From the NCBI GenBank assembly GCA_021779755.1, contig JAJYAA010000002.1, positions 1 through 40,977 of the forward strand: a DNA stretch of 40,977 nt, in the 5' to 3' direction. Both the position numbers and the translations under genes were made by a program. This document shows, one piece after another, positions 1-40,977 of the stretch. Each line of letters opens with the position of its first letter. The stretch's first letter is position 1. Source of the stretch: a bacterium. GTDB taxonomy: Bacteria; Patescibacteriota; Saccharimonadia; Saccharimonadales; Saccharimonadaceae. The notes under the pieces were generated by a model. The model saw nothing but the letters and a program-made list of their open reading frames with translations. It did not search any database and was not told the origin of the DNA.

Positions 1-1
1 A

Positions 2-490
2 CTTATAGCGCTGGTTATAACGTTTGTACTGCAGCCAAATATCGTACAGCTGTCACAGATTTTAGAAAAGAAGCGTTTTACTATATTTAATAGTATGGTG
101 ACGAAACTTGCCGCTGTATCGTTCGGCATTGGTTTGGTTGTGCTGTTGGTGACATATGTCCTTGGAGTGCCGTTATTGCAGTTTGTTTTTGGGGTTAGTT
201 TCGAGGCATATAGGTTGCCGTTGATGATTATTGTTATTGGGGCAATCGCTAACGCTATTGTTACAGTTTATATTAACGTTCTGACTATTATGCGCTATTT
301 TAAAGCACAGTTTTATGTTCTACTGACAACGAACGTAGTGCTCGTCATGGTGTCGGCAATATTAGTAAAGCAATACGGTATATTAGGAGGAGCTAGCTTG
401 TTCGCGATAGTTAATTTTATACAAGCACTTCTATTAGTTAGTACATACAGGATCTCGTTAAATAGGGAGATGTGTAGAAGGGTCGAATAA
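2..490 (+). CDS. Polysaccharide flippase (MATE/Wzx-like), C-terminal part only
   Basis: The reading frame is open from the first bases of the window to the TAA at 488-490, so the 5' part of the gene lies outside; the ATG at 95 is probably internal. About 160 residues are visible. They are very hydrophobic, with three to four membrane segments (for example residues around VVLLVTYVLG, LMIIVIGAIANAIV, VVLVMVSAILV) broken by short polar turns and a basic tail. This matches the end of oligosaccharide flippases (Wzx/MurJ/MATE superfamily), which move lipid-linked glycan units across the membrane. The downstream neighbours are rhamnose and glycosyltransferase genes on the same strand, which fits that role. 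The family call rests on topology and context, as no diagnostic motif is in view. Confidence 0.6.
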   Translation, partial: LIALVITFVLQPNIVQLSQILEKKRFTIFNSMVTKLAAVSFGIGLVVLLVTYVLGVPLLQFVFGVSFEAYRLPLMIIVIGAIANAIVTVYINVLTIMRYFKAQFYVLLTTNVVLVMVSAILVKQYGILGGASLFAIVNFIQALLLVSTYRISLNREMCRRVE

Positions 491-543
491 TAAAAGCTAC
501 TTTTGCAAGTAGTTTGTTAGAATAGATGCAGGAGAACTATATA

Positions 544-1401
544 GTGAGTGAGAGATATTTAATCACAGGCTGCAATGGTCAGCTAGGCCAAGTTTTACAA
601 AAAGCATACCCAAAAGCGACTGCGCTAGGTAAAGACGACCTTGATATATCAGATGAAAAGCAGGTCCAGGGCATTGATTGGTCTAAATACGACGTTATTA
701 TTAATGCTGCTGCGTACGTAAATGCCGATCACTCAGAGACCGACGAGGGGCGAGAGAGAACATGGCAATCAAACGCGGTTGGACCGCGTAATTTAGCTAA
801 GGCTGCAATTGAAAATGACATACATTTAATCCACATATCATCGGAATACGTATTTGACGGTACTATTAAAAATCATCATGAAGACGAGCCGTTCACGCCA
901 CTATCAGTTTATGGTCAGACAAAGTCGGCGGGTGACCTAGTTGTAAGTCTAGTACCTAAACATCATATTATACGCACCTCTTGGGTCGTAGGTGATGGGC
1001 ATAACTTCGTTAAGACAATGAAGAACCTGGCTGATATGAGAATTGACCCGAAAGTGGTAGACGACCAATATGGCAGGCTGACGTTTACGTCAGAGTTGGC
1101 TCGTGCGATTGACTACATTATTAATAATAATGTGGAGTACGGTACGTATAACCTATCTAATTCTGGTGAGATTAAGTCATGGGCGGCAATTGCAAAAGAC
1201 GTATTTGAGCTAGCTGGACATGACCGAGATCGAGTGACGCCGATTTCAACAGATGAGTACAGGGCTAATAAGCATCCGTTCGCACCGCGACCTACCTATA
1301 GTGATATGGATTTATCAAAAATTCAACGAGCGGGCTTTGAGAGCTATGATTACGAACCGCTCTTAAGGGAGTATGTCGAAGGCCTGGGAGTAGTCAAGTA
1401 A
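544..1401 (+). CDS. RmlD-like dTDP-4-dehydrorhamnose reductase paralogue
   Basis: This is a short-chain dehydrogenase of the RmlD/RfbD family, which reduces a dTDP-4-keto-sugar with NAD(P)H. It shows the N-terminal nucleotide motif ITGCNGQLGQ and the catalytic YxxxK in VYGQTKSAGD. I chose the GTG at 544 because GGAGA at 531-535 is well placed before it; an in-frame ATG at 526 would bury that site. The protein is closely similar along its length to the RmlD half of the fusion at 5188-6615, so it is a paralogue. It differs at two usually conserved places: SSEYVFDG instead of S(T/S)DYVFDG, and NADHSE where the fusion has AVDTAE. The true substrate may therefore not be the rhamnose precursor. It is followed directly (no gap) by the GT8 gene at 1402, suggesting one transcript. 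Confidence 0.8.
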   Translation: MSERYLITGCNGQLGQVLQKAYPKATALGKDDLDISDEKQVQGIDWSKYDVIINAAAYVNADHSETDEGRERTWQSNAVGPRNLAKAAIENDIHLIHISSEYVFDGTIKNHHEDEPFTPLSVYGQTKSAGDLVVSLVPKHHIIRTSWVVGDGHNFVKTMKNLADMRIDPKVVDDQYGRLTFTSELARAIDYIINNNVEYGTYNLSNSGEIKSWAAIAKDVFELAGHDRDRVTPISTDEYRANKHPFAPRPTYSDMDLSKIQRAGFESYDYEPLLREYVEGLGVVK

Positions 1402-2385
1402 ATGAGGAAAGCTCAAAAAGTACTCAATGTGCTATATCAAAGTGACGACAACTATGCCATGGTAAGTGGTATTTCAATTGTATCCTTGCTAGAGAATAAT
1501 AAACACCTTGACGAAATAAATATATATTACTGTGACTATAAGATCAGTAAGATCAACATAAATAGGCTGAATAGATTAGTAGCAGGATATAAGAATAGTA
1601 GCCTCCACTTTATTGATGCACAGCCATACGATAAGATATTCAAACAGCTTGGCGTTAAACCCTGGCATGGAGTGTATGTTACGTGGCTGAAGCTTTTGGC
1701 TTTTGGTGATATTTCGTTGACGACCGACAGAATTATATTTATTAACGGCCATACTATCATAAACGGTTCTCTCGATGCTCTAATAGAGCTAGACTTTGAT
1801 GATAATATCATGGCTCTTAGCTACGACGCACTAACTAATGACCACAAAAAGACGATTGGACTAGACGAAACAGACGGCTATTATAACTGTGGAATAATGC
1901 TAATAAATCATAAGAAGTGGCAAAAAGAAAATACTACTAAATTAATAAAAAGCCACCTAGGTGAAAAAAGTGACTATTTGGTTGCTGATCAAGATTTATG
2001 CAACGTACTATTCAAAGATAAAATTAAATTACTCGAACCAACCTATAATTTCTCAAGTGCATACTATGCGTATGATTTAAAAAAATTCCTTAAAATTAAT
2101 AAATTGAAACCCCCATATTTTTACAGTTATGAAGAATTGATGGCGACGTATTACAGCCCCAAAATTATTCATTCCCTGTTTGGTATATTAGGCAAACCAT
2201 GGGAATTGGGTAATAATCATCCGCAAGGCTCTCTATGGAAGAAGTATATAGACATGACGCCTTGGCGAGATACCAAGAGGCCGGAAGCCCGGCATACTAT
2301 CAACTGGACTTTATATAAGGCTCTCCCAAGACCACTTTTTATGAGACTATATATTATAGCCGTACGTCGTAAGTTCGCTCGTTAA
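1402..2385 (+). CDS. Glycosyltransferase family 8-like protein lacking the DxD motif
   Basis: The 327-residue protein has the GT8 layout (LPS galactosyl/glucosyltransferase and glycogenin family). There is an N-terminal LYQSDDNYAMVSGISIVSLL, a central YYNCGIMLINHKKW corresponding to the YFNAGVMLINxxxW block, and a C-terminal IIHSLFGILGKPW corresponding to the H(Y/F)xGxxKPW metal-ligand block. GT8 enzymes transfer a hexose from a nucleotide sugar with retention, using Mn2+ held by a DxD in the sequence (Y/F)LDxDxxVxGS. Here that place reads IFINGHTIINGS (residues 113-123), so both aspartates are replaced by N and H. The fold is clear but metal binding must differ or be lost. The gene starts directly after the RmlD-like stop codon and converges on the GT2 gene ending at 2393, leaving seven bases between them. 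Confidence 0.8.
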   Translation: MRKAQKVLNVLYQSDDNYAMVSGISIVSLLENNKHLDEINIYYCDYKISKININRLNRLVAGYKNSSLHFIDAQPYDKIFKQLGVKPWHGVYVTWLKLLAFGDISLTTDRIIFINGHTIINGSLDALIELDFDDNIMALSYDALTNDHKKTIGLDETDGYYNCGIMLINHKKWQKENTTKLIKSHLGEKSDYLVADQDLCNVLFKDKIKLLEPTYNFSSAYYAYDLKKFLKINKLKPPYFYSYEELMATYYSPKIIHSLFGILGKPWELGNNHPQGSLWKKYIDMTPWRDTKRPEARHTINWTLYKALPRPLFMRLYIIAVRRKFAR

Positions 2386-2392
2386 TACAAAA

Positions 2393-3199
2393 CTATGACA
2401 AAAGCTTGTGTATGGCTGATGTTATATGCAATCTTGCTGCAAATGATGCTTTTCGCCAACCAATATTAGTAAACTCACGAGAGAAGTATCTGTATACATC
2501 GGCCTCCTCGTTAAAACGTACGCCTCCTTTTGATTTCTCTCGGCTTGATAACGAATTAGCAAATCTGCGGTATTGGAATGTGACAGTTTTATCGTACGAC
2601 AGACTACCTCCGTCTCTAATAATGCTTAGCTCTAATACTAAATCTTCGACAATTTTATATTTTGCATCAAACCCGTACTTCTTGATGGTTTTGGTCTTCC
2701 ACATAATTGACGGGAAATACAACCAGTTGCCCATGCAAATAGATTGCGCCAGTTTCTCACCAGCATATATACCAGTTTTTTTGGGCTGTAAGTATCGTTT
2801 TATCTTGTCTGCTAGAGGAAAATAAATTCGATCATGCTCGTCTATGACTTCAACGCCCGGTTGGTAAAAATCGGTATCCCCGATATTTTCTATAGCCTCT
2901 TCTAAATAATTAGGCAACATCATGTCGTCGCAGCCAATTATTACACAATGGGGCGCCGTAGCCGACTGTAGCGCATAGTTGAAGTTGTTGGTTATTCCGA
3001 TGTTCTCTTTGTGTCGGTAGTACGTTATTCTGTTGTCGTCCAGGCCAGCTATGTATTTTTTCGCCTCGTCAGACGGATAGCAGTCGTCAAATATAAATAG
3101 ACGCCAGTTCTTATGGGTTTGTGCTATCACAGAATCCACGGTCTTTTTGAAAAGATTAAACTCACCCCAATATGGCAATAGCACATCAACGTTTGACAT
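2393..3199 (-). CDS. Glycosyltransferase family 2 (rhamnosyl/galactosyltransferase-like)
   Basis: An inverting GT-A enzyme of 268 residues. It opens with VDVLLPYWGE, followed by the nucleotide-binding FIFDDCYPSDE (residues 36-46), a second acidic block GCDDMMLP (89-96) in the DxD position, and a later ED (in KIVEDLVLELS) that fits the catalytic base. I prefer the ATG at 3199: it places the GT2 core at the N terminus and has an AAGAGA-like site upstream. A longer form from 3265 would add residues that lie inside the preceding gene. The coding region overlaps the DUF2304 gene by 14 bases, implying translational coupling in the order GT2 (4273), DUF2304, GT2. The sugar and acceptor cannot be read from sequence. 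Confidence 0.82.
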   Translation of the reverse strand: MSNVDVLLPYWGEFNLFKKTVDSVIAQTHKNWRLFIFDDCYPSDEAKKYIAGLDDNRITYYRHKENIGITNNFNYALQSATAPHCVIIGCDDMMLPNYLEEAIENIGDTDFYQPGVEVIDEHDRIYFPLADKIKRYLQPKKTGIYAGEKLAQSICMGNWLYFPSIMWKTKTIKKYGFDAKYKIVEDLVLELSIIRDGGSLSYDKTVTFQYRRFANSLSSREKSKGGVRFNEEADVYRYFSREFTNIGWRKASFAARLHITSAIHKLLS

Positions 3200-3560
3200 T
3201 TGCGTCTCTTGTAGTCGATAGTTTGATAGACAGTTCTTGATGTAAGTCTTGAAGGCGTTTTTCAAGTGTTTCGACTTTTGCGCGAGTGCGATTGGCTATA
3301 TAAAATACCAAGATTATCCCCGTTATCTGTACGACGTCAAATAAACTTAGTGGTTCAGTCTGTGTCAGTCTGTGACTAAATAGCCAGTCATAGATAGGTT
3401 GGGCAAGGGCCAATCCCGTAGCAACTATTAACCATATCGATATACGTGCAATCATTTTTTGGCGCGTTGAGCGACGCAGTTTGTATTGAGTTATTGCCCC
3501 CAACATAGCCACGAGAATAAACGGCAAGTTAATAAGGAAGAGTAGCAGGTATCGGCTCAT
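3186..3560 (-). CDS. DUF2304-like small membrane protein
   Basis: A 124-residue protein with three hydrophobic segments (about residues 4-24, 38-55 and 74-92), a basic stretch between the first two, and a charged, helical C-terminal tail that could form a coiled coil. The motif EPLSLFDVVQITGIIL resembles DUF2304 proteins, small membrane partners usually encoded beside DPM1-like GT2 enzymes in polysaccharide loci. It follows exactly such a GT2, with a 4-base ATGA overlap (3557-3560). Its role is probably to hold or regulate the glycosyltransferase at the membrane. The family assignment is from pattern and context. Confidence 0.6.
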   Translation of the reverse strand: MSRYLLLFLINLPFILVAMLGAITQYKLRRSTRQKMIARISIWLIVATGLALAQPIYDWLFSHRLTQTEPLSLFDVVQITGIILVFYIANRTRAKVETLEKRLQDLHQELSIKLSTTRDANVKR

Positions 3561-4273
3561 CCGAGTAGCTCCGCGATACGCCTTTTGAGTAGGCTTTTGA
3601 TTATATTTACTGCGTTCCAGTTGTTTTGACCCTTAGATTTTGAATATTCTGTATATATAGCCTTGATTGGATATTCGTCAATTGTTAGGCCAATTTGCTT
3701 GGCACGCCACAGCATTTCGCTACAGAACTCATATCCACTTGTTTTCCATCGAAGCTGTTCGAGTGCCTTGCGAGAGTAGATGCGCAGTCCGGATTGTGAG
3801 TCTGTTGAGTTGATACCGAATAGGACATAGGTGATGAAGCTAAGGCCTTTGTTCCCTAGTATTTTTACTCGTGACATACCCTGATTATTGATGAGGCGAC
3901 TGCCTATTAGTAGGTCTGACTTGCGAACTATTATCTGATGCACTCCCTCGAGCACATCTTGGCTATCGTGTTGGCCATCTGCGTCCATTGTACAGGCTAT
4001 GTCGTAGTTATGTTGTTGTGCATAGCTGAGTCCAGTCGCGGTTGCGCCACCGGCGCCCGTGTTCAGAATATGGTTAATAACCGTTGCGCCGTGCCTTTTT
4101 GCCACATCGGCAGTTTCGTCTTTTGATGAATCGTTCACGACGACTATTTCAGTTGAGTATGATGTATTTTTAAAAGTCTTAACAACGTCTTTGACGACGC
4201 CACCTATAACGCTAGATTCGTTAAAGGCTGGTATGACGATACATACACGAAGCTTTGATGCTGTCGAACTCAT
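3557..4273 (-). CDS. Glycosyltransferase family 2, polyprenyl-phosphate (DPM1-like) type
   Basis: A 238-residue GT2 domain without membrane segments. Motifs in order are CIVIPAFNE, VVVNDSSKDETADVA, the GAGGATATGLSYA segment (the usual NxGxGxAxxxG place), CTMDADGQHD carrying the DxD, and SQSGLRIYSRKAL, the SGxR/Y block typical of DPM1/DPG synthase-like enzymes. Relatives load mannose or glucose onto undecaprenyl or dolichyl phosphate, giving a lipid-linked sugar for later transfer. No strong ribosome binding site precedes the ATG, and TATATT lies immediately before it. It is first in a three-gene run (GT2, DUF2304, GT2) separated from the rmlA stop by 57 bases. Confidence 0.82.
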   Translation of the reverse strand: MSSTASKLRVCIVIPAFNESSVIGGVVKDVVKTFKNTSYSTEIVVVNDSSKDETADVAKRHGATVINHILNTGAGGATATGLSYAQQHNYDIACTMDADGQHDSQDVLEGVHQIIVRKSDLLIGSRLINNQGMSRVKILGNKGLSFITYVLFGINSTDSQSGLRIYSRKALEQLRWKTSGYEFCSEMLWRAKQIGLTIDEYPIKAIYTEYSKSKGQNNWNAVNIIKSLLKRRIAELLG

Positions 4274-4330
4274 AATATAACTTATTTTAACAGTTATTGT
4301 TGATAGCTGCTATATGCGCCGCGGTCCCAA

Positions 4331-5191
4331 CTATTTATCATTCCGGGCAAGGTAATTGCCATACCCAGATTTTTTGAGCGGCTCGGCTATTTTTTGTAGT
4401 TGTTCGTATGAGATAAAACCTTCTTCATTGGCGATTTGCTCTGGGCTGCCGATAATCTGTCCGGTGCGCTTCTGGATGACACGAACATAGTCGCTAGCCT
4501 CTGTGATTGAATCAATCGTGCCGGTATCGAGCCAGACGTCGCCGTCGTCGAGTGTGGTGACTTTTAGCTTGCCTCTGCGCAAGTATTCTTCGTTAACTGA
4601 TGTAATCTCAAGCTCGCCACGAGCGCTGGGTTTGATGCTTTTAGCAATTTCAATAACGTCATTATCATAAAAGTACAGTCCGATAACGGCATAATTCGAT
4701 TTTGGATCTGTTGGTTTTTCTTCGATCGAAATTGCATGCATATCACTATTAAATTCGACGACACCATAGCGTTCTGGGTCGGAAACTTGATAGGCGAAAA
4801 CAATACCACCATCTGGATCAATACAATGCTTGAGAGAGTCGCTTAGCCTGTGTCCATGAAAAATATTATCGCCTAGTACCAATGCGACTTTGTCGGAGCC
4901 AATAAAGTCTTCGCCAAGTATGAAGGCTTGCGCAAGACCATCCGGAGAAGGTTGCACTACATACGAAAGTTGTATGCCCCACTGCGAACCATCACCCAGT
5001 AGGCTTTTGAACTGGTCCTGCTGTTCCGGAGTGGTGATAATTAGAATATCGGTAATGCCCGCCGACATCAAAGTCGTGAGTGGGTAGTAAATCATCGGCT
5101 TATCATATACAGGCATCAATTGCTTGCTAATACCTTTTGTAATTGGCCACAGTCTAGATCCAGATCCGCCGGCCAAGATTATTCCTTTCAT
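4331..5191 (-). CDS. rmlA: Glucose-1-phosphate thymidylyltransferase
   Basis: RmlA makes dTDP-glucose from dTTP and glucose-1-phosphate, the first step of dTDP-L-rhamnose synthesis. The 286 residues match the usual length of about 290. The signature [18 protein letters not shown] sits at the N terminus, followed by [48 protein letters not shown] and WLDTGT, all in the standard order. The start ATG overlaps the RmlCD stop by four bases (5188-5191), so the gene is translationally coupled to it. It is the last gene of the rmlB-rmlCD-rmlA operon. Confidence 0.96.
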
Positions 5192-6615
5192 AAACTCTCC
5201 TTGTCTAAACTTTGCATATATTCATCTAGCGCTTGGCGCCAATCGCGAGGCTTAAAGCCGCTTGCCTTGATTTTGTCCAGTGCTAGCTCGCTGTTGAGTG
5301 GCCGTGGTGCAATATTTTCTTTGCCCGTATAGTATTGTTCAGTAGAGACGCCGGTTACCATATTGGCAGCTTTACCGACATGCTCATATACCAGCTTGGC
5401 AATATCAGCCCACGACACAACGTCACCGTCGTTTGTTAGGTTGTATGTGCCATATTCGGGCTGGGTGTCCATGAGATGTTTGATGCCGGCAGCTAAGTCA
5501 GACGTAAACGTCAGGCGACCTATTTGGTCGTTTACGACACTTGGTGTGACGTCTTTTTCAGCGAGGCCTCGCATGGTGTTAATAAAGTTTTTACCTTCAC
5601 CCACCACCCATGAGGTGCGTAGAATGTAGTGCTTGCGGACTAGGCTAGCAGCTATATCACCAGCGGCTTTTGACTGGCCATAGACGCTTAACGGACTGAA
5701 GCTCTCGTCTTCGGTGTGCGGTGTTTTTGTACCATCAAAAACGTAATCTGACGAAATGTGCACAAGTGTGATGTCGTTTTGCGCGGCGATGCGTGCCAGT
5801 TGTTGAACTGCGGTAGCGTTTGCGTTCCAGGCTTGTTCGCGGCCTTCGGTGGTTTCGGCAGTGTCAACGGCAGTATAGGCAGCAGCGTTGATAATAGTAT
5901 CGTATTGTTTCCAGTTGCGTCCCTCGTAAGAAGCTGGATCACTGATGTCAAACGTGTCGCGGTCAACGTATTCGGCATCGTGTAAAATGTGCTGCAAAGC
6001 TCTTCCAAGCTGGCCGTTGCCGCCAGCGACAAATATCTTTTTTGGCTTCATTGGTACTACATCGGCGAGTTCAGAGTGAACTTTGTCTTTATCGGATAGG
6101 GACGCTTTGTCGAGAGGTACTGGCCACGGAATATTAACCGTTGGGTCGCCGAGGTTCAAGAAGGTGTATTGTGACTGCGCCTCGGCACTCCAGTGGTCAT
6201 TAACTAGGTATGTATAAACAGTGTTGTCTTCGAGCGCCTGGAATGAGTTGCCGACGCCGCGAGGCACAAAAATAGCCCTGGACGGATCAACTTCGGTTGT
6301 GAAGACTTGACCGAACGTATTGCCCTCACGCAGGTCTACCCAAGCGCCAAATATACGGCCAGCCCCAACCGAGATGTATTTGTCCCATGGTTCGGCGTGG
6401 ATACCACGGGTGACGCCAGCCTCGGCATTAAAAGAAATGTTGTTTTGGACAGGCCCAAGGTCGGGTAGGCCTAGGGCTGTCATTTTTGCACGTTGCCAGT
6501 TTTCTTTGAACCAGCCACGATTGTCGCCATGAACGGGCAAATCAACCACCAGTAATCCAGGAATGTTAGTTTTTTGTATGTTTAATTGTTTCTCGAACTC
6601 TAGTTGTTGAGACAT
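5188..6615 (-). CDS. rmlCD: Fused dTDP-4-keto-6-deoxyglucose 3,5-epimerase / dTDP-4-dehydrorhamnose reductase
   Basis: A single 475-residue protein joining the last two steps of dTDP-L-rhamnose synthesis. Residues 1 to about 190 are RmlC-like (cupin): [29 protein letters not shown] with the catalytic His, [11 protein letters not shown], and a late [13 protein letters not shown]. After a short linker, about residue 200 onward is Rml[36 protein letters not shown] and [10 protein letters not shown] (YxxxK). I start at the ATG at 6615 because a longer frame would run back into rmlB; only four bases separate it from the rmlB stop. Such fusions are known in some Gram-positive lineages. The RmlD half has a close paralogue at 544-1401. 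Confidence 0.93.
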
Positions 6616-6619
6616 ACGT

Positions 6620-7663
<1,044 letters not shown>

Positions 7664-8983
7664 TTATTGGCCGTTCCAATATTGAGCAATCATTCCAATA
7701 CCGGCAACAACATTGGTATCCCATGTTCCGCCAGCTGGAAGCCCCGAGACTGTCCCTGTTACGGTAAAGTTAGCGCCATTTTGCGCTTGCCCGTTGGTAT
7801 TTGTTGCACTTAGCCCATAAAAGTTGAACGACGAAGTATTCCAGGATCCATTTAGGCCGCAGTACGTCGGACACGTATCTCCAACGCTAATTTGCGTATT
7901 AGTGAAGGTGTCATTGACGGAGTCGCCATTAATGCGCGCATTTCCTTCAGCATTAAAGAATAGGCGAGGTACGAGGTTTACTGATATGTCGGCAATTGGC
8001 GTTGATCCAGCATAAAATACTGCAGTATTATCGGCCTTCCACCACTTTAATGTAACAGGTTCAGGTCCATGCGATGCTGGTCCTAGATAGCTATAGGTAA
8101 AGATACCACCTTGAACCAGCTCCCATATGTAATATGGACTACCGTTTGATTCTGGGGAGGCCGAATCAGTTTGGATGCCAATCGAAAGGGCGTTATTATT
8201 GGCGTCGTGTGTGTTGATGTATGCAGAATGACCAGTCCCAGACCCAGATTCTGTTAAAGTGGCACTGTATGTCAGATACGGGTTGCCGGCCGGTATTATA
8301 ACAGGCGCGGCCGTGACCGATCCAGACGAGAATGAGATATTTGTAAATGTAGTGTCGCACACGTCACCTGTGTCGCGACCTGCCGCTAGAAACGAGATAG
8401 AGGGGTGTGTCATTGCGATAGCATAGGGGCCAAGAGCTACTTGATTGTCTATTTTTAGAGATATCCCGGACGCCGTCCAGCTGAGCGTGAATAGATGTGA
8501 TGTACCCGTGATGCCGTTTGCGCCCCAGTAGCCCCCGATTGGTTTTCCGCCAGATGCGCCTTCAATCATTAGCGTCGTACCTGTTGGCGATACCCCGGGG
8601 TCGTGTATAAGTCCGAAAGCAACATAATTCTGGGGATCATTCCAGAACTGCACTAACCCCTTATATCCAGTGCCGCTTCCATAGCTACAGATGCCACCGG
8701 GACAATAAGTGCCATTAAGTGTTACATTAAGCGTACCAGAGGATGACGCGGGGCTATTGATAGTGGCACCGGCTTGATAGTTTACGGATCCAGTTCCCCA
8801 TGCTCCTGATGTCTTTCGTTGTGCCCATGCGTGTACCGTATCATTATACCTACTGGTTGTCGCAAATAATCCCGGGTCCCAGCTATACGGAGACAAACTA
8901 GTTACATCTGCAAAAACAGAGGTTTGTAGATTTGAAACTACAAACACGCTAACTAAAATCCCTGCGACAACTTTAAGCTTCAT
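7664..8983 (-). CDS. Secreted protein with two concanavalin-like beta-sandwich segments
   Basis: The 439-residue protein has a clear signal peptide (MKLKVVAGILVSVFVVSNLQ, then TSVFA cleavage region). The mature part is rich in G, S, T, N and aromatic residues with alternating hydrophobic positions. It divides into two similar-sized halves (about 30-220 and 230-439). Each has text such as LVQFWNDPQNYVAFGL or HSAYINTHDANNNALSIGI, where a probe strand is followed by TTFTNISFSSG or DTFTNTQISVG. This is the look of LamG/concanavalin-A-like carbohydrate-binding sandwiches. There are no visible catalytic motifs, and no sorting signal or C-terminal membrane segment, so it is probably released or loosely bound. 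It lies beside the rhamnose operon and is divergent from the gene at 9083. TATACT ends nine bases before the ATG and no ribosome binding site is visible. Confidence 0.6.
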   Translation of the reverse strand: MKLKVVAGILVSVFVVSNLQTSVFADVTSLSPYSWDPGLFATTSRYNDTVHAWAQRKTSGAWGTGSVNYQAGATINSPASSSGTLNVTLNGTYCPGGICSYGSGTGYKGLVQFWNDPQNYVAFGLIHDPGVSPTGTTLMIEGASGGKPIGGYWGANGITGTSHLFTLSWTASGISLKIDNQVALGPYAIAMTHPSISFLAAGRDTGDVCDTTFTNISFSSGSVTAAPVIIPAGNPYLTYSATLTESGSGTGHSAYINTHDANNNALSIGIQTDSASPESNGSPYYIWELVQGGIFTYSYLGPASHGPEPVTLKWWKADNTAVFYAGSTPIADISVNLVPRLFFNAEGNARINGDSVNDTFTNTQISVGDTCPTYCGLNGSWNTSSFNFYGLSATNTNGQAQNGANFTVTGTVSGLPAGGTWDTNVVAGIGMIAQYWNGQ

Positions 8984-8984
8984 A

Positions 8985-9074
8985 ATACTGTCAGTATAGT
9001 AGCTTGGATGATAATAATAAAGTCTAGCGACCTGATTTTCAGGTCACATGTGGATATATTACACATGATATAAT
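8985..9074. promoter_or_regulatory. Divergent promoter region with two inverted repeats
   Basis: Between the starts at 8983 (minus) and 9083 (plus) lie several sites. A 13-base palindrome ATACTGTCAGTAT (8985-8997) overlaps the minus-strand -10 TATACT (8993-8998). A 7-base-pair inverted repeat GACCTGA/TCAGGTC occupies 9029-9045. An extended -10 TGATATAAT (9066-9074) ends eight bases before the plus-strand ATG. The repeats are plausible operators but no regulator is known. Confidence 0.45.
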
Positions 9075-9082
9075 CAATCGAT

Positions 9083-9520
9083 ATGAGGATAGCTATTGTT
9101 AGCGGTTTCTTTAATCCATTACACGGTGGGCATTTGGATATGATTGAAGCTGCGGCTGAACTTGGCGACCGGCTGATTGTTATTGTTAATAATGACGTAC
9201 AGCAAGTCTTGAAAAAGGATAAGATTATCCTAAATGAAAATAATAGGATGAGGTTAATGCGGGCACTGAAGTATGTGGACGAGGTCATCCTATCAATAGA
9301 CCAAGACCCGTCTCAGATACAGACGCTTGAGCTAGTTGCTGGGCAATATCCGAATGATGAGCTGATCTTTGCTAATGGTGGGGATAGAGATTCCGAAAAT
9401 GCAATTCCGGAAACCGAAGTTTGTAAGGCGCATAATATCAGGTTGGTTTTTGGAGTCGGCGGCTCCGAAAAAGCCGACTCGTCTACTCGCATCAATCAGG
9501 CTCTCGGTCACGCCAAATAG
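9083..9520 (+). CDS. Cytidylyl/adenylyltransferase family protein (HxGH type)
   Basis: A 145-residue nucleotidyltransferase of the class that includes glycerol-3-phosphate cytidylyltransferase (TagD), the heptose-phosphate adenylyltransferase domain of HldE, and phosphopantetheine adenylyltransferase. The signature HGGH is in VSGFFNPLHGGHLDMI (residues 6-21), and ANGGDRDSEN (about 95-104) fits the GGDR block of the TagD/HldE group. The C-terminal SSTRI resembles the ISTT/SSTRI loop that completes the nucleotide site. These enzymes activate a phosphorylated polyol or sugar for surface glycans. The gene is followed by a phosphomannomutase-like gene, suggesting a two-step activation, but the substrate is not readable. 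It probably has a leaderless mRNA. Confidence 0.75.
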   Translation: MRIAIVSGFFNPLHGGHLDMIEAAAELGDRLIVIVNNDVQQVLKKDKIILNENNRMRLMRALKYVDEVILSIDQDPSQIQTLELVAGQYPNDELIFANGGDRDSENAIPETEVCKAHNIRLVFGVGGSEKADSSTRINQALGHAK

Positions 9521-9535
9521 GCACTGTGCCCGTGC

Positions 9536-9567
9536 TATAATTAACCAGTAGCTTTATAGATTATAAT
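9536..9567 (+). promoter_or_regulatory. Two -10 boxes upstream of the HAD gene
   Basis: TATAAT at 9536-9541 is preceded by TG at 9533-9534 (extended -10), and a second TATAAT lies at 9562-9567. The second would give a leader of about 28 bases carrying AAGGA (9586-9590) before the GTG start at 9602. No good -35 boxes are seen. Confidence 0.4.
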
Positions 9568-9601
9568 GTAATTCTAGGAATCAGCAAGGACGTTATTTAT
9601 A

Positions 9602-10357
9602 GTGAAAAAAGTGTTAGCCTTTGACCTCGACGACACACTTGCGGTCACGAAATCGCCTATCTCGGACAAAATGAGCGAGACTCTTGCTCGGGTTTTAGAT
9701 GAGTTTGACGTTTGCGTTATATCTGGTGGGTCATTTAGCCAATTTAAGAAGCAGATAATAGACAAGTTGGATATCAGCCCAATGCAACTACGTCGGCTGC
9801 ATTTAATGCCAACTTGCGGAACACGTTATTATCGTTATGACGAGATAAATCGCGATTGGGAACTGCAATACGCTGAGGATTTGAGTGATCAGCAAAAGGG
9901 CGACATTAAAGCTGCTTTAGAGAAGTCGGCAAAGCAGTTGGGTTTGTGGCTCGATCATCCTGCCGGTGATATTATCGAAGATCGTGAAAGTCAAATTACC
10001 TACTCGGCGCTCGGTCAGCAGGCGACACCTGACGATAAATACGCCTGGGATCCTGATGGTGGTAAAAAAGCGACATTGCGCAATTTGGTTGCTGAACAAC
10101 TACCCGACCTAGAGGTACGAGTGGGCGGCACGACTTCAATTGACGTGACTCGTGTTGGAATCGACAAAGCATACGGTATGCACAAACTGATCGATGTGCT
10201 CGAAATCAGCAAGGACGAAATTCTATTTTTTGGCGACAAATTACAAGAAGGCGGCAATGACTATCCAGTTAAAGCCATGGGGATTGAAAGTATTGAAGTC
10301 GACGGCTGGGAAGATACGGTCGGCAGGCTCGAGGCTATCCTGGCGACAATAGAATAA
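9602..10357 (+). CDS. HAD-IIB phosphomannomutase-like enzyme
   Basis: A 251-residue protein starting at GTG. Its N terminus LAFDLDDTLAVTKSPIS carries the HAD nucleophile Asp and the second Asp (DxD), followed by ISGGSF in the second motif and FGDKLQEGGNDYPV near the C terminus. The last motif, with the GGNDY core, is characteristic of the eukaryotic-type phosphomannomutases (PMM), which interconvert mannose-6-phosphate and mannose-1-phosphate. MPTCGTRYYRYD fits the substrate-cap region of that family. The role inferred is supplying a sugar-1-phosphate for the neighbouring glycan pathway; a related phosphatase activity cannot be excluded. Its stop codon abuts the stop of the convergent GT4 gene with no bases between. 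Confidence 0.75.
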   Translation: MKKVLAFDLDDTLAVTKSPISDKMSETLARVLDEFDVCVISGGSFSQFKKQIIDKLDISPMQLRRLHLMPTCGTRYYRYDEINRDWELQYAEDLSDQQKGDIKAALEKSAKQLGLWLDHPAGDIIEDRESQITYSALGQQATPDDKYAWDPDGGKKATLRNLVAEQLPDLEVRVGGTTSIDVTRVGIDKAYGMHKLIDVLEISKDEILFFGDKLQEGGNDYPVKAMGIESIEVDGWEDTVGRLEAILATIE

Positions 10358-11479
10358 TTACAAGTTGTCGCTAACGATTTTGCGGATTTTTGTCAGGAAC
10401 AGACTTTTGTCGAAGCGCTTGGCTTTACGACGCAAGGTAGCTGGCAGGAAGTTTGTTTGTTCGGCTTGCTGAACGGCCAGGGCGACGTCGTCAACGGTTT
10501 GGCTAGCAAATAAAACGCCGCTGATGCCGTCCTCAACAATGTCCTTGGTGCCAGCGCTCGCAAATCCTATCACGGGTGCGCCGGCCGCTAGGGCCTCGAC
10601 ACTAACTATGCCAAAGTCTTCGTCGCTTGGAAAGATAAAACCTTTGGCGTGATTTAGGGCGTATTCAACCGCGCTGTCACTGGCGTCGCCAAACCTATCG
10701 GTATAAAAGCTAATTTTATCGCTGCCGGCCGCTAGCCTAACCAGTTCATCGTGCATTGGGCCATTACCGAATACTTTTAATGGCACGCCTAGCTGTTTAC
10801 AGGCTGCCACAGCCAAGTCAAAGCGCTTATTGGGTAGTTGACGGCCTAGCGTTACGTAGTAGTCTTCGCGCGTGCGTGCGGGCTCGAAACGATCAATTGA
10901 CACAGGGGGATAAACGACCGTCGAAGGTTTATTGTAATACCGCTTAATCCGCTTTTGAGTTTCGGTGCTGTTGGCAATAAACACGTCGACATTTTGAGCG
11001 GCGGCGTAATCTAGCTTGCGCTGTTTTTTTACAAGTGGTGGGTAGATGAGCTTGATGAGCGGATTCAGGGCGCCGAAACCTGGCTCTTTACGATATAAGT
11101 CGTAGTGGCTCCAATAATATCTGGCTGGTGTATGGCAATAACTGATGATTTTTTGCCCTGGCCGAGTTTTTTGCACCTGGTTGGCGTTTAAGTATGCACT
11201 GGTAATGATGATGTCGTAAGCGCTTAAGTCCATTTTTTTGAATGCGTTTACCCCGAGTGTCGGAAAGAATCGATAAGTATTTCGCAAAAAAGCCGGCAAC
11301 TTTTGCAAATACGACGGTCGGACATCGACGCCATTAAAAGCCGGTACTTTGTCTGGGTTATACAGCGCGGTGTAAATTGGTGCCTCGGGAAACATAGTAT
11401 GTAGCTCTAAGACAACATTTTCAGCCCCACCCATCACTGTCAAAAACTCACAAACAATGGCTATTTTTGGGGCTGACAC
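10358..11479 (-). CDS. Glycosyltransferase family 4
   Basis: A 373-residue retaining GT-B enzyme. The N-terminal half shows IAIVCEFLTVMGGAENVVLEL, the typical acceptor-domain loop. The C-terminal half shows YYVTLGRQLPNKRFDLAV and the donor-site motif FPSDEDFGIVSVEALAAG with the conserved E-x7-E. The start is GTG at 11479, sharing one base with the TAG stop of the initiating transferase upstream, so the two are coupled. Its likely job is adding a sugar soon after the first one on undecaprenyl phosphate; which sugar is unknown. Confidence 0.9.
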   Translation of the reverse strand: MSAPKIAIVCEFLTVMGGAENVVLELHTMFPEAPIYTALYNPDKVPAFNGVDVRPSYLQKLPAFLRNTYRFFPTLGVNAFKKMDLSAYDIIITSAYLNANQVQKTRPGQKIISYCHTPARYYWSHYDLYRKEPGFGALNPLIKLIYPPLVKKQRKLDYAAAQNVDVFIANSTETQKRIKRYYNKPSTVVYPPVSIDRFEPARTREDYYVTLGRQLPNKRFDLAVAACKQLGVPLKVFGNGPMHDELVRLAAGSDKISFYTDRFGDASDSAVEYALNHAKGFIFPSDEDFGIVSVEALAAGAPVIGFASAGTKDIVEDGISGVLFASQTVDDVALAVQQAEQTNFLPATLRRKAKRFDKSLFLTKIRKIVSDNL

Positions 11480-12915
11480 TATTTGGCGCCCCGTTTACGT
11501 AGAACCACGCCAATTGTCTTGAACAGAATCTTAATATCTAGCCAGAATGTCCAGTTCTGGGCATAGAATAATTCTAGTTCGATACGTTCGTCGAATGATA
11601 ATTCGCTGCGGCCCGAAACCTGCCAAATACCAGTCATGCCCGATTTGACACTGTGTAGCAAGGCGCTGCGACCGTGAGCTAGTTTGACCTCCTGGGGCAA
11701 GATTGGACGTGGCCCTACCAGGCTGATCTCGCCCTTAAAGACATTAAATAGTTGCGGTAATTCGTCGAGTGACGTAGCCCGCAAGAATGCGCCAAATTTG
11801 GTGATGCGGGGATCGTTTTGGACCTTGCGGTTTTTTTCATATTCAGCAACCAGGTCTTCGCGTCCCATTTGGCGGAATTCCTCGGCGGCATCATGAGCCC
11901 CGTAAGCAGCGTCCATGCTACGAAACTTGATTAGTCCGATTGGCTGCGAAAAGCGACTGAGGCGCTTACTAATATAAAAGGCTGGCCCCGGGTCGGCAAT
12001 CCTCTTGATGATAAAGAGAATTAGGAAAACTGGCGACAAGATAACAATTAATATAGTGCTCACAATTTGATCAAAAATGCGTTTCAAGATCGCACCCCAG
12101 CCAACGAGGGGAGTCTGATAAACTGATATCATCGGATAGCCCAGGAATACGTCGACGGTGTTTTTGCCAGAATAGAACTCGGCTTCGCCTGGTATGAAGC
12201 GATAATCGATGTGATGCGATTGGGCGGCGTTAAGGATTTTTTGGTTACGGATGTCTGAATCATACAAATCAGTTTGAATGATAGTCGTAATGGCGTTGAC
12301 GGGGATATCACGCAGAGCAGCTTCGACCAGAGGGTAGTGATGGGTGTTGAGCTCTTCGGGGACAATCTTTTTCGGCCCAGCAATGGCAACGACTTCAAAG
12401 CCGCTCCTAGCGGTATTGGCTAGGTTGCGGGCGATGTCGCTAGTGGCAGCAGATGTACCGATTATTAAAATACGACTGGTACCTTTGCCATAGCGGAACA
12501 TCAGGCTACGAATTAATCGCAAAGTTTCACGTTCAAGGATAATAAAAACGAATGAACCGACAAAGGCATAAACGGCCACAAGTCGAGCAGGCATGATATT
12601 CTTGTCGCTGACGTATTGCCAGCCGATAACCAGCAGGATGCCGACGAAAGTTCCGACGGCCACTTTACCCCATTCAACCAGGCGACGATTGTAGGTACTT
12701 GGTTGATATAGGCCTAGGACGGCAAAGACAATGATCCAAAAAGGAATGATGACTATGAATCCCAGCAGGTAGTCATAGGCGTGTATGTTTGCCAGTAGTG
12801 GTCGTGGGTCGTATTGAACGCGGGCAATATAGGCAATTGTAAAAGCGGCTAGTAGTACGAAGGTATCGGCGATGATGAGAATGAGACTGTACAGCTTGGT
12901 ATTTTTACGTATCAT
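11479..12915 (-). CDS. Undecaprenyl-phosphate glycosyl-1-phosphate transferase (WbaP/polyprenyl type)
   Basis: This enzyme starts the surface glycan by moving a sugar-1-phosphate onto undecaprenyl phosphate. The 478-residue protein has four to five N-terminal membrane segments, a central Rossmann-like CoA-binding-type domain (SRILIIGTSAATSDIARNLA) and the C-terminal bacterial sugar transferase domain. The last is marked by AILKRIFDQIVSTILIVILS, LIKFRSMD, RITKFGAFLRATSLDELPQL and GEISLVGPRPILPQEV. I chose the ATG at 12915 because it precedes the first membrane helix; TATAAT (12926-12931) lies ten bases upstream, so the leader is very short. A longer frame would overlap the divergent gene at 12959. 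Confidence 0.93.
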   Translation of the reverse strand: MIRKNTKLYSLILIIADTFVLLAAFTIAYIARVQYDPRPLLANIHAYDYLLGFIVIIPFWIIVFAVLGLYQPSTYNRRLVEWGKVAVGTFVGILLVIGWQYVSDKNIMPARLVAVYAFVGSFVFIILERETLRLIRSLMFRYGKGTSRILIIGTSAATSDIARNLANTARSGFEVVAIAGPKKIVPEELNTHHYPLVEAALRDIPVNAITTIIQTDLYDSDIRNQKILNAAQSHHIDYRFIPGEAEFYSGKNTVDVFLGYPMISVYQTPLVGWGAILKRIFDQIVSTILIVILSPVFLILFIIKRIADPGPAFYISKRLSRFSQPIGLIKFRSMDAAYGAHDAAEEFRQMGREDLVAEYEKNRKVQNDPRITKFGAFLRATSLDELPQLFNVFKGEISLVGPRPILPQEVKLAHGRSALLHSVKSGMTGIWQVSGRSELSFDERIELELFYAQNWTFWLDIKILFKTIGVVLRKRGAK

Positions 12916-12925
12916 AAGTTTCTTT

Positions 12926-12931
12926 ATTATA
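12926..12931 (-). promoter_or_regulatory. -10 box for the sugar-transferase/GT4 operon
   Basis: A minus-strand TATAAT ends ten bases before the ATG at 12915. A start about seven bases downstream would leave a leader of only a few bases. The sequence at -35 does not match the consensus. Confidence 0.45.
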
Positions 12932-12958
12932 TCATTTTTGCGATACACTAGATGGTAG

Positions 12959-14290
12959 ATGACAGGTGGTATGAGAAGCATAAACAGCAAACTAACTCCG
13001 TTACCTCTTTTGGACAGGGTATATATCGCCATATTGTTGGTGGTGTTCGGTGGTATTGTCTTGCAGGGTCCAATAAGCGTTGGCTTCGGCACACTATGGC
13101 CACAATTTGATCTGTTAATTAAATCCTGGAAAGAGGTGTTGCTATTGATTGCCAGTGTGTTGGCTATAATTTTGCTGTACCGCAAAAAGCAATTTAATAT
13201 CTTGCGTCAGCCGTTGATGCTATTAATTGCTGGCTACGCACTGCTACATATATTATTAGTGGCATTAATGTGGCACGGCACGCAGGCTGCCTTGGCTGGT
13301 CTGATGATTGATTTGCGTTATATATTGTTCTTTGGGCTGGTATATATCGCTGCCACGCTATACCCCGACCTGAAGCGTAAGTTTTTGTTAACGTTTATGG
13401 CGGGTGGCATAGTTGTGGTGGGCTTTGCGGTTTTGCAGGTATTTGTTTTGCCGGCTGACATCTTGTCGCACATTGGATATGGCAAGACGACTATCGAGCC
13501 GTATTTAACAGTTGATTTAAATCAAAGTTACATTCGTATCAACAGCACACTGCGCGGGCCAAATCCACTGGGCGCATATGCCGTGATTATCCTATCGTTC
13601 ATAACAGCAGCATACTTAAAACGTAAAATTCCGCCCATTCGCAAATCGCAAATTATGGCGGTGATTTTATTGGTTGGCGGTGTTGTTGCGTTATGGGCGA
13701 GCTATTCGCGCAGTGCCGTCGTTGCGGCTATTATCGGCGCGGGACTTGTCGCGGTTGTGAGTCTGTCGTCCAGGTTATCGCGCCGCACCTGGATAGTCAG
13801 CTCGGCGATTCTGTTTGCAGTAATTGGCGGATTGGCTTTCGGCTATCGCAGTAGTTTTGTGTCAAATGTTTTACTTCACGAGAATCCGGGCAGTACCAGT
13901 AGTGTCAACTCCAACGAAGGGCACATTACTTCACTTCAGGATGGCATAGCCTTAGCCGCGGCAAACCCACTGGGTGACGGTGTTGGTAGCACCGGTTCGG
14001 CGTCATTGTACACTAACAAACCTCTGATTATCGAGAATCAATATCTATTAATTGCGCACGAGGTCGGGTGGTTGGGGCTAGGTTTGTTTGTGGTCATTTA
14101 TAGCATAATTATGGCAACTTTATGGCGCCTACGTCAGAGCTACGTCGCGCTCGGCGTGTTTGCGAGCGGTGTCGGCCTGGCGATTATCGGCATGTTGTTA
14201 CCAGTATGGGTAGACGACACAGTTTCAATTATCTGGTGGGGGCTGGCTGCCCTAGCAATCGGTACATGGCGCCCAGAGGGCCAGAAATAA
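12959..14290 (+). CDS. O-antigen ligase/polymerase family membrane protein (WaaL/Wzy-like)
   Basis: A 443-residue polytopic protein with about eleven hydrophobic segments and one large outside loop at roughly residues 290-360. In and around the loop is the family pattern: a Ser-x-x-His region (NEGHITSLQDGIALA) followed by NPLGDGVGSTGSAS, as in O-antigen ligases and Wzy polymerases, which join completed glycans to an acceptor or to each other. The segment LWASYSRSAVVAAIIGA with an exposed Arg also fits. An alternative start at 12971 would remove four residues. It is divergent from the initiating transferase and its TAA stop overlaps the ATG of the next gene by one base. Confidence 0.85.
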   Translation: MTGGMRSINSKLTPLPLLDRVYIAILLVVFGGIVLQGPISVGFGTLWPQFDLLIKSWKEVLLLIASVLAIILLYRKKQFNILRQPLMLLIAGYALLHILLVALMWHGTQAALAGLMIDLRYILFFGLVYIAATLYPDLKRKFLLTFMAGGIVVVGFAVLQVFVLPADILSHIGYGKTTIEPYLTVDLNQSYIRINSTLRGPNPLGAYAVIILSFITAAYLKRKIPPIRKSQIMAVILLVGGVVALWASYSRSAVVAAIIGAGLVAVVSLSSRLSRRTWIVSSAILFAVIGGLAFGYRSSFVSNVLLHENPGSTSSVNSNEGHITSLQDGIALAAANPLGDGVGSTGSASLYTNKPLIIENQYLLIAHEVGWLGLGLFVVIYSIIMATLWRLRQSYVALGVFASGVGLAIIGMLLPVWVDDTVSIIWWGLAALAIGTWRPEGQK

Positions 14291-14730
14291 TGCCAGCCAA
14301 CAGAACAACGAAGCGCCAGCGAGAGTTGCTGAACTTTGTAGATGGTTTTATTCAGGGCCACGGTTACGGTCCGAGCTATCGCGAAATTATGCGTGCCTTG
14401 GGTTACAGGTCCGTGTCGACAGTTGCTATTCATATTAATGGTCTGATAGCAAAGGGTTATTTGCATAAACGCGATAATTCAGCCAGGTCGCTTGAGGTAG
14501 TCACTACTCACCTGGACGATGCCCCGACTAAAAAAGCCCCAACTCCAGCGCAAGAAAAATGGCTGATTAACGCCGTATCAGAGCGATTCGACATATTACA
14601 ACAAGCGCATGACGACAAAGTCCTCGACGAACTCTACGTTTTGATCGGAGCCTTAAAAGTCCTCGGGCTTAATGACGCACACGTTGCGATGAAGGCTAGG
14701 CTAAAGACGGCAGGATTAACAAAGTTATAA
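14290..14730 (+). CDS. LexA-type DNA-binding domain protein without the protease domain
   Basis: A 146-residue protein. Residues 7-70 closely follow the LexA winged helix: TKRQRELLNFVDGFIQ, GYGPSYREIMRALGYRSV, AIHINGLIAKGYLHKR. The remaining 75 residues are charged and helical and show none of the S24 protease features (cleavage Ala-Gly, catalytic Ser and Lys), so RecA-stimulated self-cleavage is not expected. I start at the ATG at 14290, which overlaps the upstream TAA by one base (TAATG), because longer forms lie in another frame of the ligase gene. It may be a constitutive or ligand-free repressor, perhaps of the surface genes on both sides. The target is unknown. Confidence 0.75.
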   Translation: MPANRTTKRQRELLNFVDGFIQGHGYGPSYREIMRALGYRSVSTVAIHINGLIAKGYLHKRDNSARSLEVVTTHLDDAPTKKAPTPAQEKWLINAVSERFDILQQAHDDKVLDELYVLIGALKVLGLNDAHVAMKARLKTAGLTKL

Positions 14731-14763
14731 ACAATTCGATGTATTTATAACATCGCTATATGT

Positions 14764-14796
14764 TTGACATAATATTAAACCAAGCTTAAGCTTAGG
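14764..14796 (+). promoter_or_regulatory. Possible promoter with a HindIII-type palindrome before the surface-protein gene
   Basis: A perfect TTGACA stands at 14764-14769. It is followed by a palindromic stretch, AAGCTTAAGCTT (about 14782-14793), where the -10 box would be expected. The hexamer at the usual spacing (TAAGCT) is a poor -10. The palindrome would be a natural operator, perhaps for the LexA-like protein just upstream, but this is conjecture. Confidence 0.35.
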
Positions 14797-14839
14797 ACAT
14801 AGTAATAAATACAATACAAAAATAAAAAAGGACACCGAT

Positions 14840-16546
14840 ATGAAGTTACTGAAAAGTATTAGACTTAAGCGCCTTGCTGGCGTTTTTATATTCGTGTTTG
14901 CGGTGATCGCAACACAATTCTCGGGCGTACAATTTGCATCTGCTTTGACAACAGACACCTGGACTGGAACGGCCGGGGACGGCAAGTTTAGTACGGCTAC
15001 TAACTGGCAGGGTGGCGTTGCGCCAGTTAATGGCGATGTGTTGGCTTTTGATGTTACGTCCCTAACAGCCAATTCAACCGTTAATAACGATATGACTAAC
15101 CTATCTCTCGCTGGTATCAATTTTAGTGGCACCAACTCTAGCAACGCGGCATACACGATTACGGGTAACGCTATTACATTAACCGGGTCTGTAGTCAATG
15201 CAGCAACCACTACGAGTGGTGGTTCCACGTACTATATGTACAATACGATTCAGGCTAATATTGTATTAGCCGCTGCTGTTGCCCTGCAGAACGTTAATTA
15301 TGGCAGCAGCGCAAGCCAGACTATCGACACAGCCAGCTATGCATTGAGTATATCTGCTTCTAGTTGTAGTGAATTGCCACAGCTAGTTGGGAGCGGTAGC
15401 TTAAACTTGAGTGGTTCTAACGCAAGCTTTGCACTTCAACAGCCAAGCCCTAGTTTCTCTGGGGCAATTAACATCAGTTCTGGTGTTGTATATGCACAAG
15501 CCGGTGCGCTTGGCGATGCATCTGGCGCGACTAATATTTCAGGCACGGGGTCGTTGAATCTTTACGCAAGTGCTGACAGTAGCTGGTCCGAGCCGTTTAA
15601 CCTGGGTGGTAGTGGCTATATTCTAGCTGAACACGGCAGCTCTAACGGCTGTATGGGTTCTTCTGCTGCTACTGCCTATACGGCGACTTTAACAGGTCCA
15701 GTAACTTTACAGAGCGACTTTGCGTATGGTGCCGCAAATGCTTCGTTTGGTTCTGATAATTTGAAAATTACAGGTACATATACAAATAACTCACACTCAT
15801 TCAACGTTGCTGCTGGCGTACCCGGTACTTTAACGCTACCTACTGGCACAGTTCAGGCACCAGTAACGACGAACAAGTATTCTGACAGCCAACCAGCTGT
15901 TGATATAGTGGTCGGGCATAACGACACGACTACGCTTGACGGTGAAAGAGGACGTGTTGACGTAGCGGATGGTGGTATTTTGATGGGTGACGGAACCGCC
16001 GCGAGCGCCTATATCACTAATGGCGGTATTATCGCCCCTGGACACTCGCCAGGAAAACTAACAATAACTCAGACATTGTACCTTGGGGCCGGCTCGATCT
16101 ACCAAGCTCAATTGCAGACTGCGACCGTGGGCGGCTATGACCAAATTCAGGTTAGCGATCCAAGCCGAACGACCGGTAATGATGTTTATATCGACCCAAC
16201 GGCCGTCTTGGATGTATCACTCTATCCCGGATATAATATTAAAAAGGGCGATCAATTTATGATCATCAATAACCTGCAGCCAAGCACACAAAAAGTTACA
16301 GGTACTTTTGCTAACTTGTCCGAAGGTACTCAATTTACGGTTGGTGGTATAACATTCGGTATTAGCTATGTTGGCGGTGACGGCAATGATGTCGTATTAA
16401 CAGCCCTTAGCGCTGGTGCGGCGCCAGTAATACCAAACACCGGTGCTAAGCCTTTAAAACTTGCTAACCCAATAGTCTTGGTGGGTCTGGGTATTATGGC
16501 AGCCGGTATACTGTTGACACTTGCTCGTCGCCGATTTAATAATTAA
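14840..16546 (+). CDS. Large secreted beta-repeat surface protein with sortase signal
   Basis: A 568-residue surface protein. It has a basic signal peptide ending near VQFASA and a mature region of Gly, Ser, Thr and Asn-rich beta-strand repeats. TWTGTAGDGKFSTATNWQGG near the start is the sort of sequence found before autotransporter-like beta-helix repeats. The C terminus has IPNTGAKP, a hydrophobic helix (VLVGLGIMAAGILLTLA) and the basic tail RRRFNN, which together form a cell-wall sorting signal of the LPxTG type with Ile in place of Leu. A good AAGGA site precedes the ATG. The next gene is a sortase, so the pair is very likely enzyme and substrate. The function of the exposed part (adhesion, sheath) is unknown. 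Confidence 0.8.
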   Translation: MKLLKSIRLKRLAGVFIFVFAVIATQFSGVQFASALTTDTWTGTAGDGKFSTATNWQGGVAPVNGDVLAFDVTSLTANSTVNNDMTNLSLAGINFSGTNSSNAAYTITGNAITLTGSVVNAATTTSGGSTYYMYNTIQANIVLAAAVALQNVNYGSSASQTIDTASYALSISASSCSELPQLVGSGSLNLSGSNASFALQQPSPSFSGAINISSGVVYAQAGALGDASGATNISGTGSLNLYASADSSWSEPFNLGGSGYILAEHGSSNGCMGSSAATAYTATLTGPVTLQSDFAYGAANASFGSDNLKITGTYTNNSHSFNVAAGVPGTLTLPTGTVQAPVTTNKYSDSQPAVDIVVGHNDTTTLDGERGRVDVADGGILMGDGTAASAYITNGGIIAPGHSPGKLTITQTLYLGAGSIYQAQLQTATVGGYDQIQVSDPSRTTGNDVYIDPTAVLDVSLYPGYNIKKGDQFMIINNLQPSTQKVTGTFANLSEGTQFTVGGITFGISYVGGDGNDVVLTALSAGAAPVIPNTGAKPLKLANPIVLVGLGIMAAGILLTLARRRFNN

Positions 16547-16578
16547 ATAAAACGTAACTTAAAATAACTATATGTAAT

Positions 16579-16600
16579 GAGCGGGGCCGTATAGGCGCTC
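16579..16600 (+). terminator. Hairpin between the surface protein and its sortase
   Basis: GAGC pairs with GCTC and GCC with GGC around a GTATA loop, with a three-base bulge on the 5' side. No T-run follows, so this is not a classical terminator; it may lower sortase expression relative to the abundant substrate. Confidence 0.3.
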
Positions 16601-16609
16601 GCTCGTTAT

Positions 16610-17647
16610 ATGTATGAGACAAAAAATAAAACAACAAACATGAAAAATGACTTTACGACAACTAGGGGACGTATACGCTCTGAACCAAGAGCTCCTTTTG
16701 TTGCGCGCGAAGTTGTATACGTGCGTCGTCAGCCAGGTGTAGTTCAATATAATACGGTTATTAATTCGGATAGTATCGCTACTCCAGTCAACGAGCCTCG
16801 ACTTATTGATGATATTGTTCGTACGGCGCCAGCTCCTGTTGTCGTGAGTGTGTCTCTACGTTATAGCTTTGCCAAAACGGCTAGACGCGCGGATATTTTG
16901 TACCGCGCGATAGCTAGTAATGGACCAGGCAGTAATACAGACAGTCGAAAAAGAGAACCTAAACTTAAAAAGCATAAAGTTGGTCGTCTACTGTTTGGTA
17001 TTCTGGCTGTTATTGTTCTTGCGGCTACTGGATATATAGGCTTTGATACCTGGCAAATCAATAACCATGCCGAGCATCAAATAACACAAACTGTCAGTGC
17101 GCTAGCGAAGGCGACGGTTGACCCAAAAGCGCATCAAGCCGCTGAGGGTACCGACGAGAAGCCGCTTCCAGATACATCACTCAAGGACTATCATGTTGCC
17201 GCCAGTCTGCCGCGAGCACTCTATATTAGCAAATTAGGTATCGCCGCACGGGTTCTACCGATGGGTGTTAATCCTGATGGCAGTGTTCAGGCACCACTTA
17301 ACATATACGATTCTGGTTGGTATAGCGGTAGTGTTCAGCCAGGTCAGATTGGCGCTGTGTTTATTGATGGGCATGCCTCTGGGCCGACCCATTTTGGCCT
17401 ATTCGGTAATCTCTACAAACTGACGGTTGGCGATACGTTGCAAATTGAGAAGGGTGATGGAACACGCTTGACGTATAAAGTTGTGCATACCGAGGTTGTT
17501 GATAAGGATAAAGTCGATATGAAATCCATGTTGTTGCCGTACGGTAAAGCTCTAAGAGGACTTAATCTAATGACGTGTGCTGGAGAGTGGGTCCAAAACG
17601 GCAAGACTTTATCGCAGAGAGTGCTGGTTTATACAGAACAGATATAA
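16610..17647 (+). CDS. Sortase (class F-like) with long cytoplasmic N-terminal arm
   Basis: A transpeptidase of 345 residues. The catalytic domain begins near residue 195 and contains the triad: His255 in FIDGHASG, Cys323 in NLMTCAGEW, Arg337 in LSQRVLVY. The sequence style (LPRALYISKLGI then VNPDGSVQAPLN) is that of class D/F sortases. One membrane helix spans about 126-146. Unusually, about 125 residues precede it, rich in Arg and Pro, and should lie in the cytoplasm. A start at the internal Met11 is possible and would not change this. It sits 63 bases after the surface protein at 14840, its likely substrate. Confidence 0.88.
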   Translation: MYETKNKTTNMKNDFTTTRGRIRSEPRAPFVAREVVYVRRQPGVVQYNTVINSDSIATPVNEPRLIDDIVRTAPAPVVVSVSLRYSFAKTARRADILYRAIASNGPGSNTDSRKREPKLKKHKVGRLLFGILAVIVLAATGYIGFDTWQINNHAEHQITQTVSALAKATVDPKAHQAAEGTDEKPLPDTSLKDYHVAASLPRALYISKLGIAARVLPMGVNPDGSVQAPLNIYDSGWYSGSVQPGQIGAVFIDGHASGPTHFGLFGNLYKLTVGDTLQIEKGDGTRLTYKVVHTEVVDKDKVDMKSMLLPYGKALRGLNLMTCAGEWVQNGKTLSQRVLVYTEQI

Positions 17648-17673
17648 AAGCATAGTCGATATGTTTTGTACGT

Positions 17674-17679
17674 TATAAT
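17674..17679 (+). promoter_or_regulatory. -10 box before the serine hydrolase gene
   Basis: A perfect TATAAT ends nine bases before the ATG at 17689, with no ribosome binding site between. The transcript would start within two or three bases of the start codon. Confidence 0.45.
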
Positions 17680-17688
17680 ATTAAACAG

Positions 17689-19425
17689 ATGATTAACAGG
17701 TGGTTTACCAGGCTATACGACTGGCTCAAGCTTCACCATAAGCGGGTCCTGGTATTTGGGGGCGGCGGTTTTGTTGTTGCTCTTGTGGTGGCTCAATTAT
17801 TATATCCAGCTGATCGGTTATTGCCGCTAGCTTACATTGACGGCCTACCTATGGGGGGTTGGAGTAAATCGGATGCGGTGGTGGCGCTAAATAGCAAATA
17901 CCTACAGACAACAATTGATTTGCATTTTGGGCATAGCAAGAAGGCCTATCGTAGTCCCAACCCAACCGATATTGGTCTGAGTATAGACAACACGGCGCGC
18001 ATCGACGACGCAACCTATCCGTGGTACATTCGTATACTACCAGGGTCATTATTATGGGGGTCATTAGTTACCGGCCCGCACGCGGCACCAACATACACCA
18101 GAGACAGCACGGCAGTTGATGACTATATAAAAAGTGAGTTTGGTGATTCGTGTAGTGTATCGCCTATTGATGCGTCTATAGAGGTGTCGGACGGTAAGCT
18201 GGTTCTACAACATAGTTCACCTGGTGGTGTTTGTAAAGTTGACGATCTCAAACAAGCCTTGTTGCAGGTTGAGCCGATTATTACGGCGCCTAATAGTATA
18301 ACTATATCAGCCGAGGCTGTACCGGCTGTCGTGCGCGATGTTGATGCGCAGAAGTTGATTAGTCAGATTGATACTAAAATTGCTAACGGTATCACGGTGA
18401 CAGTTGGTGACAAAGATATTACTATACCGGCCGCTACTTTAATTAGCTGGCTCGACTTTAGCACTACTGGAAATAAACTGGTATACAGTCTTAACGCCGA
18501 CCGAGCCAGTGAATACTTGACTCAAACCTTTGCCAGCAAGGTTCTGGTTGCGGCTGGTGTGACAACGGTTTCGACTCGCGACTTTGTCGAAATCTCACGC
18601 CAAACCGGCGTAAGCGGACAGACGTTAGACATAACGGGCACATTAACTAATATTAAAGATTTTATTGATGGAACAAGCCCTACGGTTAGTGTTGCGACAA
18701 CTGTTACCGCGCCGACCATTAAATACACACGTAGCTACAGTGCTACCGATACTGGCTTGTCGGCGTTGATGAGTAATTATGCGCAAACTCACGCCGGCAC
18801 TTATGGGGTGTCGTTAATTGAGCTGTCCGGACAATATCGCCGCGCGTCATACAATGCCGAGGCCTCATTTACGACAGCTAGTACCTACAAGCTGTTTGTG
18901 GCATATAGTTCCTTGCTGCGCGTTGAGTCCGGAGAATGGAGTTGGTCGGATCAGATTCAGGGTGGACGCGATTTGGCGACGTGCCTAGACGATATGATTG
19001 TCGTTTCAGATAATGACTGCGGCTATGCTTTACTGACAAAAATTGGTTTTGCCGCAATCACCAACGAAGCTCACGACATCGGTTGTGTGGACACTTCATT
19101 TATGGGTAACGACGGCATCAAAACCACTCCTCAGGACCTAGCGCTGTTTATGGCCGAGCTACAATCTGGACAAATTCTAAAGCAACAGTCCAACCGCGAC
19201 ATATTGATTAATGCTATGAAGCGTAATATCTATAGGCAGGGAATTCCGGCCGGATCGACCGGTGTTGTTGCTGACAAGGTTGGGTTTCTGGATGGATTGT
19301 TGCATGATGCTGCGATTGTTTATTCGCCCGATGGAACGTACGTGCTGGTAATTATGACCGACGGCGCAAGCTGGTCAAATATAGCCGATCTGACTAGCCA
19401 AATCGAAGCCCTAAGAGCACAATAA
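17689..19425 (+). CDS. Membrane-anchored SxxK serine hydrolase (class A beta-lactamase / PBP-like)
   Basis: The 578-residue protein has a single N-terminal membrane helix (about 20-38). Two-lobed sequence follows (about 45-340) resembling the YoaR/PG_binding_4 peptidoglycan-binding type. A C-terminal serine-hydrolase domain starts near 355. The active-site motifs are all present: S398-T-Y-K401 (SxxK), S440-D-N442 and K530-V-G532 in the KTG position. The fold is that of class A beta-lactamases and small DD-peptidases. I found no clear Glu166-type omega-loop signature, so a peptidoglycan carboxypeptidase or a degraded-substrate role seems more likely than drug resistance. The position next to a sortase fits cell-wall work. 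Confidence 0.8.
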   Translation: MINRWFTRLYDWLKLHHKRVLVFGGGGFVVALVVAQLLYPADRLLPLAYIDGLPMGGWSKSDAVVALNSKYLQTTIDLHFGHSKKAYRSPNPTDIGLSIDNTARIDDATYPWYIRILPGSLLWGSLVTGPHAAPTYTRDSTAVDDYIKSEFGDSCSVSPIDASIEVSDGKLVLQHSSPGGVCKVDDLKQALLQVEPIITAPNSITISAEAVPAVVRDVDAQKLISQIDTKIANGITVTVGDKDITIPAATLISWLDFSTTGNKLVYSLNADRASEYLTQTFASKVLVAAGVTTVSTRDFVEISRQTGVSGQTLDITGTLTNIKDFIDGTSPTVSVATTVTAPTIKYTRSYSATDTGLSALMSNYAQTHAGTYGVSLIELSGQYRRASYNAEASFTTASTYKLFVAYSSLLRVESGEWSWSDQIQGGRDLATCLDDMIVVSDNDCGYALLTKIGFAAITNEAHDIGCVDTSFMGNDGIKTTPQDLALFMAELQSGQILKQQSNRDILINAMKRNIYRQGIPAGSTGVVADKVGFLDGLLHDAAIVYSPDGTYVLVIMTDGASWSNIADLTSQIEALRAQ

Positions 19426-19458
19426 CGTGTAAGGCGAGTAATCAACGCAGAATAGGCG

Positions 19459-19488
19459 TTGACGCACCTACCGAGGTAAGGGTATAAT
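19459..19488 (+). promoter_or_regulatory. Promoter of tRNA-Asn
   Basis: TTGACG (19459-19464) and TATAAT (19483-19488) are separated by 18 bases. Transcription would begin around 19495, just before the tRNA. An inverted repeat TCAACGC/GCGTTGA (19442-19462) overlaps the -35 box. Confidence 0.75.
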
Positions 19489-19499
19489 ATCATCTGTAT

Positions 19500-19574
19500 T
19501 CCGACGTAGCTCAATGGTGGAGCAAGAAGCTGTTAACTTCGAGGTTGCTGGTTCGAGTCCAGCCGTCGGAGCCA
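19500..19574 (+). tRNA. tRNA-Asn (GTT), CCA encoded
   Basis: The 75-base gene folds as a normal tRNA. The acceptor strands are TCCGACG and CGTCGGA, the D arm is GCTC...GAGC, and the anticodon loop CTGTTAA carries GTT. The T arm is GCTGG-TTCGAGT-CCAGC, followed by discriminator G and an encoded CCA. It has its own promoter and terminator and lies at the left edge of the mobile region. Confidence 0.95.
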
Positions 19575-19596
19575 GATTGTAAACACTAACCAAACT

Positions 19597-19622
19597 GACC
19601 GATATCCGTATCGGTCTTTTTT
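19597..19622 (+). terminator. Intrinsic terminator of tRNA-Asn
   Basis: An 8-base-pair perfect stem GACCGATA/TATCGGTC with a TCCG loop is followed by six T residues. It ends 14 bases before the reverse transcriptase ATG. Confidence 0.9.
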
Positions 19623-19624
19623 GT

Positions 19625-19630
19625 TATAGT
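19625..19630 (+). promoter_or_regulatory. -10 box for a leaderless reverse transcriptase mRNA
   Basis: TATAGT is followed by six bases (again TATAGT) and the ATG at 19637; there is no Shine-Dalgarno sequence. The box lies directly after the tRNA terminator T-run, so read-through from the strong tRNA promoter is a second possible source of transcript. Confidence 0.4.
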
Positions 19631-19636
19631 TATAGT

Positions 19637-21229
19637 ATGAATCAGGTAAAGCGCAAGACTGTTAAGTCAGCGAACAACGCAGACTTTCAATTAATTACGG
19701 ATATGTCTAGTAAGGAGGCTAAAGCCTATTTTCGCGAGTCGAAGCACTACGTGAACTTTGATTTGCCGCCCTACTTTAAGTTTGACGATGTCATAGTCTA
19801 TGCTGCCTCAATGCTCATCAAGAAGAATCTGTCAGATGTGTGTATGAAGAATAATAAAGGGAAACCAATATTCCCTGGGAATTATGCCGATGTGAACTAT
19901 GTTGTCCTAAGTAACAAAGATGGCGGGTTCGCGTGGAGACCTCTTCAAATTATCCATCCCGTATTATATGTAGACCTTGTTAATATTATGACTGAACCAA
20001 AAGCCTGGTCTGCTATAACCAAGCTTTTTGAAGATAGGAGTAAATCGTCGGTTGAGTGTATCAGTATACCCCTTAAATCTAAGACTGGTGAGTCGAATAG
20101 GGCGGTTCAAGTGAGCAACTGGTGGGATAAGATAGAGCAGGAATCACTTCGAAAGGCGCTCGATTATAAATTTATGTTTCAGACGGACATAACTAATTGT
20201 TATGGTTCTATGTATACACACTCTCTTGAATGGGCGCTAGAACCGGGCGGAAGGTTAAAAGTCAAAGCCGATAGGTCGTCTGGAAAGCAAACAAAAAACC
20301 TCGGAACGGAAATTGATTTCAGACTAAGGCAGATGAACCAGAATCAGACTATAGGTATCCCACAAGGCTCCGCACTTATGGATTTTATAGCAGAGATAGT
20401 GCTAGCTGCCACGGACATCGAACTAACTGACAGGATAAACAATGAATTAAGTGACAAGGACTTCTCCATACTTCGTTATAGGGATGACTATAGAATTTTT
20501 GCTAATGAGTATCAGACCGGCCACGAAATTATGAAGATATTAAATAACGTTCTTTTCAAATGGAATATGAGCATGAATGCCGGCAAAACGCATGAAACAA
20601 GCAATATTATCGCTTCTTCTATTAAACCTGAAAAGATGGAGGAGATATACACGGGCTCTGTTCAGCAGTCATATCAAAAGGCCGCCATGCGTATATATAT
20701 GCTATCTGAAAAGTACCCAAATGCTGGTCTTGTTGCCAAGAACCTGACTGATTACTACGATAGAGTACAAAGGTTAAAGAAATCCGCGAGTATCGACTAC
20801 GAGGTTGTAGTGGCAATTGTCACCATGATTGCTTACTATAGCCCTCGCTATATTGCTCAGGTTGCTTCAATCATTACAACTCTTATAGAGAAGTCAGAGA
20901 AAGCCTTGGATAGAAAAAAGGTGATATCTAAGATTATCGAAAAGTTTAAGGACATACCAAACACTGAACTCATTGATGCCTGGTTGCAGCGCATAGCGGA
21001 TGCTGACGAGATAAGGGGCTATAGCTTTAATAGTATGATTACTAAGGTTGCTCTTGGCGACGAAGACAATTCTAAGTTGTGGAACTCTCAGTGGCTATAC
21101 AAAATCAACAGAAGTCTTATTGATAATGCTGACATATCAAATCTTTCACAAGAGATAGATCGGGGTACGTTTAATCCGATTGTTGGTCGCGAAGAGTTTG
21201 AGCTTTATAGGATAGGATATCCAGACTAG
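19637..21229 (+). CDS. Defence-type reverse transcriptase (UG/Abi group, DRT-like)
   Basis: The 530-residue protein has a compact RT domain at about residues 100-330 and an all-helical C-terminal domain (about 330-530). The palm motifs are visible: FQTDITNCYGSMYTHSLEWA (motif A, Asp184), IGIPQGSALMDFI (239-251), and ILRYRDDYRIF with the YxDD box as YRDD (281-284). MSMNAGKT (311-318) fits the next motif. No group II intron maturase domain, retron msr/msd region or CRISPR partner is present. From memory, the YTHSxxWA and YRDDYRIF wording is typical of the unknown-group/abortive-infection RTs, many of which act in antiphage defence (DRT systems); Drt4-like is my best guess but is not proven. It converges on the recombinase gene, overlapping it by four bases. 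Confidence 0.85.
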   Translation: MNQVKRKTVKSANNADFQLITDMSSKEAKAYFRESKHYVNFDLPPYFKFDDVIVYAASMLIKKNLSDVCMKNNKGKPIFPGNYADVNYVVLSNKDGGFAWRPLQIIHPVLYVDLVNIMTEPKAWSAITKLFEDRSKSSVECISIPLKSKTGESNRAVQVSNWWDKIEQESLRKALDYKFMFQTDITNCYGSMYTHSLEWALEPGGRLKVKADRSSGKQTKNLGTEIDFRLRQMNQNQTIGIPQGSALMDFIAEIVLAATDIELTDRINNELSDKDFSILRYRDDYRIFANEYQTGHEIMKILNNVLFKWNMSMNAGKTHETSNIIASSIKPEKMEEIYTGSVQQSYQKAAMRIYMLSEKYPNAGLVAKNLTDYYDRVQRLKKSASIDYEVVVAIVTMIAYYSPRYIAQVASIITTLIEKSEKALDRKKVISKIIEKFKDIPNTELIDAWLQRIADADEIRGYSFNSMITKVALGDEDNSKLWNSQWLYKINRSLIDNADISNLSQEIDRGTFNPIVGREEFELYRIGYPD

Positions 21230-22503
21230 GCGGCCTTTCGAACTATCTTGAGCGCGCCGTTTTTTAACAAGAGTTCACTTACTATTCCAATAACCAGCTG
21301 ACGTTTTTCTGACTCCGAACCTTTCTTTAGTACGTACCTAGCATATTCCACGACCGGATTATCGAGTTGTTGGCTTATATCATAATGTCCCATTAGTATG
21401 TTCGAGGCTTCTCGATGTCGAGAGATTATGTCCGACAATTCTTTTGATGTTTTGAGCTTTTTATAGTTAATGTCTATAAAGTCTTTCAGGATTGTGCACA
21501 TATCCGACTCTCGTATATAGGGTTGCCTACAAGTTCGCTTCGTCCGCCCCGTGCAGCAATAGTAAACGTGTCGCTTGAAACTACCATCTTTCTGTTTCTT
21601 ATATTTCTCTTGTCCGATAATGAGCGTCCCGCATTTACCGCACCTAAACTTACCCTTGAAGACAAAGTCTTTTGATCCCCATACTCCCTTCCAAACATGC
21701 CTAGTTTCCTGAACTTTGTCGAACAGTTCTTTCGTGATGAGTGGTTTGTGAGCACCCTTATACCAAGGTTGGTCTGGACCTTCCGGATATTGGAATTCTC
21801 CGTAGTAGAAGGGGTTGATGAGCATTGCAAGTACGCTACTTACCGGAACCTGTTTACCTGTTCGTGTGATAACGCCTTTTTTATCGAGCCACTCTTTGAG
21901 CCTGCGTCCACTCCAGCCATCGGCGGCTTTATAAAATATTTCAGTAATAATATCTGCTCGGTCAGGGTCGGGTATGATGTCGTTAACGCCACCGAAGCTT
22001 CTATTAATGTAGCCAAGTGGGGCGGTGCCTGGTCGCCAGCCCATCTCACATTTTGCTCGAATACCTCGTTTTACATTGATACTCTTGTTGTCGTTTTCGA
22101 GTTTAGCTTGTGAACACAGGATCATGAGTAGGAATTTCTCGTTTGGATTATTTGAGAAGGTTTGTGAGTACGTCTTAATGTGTAGGAGCTTGCCTTGATC
22201 CATCAGGTCGACAATCGCTCCTAGGTCGCCAGCGTTACGGCTCAGTCGGTCTGGTGCCCAAGTGAGTACGGCGTTATATTTGCCATCCCGTAAGTCTTGT
22301 AACATTCGCATATAGACGGGGCGTTGGCCTGAATCTTTCGCTGAGTGGCTCTCCTGGAGTTCGCACACGACGTTTAATCCTTGAGCTTGCGCCATTGCTC
22401 GCATTTCAGCGAGCTGTGAATCAATTGACATTGCCTGACGTTCGTCGGATTCGCTCGATTTTCGCGCGTATAGACAGTATTTCAGAGGTGATTTTGTATC
22501 CAT
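21226..22503 (-). CDS. Large serine recombinase (integrase)
   Basis: A 425-residue site-specific recombinase that would integrate and excise the element through a Ser-DNA intermediate. The N-terminal resolvase domain has YARKSSESDERQ with the nucleophile Ser at about residue 16, and LTWAPDRLSRNAGDLG. A recombinase domain follows (PLGYINRSFGG, INPFYYGEFQYP), then a zinc-ribbon FRCGKCG...YYCC...C and a short C-terminal helical part. I use the ATG at 22503; an in-frame TTG lies directly before it. TATGGT eight bases upstream could be a -10 box for a leaderless mRNA. It is a typical integrase of Patescibacteria elements and lies at the left side of the island. Confidence 0.93.
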   Translation of the reverse strand: MDTKSPLKYCLYARKSSESDERQAMSIDSQLAEMRAMAQAQGLNVVCELQESHSAKDSGQRPVYMRMLQDLRDGKYNAVLTWAPDRLSRNAGDLGAIVDLMDQGKLLHIKTYSQTFSNNPNEKFLLMILCSQAKLENDNKSINVKRGIRAKCEMGWRPGTAPLGYINRSFGGVNDIIPDPDRADIITEIFYKAADGWSGRRLKEWLDKKGVITRTGKQVPVSSVLAMLINPFYYGEFQYPEGPDQPWYKGAHKPLITKELFDKVQETRHVWKGVWGSKDFVFKGKFRCGKCGTLIIGQEKYKKQKDGSFKRHVYYCCTGRTKRTCRQPYIRESDMCTILKDFIDINYKKLKTSKELSDIISRHREASNILMGHYDISQQLDNPVVEYARYVLKKGSESEKRQLVIGIVSELLLKNGALKIVRKAA

Positions 22504-22541
22504 CAAGCACTACCATACTCGAAAGATTTTGGAAGTCTAGC

Positions 22542-23276
22542 CTATTTTGCTGACCAATCTCCAACGTAATCGCTTAAACCACTAGGTGTATACATGACGT
22601 CGCTAATAGTTGTGTCGCTTGGCATTTGGAACATCACGCATCCTGTGGAGCTTGACCCAGCTGTTAGAGATATCTCATCCCAGATTTTCGTGCCTGAATC
22701 ATCGTAATAAAAGTACGTACACTCGTTCGCAGGCATGCCTACGGGAGTGTAATACTTTTTATCTGATCCAGTAATTATAATGTCATTGGTAATAGGGTAC
22801 GTGTAGGTAGCGCCAGTATTGTTTTTAATGGTGAACTCCACAGCTAGAAGCCGATTCCCAGTATCGGGAGTTTTGTAGGCGCTAGTTACCGGATCGATTA
22901 CTCGAGTTAGTGTGACGGATAGTCCGCTATTGCCTCCAATCTTAAGTGTATCTTCAAACTTTCCGAAGGCATACTTCGACGCATCCACCTGTGCGCTGCT
23001 ATCCTTGGATTTGCTTTGTGATGTTGATGAACTGGTGTTTACGGCGCTATTAACCGCGGACGTAACGATTAAGATATATATCAATGAACAGACTGCGCTC
23101 GATATGACGGATACGATAAGCAGATGTGTGCCGAGTTTTTTATCTAATAGCCTATCCTTAGTGAGGTAAATAATACCGAGGATGATGCCAACAAATGGCA
23201 AGAGCACTGCGATTGTCGTGAATTGCCTATATGAGTCATGTTGGTTGGCTATAACTTCTTTTTTCTGTGTTGACAT
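22542..23276 (-). CDS. DUF4352 membrane protein
   Basis: A 244-residue protein with two N-terminal hydrophobic segments (about 21-38 and 50-74), a Ser/Thr/Lys linker and an outside beta-sandwich domain. LLAVEFTIKNNTGATYTY and SLTAGSSSTGCVMFQMP match the DUF4352/Telomere-protein-like fold, in which VxFxIxNxT is followed by a CxxxxxP strand. Such proteins sit on the surface of Gram-positives and their elements; the function is unknown, but surface exclusion or protein binding is possible. AAGGAT precedes the ATG. Upstream lies a long structured leader (23294-23430), so expression may be controlled at RNA level. Confidence 0.7.
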   Translation of the reverse strand: MSTQKKEVIANQHDSYRQFTTIAVLLPFVGIILGIIYLTKDRLLDKKLGTHLLIVSVISSAVCSLIYILIVTSAVNSAVNTSSSTSQSKSKDSSAQVDASKYAFGKFEDTLKIGGNSGLSVTLTRVIDPVTSAYKTPDTGNRLLAVEFTIKNNTGATYTYPITNDIIITGSDKKYYTPVGMPANECTYFYYDDSGTKIWDEISLTAGSSSTGCVMFQMPSDTTISDVMYTPSGLSDYVGDWSAK

Positions 23277-23293
23277 GGCACATCCTTCTTAAG

Positions 23294-23320
23294 GGCTGTC
23301 ATGACATAAAAAGGACAGCC
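23294..23320 (-). promoter_or_regulatory. Leader hairpin before the DUF4352 gene
   Basis: GGCTGTC pairs with GACAGCC (7 base pairs, 13-base loop) and ends just upstream of the AAGGAT site. It contains the palindrome TGTCATGACA (23297-23306). It could act as the output hairpin of the structured RNA next to it. Confidence 0.45.
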
Positions 23321-23329
23321 ACGTTGATT

Positions 23330-23430
23330 GTCTAGATCTTGAACAAGCCGTTAAGCCTATTCACGTAGCTGCCCATTTCTGCGGCTTAACTACGCTAGCG
23401 AATGCTTCGCGTCTTGTTCAAAATCTAGAC
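23330..23430 (-). ncRNA. Structured RNA candidate: long basal stem, pseudoknot and hairpin
   Basis: A 101-base non-coding segment closes on itself. The basal stem pairs 23330-23337 with 23423-23430 (8 bp) and 23339-23347 with 23413-23421 (9 bp) around one mismatch. Inside are an 8-bp helix GTTAAGCC/GGCTTAAC (23350-23357 with 23383-23390) and a 5-bp hairpin GCGAA-TGC-TTCGC (23398-23410). Four bases in the loop of the 8-bp helix, CGTA (23364-23367), pair with TACG (23391-23394) immediately after it, making an H-type pseudoknot with no gap. On the minus strand, TATACT (23437-23442) would start RNA near 23430, the exact base of the stem. It leads into the DUF4352 gene, so a riboswitch-like leader, a stand-alone RNA and a DNA recombination site are all possible. 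Confidence 0.6.
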
Positions 23431-23475
23431 TTTATAAGTATATCTGTAAGGGGTAGTAAAAGCTAGCAGACTCCG

Positions 23476-23784
23476 TCAATTGTAAAGATCTACGGGCTTT
23501 CGTGGCTTCAGGTAACTCCTTTCGTGAGCTTCGAGCCAGTAGGTTATCGCCTTCCATTCACCATCATTCACTTTTTGTATGAGTCTCGACTCGGCTATGT
23601 CACTGATTGCCGAACAACCCTCGTATTTTGCTCGGTCAACATTATACCTAAACGTATTATCATCCTTCATCCATCGGTAAAAGGTCGCCCTTGATATACC
23701 AGTCTTCTGGCAAGCTCGCTCAATGATTGGTACAATTTCAAGCTCCTCAAGAATTTTCTTTTTAGCTCGAACGTTTTTCGTCAT
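23476..23784 (-). CDS. Terminase small-subunit-like HTH protein
   Basis: A 102-residue protein. Residues about 15-45 form a helix-turn-helix, IIERACQKTGISRATFYRWM, followed by RAKYEGCSAISDIAESRL and a C-terminal Trp-containing helix (WKAITYWLEAHERSY). This layout resembles phage terminase small subunits of the phBC6A51 type, which bind DNA at packaging sites. No large terminase is present nearby, so here it is more likely a DNA-binding accessory of the element. It overlaps the end of the methyltransferase gene by 23 bases, suggesting coupling. Confidence 0.6.
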   Translation of the reverse strand: MTKNVRAKKKILEELEIVPIIERACQKTGISRATFYRWMKDDNTFRYNVDRAKYEGCSAISDIAESRLIQKVNDGEWKAITYWLEAHERSYLKPRKPVDLYN

Positions 23785-25102
23785 TGATCTTCTCCCGCTT
23801 TAGCCCGGTCAACTTCTCCCACCTCCTTAAAGCTACCTCGGCGTATATCGGCGACTTTTCCATGATGTTACATCGTCTTTTGAGTTTAGTGCTTGCAATC
23901 AGCGTCGAGCCGCTGCCGCAAAACGGTTCCACGACTAGGTCGCCTCGTTTGGTGAGTACTTTGATATAGGGGATAAGTATTTCTAGTGGTTTCGTGCCAA
24001 ATATAACACCCTGACCCGAACTCTTTTCGTCATCAGCATTGAACTCAATGAAATCAGTTGGTTGGTATCGCTTGCCGTGCTCGTAGCCTTCCCAAGTAGG
24101 CTTCCCAGCAATCGCATACAATGCAGTCTCGTACTCCTCTTGCAGTCCATCGGGTTCTTCATCGTGATTGTATGCAACCTCACCACTACCCCCAACCATG
24201 GCGATGTCGTGCTTTGAAAAGAATTTGTACTTTGCGGAAAATCCTTGGTGCCGATTTGGGAGGTGCCAACATATCATGTTCTTCACTTTCCAGTACTTTT
24301 CCATCTCTGCCCAGATAATGCGGAGGTTCTTCCAATTCTCGTAACAAATAATAGAGAAGTCCGGTTTGGCATGGGCGGCAACATTCGCCATCCATAGCTC
24401 GGTGAAATTACCTGGTAGAACGTCGGTTTCCAGGTATTTACGGTCTCGCTTCGCGCCAAAACCTTCTGTTGGCTTGCCATGACGTTTTGCGTGCAAATAG
24501 TCCAGTAGGTAAGGGGGGTCTGTGAGTGCTAAGTCGGCCAACTCGCTATTCATAAGTTTGGCGAAATCCTCAGGTACGGTTGAATCTCCGCACATTAAGC
24601 GGCTATCACCAAGCTTATAAACATCACCCTTTTGGACACTAATCTTTTTAATGTCGAGTTTTTCTAATTCCTTTTCTAGGTCGAATTGTTCAGGCGTGTC
24701 GATATCAACATTAAATATGTCATCGAGTTCTTCACTACTAAAACCAACCTCGTCGAGTAGAGTAGGGTCAAACTGAGCGAGTAGCTCATAATTCCATTCA
24801 CCTTGATTCAAATTCAATCGTATATTTAGTTCCTTTTCTTTCTCTTCATCGAGGCTGACGTATACAACTGGAACTTCGGTATAGCCGAGATCTTGTGCCA
24901 CTTTGAGGCGGAAGTGACCACCTATAACTATATTCATGCGCTCAGGTTGGGAGTTAGCGAGCAGGGGTTCGACAAGCCCATATTTCTGAATACTCTCGGT
25001 GAGCTGAGTGATTGCTTCGTCACTCCACTTTCTTGGGTTATATTTTGAGGACTTTAAGTCGCTGATTTTTACCTGCTGAACGGTTAGTGTAGTTAGTGTC
25101 AT
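23762..25102 (-). CDS. ParB-like nuclease domain / DNA N4- or N6-methyltransferase fusion
   Basis: A 446-residue fusion. Residues 10-90 are a ParB/Srx domain (LKSSKYNPRKWSDEAI, VIGGHFRLKVAQDLGY). From about 155 on is a beta-class DNA methyltransferase, with the catalytic LTDPPYLLDYL (Asp195-Pro-Pro-Tyr198) first and the SAM-binding EPFCGSGSTLIAS (392-404) at the end. Such fusions are common in phages and integrative elements and methylate DNA for self-protection or regulation. There is no paired restriction gene next to it, although an HNH protein lies at 27294. AAGGAAAG six bases before the ATG is a good ribosome binding site. The target sequence cannot be predicted. Confidence 0.88.
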   Translation of the reverse strand: MTLTTLTVQQVKISDLKSSKYNPRKWSDEAITQLTESIQKYGLVEPLLANSQPERMNIVIGGHFRLKVAQDLGYTEVPVVYVSLDEEKEKELNIRLNLNQGEWNYELLAQFDPTLLDEVGFSSEELDDIFNVDIDTPEQFDLEKELEKLDIKKISVQKGDVYKLGDSRLMCGDSTVPEDFAKLMNSELADLALTDPPYLLDYLHAKRHGKPTEGFGAKRDRKYLETDVLPGNFTELWMANVAAHAKPDFSIICYENWKNLRIIWAEMEKYWKVKNMICWHLPNRHQGFSAKYKFFSKHDIAMVGGSGEVAYNHDEEPDGLQEEYETALYAIAGKPTWEGYEHGKRYQPTDFIEFNADDEKSSGQGVIFGTKPLEILIPYIKVLTKRGDLVVEPFCGSGSTLIASTKLKRRCNIMEKSPIYAEVALRRWEKLTGLKREKINDEKRSS

Positions 25103-25172
25103 AATGCTTTCCTTCGATTACGGGTTTGTAATCTTACGATAGGCTCTTATGGTAACTAAATACACAACATCA

Positions 25173-25760
25173 TTACGGGGCTATTGTGTCGATTCGTTCT
25201 TGGTAGCGTTTGATGATTGTCGATACGTATTCAGGCGTGATGGCGTGGCCTTGCTTTGCAAGATAAGCTGCAATTTCCTTATTGCTCATTCCCTTATCAT
25301 GCCTCATGGCAAAGATCTTGCTGTCACGCTCAAGCCTAGGGTAGGGCTGATTCTTCAACGGAGTGTCCTTTATGGTACGAAGCACGTTTTTAACTAGATC
25401 CCACACTGCGTCTATATCCTCCCGTTCGGTCTGGGGGTCAAGCTCGAGATCTACGCCAACTTTTTTGCCTTCACTATCGAATCTCAATTTAATGCGGGGT
25501 CCAATGAGATCGGGAATCAGAACGGCTTTATCTCCAGTTGAGGCATACTGCCTTAGCCCGCTGAGCCATCTCTCGTTTGGGAAGAAAGTCTTTGTAATGT
25601 CTGCAAGAATAGTATCAAGCTCTGAGTTGGTAGCGCCAGCCTTTTTCGCTTCTTTGAATGCAGTAATTCGATCTTGGAATGACCTACTAGCAACAATTCG
25701 TAAAGCCTTTTCGGCCTCACGTTTTCTTAATTGAGTAAGCTTATCAACTTTTTCTGTCAT
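25173..25760 (-). CDS. Unknown HTH-containing protein of the mobile element
   Basis: A 195-residue, highly charged, mostly helical protein. The C-terminal end has a resolvase-like helix-turn-helix: IFAMRHDKGMSNKEIAAYLA followed by ITPEYVSTIIKRY (about 148-186). The N-terminal 100 residues are rich in Lys and Glu and have no motif I recognise. It lies between the ParB-methyltransferase and HEPN genes in the same orientation, so it may regulate the element. TACAAT (25767-25772) ends six bases before the ATG and there is no ribosome binding site. Confidence 0.6.
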   Translation of the reverse strand: MTEKVDKLTQLRKREAEKALRIVASRSFQDRITAFKEAKKAGATNSELDTILADITKTFFPNERWLSGLRQYASTGDKAVLIPDLIGPRIKLRFDSEGKKVGVDLELDPQTEREDIDAVWDLVKNVLRTIKDTPLKNQPYPRLERDSKIFAMRHDKGMSNKEIAAYLAKQGHAITPEYVSTIIKRYQERIDTIAP

Positions 25761-25766
25761 TTCACT

Positions 25767-25772
25767 ATTGTA
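25767..25772 (-). promoter_or_regulatory. -10 box for a leaderless HTH-protein mRNA
   Basis: Minus-strand TACAAT, then six bases (AGTGAA), then the ATG at 25760. No -35 match and no Shine-Dalgarno sequence are seen. Confidence 0.4.
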
Positions 25773-25793
25773 CGATCTTAAGCATCATTGTTT

Positions 25794-26807
25794 CTACCAT
25801 TGCTTAGAGATGAGCTGCAAGATAGCAGTAATCTCCTGCTCGTATAGTTTCTTATATCCTTCGATATCAATCATGGCTGCTTCATCGGAAAGCATGTGGT
25901 GGCCACTCAAGTTCCTTATCTTTGCAATGTTTGAAAAAGTTGTTGCGGTGTCGAAATTTGTTGACGTAGCAACTATCTCTTCCAGACTCGTTACGGGAAC
26001 GGACATTGACTCCTGCTTCACATCCGGAAAGTCACGCCTGAATTCACGACTCATTGGCAGGCCTCCCATATTATCGATCATGCCCCCCGAGTCCTTTTTT
26101 GGATAATAGTGTTTGGCGATCGTCTCGAATATCCTACCACCTCGAAATAGGTGCTGAATGACTGGATCGACCGAGGCAATATTGGCACCTGTTAGGTGTA
26201 AGTAATGATATCGTTCTTCGAACTCCATGACAAAGCTATACAGCGCGGTGATAAGTGCATAATTTTCTTGTTTCAAGAACTCTCTGACAAACTTTTCAAC
26301 AAATACGTCTGTATTAATAAGATCTGAGGATGTGTTAACGGCGAAGTTTACGAGGGCATTTTGGATAAAAGTTCGCGTAACCATGACAACAATATCTGCG
26401 GGATGGCCATATTGTTTGAGTTGAACTAGTTTTCCGGCTGGGTTCTCTATCCATACTTCGAATGGTTGACCGTTAGACTTGCGCTGATCTTCTTTGATAG
26501 CAGCGGCAAGATAGAAGTTGGCAGCTTCATAATTCCTCATTTGGAATGCTAACCATCCAAGAAAGAAGAAAGGGGTGCCTTTGTGTAGTTGCTCGTATTT
26601 ATCCGCGTTCTCTTGCTTCAGAAGTAGCAACATTAGTTCGTAGTCGTGGTATCGCTCGAACGGTTCAGTCGCGGCGTCACTGCTACCTGGCCCAAAGTCT
26701 TCAAAAAGCTTGTCGCCACTCACAGGATCAGATGCATCAAGCTGTCGAAACGCTTCAAGCATCTGATCCTTATTATCGTTCATTCTGGTGGATATGAAAT
26801 TGTACAT
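25794..26807 (-). CDS. Helical-repeat protein with C-terminal HEPN-type RNase motif
   Basis: A 337-residue soluble protein. The N-terminal two thirds are helical with TPR-like texture (FFFLGWLAFQMRNYEAANFY). The last 60 residues resemble a HEPN domain: KIRNLSGHHM holds RNxxxH (Arg298, Asn299, His303), followed after a gap by a long helix YKKLYEQEITAILQLI. HEPN domains with RNxxxH are RNases in toxins, Abi and CRISPR effectors; the rest of the protein is not one I know. AAGGAA eight bases before the ATG supports the start. No MNT nucleotidyltransferase antitoxin lies next to it; the neighbours are DUF3892 and the HTH protein. An antiphage or toxin role is inferred, not shown. Confidence 0.6.
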   Translation of the reverse strand: MYNFISTRMNDNKDQMLEAFRQLDASDPVSGDKLFEDFGPGSSDAATEPFERYHDYELMLLLLKQENADKYEQLHKGTPFFFLGWLAFQMRNYEAANFYLAAAIKEDQRKSNGQPFEVWIENPAGKLVQLKQYGHPADIVVMVTRTFIQNALVNFAVNTSSDLINTDVFVEKFVREFLKQENYALITALYSFVMEFEERYHYLHLTGANIASVDPVIQHLFRGGRIFETIAKHYYPKKDSGGMIDNMGGLPMSREFRRDFPDVKQESMSVPVTSLEEIVATSTNFDTATTFSNIAKIRNLSGHHMLSDEAAMIDIEGYKKLYEQEITAILQLISKQW

Positions 26808-26858
26808 AGCTAGGTTCCTTTAGTATGCGCTTTATGGCTGGTCGAAGTGTCGTTGTCC

Positions 26859-27149
26859 CTAGACCTCTGGTAGATTTAGTAAGTTGTCTGACCATTTGCC
26901 ATCAGATTTGGTTTGAAGGAAGCGAGTTCCGGCGGCACTGACGTTCACGTAGCAGTATACTTTAGTACCATCGCGGCCAATCACGTATGCAGAGTTGCCT
27001 CTATCGATGTAGCTGACCATTACTTGGCGTGTATCGATGCCCGTAGTGTTGTCTGATGGATCAAACCACTTGTAGTGGCTGACTGCTTCGTGACGGTTAT
27101 AATGGTTGCCGTGGTCTTTGCGGATTCCGGTGATTTGTACAGTTGACAT
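26859..27149 (-). CDS. DUF3892 family small protein
   Basis: A 96-residue protein fitting DUF3892: QITGIRKDHGNHYNRHEAV at the start, the Tyr-Ile-Asp and YVIGRDGTKVYCYVN strands in the middle, and the terminal DNLLNLPEV, the usual DNLLxLP ending. The family is small, beta-rich and of unknown function, found beside defence and mobile genes. AGGAGA eight bases before the ATG is a good ribosome binding site. It lies 51 bases upstream of the HEPN gene in the same direction. Confidence 0.75.
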   Translation of the reverse strand: MSTVQITGIRKDHGNHYNRHEAVSHYKWFDPSDNTTGIDTRQVMVSYIDRGNSAYVIGRDGTKVYCYVNVSAAGTRFLQTKSDGKWSDNLLNLPEV

Positions 27150-27244
27150 AAAAGTTCTCCTATTAAATTAAATGTGTCCAGAAGGAGACCCAGGTCGGCA
27201 TCCATGCTGGCATAGTTAGTATAAGGGTGATTGCCACCCCAAAT

Positions 27245-27277
27245 TCAATCGCACTCCAAGCTAAGGAGTGCGATTGA
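27245..27277 (-). terminator. 13-bp perfect hairpin after the HNH gene
   Basis: TCAATCGCACTCC (27245-27257) pairs perfectly with GGAGTGCGATTGA (27265-27277) around a seven-base loop. On the minus strand it follows the HNH stop by 16 bases and is followed by ATTTGGGG, so the T-run is short. It is likely a terminator or mRNA 3'-end stabiliser. Confidence 0.55.
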
Positions 27278-27293
27278 TGGTATCGGCGACTCA

Positions 27294-27617
27294 TTACAGC
27301 AGCCCCTTTAAAAGGCCACTGAGCCCTGTATAGTCAATTTTGTCCGACTTCGTGCGGTTGCTTTGCCAGTGTAGTGCGCGCAAGTTGGACGGTTGGTGAG
27401 TCTTAGCTGGGAATAGGGCTTGAGGCAGAATGTGGTCGATTTCCCAACCATATGCTGTCTGAAGACCGTAATCATCCCATTTAATGGTGCGGTTGTAATC
27501 ATCTACACGCCAAATACCAGCATCGTAGCCGATATATGGTCGCGCCTTGTTCCAGGCACCGAGCTTGCGTTGATATTCTTGTTGGCGCTGTGTGATCCAG
27601 TTTAGTGGTTCGTTCAT
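27294..27617 (-). CDS. Small HNH endonuclease
   Basis: A 107-residue protein whose second half is an HNH nuclease: YGWEIDHILPQA (the Asp-His pair binding metal), then NLRALHWQSNRTKSDK with the Asn and the closing His/Asn. The first half, with YQRKLGAWNKARPYIGYD, is a short helical extension. Phage and element HNH proteins nick or cut DNA, often aiding packaging, homing or restriction. AAAGGC eight bases before the ATG is a weak ribosome binding site. It is divergent from the ImmR-like repressor and shares its control region. Confidence 0.78.
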   Translation of the reverse strand: MNEPLNWITQRQQEYQRKLGAWNKARPYIGYDAGIWRVDDYNRTIKWDDYGLQTAYGWEIDHILPQALFPAKTHQPSNLRALHWQSNRTKSDKIDYTGLSGLLKGLL

Positions 27618-27694
27618 AATGCTGCCTTTACCCTTGATCCCATACTCTAACTCCTTGACTTACTAGTCCTACTATGTTATTGTTCTATAGTATA

Positions 27695-27743
27695 TTTGTT
27701 TAAGTTTGTTTAATTTTCATCCCACCTTTGTTTATGGTATCAT
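27695..27743. promoter_or_regulatory. Element control region: three TTTGTTTA repeats and an extended -10
   Basis: TTTGTTTAA at 27695-27703 and 27705-27713, and TTTGTTTAT at 27727-27735, are spaced by 10 and 22 bases, that is on one face of the helix. They sit between the divergent HNH and ImmR-like genes. TGGTATCAT (27735-27743) is an extended -10 for the ImmR-like gene, so a protein on the repeats would block or modulate this promoter. Binding by the ImmR-like repressor itself is the natural guess. Confidence 0.5.
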
Positions 27744-27764
27744 GGAATGAATGAGGAGGTCAAC

Positions 27765-28097
27765 ATGGAAAACCAACGTTTAATCGGTTCACGAATTAAA
27801 CAGTTGCGCAAAAAGAAGGGTTTATCTCAGACGGGCTTGGCTACTTTTATAAACAAGAGTGCTATGCAAGTCTCATATATAGAGAATGGTGAGCGTAAAG
27901 CTGGCCCGGATACTCTGGAGCGCATTGCAAAGGCACTCGACGTAACTGTCGGTGATTTTCTTGCACCTACCGTGACCTCAAGGGTATCGACAATCACATA
28001 TGGTCGTATGTCACCACTTATATCCGTTGATCAAAAAGCTGATGTGGAGCAATCACTCAACGACTTCGATAACTATGTCCGGAGTAATTTGCTGTGA
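27765..28097 (+). CDS. XRE-family repressor (ImmR-like)
   Basis: A 110-residue protein. Residues about 5-65 form a Cro/C1-type helix-turn-helix: RIKQLRKKKGLSQTGLATFI, NKSAMQVSYIENGERKAG, LERIAKALDVTVGDFL. A short tail follows. I start at the ATG at 27765 because GAGGAGGT lies just before it; an upstream in-frame ATG at 27747 would lie before that site. The next gene is an ImmA-type metalloprotease overlapping it by four bases. In ICEBs1-like elements such a pair acts as repressor and repressor-cutting protease, controlling excision. Confidence 0.85.
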   Translation: MENQRLIGSRIKQLRKKKGLSQTGLATFINKSAMQVSYIENGERKAGPDTLERIAKALDVTVGDFLAPTVTSRVSTITYGRMSPLISVDQKADVEQSLNDFDNYVRSNLL

Positions 28098-28603
28098 TTC
28101 GATATCCAGCTGCACGGGGAAGAGCGACAAGTGTTCTCAGCATGTTCCATGCTGGTGATGCTCCTGTAGATGTCAAACTAATAGCTCAAAAGCTTGGCTT
28201 TCAGGTTGTACCTTTTGAATTTCCAGACACCATGTCGGCGGTTGTGCGTATTTACGAAGACGGTAAAAAGGTAATAGGAGTCAACAAGAAACAGTCGGAG
28301 GTGCGTCAACGATTTTCAATTGCGCACGAACTTGGCCACTATCTTAGCGGACACGAGAGCTATAATCACGACCAAATCGTCATCGACCCCGAACGTAGGT
28401 ATCAAGACCCTAGCTTCCAGGTTGAACAGGAAGCGGATGAGTTTGCCGCAGAGTTACTGATGCCCAGCAGATTATTGAAGAAAGATTTTGACGGTAGTCC
28501 GTCGTCAATCACTAGCCTGGCTAAGAAGTACAATGTCAGCGAACAGGCTATGTGGATTCAGGTTATCAACCTTGAGCTTGTGGTTGAGGCCCCAGTTTTC
28601 TAG
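28094..28603 (+). CDS. ImmA/IrrE-family metallopeptidase
   Basis: A 169-residue zinc protease starting with GTG in a GTGA overlap with the repressor. The catalytic HExxH is HELGH (78-82) in FSIAHELGHYLSGH, and a third ligand is expected in EQEADEFAAELLMP (111-124). IrrE/ImmA proteases cleave the partner XRE repressor, releasing expression of the element. The last 38 bases overlap the convergent zinc-ribbon gene. The DNA-damage or quorum signal that activates it is unknown. Confidence 0.88.
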   Translation: MIRYPAARGRATSVLSMFHAGDAPVDVKLIAQKLGFQVVPFEFPDTMSAVVRIYEDGKKVIGVNKKQSEVRQRFSIAHELGHYLSGHESYNHDQIVIDPERRYQDPSFQVEQEADEFAAELLMPSRLLKKDFDGSPSSITSLAKKYNVSEQAMWIQVINLELVVEAPVF

Positions 28604-29129
28604 CAATTTCTTCCTCGACAACCGATATTAGCTTCGGGTTATCTTTCCGCAGAATAAGAAAAGGCCCCCTAGGTATCCGACGGGCTTTTATTTTACCTTG
28701 GCGAGTTAGCTTACGAATCGTCTGGATATGGAGCCCAGATTTCCATGATAGGGTAGAGTCTGTTACGTATTTCTTGTGGTCGTAGTCACCACACAAAGAC
28801 CCTGGAATCTTTTTCTTGTTAACGGCATCCTGGCAATTCATGCATTTAAAGCCCCATTTGTCGTACCAACCCGCTGTACCATAGACCATCTGCCCACAAA
28901 GGGAACAATTTCTTCCTTCACCCTCCATCGAAAAACCCTTCGGCTCAGTTTCGAGTCGCTTTTTGAGTGCTCGTTGCGCCATATCCATCTCGATGAGCAG
29001 GTCCACAAAACTAACGAGATTTTGTGCCGATTCCTTCATCTCAAGATCGGATTCGTACTTGATGCCTTTCTCGTCACTAATCTTCTTAAATTCTGCTAAA
29101 CTTTTGTCTGAAATGTTATGATACTTCAT
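28566..29129 (-). CDS. Zinc-ribbon plus HTH protein (excisionase/regulator-like)
   Basis: A 187-residue protein. Residues 1-65 are helical and charged. Residues about 74-98 hold a zinc ribbon, NCSLCGQ...FKCMNCQD (two CxxC). The C-terminal third has a MerR/excisionase-like helix-turn-helix, LHIQTIRKLTRQGKIKARRI followed by GPFLILRK. Excisionase-type proteins bend DNA at att sites or act as repressors. A GAGGAG site precedes the ATG. It is the second gene of a small operon with the 41-residue protein at 29116-29241 and overlaps it by 14 bases. Confidence 0.65.
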   Translation of the reverse strand: MKYHNISDKSLAEFKKISDEKGIKYESDLEMKESAQNLVSFVDLLIEMDMAQRALKKRLETEPKGFSMEGEGRNCSLCGQMVYGTAGWYDKWGFKCMNCQDAVNKKKIPGSLCGDYDHKKYVTDSTLSWKSGLHIQTIRKLTRQGKIKARRIPRGPFLILRKDNPKLISVVEEEIARKLGPQPQAQG

Positions 29130-29241
29130 CTTCTTTCTCCTCTCGTTGCTTCCTTTTGTAGATATCGTATATAAGCTGGGCTAATGCCAGAGCATCGGCC
29201 TTTCGCCGTTCTTCAATGTCTGTTTCCGCTTCTTTTGCCAT
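29116..29241 (-). CDS. 41-residue acidic/basic helical micro-protein
   Basis: The reading frame from the ATG at 29241 codes 41 residues beginning MAKEAETDIEERRKADA and ending KEDEVS. It is preceded by AAAGGAGGT with seven bases spacing, one of the strongest ribosome binding sites in the window, and by TATAAT at 29260-29265. The predicted product is one long amphipathic helix with many Glu, Lys and Arg. It overlaps the start of the zinc-ribbon gene, so the two are coupled. Its function is unknown; a binding partner or modulator of the HTH protein is possible. Confidence 0.6.
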   Translation of the reverse strand: MAKEAETDIEERRKADALALAQLIYDIYKRKQREEKEDEVS

Positions 29242-29259
29242 AAAAGACCTCCTTTGTCC

Positions 29260-29315
29260 ATTATAAAACGAGACACTTCTCACTAAGGCGTGTAGTGTCT
29301 CATTTGTCTCGTTTT
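29260..29315 (-). promoter_or_regulatory. Promoter and nested inverted repeats of the zinc-ribbon operon
   Basis: Minus-strand TATAAT occupies 29260-29265. Next to it AAAACGAGACA (29265-29275) is the inverse of TGTCTCGTTTT (29305-29315), and GAGACACT (29270-29277) is the inverse of AGTGTCTC (29294-29301). Three GAGACA units thus surround the start region. This is an operator, or possibly a recombinase binding site. Confidence 0.5.
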
Positions 29316-29374
29316 ACCCCCGTTAGATGGTCCGTGACCTGTATGGGGAGCCAAATTAGATATCTATAAGTTCG

Positions 29375-29403
29375 AGACCAGTTATTGTGGCTGGTCTTTG
29401 TTT
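29375..29403 (+). terminator. Hairpin with short T-run at the element edge
   Basis: AGACCAG (29375-29381) pairs with CTGGTCT (29391-29397) around a nine-base loop, followed by TTGTTT. No gene on the plus strand ends just before it, so it may be the left-over terminator of a gene interrupted by integration. Confidence 0.5.
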
Positions 29404-29598
29404 ACCCTCTGACAGTAAGCACTATTCGTGTTTCGTTGGAACCTACTACGATGAGGGCGTTTTAGGGCATGACCAGGCACTCCGAATTACCTCTGTGTAT
29501 TAAATTCGAGACCGCTGTGCCCGCTCTATAAACAGCATCAATGGTTTGTGACCGACTAGTATCTTGAAAAATAATGTATTTTATGTTATGAATGTATT

Positions 29599-30798
29599 AT
29601 GAAAAAGGTTGCTATCGTCGGTTTGGGATATGTTGGCCTTCCGCTTGCACACCGTGCGACTGCCGCGGGCTATCTTGTTTCGGGTGTAGACAGTAGCGAC
29701 AAAGTGATAAATCACCTTGGTCATACTGAGGCGGTGTTCTCTTCCTTATCTAATTCCTACAATAGCGTTAAGATGGTAGATATTGTTGTCGTATGTGTGC
29801 CAACGCCAATTCACGAAGATAAATCTCCTGATCTGAGCCATATTAATAGTGCGTTAATGCAGGTTGGTAAGCGGCTCCACAAGGGCCAGCTGGTAAGTAT
29901 TGAATCGACGGTCTTCCCTGGTTATTGTGCAACGACAGGGCGCCATATCCTAGAGAGTGAATCCGGTCTGGTCGCTGGAAGCGATTTCTATCTCGTACAT
30001 TGCCCAGAGAGGGTTAATCCAGGCGACAGTGTTTGGCATGTCGGCAATATTCCGCGCGTGCTAGGTGCGGTAAACGAAGAGTCTGCCGTGGTTGGCAAGC
30101 GTTTCTATGCCGATATTACCGATGGCGGAGTGTTTGTGACGCGCAATATGGATGAGGCGGAAGCAGCAAAGATGGTCGAGAATACCTTTAGGGATATAAA
30201 CATCGCGTTCGTAAATGAGCTTGCGAAGTCGTTCGATGGCACGAATGTCAGCTTGGTGAGTGTCATTGATGCCGCTTCGACAAAACCCTTCGGCTATATG
30301 CCATTTCGCCCAGGTCTTGGGGTGGGGGGCCATTGCATTCCTGTGGATCCTGAGTATCTTATTGACGCCGCACGTGCTCGTGGGTTTCGGCATGACCTTA
30401 TTATTAATGCGCGCAAGGTTAACGATAGTATGGTAGATTTTGTTGTGAATAAAATACAAAAGAGCGCAAGCGGGAGTGTGGTCGCACTTTTGGGGCTTAC
30501 CTATAAGCCGGGCGTTGCTGATCTGCGCGAGAGCCAAGCAATGAGACTGCGTAATGCTCTTGTCGAAAAAGGCTATAGTGTTATTGCATATGACCCTTTA
30601 GTAGAGTCTGACGTTGAGAATGTTGAAGACGCGCTTGCGGGGGCGGAGACGGTGGTTATTGCGACCGCCCATGAAGAATTCTCCGGTATAGAGGAGCGCA
30701 TTAATAATTTTAGTAGTATTACTTTAGTGTTTGACGCAGGACGGAGCGTTCGTCCGGCGCTTCTCAAAAAGGCTAAGTACATGGGGATTGGCGTGTAA
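29599..30798 (+). CDS. Nucleotide-sugar dehydrogenase (UDP-ManNAc/UDP-glucose dehydrogenase family)
   Basis: A 399-residue NAD-dependent enzyme that oxidises the C6 alcohol of a UDP-sugar to an acid in two steps. The N-terminal dinucleotide motif is VGLGYVGLPLA, then CVPTPIHEDKSPDL, IESTVFPGYC, the central helix EAAKMVENTFRDINIAFVNE, and the catalytic Cys246 in GVGGHCIPVDP. The C terminus has LLGLTYKPGVADLRESQA. The pattern fits the WecC/TviB-like UDP-N-acetylhexosamine dehydrogenases. It is the first gene of a compact six-gene operon. No ribosome binding site precedes the ATG; TATGAA lies six bases upstream. Confidence 0.9.
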   Translation: MKKVAIVGLGYVGLPLAHRATAAGYLVSGVDSSDKVINHLGHTEAVFSSLSNSYNSVKMVDIVVVCVPTPIHEDKSPDLSHINSALMQVGKRLHKGQLVSIESTVFPGYCATTGRHILESESGLVAGSDFYLVHCPERVNPGDSVWHVGNIPRVLGAVNEESAVVGKRFYADITDGGVFVTRNMDEAEAAKMVENTFRDINIAFVNELAKSFDGTNVSLVSVIDAASTKPFGYMPFRPGLGVGGHCIPVDPEYLIDAARARGFRHDLIINARKVNDSMVDFVVNKIQKSASGSVVALLGLTYKPGVADLRESQAMRLRNALVEKGYSVIAYDPLVESDVENVEDALAGAETVVIATAHEEFSGIEERINNFSSITLVFDAGRSVRPALLKKAKYMGIGV

Positions 30799-32144
30799 TG
30801 AGTGCGGCTGTTATTGCGTCAATACTCTGCCTGATTATTCTTTTGAGGGCTATTCGTAACCTCTATAACTTACTGAGAAGTCTGAGGTGGCTATCTTCAA
30901 ATTCATTATCTCGACAAAAGGAGGACGCCGGGACGAGATTTATTATATGTATTCCTGCGCTTAATGAGCAAAACACAATAGAGGCGACGCTTGATAAGTT
31001 TCTCGATCAGGAGTACCCCCGTTCTCTCTATTCTGTCTACGTGGTGACGACGTCAAGAGAGCGTCGCAACGCCGCCCGGCCTTCAACGGCTGAGGTTGTT
31101 GAAGCCTATCGCGGTCGCCTTTCTAAGGAGAAAGCGAAGCTGATAAACGTTGTGAACTACCCCAAGAGAGATGGGCGGATGGCACATCAAATCAACTATT
31201 TGGCCCAGAGACTGACGAGCAGCCTGACGCGTGAGAATGTATATTTTGTGATTTATAATGCGGACTCGCATATTTTGCCAAATACGCTTTCTCGCACAGA
31301 CGCTCAAATTGCGTTAGCTAAAAAGCGAACAGGGAGGTATCCGGGGCTTCTTCAGCAGTCTGCACTCTATCAATATCAGGGCCGCGATAGGATTGCGGAA
31401 GGGGCGGGTCTTCATCAGACTCTGTGGACGCTGATGCATGAGGTGCCAAAGATACGCAGCCAGTCCTCTGGATTGGAAAGACTTGGTGACTCTAGGCGCC
31501 GGCTATCGATATTGCTATATAGCCGAATCGCTCACTGTGTGGGGCATGGCTTATTTGTGCACGGACGTTATTACTTAGATCATCCATTTTCCAGCGACAT
31601 ACTCAATGAGGATTTGCCGTACGGCCTACAGGCGTGTGCAATTCGTGAATCGATTCTGCCTATTCCCTCACTTGAGCTCGCGTCTACGCCGGCTAGATTA
31701 AGTATGGTGTACAGACAAAAGAGTGTATGGTTTAATCCCTTTTTTGAATTCTTATCGTTTGGAAGACAGCTGAGCGCCAGGAGGCTTTACAAGTCGAAGT
31801 TTGAGCTGGGTTATCTTGTCGTTCAGGCGTACATACCACTCTTCATTTGGTTGCTTCACAGCATAATCCTACTTGGCGGATTGTTGTTTTGTGTTCTTGC
31901 TGGTCCGTGGTACGTTGCCATGTGGTGTGTCGCAATCTCTGTATATTGGTTCATTCCGGCTGCGATAGTGACTCTTTATAGGAGACGGCTTGATAATGGT
32001 GGTACTAATTCGTTTTGGTCAATAGGATGGGGTGTGGTTTACGTGCTGAGTCACTCCATCGGTCCAATATGGTCGGTGATGAGATGGGGGAGGGCGCGTC
32101 TATTGCATGTCGCGCCGGACAAGCCAAAGACGGAGGCGCTATGA
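30798..32144 (+). CDS. Membrane glycosyltransferase family 2 (processive-type layout)
   Basis: A 448-residue protein with an N-terminal membrane helix, a GT2 domain and three to four C-terminal helices. The motifs are ICIPALNEQNTIEATLDKFL, NVVNYPKRDGRMAHQ (the place of the KxxxL region), YNADSHI in the DxD position, and NEDLPYG (270-276) carrying the catalytic-base ED. This is the layout of BcsA/HasA/PgaC-like synthases, but the QxxRW motif is not evident. Its start overlaps the dehydrogenase stop by one base (TAATG). It is likely the polymer-making or lipid-linked-sugar enzyme of the operon. Confidence 0.75.
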   Translation: MSAAVIASILCLIILLRAIRNLYNLLRSLRWLSSNSLSRQKEDAGTRFIICIPALNEQNTIEATLDKFLDQEYPRSLYSVYVVTTSRERRNAARPSTAEVVEAYRGRLSKEKAKLINVVNYPKRDGRMAHQINYLAQRLTSSLTRENVYFVIYNADSHILPNTLSRTDAQIALAKKRTGRYPGLLQQSALYQYQGRDRIAEGAGLHQTLWTLMHEVPKIRSQSSGLERLGDSRRRLSILLYSRIAHCVGHGLFVHGRYYLDHPFSSDILNEDLPYGLQACAIRESILPIPSLELASTPARLSMVYRQKSVWFNPFFEFLSFGRQLSARRLYKSKFELGYLVVQAYIPLFIWLLHSIILLGGLLFCVLAGPWYVAMWCVAISVYWFIPAAIVTLYRRRLDNGGTNSFWSIGWGVVYVLSHSIGPIWSVMRWGRARLLHVAPDKPKTEAL

Positions 32145-32767
32145 CGTACGTTGGTATAGAAGGATCTAGTTATGTTGGTAAAACGACTGTAGGAATAGCC
32201 CTCGAACAGAGGGGGTATTATGTCGTTCCTGAGTATGATGCCCAGGGGCCGTTTCCTGCTTCTGACGGAAGCTTAGAGGGTCACAAAGCGGTTATCGATG
32301 AGTTGATTTTCCGGGAGTTAAGGAGGACCGAAGCGGTGTCTCGCGCGGCATTCGTGGGTTATGCCTTCTCCGACAGGACCCCAATTTCTTTTTTGACTTT
32401 TGAAGACATGAGAATGCGCACTGCCCGCAACGCCGAGGCATTCGCGCTTCACCTGGCGGTTAAGGACTATGCGGTGGAGAGAGTAGACCAAGAAGTGTCT
32501 GCCGGAAACATCGTGATTCCCGATAGGGTTGCAGTGCTACGGGTTGCGAGCGAGGCACTCTTTCGTCGAAGGGTTGAAGGTCGAGGCGTGACGGCTGTGG
32601 AGGAGCTCTCGAACTATGGTGTGCAGCGTTATGTTGCAGATAGGGCCTTGGCTTACGCTACTCAATACGTTGGCCCAGACGAGACTTGCCTCATTGATGT
32701 TGACGAGATGGGGGCAGAAGAGCTCGCCGATAGGCTTGTGGCTATGGCCGGCCGGGATGGGGTATAG
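32141..32767 (+). CDS. P-loop kinase resembling thymidylate/nucleoside kinases
   Basis: A 208-residue protein. A Walker A is at residues 5-16 (GIEGSSYVGKTT), and FSDRTPISF fits the DR(x)-type block of the dTMP/deoxynucleoside kinase fold; VIPDRVAVLRVAS, then FRRRVEGRG (lid-like Arg-rich region), follow in the right order. The start ATG overlaps the GT2 stop (ATGA). Inside a glycan operon it may phosphorylate a sugar, lipid or nucleotide intermediate, but the substrate is not readable, and thymidylate kinase is not assured. Confidence 0.6.
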   Translation: MTYVGIEGSSYVGKTTVGIALEQRGYYVVPEYDAQGPFPASDGSLEGHKAVIDELIFRELRRTEAVSRAAFVGYAFSDRTPISFLTFEDMRMRTARNAEAFALHLAVKDYAVERVDQEVSAGNIVIPDRVAVLRVASEALFRRRVEGRGVTAVEELSNYGVQRYVADRALAYATQYVGPDETCLIDVDEMGAEELADRLVAMAGRDGV

Positions 32768-32768
32768 T
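32763..32768 (+). promoter_or_regulatory. -10-like box six bases before the internal GT2 gene
   Basis: TATAGT overlaps the stop codon of the kinase gene and is followed by six bases (TTTATT) and the ATG at 32775. No Shine-Dalgarno sequence exists there, so a leaderless internal transcript is possible. Confidence 0.3.
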
Positions 32769-32774
32769 TTTATT

Positions 32775-33725
32775 ATGGCAACACGTCGCGAGAGACTCGA
32801 GGAACACGATAACGATTACGGATTTGACCCACGAGAGGTGCTGGATCACGGGACTCAGTTGGCCTATTCTCCTTCTGTTTCTGTCGTTATTCCATATTTT
32901 GAGACTGGAAAAGTTTTTGAAGCGGTGCTCGTATCCTTGCGGGCTGCGATAGATAGATACGGAGGGGATGTAGAGGTCATAGTCGTTGATGACGGTTCAG
33001 TAAAAAGACCTCTTGTAGATTACATGAAGGCTGGCGGTACGTGGCTTAAGCCTATTTTTCTTCCTGAGAACATGGGTAGAACGGAAGCTCGCAATAGAGG
33101 TATGAGGGCCACAACGAATGATATCGTACTCTTTTTAGACAGCGATATACTTATCGATGACCTACTCATATTTAATCATGTGAGGCTTCAGGCTGAGGCT
33201 CTCTCGAGAGGTCGACGGGCCATAGTGGTGAGTTTTTTTGAGTTTACGGACAAGAATGACTCGAGGATCTTTGAAGAGGGTGAGGTCGGAGCGAATTTGC
33301 GCTTGAATGATTTCCGTCTTGATTGTACTTATGGCGCGACATGGATAGGATGTGAAGATGATAAGCGTTTTATTGGCCAGCATATTAAGCTGGTTGAAGA
33401 AACGAATCAGTTTAGGAGCTGGCGGGGTAAGTACAAGGCGTGGATGCTGCCTAATATGGTATTGGGCGGTGCGTTCTCAGTGTGGAGAGATGAGATTCTT
33501 GCAATTGGAGGTTTTGATGCTAGGTTCAAGGGGTATGGATTTACCGAGACGTCGGCTGTGACAAGGTTGGTGGCAGAAAGGGCGAACGTCGTGATACCGT
33601 GTGTGGCTGGGGGAGGTCTCCATATCGACGACGAAGCAGTAAATGTATCGCGTACGGAAAAGGATAAAATATTTAAAGAAAAGCACGCTTTTTATAATAA
33701 TGTGTTTCTCATGGAGGAGGTGTAG
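32775..33725 (+). CDS. Glycosyltransferase family 2 with galactosyltransferase-C motif
   Basis: A 316-residue soluble GT2. VSVVIPYFETGKVFEAVL opens the GT domain (about residue 37), then VIVVDDGSVKRP, FLDSDILIDD with the DxD, and the late block GGFDARFKGYGFTETSAV, which matches the Glyco_transf_7C motif (GGFDxxFxGWGxED) of enzymes adding galactose or N-acetylgalactosamine, but with TE in place of the usual ED. I chose the ATG at 32775 as the first Met before the domain; earlier starts lie in another frame of the kinase gene. The end overlaps the HAD gene by one base. Confidence 0.8.
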   Translation: MATRRERLEEHDNDYGFDPREVLDHGTQLAYSPSVSVVIPYFETGKVFEAVLVSLRAAIDRYGGDVEVIVVDDGSVKRPLVDYMKAGGTWLKPIFLPENMGRTEARNRGMRATTNDIVLFLDSDILIDDLLIFNHVRLQAEALSRGRRAIVVSFFEFTDKNDSRIFEEGEVGANLRLNDFRLDCTYGATWIGCEDDKRFIGQHIKLVEETNQFRSWRGKYKAWMLPNMVLGGAFSVWRDEILAIGGFDARFKGYGFTETSAVTRLVAERANVVIPCVAGGGLHIDDEAVNVSRTEKDKIFKEKHAFYNNVFLMEEV

Positions 33726-34360
33726 TGAAGAAGGTTATATTTATTGATTGGAATCGGACCCTGTCTTTTGATCTGTTTTGGGGCCACCTCAAGGACCCAG
33801 AGCATCCCAACCATCGCCACCTGGCACCAATTGAGGAGTGGCTGTTTGTCGAGAATCGTGCATTAATTGGACCTTGGATGCGAGGAGACGTATCGGTTGA
33901 AGATGTTGTCGCGCGTATGTCAAAAGATATCAAGATTCCTGCGGAAGTAATCCTACAGGAGTTGCGCCACAGTTGTGAAGTGATGCGGTACTGTATTGTG
34001 GGGTTGGAGGAGCTTGTGCGTGAGATACGGAATCGTGGCATTAGGGTCATCATCGCGACGGATAACATGGATACATTTACGCGATTCACTGTTCCGGCGC
34101 TAAAAATTGACCAGATTTTTGACGGGTATATTAATTCTTATGACATTAAATGTTTAAAAGATGACGATGAGCCGGCCGATAGCATTTCTTTTTTCGACGA
34201 TTTTCTTGCAAGAAATGGGCTAGGATACGCTGATGTTATTCTTCTTGACGATTCTCCGGACAAAAGCGGGAAGTATCAAAAACTCGGCTTTGATAGGGTG
34301 CTTATAGATAGCCCGGAGACACTACAAAAGACACTAGAGACTTACGTCTATGGTTCATAA
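33725..34360 (+). CDS. HAD-superfamily protein with DxN nucleophile motif
   Basis: A 211-residue protein starting at GTG in a TAGTG overlap, with GGAGGAGG just upstream. Motif I reads FIDWNRTLS: the nucleophile Asp8 is kept but the usual second Asp is Asn10. Motif II is IIATDN (Thr), and motif IV is ILLDDSPDKSG with two Asp. The insertion (40-110) is a helical cap as in C1 HADs. The DWN variant also occurs in other HAD members, so the enzyme may still be a phosphatase, but catalysis would be altered. In the operon it probably removes or transfers a phosphate from a sugar intermediate. Confidence 0.7.
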   Translation: MKKVIFIDWNRTLSFDLFWGHLKDPEHPNHRHLAPIEEWLFVENRALIGPWMRGDVSVEDVVARMSKDIKIPAEVILQELRHSCEVMRYCIVGLEELVREIRNRGIRVIIATDNMDTFTRFTVPALKIDQIFDGYINSYDIKCLKDDDEPADSISFFDDFLARNGLGYADVILLDDSPDKSGKYQKLGFDRVLIDSPETLQKTLETYVYGS

Positions 34361-35081
34361 AAAGATAAACATTTGTTTACATAATGTCGTTGACAAGGAC
34401 TCGGACGTTGACTCTATTTACGACATTACTATTGCACAACTGGGCACATTAATCGTTGCGCTAAAAAAACACCTCGAGGGCGGTGTCATTGATGAGTACG
34501 AGCTGTTTTTCGATGATGGGTATCGGTCGTTTTTGACGCTTGCGCGATCTTTTGACTTCGGTGTGACCAACGCTAAAGTGCATGTTGCGATCATTACTCA
34601 GCAGTTAGGCAAGCCGGACAGGCTAAGTGTGTCCGATATTGTCGAGCTCGATCAAGCAGGTTTTTCGGTTGACTCACACAGTGTTTCACATGCTGCACTT
34701 GCGACATTCCGGGATGATGTCCTTCGGGAGACGCCTAGCGGTGGTAAATACAAAAACGTTGAACGCGGAAGAACAAGGGTCTTGTGTGAAAATGAGGTGT
34801 TATATCAGCTGCGCGAATCTGCAAGATTACTTGAAAGCATAATTTCCAATGCCTCGCCTAGTTTTGTGCTTCCGTATGGCTTATACAATAGTTCTACAGC
34901 ATTGATTGCCGGCACTCGCACTTCCTACGGCAGGCTGTATACTTGTGACTCGGGATTTGACATTGGACAGTATCTTGCACCGCGCATCCTATTGACTCAG
35001 GAGAATGTTGATAACATCGGGGAGATAGTAGCTGGTCTGTCCATTGAGGCGGTTAGATTAAGGGGTGGATTGACTCTTTAG
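34350..35081 (+). CDS. Polysaccharide deacetylase-like (CE4/NodB) protein
   Basis: A 243-residue protein with the NodB motifs in order: ELFFDDGYRSF (Asp55-Asp56, base and metal ligand), VDSHSVSHAAL (His110 and His114, metal ligands), and SFVLPYGLYN (175-177 in the RxPYG place, but with Leu instead of Arg). It lacks a signal peptide, so it would act in the cytoplasm. A sugar-nucleotide or lipid-linked N-acetyl sugar is the likely substrate, consistent with the UDP-sugar dehydrogenase upstream. The start overlaps the HAD gene by 11 bases. It is the last gene of the operon. Confidence 0.75.
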   Translation: MVHKKINICLHNVVDKDSDVDSIYDITIAQLGTLIVALKKHLEGGVIDEYELFFDDGYRSFLTLARSFDFGVTNAKVHVAIITQQLGKPDRLSVSDIVELDQAGFSVDSHSVSHAALATFRDDVLRETPSGGKYKNVERGRTRVLCENEVLYQLRESARLLESIISNASPSFVLPYGLYNSSTALIAGTRTSYGRLYTCDSGFDIGQYLAPRILLTQENVDNIGEIVAGLSIEAVRLRGGLTL

Positions 35082-35139
35082 CTCAATTGGTTGAGGGGCC
35101 GTTTCGTTTGTTGTTTTTCGAGACCGACAAGCTGAGCCA
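35072..35139 (+). other. tRNA-like remnant
   Basis: TTAGCTCAATTGGTTGAGG (35078-35096) looks like a tRNA D arm. From 35117 the order T-loop TTCGAGA, five bases, seven bases, G and CCA (ending 35139) has exactly the spacing of a tRNA 3' end. The stems do not pair (acceptor GACTCTT against AAGCTGA, T stem TGTTT against CCGAC), so it is not a working tRNA. It may be what is left of a tRNA gene used as an integration site. Confidence 0.25.
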
Positions 35140-35146
35140 TGAAAAG

Positions 35147-35170
35147 AAGAGTCCTTGTGGCTCTTTTTTT
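35147..35170 (+). terminator. Terminator of the second glycan operon
   Basis: AAGAG-CC pairs with GG-CTCTT around TTGT with one bulged T, followed by seven T residues. A strong intrinsic terminator on the plus strand. Confidence 0.8.
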
Positions 35171-35322
35171 CTTGGCTCCGTTGTTTGGCTCGATTCAGCA
35201 ACACGCCAGCTTGTCTGGCGGTAGTTGCTGGTCGGTGCAGCGACTGAAGTGAAAAGGTGTTTACATTTTTTCACGAACAAGCGAAGGATGCCTTGGCTGC
35301 TGTCCAGCCGTCAAAGCTAACG

Positions 35323-35351
35323 TTGACTTAATATTATATTTATGATAAAAT
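35323..35351 (+). promoter_or_regulatory. Promoter of the 68-residue gene
   Basis: TTGACT (35323-35328), 17-base spacer, TAAAAT (35346-35351). The RNA should start near 35358, right at the base of the 9-bp hairpin that follows. This is among the best consensus promoters in the window. Confidence 0.7.
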
Positions 35352-35356
35352 AATAC

Positions 35357-35378
35357 ATAACTTACAAAAGTAAGTTAT
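35357..35378 (+). promoter_or_regulatory. 5'-terminal mRNA hairpin
   Basis: ATAACTTAC/GTAAGTTAT, nine perfect pairs with an AAAA loop, at the predicted 5' end of the small-gene transcript. Such ends protect mRNA from decay or regulate translation. Confidence 0.55.
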
Positions 35379-35408
35379 CATACTCCGATACCAATCCCAG
35401 GAGAACAG

Positions 35409-35615
35409 ATGCGCGATCTCGCTACACCCGAAGGTGTCGTCGCTCACATGAGTGAGTCGACGTCTAGGGACGACTGGAACAAGCGCTGCGAGGAAGTCGT
35501 GGCGGCCAATGAGGGTGGCTATCCGAACTTCTGGTTTGGGACGGTCATCTTGTCGGGCCTTGTCGATGAGACTCTCGGCCCCGGCAGTTCCGACATCAAG
35601 ATCACCAGCATTTAA
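35409..35615 (+). CDS. 68-residue protein of unknown function
   Basis: The small gene is a complete unit: promoter, 5' hairpin, AGGAGA ribosome binding site, a 68-codon frame, and a long 3' hairpin. Its base composition is clearly more G+C-rich than its neighbours. The product is acidic, soluble and without a signal peptide; it contains SRDDWNKRCEEVVAANEGG then YPNFWFGTVILSGLVDETLG. No family is recognised. The strong expression signals suggest an abundant protein or peptide; foreign origin is likely from composition. Confidence 0.65.
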   Translation: MRDLATPEGVVAHMSESTSRDDWNKRCEEVVAANEGGYPNFWFGTVILSGLVDETLGPGSSDIKITSI

Positions 35616-35635
35616 CCCTGACTGATCGGAGCTCA

Positions 35636-35682
35636 GCTCCACGTCAGACGACGAGCAATGCTCTGCGTCAACGACGTGGAGC
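35636..35682 (+). terminator. Extended 3' hairpin of the small gene
   Basis: GCTCCACGTC (35636-35645) pairs with GACGTGGAGC (35673-35682). Inside, GACG (35647-35650) pairs with CGTC (35666-35669) and GAGC with GCTC at the tip, forming one long interrupted rod. Only weak T-richness follows (ATTCTCATT), so either termination or 3'-end protection is meant. Confidence 0.5.
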
Positions 35683-35874
35683 ATTCTCATTGATGCCGCT
35701 ACCCGCTTGATAATTATTAAAAATTTTCTATATTTGTTACGGGTCAGGACTTACTGGGGCACGCAGCCGAGTGTTTATCTGATAATTAATTGAAAAACTT
35801 ATGTCAATGATAGTTCGTGGGGTTCGTGAATGTATGCTTATGCGAAACATATGTCGCAGCGAAATTGTTTATGC

Positions 35875-35880
35875 TAATCT
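35875..35880 (+). promoter_or_regulatory. Extended -10 for a leaderless mRNA
   Basis: TGCTAATCT (35872-35880) is an extended -10; six bases later is the ATG at 35887. No ribosome binding site is present. Confidence 0.4.
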
Positions 35881-35886
35881 GGTATT

Positions 35887-36543
35887 ATGAATGAAAATCC
35901 TACAACTACGTCTGACAAAAGCATAAAGGCAAAAAAGAGTTATAGCTGGCTTGGTGCGGGCGGCGTTATTGTCCTGATGCTAATCGCTCTTGTCGGCATC
36001 GGCTTTTCTGCGTACAGCTGGAAACACAATCGGTCACTGGCGTCTACTATTGATGCTAATAACACCCAAATACAAGACCTTAACAACAAAGTCAGCAGCT
36101 TGACTGCAAGTGTAGCAAATGCACAAAAAGCCACAGCAACGACGAGCAATAATGTTATTGCAATAAAAGAGTTGGGGATTAAGCTGACTGTGCCAGATTC
36201 ACTTAGCGACCTGACATATAGCTACACCTCAGCAACAGTCAAAGACGGCGCGACATCGACGAAAATCGAGAATGCAAACCTTTCAACAAAAACAATTACA
36301 GATTTGTTTCAGGATAATGTCTGTAGTTCGCAAACAGCGGCCCTGGGCGTGTTGAGCAGGCAAGATGGCCAATTTAAGGCCGCATATTCGGCCACTTTAG
36401 TTAAGCAATTTCCGACGTTTTATATTGCGTACTCAACCCCACAAGAATACTGCTCCCAAAAGCAGGTCGACACTCGCCAGCAAACTGTTACTCAAAGCTT
36501 GGCTGACCTAAAGTCGGCCCTCGCTTCGGTTGAGCAGCTTTAA
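35887..36543 (+). CDS. Membrane-anchored coiled-coil protein of unknown function
   Basis: A 218-residue protein with a basic start, one membrane helix (about 23-44), and an outside part. After the helix a heptad-like stretch (LASTIDANNTQIQDLNNKVS, continuing to about 85) should form a coiled coil. It is followed by a mixed domain of about 120 residues with two Cys (around VCSS and YCSQ) that could form a disulphide. I recognise no family. It lies just upstream of the second sortase cluster, separated by a gap holding a weak hairpin (36554-36570), and may be a cell-envelope subunit. Confidence 0.6.
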   Translation: MNENPTTTSDKSIKAKKSYSWLGAGGVIVLMLIALVGIGFSAYSWKHNRSLASTIDANNTQIQDLNNKVSSLTASVANAQKATATTSNNVIAIKELGIKLTVPDSLSDLTYSYTSATVKDGATSTKIENANLSTKTITDLFQDNVCSSQTAALGVLSRQDGQFKAAYSATLVKQFPTFYIAYSTPQEYCSQKQVDTRQQTVTQSLADLKSALASVEQL

Positions 36544-36722
36544 TCAATTACCGCCAAGCTATTTTCTTGGTTATTTAGATAATGCTTAAATGTTACTGGA
36601 CCTTTTTCTAAAGGGCAACTTATTTAGTATATTTACAAATATATTTATTAAGAATATGATGAGCATACAAACACAGACACTCTTCGTTGACAAAGTAATA
36701 GGCAATATCATAAGGAGGAATT

Positions 36723-37244
36723 ATGAAAAAACTATCACAGGTCATAGCGGTGGGTACTGTCATCTTGGCGCCTTTATTGGCGAGTGGCAGCGCTTTTGCG
36801 GTCGGTACTTGCCCGACCGGGTATACGGGGCCAAATTCAAACAATCAATGCGTGTCTGTGACGACCTATGATTGTTCTGTTATCAACAATAATATGGTTA
36901 GTATTATCAATGAGAACTTCCAGGTTGCCGTGACGGGCGATGCGATTAATGGTTCGTCCGGATCAGCTACAAACAGCAACGGCGTAACGTTTAACGCGAC
37001 GGTCAAAAACGAAACCTGTACGGTCGTCGCAACGGTTGCGCCAATCGAGCCAACTCCTGAGGTTGTGACCCCAGTCGAGACAGTTCAGGCTGTTCAGGCG
37101 CCGGCGCAAGAGGTAGCTACCGTCCTACCCGACACCAGTAGCGATTCAACGATGGGCCTATTGTTTGGCTTGGTCGGAGCTCTCGGTGTGGGCGGTGCCT
37201 TGTCGGTGCTTGCTGCAAAATCCTATAGTCGCTTAAAGTCTTAG
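36723..37244 (+). CDS. Secreted surface protein with LPDTS-type sorting signal
   Basis: A 173-residue protein preceded by AAGGAGG. Its signal peptide ends at GSAFA. The mature part begins VGTCPTGYTGPNSNNQCV, with two to four Cys. A Pro/Val/Glu-rich spacer (VAPIEPTPEVVTP) follows, then VLPDTSSDS, a hydrophobic helix (GLLFGLVGALGVGGALSVL) and a short basic tail. The LPDTS pentapeptide is a variant LPxTG signal with Ser in place of Gly. The next gene is a small sortase, so enzyme and substrate again stand together. Confidence 0.75.
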   Translation: MKKLSQVIAVGTVILAPLLASGSAFAVGTCPTGYTGPNSNNQCVSVTTYDCSVINNNMVSIINENFQVAVTGDAINGSSGSATNSNGVTFNATVKNETCTVVATVAPIEPTPEVVTPVETVQAVQAPAQEVATVLPDTSSDSTMGLLFGLVGALGVGGALSVLAAKSYSRLKS

Positions 37245-37267
37245 CAACTCATAGCTGTTTGTGGCAT

Positions 37268-37858
37268 ATGAAAAAGCTGGTTGATGGTCGATGGCTCTAT
37301 GTACTCGCGGGTATCTTAAATATCGCTGTTGGGGTGATGTTTTATGCTGTTAACTTGCAGCCACAACCAGCTCAGTTGGCGACTATCACAGCGGTTGTCC
37401 ACAAGCCTCAGCTGCCCAAGGTGCGGGTTGTTCCGGCGACAACTGGCGTACCGACGCGCATTGTAATTCCGAGTCTAAAAATTGATTTGGTCGTTGGTGT
37501 CGGATCGTTCAACGCCGCCAGCCGTAGCTGGACGATTGATGCTAGTAGAGCATTCTATGCCGATATTTCGTTGCCCGCCAACAATAGTAACGGTCGAACT
37601 TTGATATATGGCCACGCGCAGTGGCAGGTCTTTGGCAACCTACCGGATATTAGGCCGCAAGCCGAAGCCATTGTGTATACGGATAGTGGATATGAATTTC
37701 ATTACAGTTATCAGTCTAGAACTGATGTTGTGCCGACCGATACAACAATCTTTAGCGCTAGTGGGCCACCGACACTAGTTTTACAAACGTGTTCTGGTAA
37801 TTGGGACGCCTATCGTACGATGTATTACTTTAAATTTGAGGCGCTAAATAAAGTATGA
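37268..37858 (+). CDS. Small sortase (class D/F-like)
   Basis: A 196-residue sortase with one N-terminal membrane helix (about 10-27). The catalytic residues are His116 in TLIYGHAQW, Cys175 in LVLQTCSGNW and Arg183 in DAYRTMYY, all in the usual order. It starts at the ATG at 37268; an upstream TTG (37259) is less likely. It has no long N-terminal arm, unlike the sortase at 16610, and follows its probable substrate at 36723 by 23 bases. The ATGA overlap with the next GT2-like gene shows coupled translation. Confidence 0.85.
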   Translation: MKKLVDGRWLYVLAGILNIAVGVMFYAVNLQPQPAQLATITAVVHKPQLPKVRVVPATTGVPTRIVIPSLKIDLVVGVGSFNAASRSWTIDASRAFYADISLPANNSNGRTLIYGHAQWQVFGNLPDIRPQAEAIVYTDSGYEFHYSYQSRTDVVPTDTTIFSASGPPTLVLQTCSGNWDAYRTMYYFKFEALNKV

Positions 37859-38886
37859 ATCAGCAGATCATTACGCAACTCATAGAGATCATCTTGTTGG
37901 CGATAGTCAGTATGGGGCTACTGTTGGTTGTGATGGCTAGTGTTTACGATATGCGGACAGTCAGGCAACGCTATATTCTAAGTTCGTTTGTACGTAAACT
38001 ACGTTGTCCGCGTCAGCCGCACGTAACGGTGCTAATTTATGCAAAGAATAATGCCGGGTCAATCGAGGCTTGTCTGAAGAGTGTCATTCACAGTCGTTAT
38101 TACGAATACGATATTGTGGTTGTCGACAATGTATCTAGCGATAACACCAAGCGGCTTGTTCGTGATTTTATATCAAAACACCCGCACGTCGCCATCTACC
38201 TGTACGCAAAAGTCAAACCAAGTGATCGATTGTCGTCGCTCGGGCATGGTTACGCCAGGAGCCAAAAAGGCGCAATGGTCTTGGCTCTGACGGCTGATAG
38301 TATAGTTGCGCCGACATTAATCAAAAACTTAGCGGCGCGTTTGATGATAAGTCCAGAGATTAAGGCTGTGTCTATGGCGGAACTTAGTCCGGGTGTCGAA
38401 AGTTTGGCAGCGACCTTAGCTCACGTCCGGAAGTTAACGCATAATATTTATAGCAAGGGCCTTGCGCAGCTGAACGTGGGTAGACTGCAGGTAGGTAACT
38501 TAAACGTGATGTATCGCAAAGATGTCCTGGTGCACGCCAGGCATGGGCAAAAAGTTAAGCATACTTACGGCGGTAGTGTGATAAAGCCGGAGGCGTCACA
38601 GGCCATGGGGGCAATGAATTATATACTGTCTTTTGCGGCCGTCATCACGACTACGTATTGCATGTACGCTGCCGCTACGTTACAAAGTAGCGAGTTGCTA
38701 GTCGTGAGCTGGCTGATTTGCGTTGTCTGGCTGTTGTTGGTGATTTGGGCAGACGATGCCACAATTCGGCAAAAACTGCGACTCAGCTTTTTTGTGCCAT
38801 CGATGTACTTTTTGCTCTATGCGCAGCAAATTGTCGTCCTAGTAACAAATTTAGCCCGGACGATACCACTTACCATACGCCGATAA
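37855..38886 (+). CDS. Degenerate membrane GT2-like protein
   Basis: A 343-residue protein with an N-terminal membrane helix, a GT2-type domain and three to four C-terminal helices. VTVLIYAKNNAGSIEACLKS and IVVVDNVSSDNT are recognisable, but the DxD place reads LALTADSIVAP and the later ED(x)xL block is missing (KVKHTYGG at that position). It may have lost catalysis or use a different acceptor. It is coupled to the sortase gene before it, suggesting it works with cell-wall protein modification. Confidence 0.6.
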   Translation: MNQQIITQLIEIILLAIVSMGLLLVVMASVYDMRTVRQRYILSSFVRKLRCPRQPHVTVLIYAKNNAGSIEACLKSVIHSRYYEYDIVVVDNVSSDNTKRLVRDFISKHPHVAIYLYAKVKPSDRLSSLGHGYARSQKGAMVLALTADSIVAPTLIKNLAARLMISPEIKAVSMAELSPGVESLAATLAHVRKLTHNIYSKGLAQLNVGRLQVGNLNVMYRKDVLVHARHGQKVKHTYGGSVIKPEASQAMGAMNYILSFAAVITTTYCMYAAATLQSSELLVVSWLICVVWLLLVIWADDATIRQKLRLSFFVPSMYFLLYAQQIVVLVTNLARTIPLTIRR

Positions 38887-39017
38887 CGCGACGGTGTTGA
38901 TATTGGCTGTGCGACACAAAATGATTTTTATGTGAGAATTTTCATATACTAAGGATTTATTTTAGATTATGCTCACCCTGGGTGGCCGAGTGGAGTTGGC
39001 TGCGATAGGGGGTTTAG

Positions 39018-39488
39018 ATGGCTGTAGCGAAGAGCTTGCGAATAATTGGGGCTTGGGGGGTTTCACGCCAGACACTCTTAATTTTAATCCTGGCTGTAAT
39101 TGTTGTTTGCGCCGCCATAGTTGGGTGGCGTTATGCTTATCTGGATTATCAGTTATCGAGTGCCGAGCACAGCCCGAATGTGCAGGCATCGTCCCTTGAG
39201 GGTAGTTTGCTGGATACGACGATGCCGTCAGCAACGAATATCCAAGTTCAGACTACTTCTGGCGGTATTGATAATACACCACCGGTCATCAAGATTAATA
39301 ATCAAGCGGTCGACATGCCGGCGAGTGGTGAAGTGCACCAGGTAATTCAGGATTCTGGCGGCAAAACCGTTGTTGATGTGTCAGTGCAGTCTAACGCATC
39401 AGACAACAGTAGCACTAGTTCGTCGACTAGTGTACAGCTAAGTTCCACTAGTGAATCGACGGTTGAAAGTAGCCATCAAGCACCTTAG
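39018..39488 (+). CDS. Ser/Thr-rich membrane-anchored surface protein
   Basis: A 156-residue protein with AGGGGG before the ATG. One membrane helix (about 19-36) is followed by an outside part of low complexity, ending in a Ser/Thr run (DNSSTSSSTSVQLSSTS). No sorting signal or enzyme motif is visible. The tail could be glycosylated. TATACT (38945-38950) may be its -10 box. It belongs to the run of surface genes after the second sortase. Confidence 0.55.
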   Translation: MAVAKSLRIIGAWGVSRQTLLILILAVIVVCAAIVGWRYAYLDYQLSSAEHSPNVQASSLEGSLLDTTMPSATNIQVQTTSGGIDNTPPVIKINNQAVDMPASGEVHQVIQDSGGKTVVDVSVQSNASDNSSTSSSTSVQLSSTSESTVESSHQAP

Positions 39489-39498
39489 GCTGGTCAGT

Positions 39499-39546
39499 CG
39501 ATCCGGGGAGATACATAGAGATCTCCCCAGATCGGGCGAACACCCG
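39499..39546 (+). promoter_or_regulatory. Pair of overlapping hairpins before the repeat-protein gene
   Basis: CGATC-C-GGGGAGAT pairs with ATCTCCCC-A-GATCG (39499-39534). A second hairpin, CGGG-CGAACA-CCCG (39533-39546), shares two bases with it, so the two compete. Neither is followed by T residues; they precede the GGGAGGT ribosome binding site at 39569-39575. Confidence 0.45.
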
Positions 39547-39579
39547 GAGAGGTATTAATAATCAACGAGGGAGGTATAT

Positions 39580-40182
39580 ATGAAAGCAAAAAAAGCATTA
39601 GGGTCAACATTGGCATCACTCGGTTTTGTAGTGAGCTTTGCGGCTCTTGCGAGCGCGGCACCAGGTTCCACAATCGGTACTACTGGACCAGACTCGTATA
39701 ACAAAGTTAAAAATACCAGCTCACAGAGCTTAGTGGTCAGGAACACTAATGACATCGGTGTTCGCAATACTAATCACCAAAACTCCTGGTCTGGTGAAGC
39801 TACAGTTGTACACAATACAACAGGCGGCAATGCTACGTCAGGTAACGCTTCAAACGCTAATGCCTTGAGTGTATCTGCGACGGTTAACAATGCTGCAACG
39901 ACAGCCCCAGCCGTAGCTGCGGTTGCCGTAAATAATGTCGTTAACGATGCAACGTCGGCTATAACTCAAACTGGCCCAGACTCTACCAACAAAGTCGAGA
40001 ACACGACAACGAGTAAGGTCTACATTCACAACGACAACGACTTATCTGTCGACAACTCTAACTGTCAGATGGCAAAGTCTGGCGATGCAACAGTAACAGA
40101 CAACACGACCGGCGGTTCTGCTACTAGCGGTAACGTTTCTAACACGAACACAACAACAGTTTCGTTTAACGTTTCCAACTAA
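39580..40182 (+). CDS. Secreted protein with two ~70-residue repeats
   Basis: A 200-residue protein with a strong GGGAGGT site and a signal peptide ending ALASA. The mature part consists of two repeats of about 70 residues. Each begins TGPDSxNKVxNT, has a NDNDLSVDNSN-type middle and ends with SGDATVxxNTTGGxATSGN. A spacer rich in Ala and Val separates them. The sequence is typical of a beta-solenoid, with the Asn/Thr ladders pointing outward. It has no sorting signal or membrane helix after the signal peptide. It may assemble outside the cell, but no function is known. The SGDA module recurs in the next gene. Confidence 0.65.
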   Translation: MKAKKALGSTLASLGFVVSFAALASAAPGSTIGTTGPDSYNKVKNTSSQSLVVRNTNDIGVRNTNHQNSWSGEATVVHNTTGGNATSGNASNANALSVSATVNNAATTAPAVAAVAVNNVVNDATSAITQTGPDSTNKVENTTTSKVYIHNDNDLSVDNSNCQMAKSGDATVTDNTTGGSATSGNVSNTNTTTVSFNVSN

Positions 40183-40251
40183 CTTGATCGCTCATTAATA
40201 TATGTCCGATCAAGTAAAACGGGAGGGGGTGATGCCCGACACACCCTCCCG
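40183..40251 (+). promoter_or_regulatory. Two hairpins between the repeat proteins
   Basis: CTTGATCG/CGATCAAG (40183-40214) directly follows the stop codon. The G+C-rich stem CGGGAGGG...CCCTCCCG with two further pairs follows (40220-40251). Without T-runs these may be mRNA stabilisers giving different amounts of the two proteins. Confidence 0.45.
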
Positions 40252-40294
40252 ACCAAATGATACGTAGTCTTACTATAAAGCAGGAGGTGTGGTC

Positions 40295-40977
40295 ATGAAG
40301 TTAACAAGAATTCATATTCGAACAGCCCTAATATATAGCTTGGTCGTCGTATTAAGCTGTAGTCATCCAATGATAGCTATGGCAGACGACGGTACCGCTA
40401 CGAGCTCGGCCACTACAACGGCACAGGAGACATCGACCACACCAAGTCCAAATTATACGTATGATCCTACGACCGAACACTGGAATAGTGACCAATGGTA
40501 TTATGACAGTAACACCGGTAAATATGAGCCAGTACCCGACAAAACTAGCACCGCTGAAGCCGTGACAGCACCCACTAATGACAGCAGCAATCCTCCGCTA
40601 GCGCAATCCTCCGCAGAGGCCACGTCGGGTGGTCCAGAGGCGACGGCGACCGCGACGTCAACGGCTGTCTCAACTATGTCTAGTAGTAGTGCAATTAGTA
40701 CCAGTACGACCTCATCTGCTCAGTCTGGGGATGCGAGCGTCACTAATAATACGACCGCCGGTGATGCAACAACTGGTAGCGCACAGGCGGCCGACACCTT
40801 AATTAATACGGTCAATTCGTCGACTGGCGGGAGTGGCATAGTTAGCTTTACTTCTAATGTATCGGGCGATGTGAACGGCGATATTCAGCTGTATCCGATG
40901 ATACTTAGCGCCATGGCGTCACGTGGCATTATCAGTACACCAGACACAAGCCAGGCTGTTACGGGTGCAATAACGAC
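40295..40977 (+). CDS. Secreted Ser/Thr-rich repeat protein, C-terminal part outside window
   Basis: From the ATG at 40295 (AGGAGGT six bases upstream) the frame stays open to the last base, giving 227 residues of an unfinished protein. It has a signal peptide (about 1-30, ending near MIAMA), then DDGTATSSATTTAQETSTTP, a WNSDQWYYDSNTGKYEP segment, a long Ser/Thr/Ala linker and finally AQSGDASVTNNTTAGDATTG, the same SGDA module as in the protein at 39580. This makes it a member of the same surface family. The rest lies to the right of the window. Confidence 0.7.
   Translation, partial: MKLTRIHIRTALIYSLVVVLSCSHPMIAMADDGTATSSATTTAQETSTTPSPNYTYDPTTEHWNSDQWYYDSNTGKYEPVPDKTSTAEAVTAPTNDSSNPPLAQSSAEATSGGPEATATATSTAVSTMSSSSAISTSTTSSAQSGDASVTNNTTAGDATTGSAQAADTLINTVNSSTGGSGIVSFTSNVSGDVNGDIQLYPMILSAMASRGIISTPDTSQAVTGAIT

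Follow-up and report, generated by a model that had tools for sequence, protein, structure and literature searches.

In textbook antitermination it is the terminator's 5' arm that is captured. The trp-type and T-box attenuators and the Bacillus subtilis rplJL leader (PMC4538822) combine a 5' leader and an intrinsic terminator with a chain-wise exchange of pairing partners. In the HMP-PP/thiS riboswitch class (PMC6478431) the terminator is embedded in the aptamer, and structure and terminator are intertwined within a short leader. Other candidate RNAs from comparative genomics, such as LOOT and those of Fremin and Bhatt (2021, PMC8040213), are defined by covariation, with ligand and function unassigned. 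The leader RNA described here has likenesses to all three groups. Unlike in the trp-type, T-box and rplJL attenuators, its alternative helix is predicted to take the 3' arm of the terminator, by means of a loop in a long hairpin that has already formed, a layout that is unusual among attenuators; no leader peptide, T-box or known protein site was found in it, and its target genes are very diverse. Unlike the HMP-PP/thiS class, it has few conserved unpaired bases and no metabolic pathway common to its genes, and unlike that class, LOOT and other Rfam candidates it matches no Rfam family.

Rfam 15 was searched at gathering and permissive thresholds with the window (the whole stretch of 40,977 nucleotides that was analysed) and 20 homologous loci, and no family matched the leader. 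A sequence-only reading of the window had recognised no known class in this shape, and this agrees with Rfam, where permissive E-values still gave no credible match. The sole hit above the gathering score in the 20 loci is a LOOT RNA (RF03000, 74 bits) at L069:2743-2860 (+), about 1.1 kb downstream of a leader. No description of the family was found in the literature, and neither Saccharibacteria nor TM7 is named in the main text of PMC8040213, a catalogue of human-microbiome RNAs. The leader belongs to a large and apparently undescribed RNA family. We lean slightly towards regarding it as a new and widespread class of regulatory RNA in the Candidate Phyla Radiation, in which a bistable fold lets a hairpin loop capture the terminator 3' arm, and which would act as a portable module for surface, exported and accessory genes. 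If so, a portable control module serves bacteria whose lifestyle is one of attachment to other bacterial cells. To our knowledge, gene regulation in Patescibacteria is poorly understood.

Layout of the leader in the window

The genome to which the window belongs is Saccharibacteria-like, 689 kb in size and 84% complete. The leader, about 123 nt long, lies on the minus strand at 23430-23308, with an HTH/terminase-small-subunit-like gene (23476-23784) on one side and, on the other, the putatively regulated gene (22542-23276, minus strand), which encodes a 244-aa membrane protein with a DUF4352 domain (Pfam PF11611, E=2.1e-9). The sequence-only reading had proposed a structured leader at 23294-23442. 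Every piece that it named is found on the minus strand, and the fold (121 nt) is far more stable than those of shuffled sequences (z = -8.1, 0/200 shuffles). Its borders were slightly off, the functional leader being 23308-23430, because the X:T complementarity, the T5:T terminator hairpin and the U-run, all described below, had been overlooked.

All of the following features are on the minus strand. A -10 box, TATACT (23442-23437), read from the sequence and without a recognisable -35, stands six nt upstream of the stem-base G of P1, and 23430 is the probable transcription start. P1 consists of 18 continuous pairs (23430-23413/23347-23330), one of them G.U, with the 5' strand GUCUAGAUUUUGAACAAG (23413-23430) and the 3' strand CUUGUUCAAGAUCUAGAC (23330-23347); the basal stem had been recognised earlier, but as 17 pairs with an interruption that is not there. 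Within it lie a junction hairpin, GCGAA-GCA-UUCGC (23410-23398), seen both in the sequence and in alignment A3, which is the separate hairpin proposed before and varies in length among homologues, and the 8-bp helix P2 (23390-23383/23357-23350; GUUAAGCC at 23383-23390 and GGCUUAAC at 23350-23357). The P2 loop contains the segment X, GGGCAGCUACGU (23363-23374), whose 3' part pairs with the S1 strand CGUA (23391-23394) in the four-base pseudoknot CGUA/UACG (23394-23391/23367-23364). A GG separates the 3' strands of P2 and P1.

Beyond P1 follow T5, GACAAUCA (23325-23332), the 5' arm of the terminator hairpin, whose GAC is also the base of P1, and T, ACGUGGCUGUCC (23313-23324), the end of P1 and the start of T being separated by AAUCA. 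T lies directly upstream of the U-run UUUUU (23308-23312), an intrinsic-terminator signature that forms the 3' boundary of the leader, 31 nt from the DUF4352 start codon. In the window X and T are complementary over 12 bp, and the T5:T stem is weak (about -3.5 kcal/mol), with one A.C mismatch. The Shine-Dalgarno sequence AAGGA is read at 23283-23287. Before it a further hairpin, GGCUGUCC...GACAGCC (23294-23320), is present as previously described, and is a possible third partner for T. It is weakly conserved: 9% of homologues have at least 7 bp of it, compared with 1-3% for controls, and with so weak an enrichment it was rejected as a family-wide feature.

Distribution, promoters and downstream genes

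Altogether 139 distinct homologues, nearly all from the ultrasmall bacteria of the Patescibacteria, were gathered and examined. A DNA search of family genomes placed homologues upstream of differing genes. With a covariance model built from 17 sequences (R1), members were found in 19/380 genomes across the phylum, in several families. A second model, built from 51 sequences (R2), was positive in 124/394 genomes of the same Saccharibacteria family, with up to eight copies per genome, and gave additional members in other classes. About 31% of the genomes sampled in that family thus have this regulatory RNA, which is well defined and open to testing. When 84,980 species genomes were scanned for the exact pattern, matches appeared in Patescibacteria-type records (two labelled only "uncultured bacterium"), in a single MAG labelled actinobacterium (L023) and at one place in Mucilaginibacter (L038). 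The latter is taken as a chance match, since the covariance model gives no match there, and the former MAG is probably mis-binned, as its small TM2-like protein resembles that of a Saccharibacteria-family locus (L125).

One IMG/VR contig carries a leader copy (L044), and no match was found in known phages. Relatives of the serine recombinase encoded in the window are also found in 21 leader loci, suggesting that part of the RNA family rides on integrative elements. In the window, the recombinase gene is convergent with a gene for an AbiP2-group reverse transcriptase (19637-21229 (+); PADLOC AbiP2, E=1.5e-158), which follows tRNA-Asn (19500-19574). A decayed copy at L159:501-614 retains P1, P2 and X, has lost T and the U-run, and is followed by no convincing gene. 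A divergent copy before a resolvase gene (L090:2732-2851) has GGC at the P1 base and no T5 arm, and retains a 12-bp X:T and the U-run.

A -10 box with a match of at least 5/6 to TATAAT is present in 129/139 homologues, and in 124/139 it ends 6-7 nt upstream of the first G of P1. This recurrent spacing agrees with the earlier suggestion that a minus-strand -10-like box starts the RNA at the stem base. Extended -10 boxes of the TGnTATAAT type are frequent (TGn in 83/134), and no conserved -35 was found among the homologue promoters examined. Nearly all of the 139 members have a U-rich 3' end, and in 136/139 a same-strand ORF, by mechanical gene calling, starts 14-121 nt past the U-run, mostly with a Shine-Dalgarno sequence.

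The downstream proteins include the Pfam families DUF4352, DUF5067, DUF4190, TM2, bPH and OmpA, DNA methylases, resolvase and the type IV pilin-type N-terminus; many belong to no Pfam family, and they have no pathway in common. Transmembrane-like segments are predicted in 82% of downstream proteins of at least 100 aa, against 30% in a background of neighbouring ORFs from these loci (p=5e-20). Most of the putatively regulated genes encode envelope or exported proteins, and many are accessory; the leader flags a set of proteins that may matter for life on a host cell. Genes with a type IV pilin-type N-terminus stand behind leaders at L020:1581-2135 and L084:293-1483, and are of interest for host attachment.

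Covariation and exclusive pairings

Covariation was analysed in alignment A3 (51 members) and in A4, which holds 96 further rows, a few of them antisense or divergent. Double changes are seen at 16/18 positions of P1 in A3 and 17/18 in A4, at 8/8 positions of P2 in both, in accordance with the inner helix of the sequence-only reading, and at 7/12 (A3) and 10/13 (A4) positions of X:T, which is paired in 91-97% of cells (97% in A3). Taken together, P1, P2 and X:T are paired in 93.9% (A3) and 92.6% (A4) of cells, versus 71.8% and 65.4% after shuffling. The observed pairing was attained in 0/500 shuffles, a count that is not an exact probability, the members being related. Relatedness does not affect the slid-partner controls or the test of cis pairing within genomes. 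Model-made alignments are biased in favour of P1 and P2, whereas X:T and T5:T, as structures, gain nothing from this bias; X:T was encoded as structure in neither model. Homologues were also inspected for loss of the proposed pairings, and P1, P2 and X:T are kept across them.

T5:T forms in 98% of cells, and in the larger set 6/7 of its positions carry double changes. The X and T segments of homologues differ together, as in the X/T pairs GGGCAGCC/GGCUGUCC, GGGCAACCAUCC/GGGUGGUUGUCC, CGGCACCACGC/GCGUGGUGUCG and AAGCAGCCACGGAC/GUUCGUGGUUGCUU. An outer X:T pair, 85:202 (A4), occurs as G-C, C-G and U-A and lies outside T5:T; this compensatory variation indicates that X:T is selected on its own. 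In copies whose RNA starts with GCU in place of GUC, the partner of this triplet in the P1 3' strand has changed as well, and so has T in L163 and L179. The RNA start, T5 and T thus evolve in concert.

One X:T pair is a G.U wobble in 50/51 members of A3 (80:166) and in 84/96 of A4 (87:200), where A-U would be stronger. Such strand specificity bears on whether the locus is a chance palindrome or acts at the DNA level, for instance as a recombination site, as its strong palindrome close to the serine recombinase gene of the window's element might suggest. To that reading we give next to no probability, given the covariation with its G.U pair, the geometry of promoter and ORF, and the detection of a recombinase relative in only those 21 loci.

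T has two mutually exclusive partners, T5 in the terminator hairpin or X, and X likewise has two, T or S1, the latter replaced in some members by a local hairpin that sequesters X (e.g. AAUGG-GCAG-CCAUU). The whole exchange is S1-X-T-T5, and the S1:X pseudoknot makes up one of its arms. This pseudoknot is seen in the majority of members (62% of cells in one alignment), and the others hold X by a longer upstream pairing or by the local hairpin. In a crude run-length test, S1 pairings of at least 6 bp were found in 86/139 members, moderately above the 29% of the shuffled control. Because of this, the pseudoknot proposed from the sequence is present but is a common, not a universal, means of holding X.

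In 30 genomes with multiple copies, X pairs with its own T over 11.8 bp on average, against 7.9 bp with the T of sister copies (p=2e-17), which argues for action in cis; trans or shared pairing between copies was rejected on this comparison. A stand-alone, trans-acting small RNA of about 125 nt that lies upstream of genes by happenstance would account for the own promoter and terminator and for as many as eight copies in a genome. It is nevertheless very unlikely, as 136/139 copies lie 14-121 nt ahead of a same-strand start codon, mostly with a Shine-Dalgarno sequence, the downstream genes are strongly non-random, and X:T fits within and not across copies.

Outside the switching helices, conservation is confined to an AAA that precedes X and to a linker rich in A. 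Of the earlier suggestion of "a riboswitch or a regulatory RNA", a regulatory leader is supported by the conserved promoter, structure, U-run and downstream ORF; a strict ligand-binding riboswitch is not supported, so few unpaired bases being conserved. The leader position, the pseudoknot, the A-rich linker, a single fold over many genes and a near-balanced expression platform would all suit a small-molecule riboswitch. However, no aptamer core of conserved unpaired bases is seen, the downstream genes have no common pathway and no Rfam class matches. The scarcity of conserved unpaired bases in particular disfavours a classical small-molecule aptamer, and a riboswitch of this kind is rather improbable.

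The window copy and 69/139 members also contain an AUG, in the window within AAUGGGCAGC, from which a leader peptide (Met-Gly-Ser-His/Tyr) might be made in ribosome-mediated attenuation. This is hardly credible: the AUG is missing in half of the members, no Shine-Dalgarno sequence lies ahead of it, and frames and lengths are unconserved in the copies read. With no conserved translated upstream ORF, the MGSH/MGSY attenuator was rejected.

Attenuation model and its polarity

The leader is promoter-proximal, and has a T5:T hairpin with a U-run and a conserved, exclusive alternative in X:T, as expected of an attenuator. We judge, with a probability of roughly 0.6, that it is a cis-acting, bistable transcription attenuator. 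Transcription would begin at the first G of P1, and P1 and P2 would fold first, exposing X in the loop. Once T is transcribed, just ahead of the U-run, it could pair in either of two exclusive ways. As T5:T it would form an intrinsic terminator, in which hairpin and U-run stop transcription while X remains in the S1 pseudoknot or the local hairpin; as the 12-bp X:T helix it would exclude T5:T, and the polymerase would read through into the gene. Structure, covariation, promoter position, U-run and gene context are observed; termination at the leader and the identity of the ON state are inferred.

Between the two states ("X held plus terminator" and "X:T") the mean difference in predicted energy is 3.0 +/- 4.0 kcal/mol, and in 97/137 members the gap is no more than 5 kcal/mol. 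This balance is rough, as ViennaRNA cannot score pseudoknotted states jointly and pseudoknot entropies are left out. With states so nearly equal, a modest input could favour one over the other, be it temperature, an ion, a protein or the speed of cotranscriptional folding.

T5:T as terminator and X:T as read-through state is the favoured polarity. The opposite assignment is also possible: X:T likewise borders the U-run, and of the two helices it is the stronger (mean -19 to -22 versus -10.5 kcal/mol for T5:T), above all in the window. X takes the terminator 3' arm beside the U-run, and X:T could itself terminate. In the opposite direction, transcription would end at X:T, acting as a pseudoknotted terminator, while S1:X, together with P1 and T5, would withhold X and so permit read-through. 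Consistent with this, X:T stops exactly at the U-run, is strong in the window where T5:T is weak, and is retained in the second copy of L090, where T5 is absent; the non-universal S1 also counts against the favoured model. The opposite direction is nonetheless unlikely. T5:T, with its high pairing and compensatory changes of its own, is an ordinary local terminator hairpin, and the GAC common to P1 and T5 is maintained, which fits T5:T as the regulated structure.
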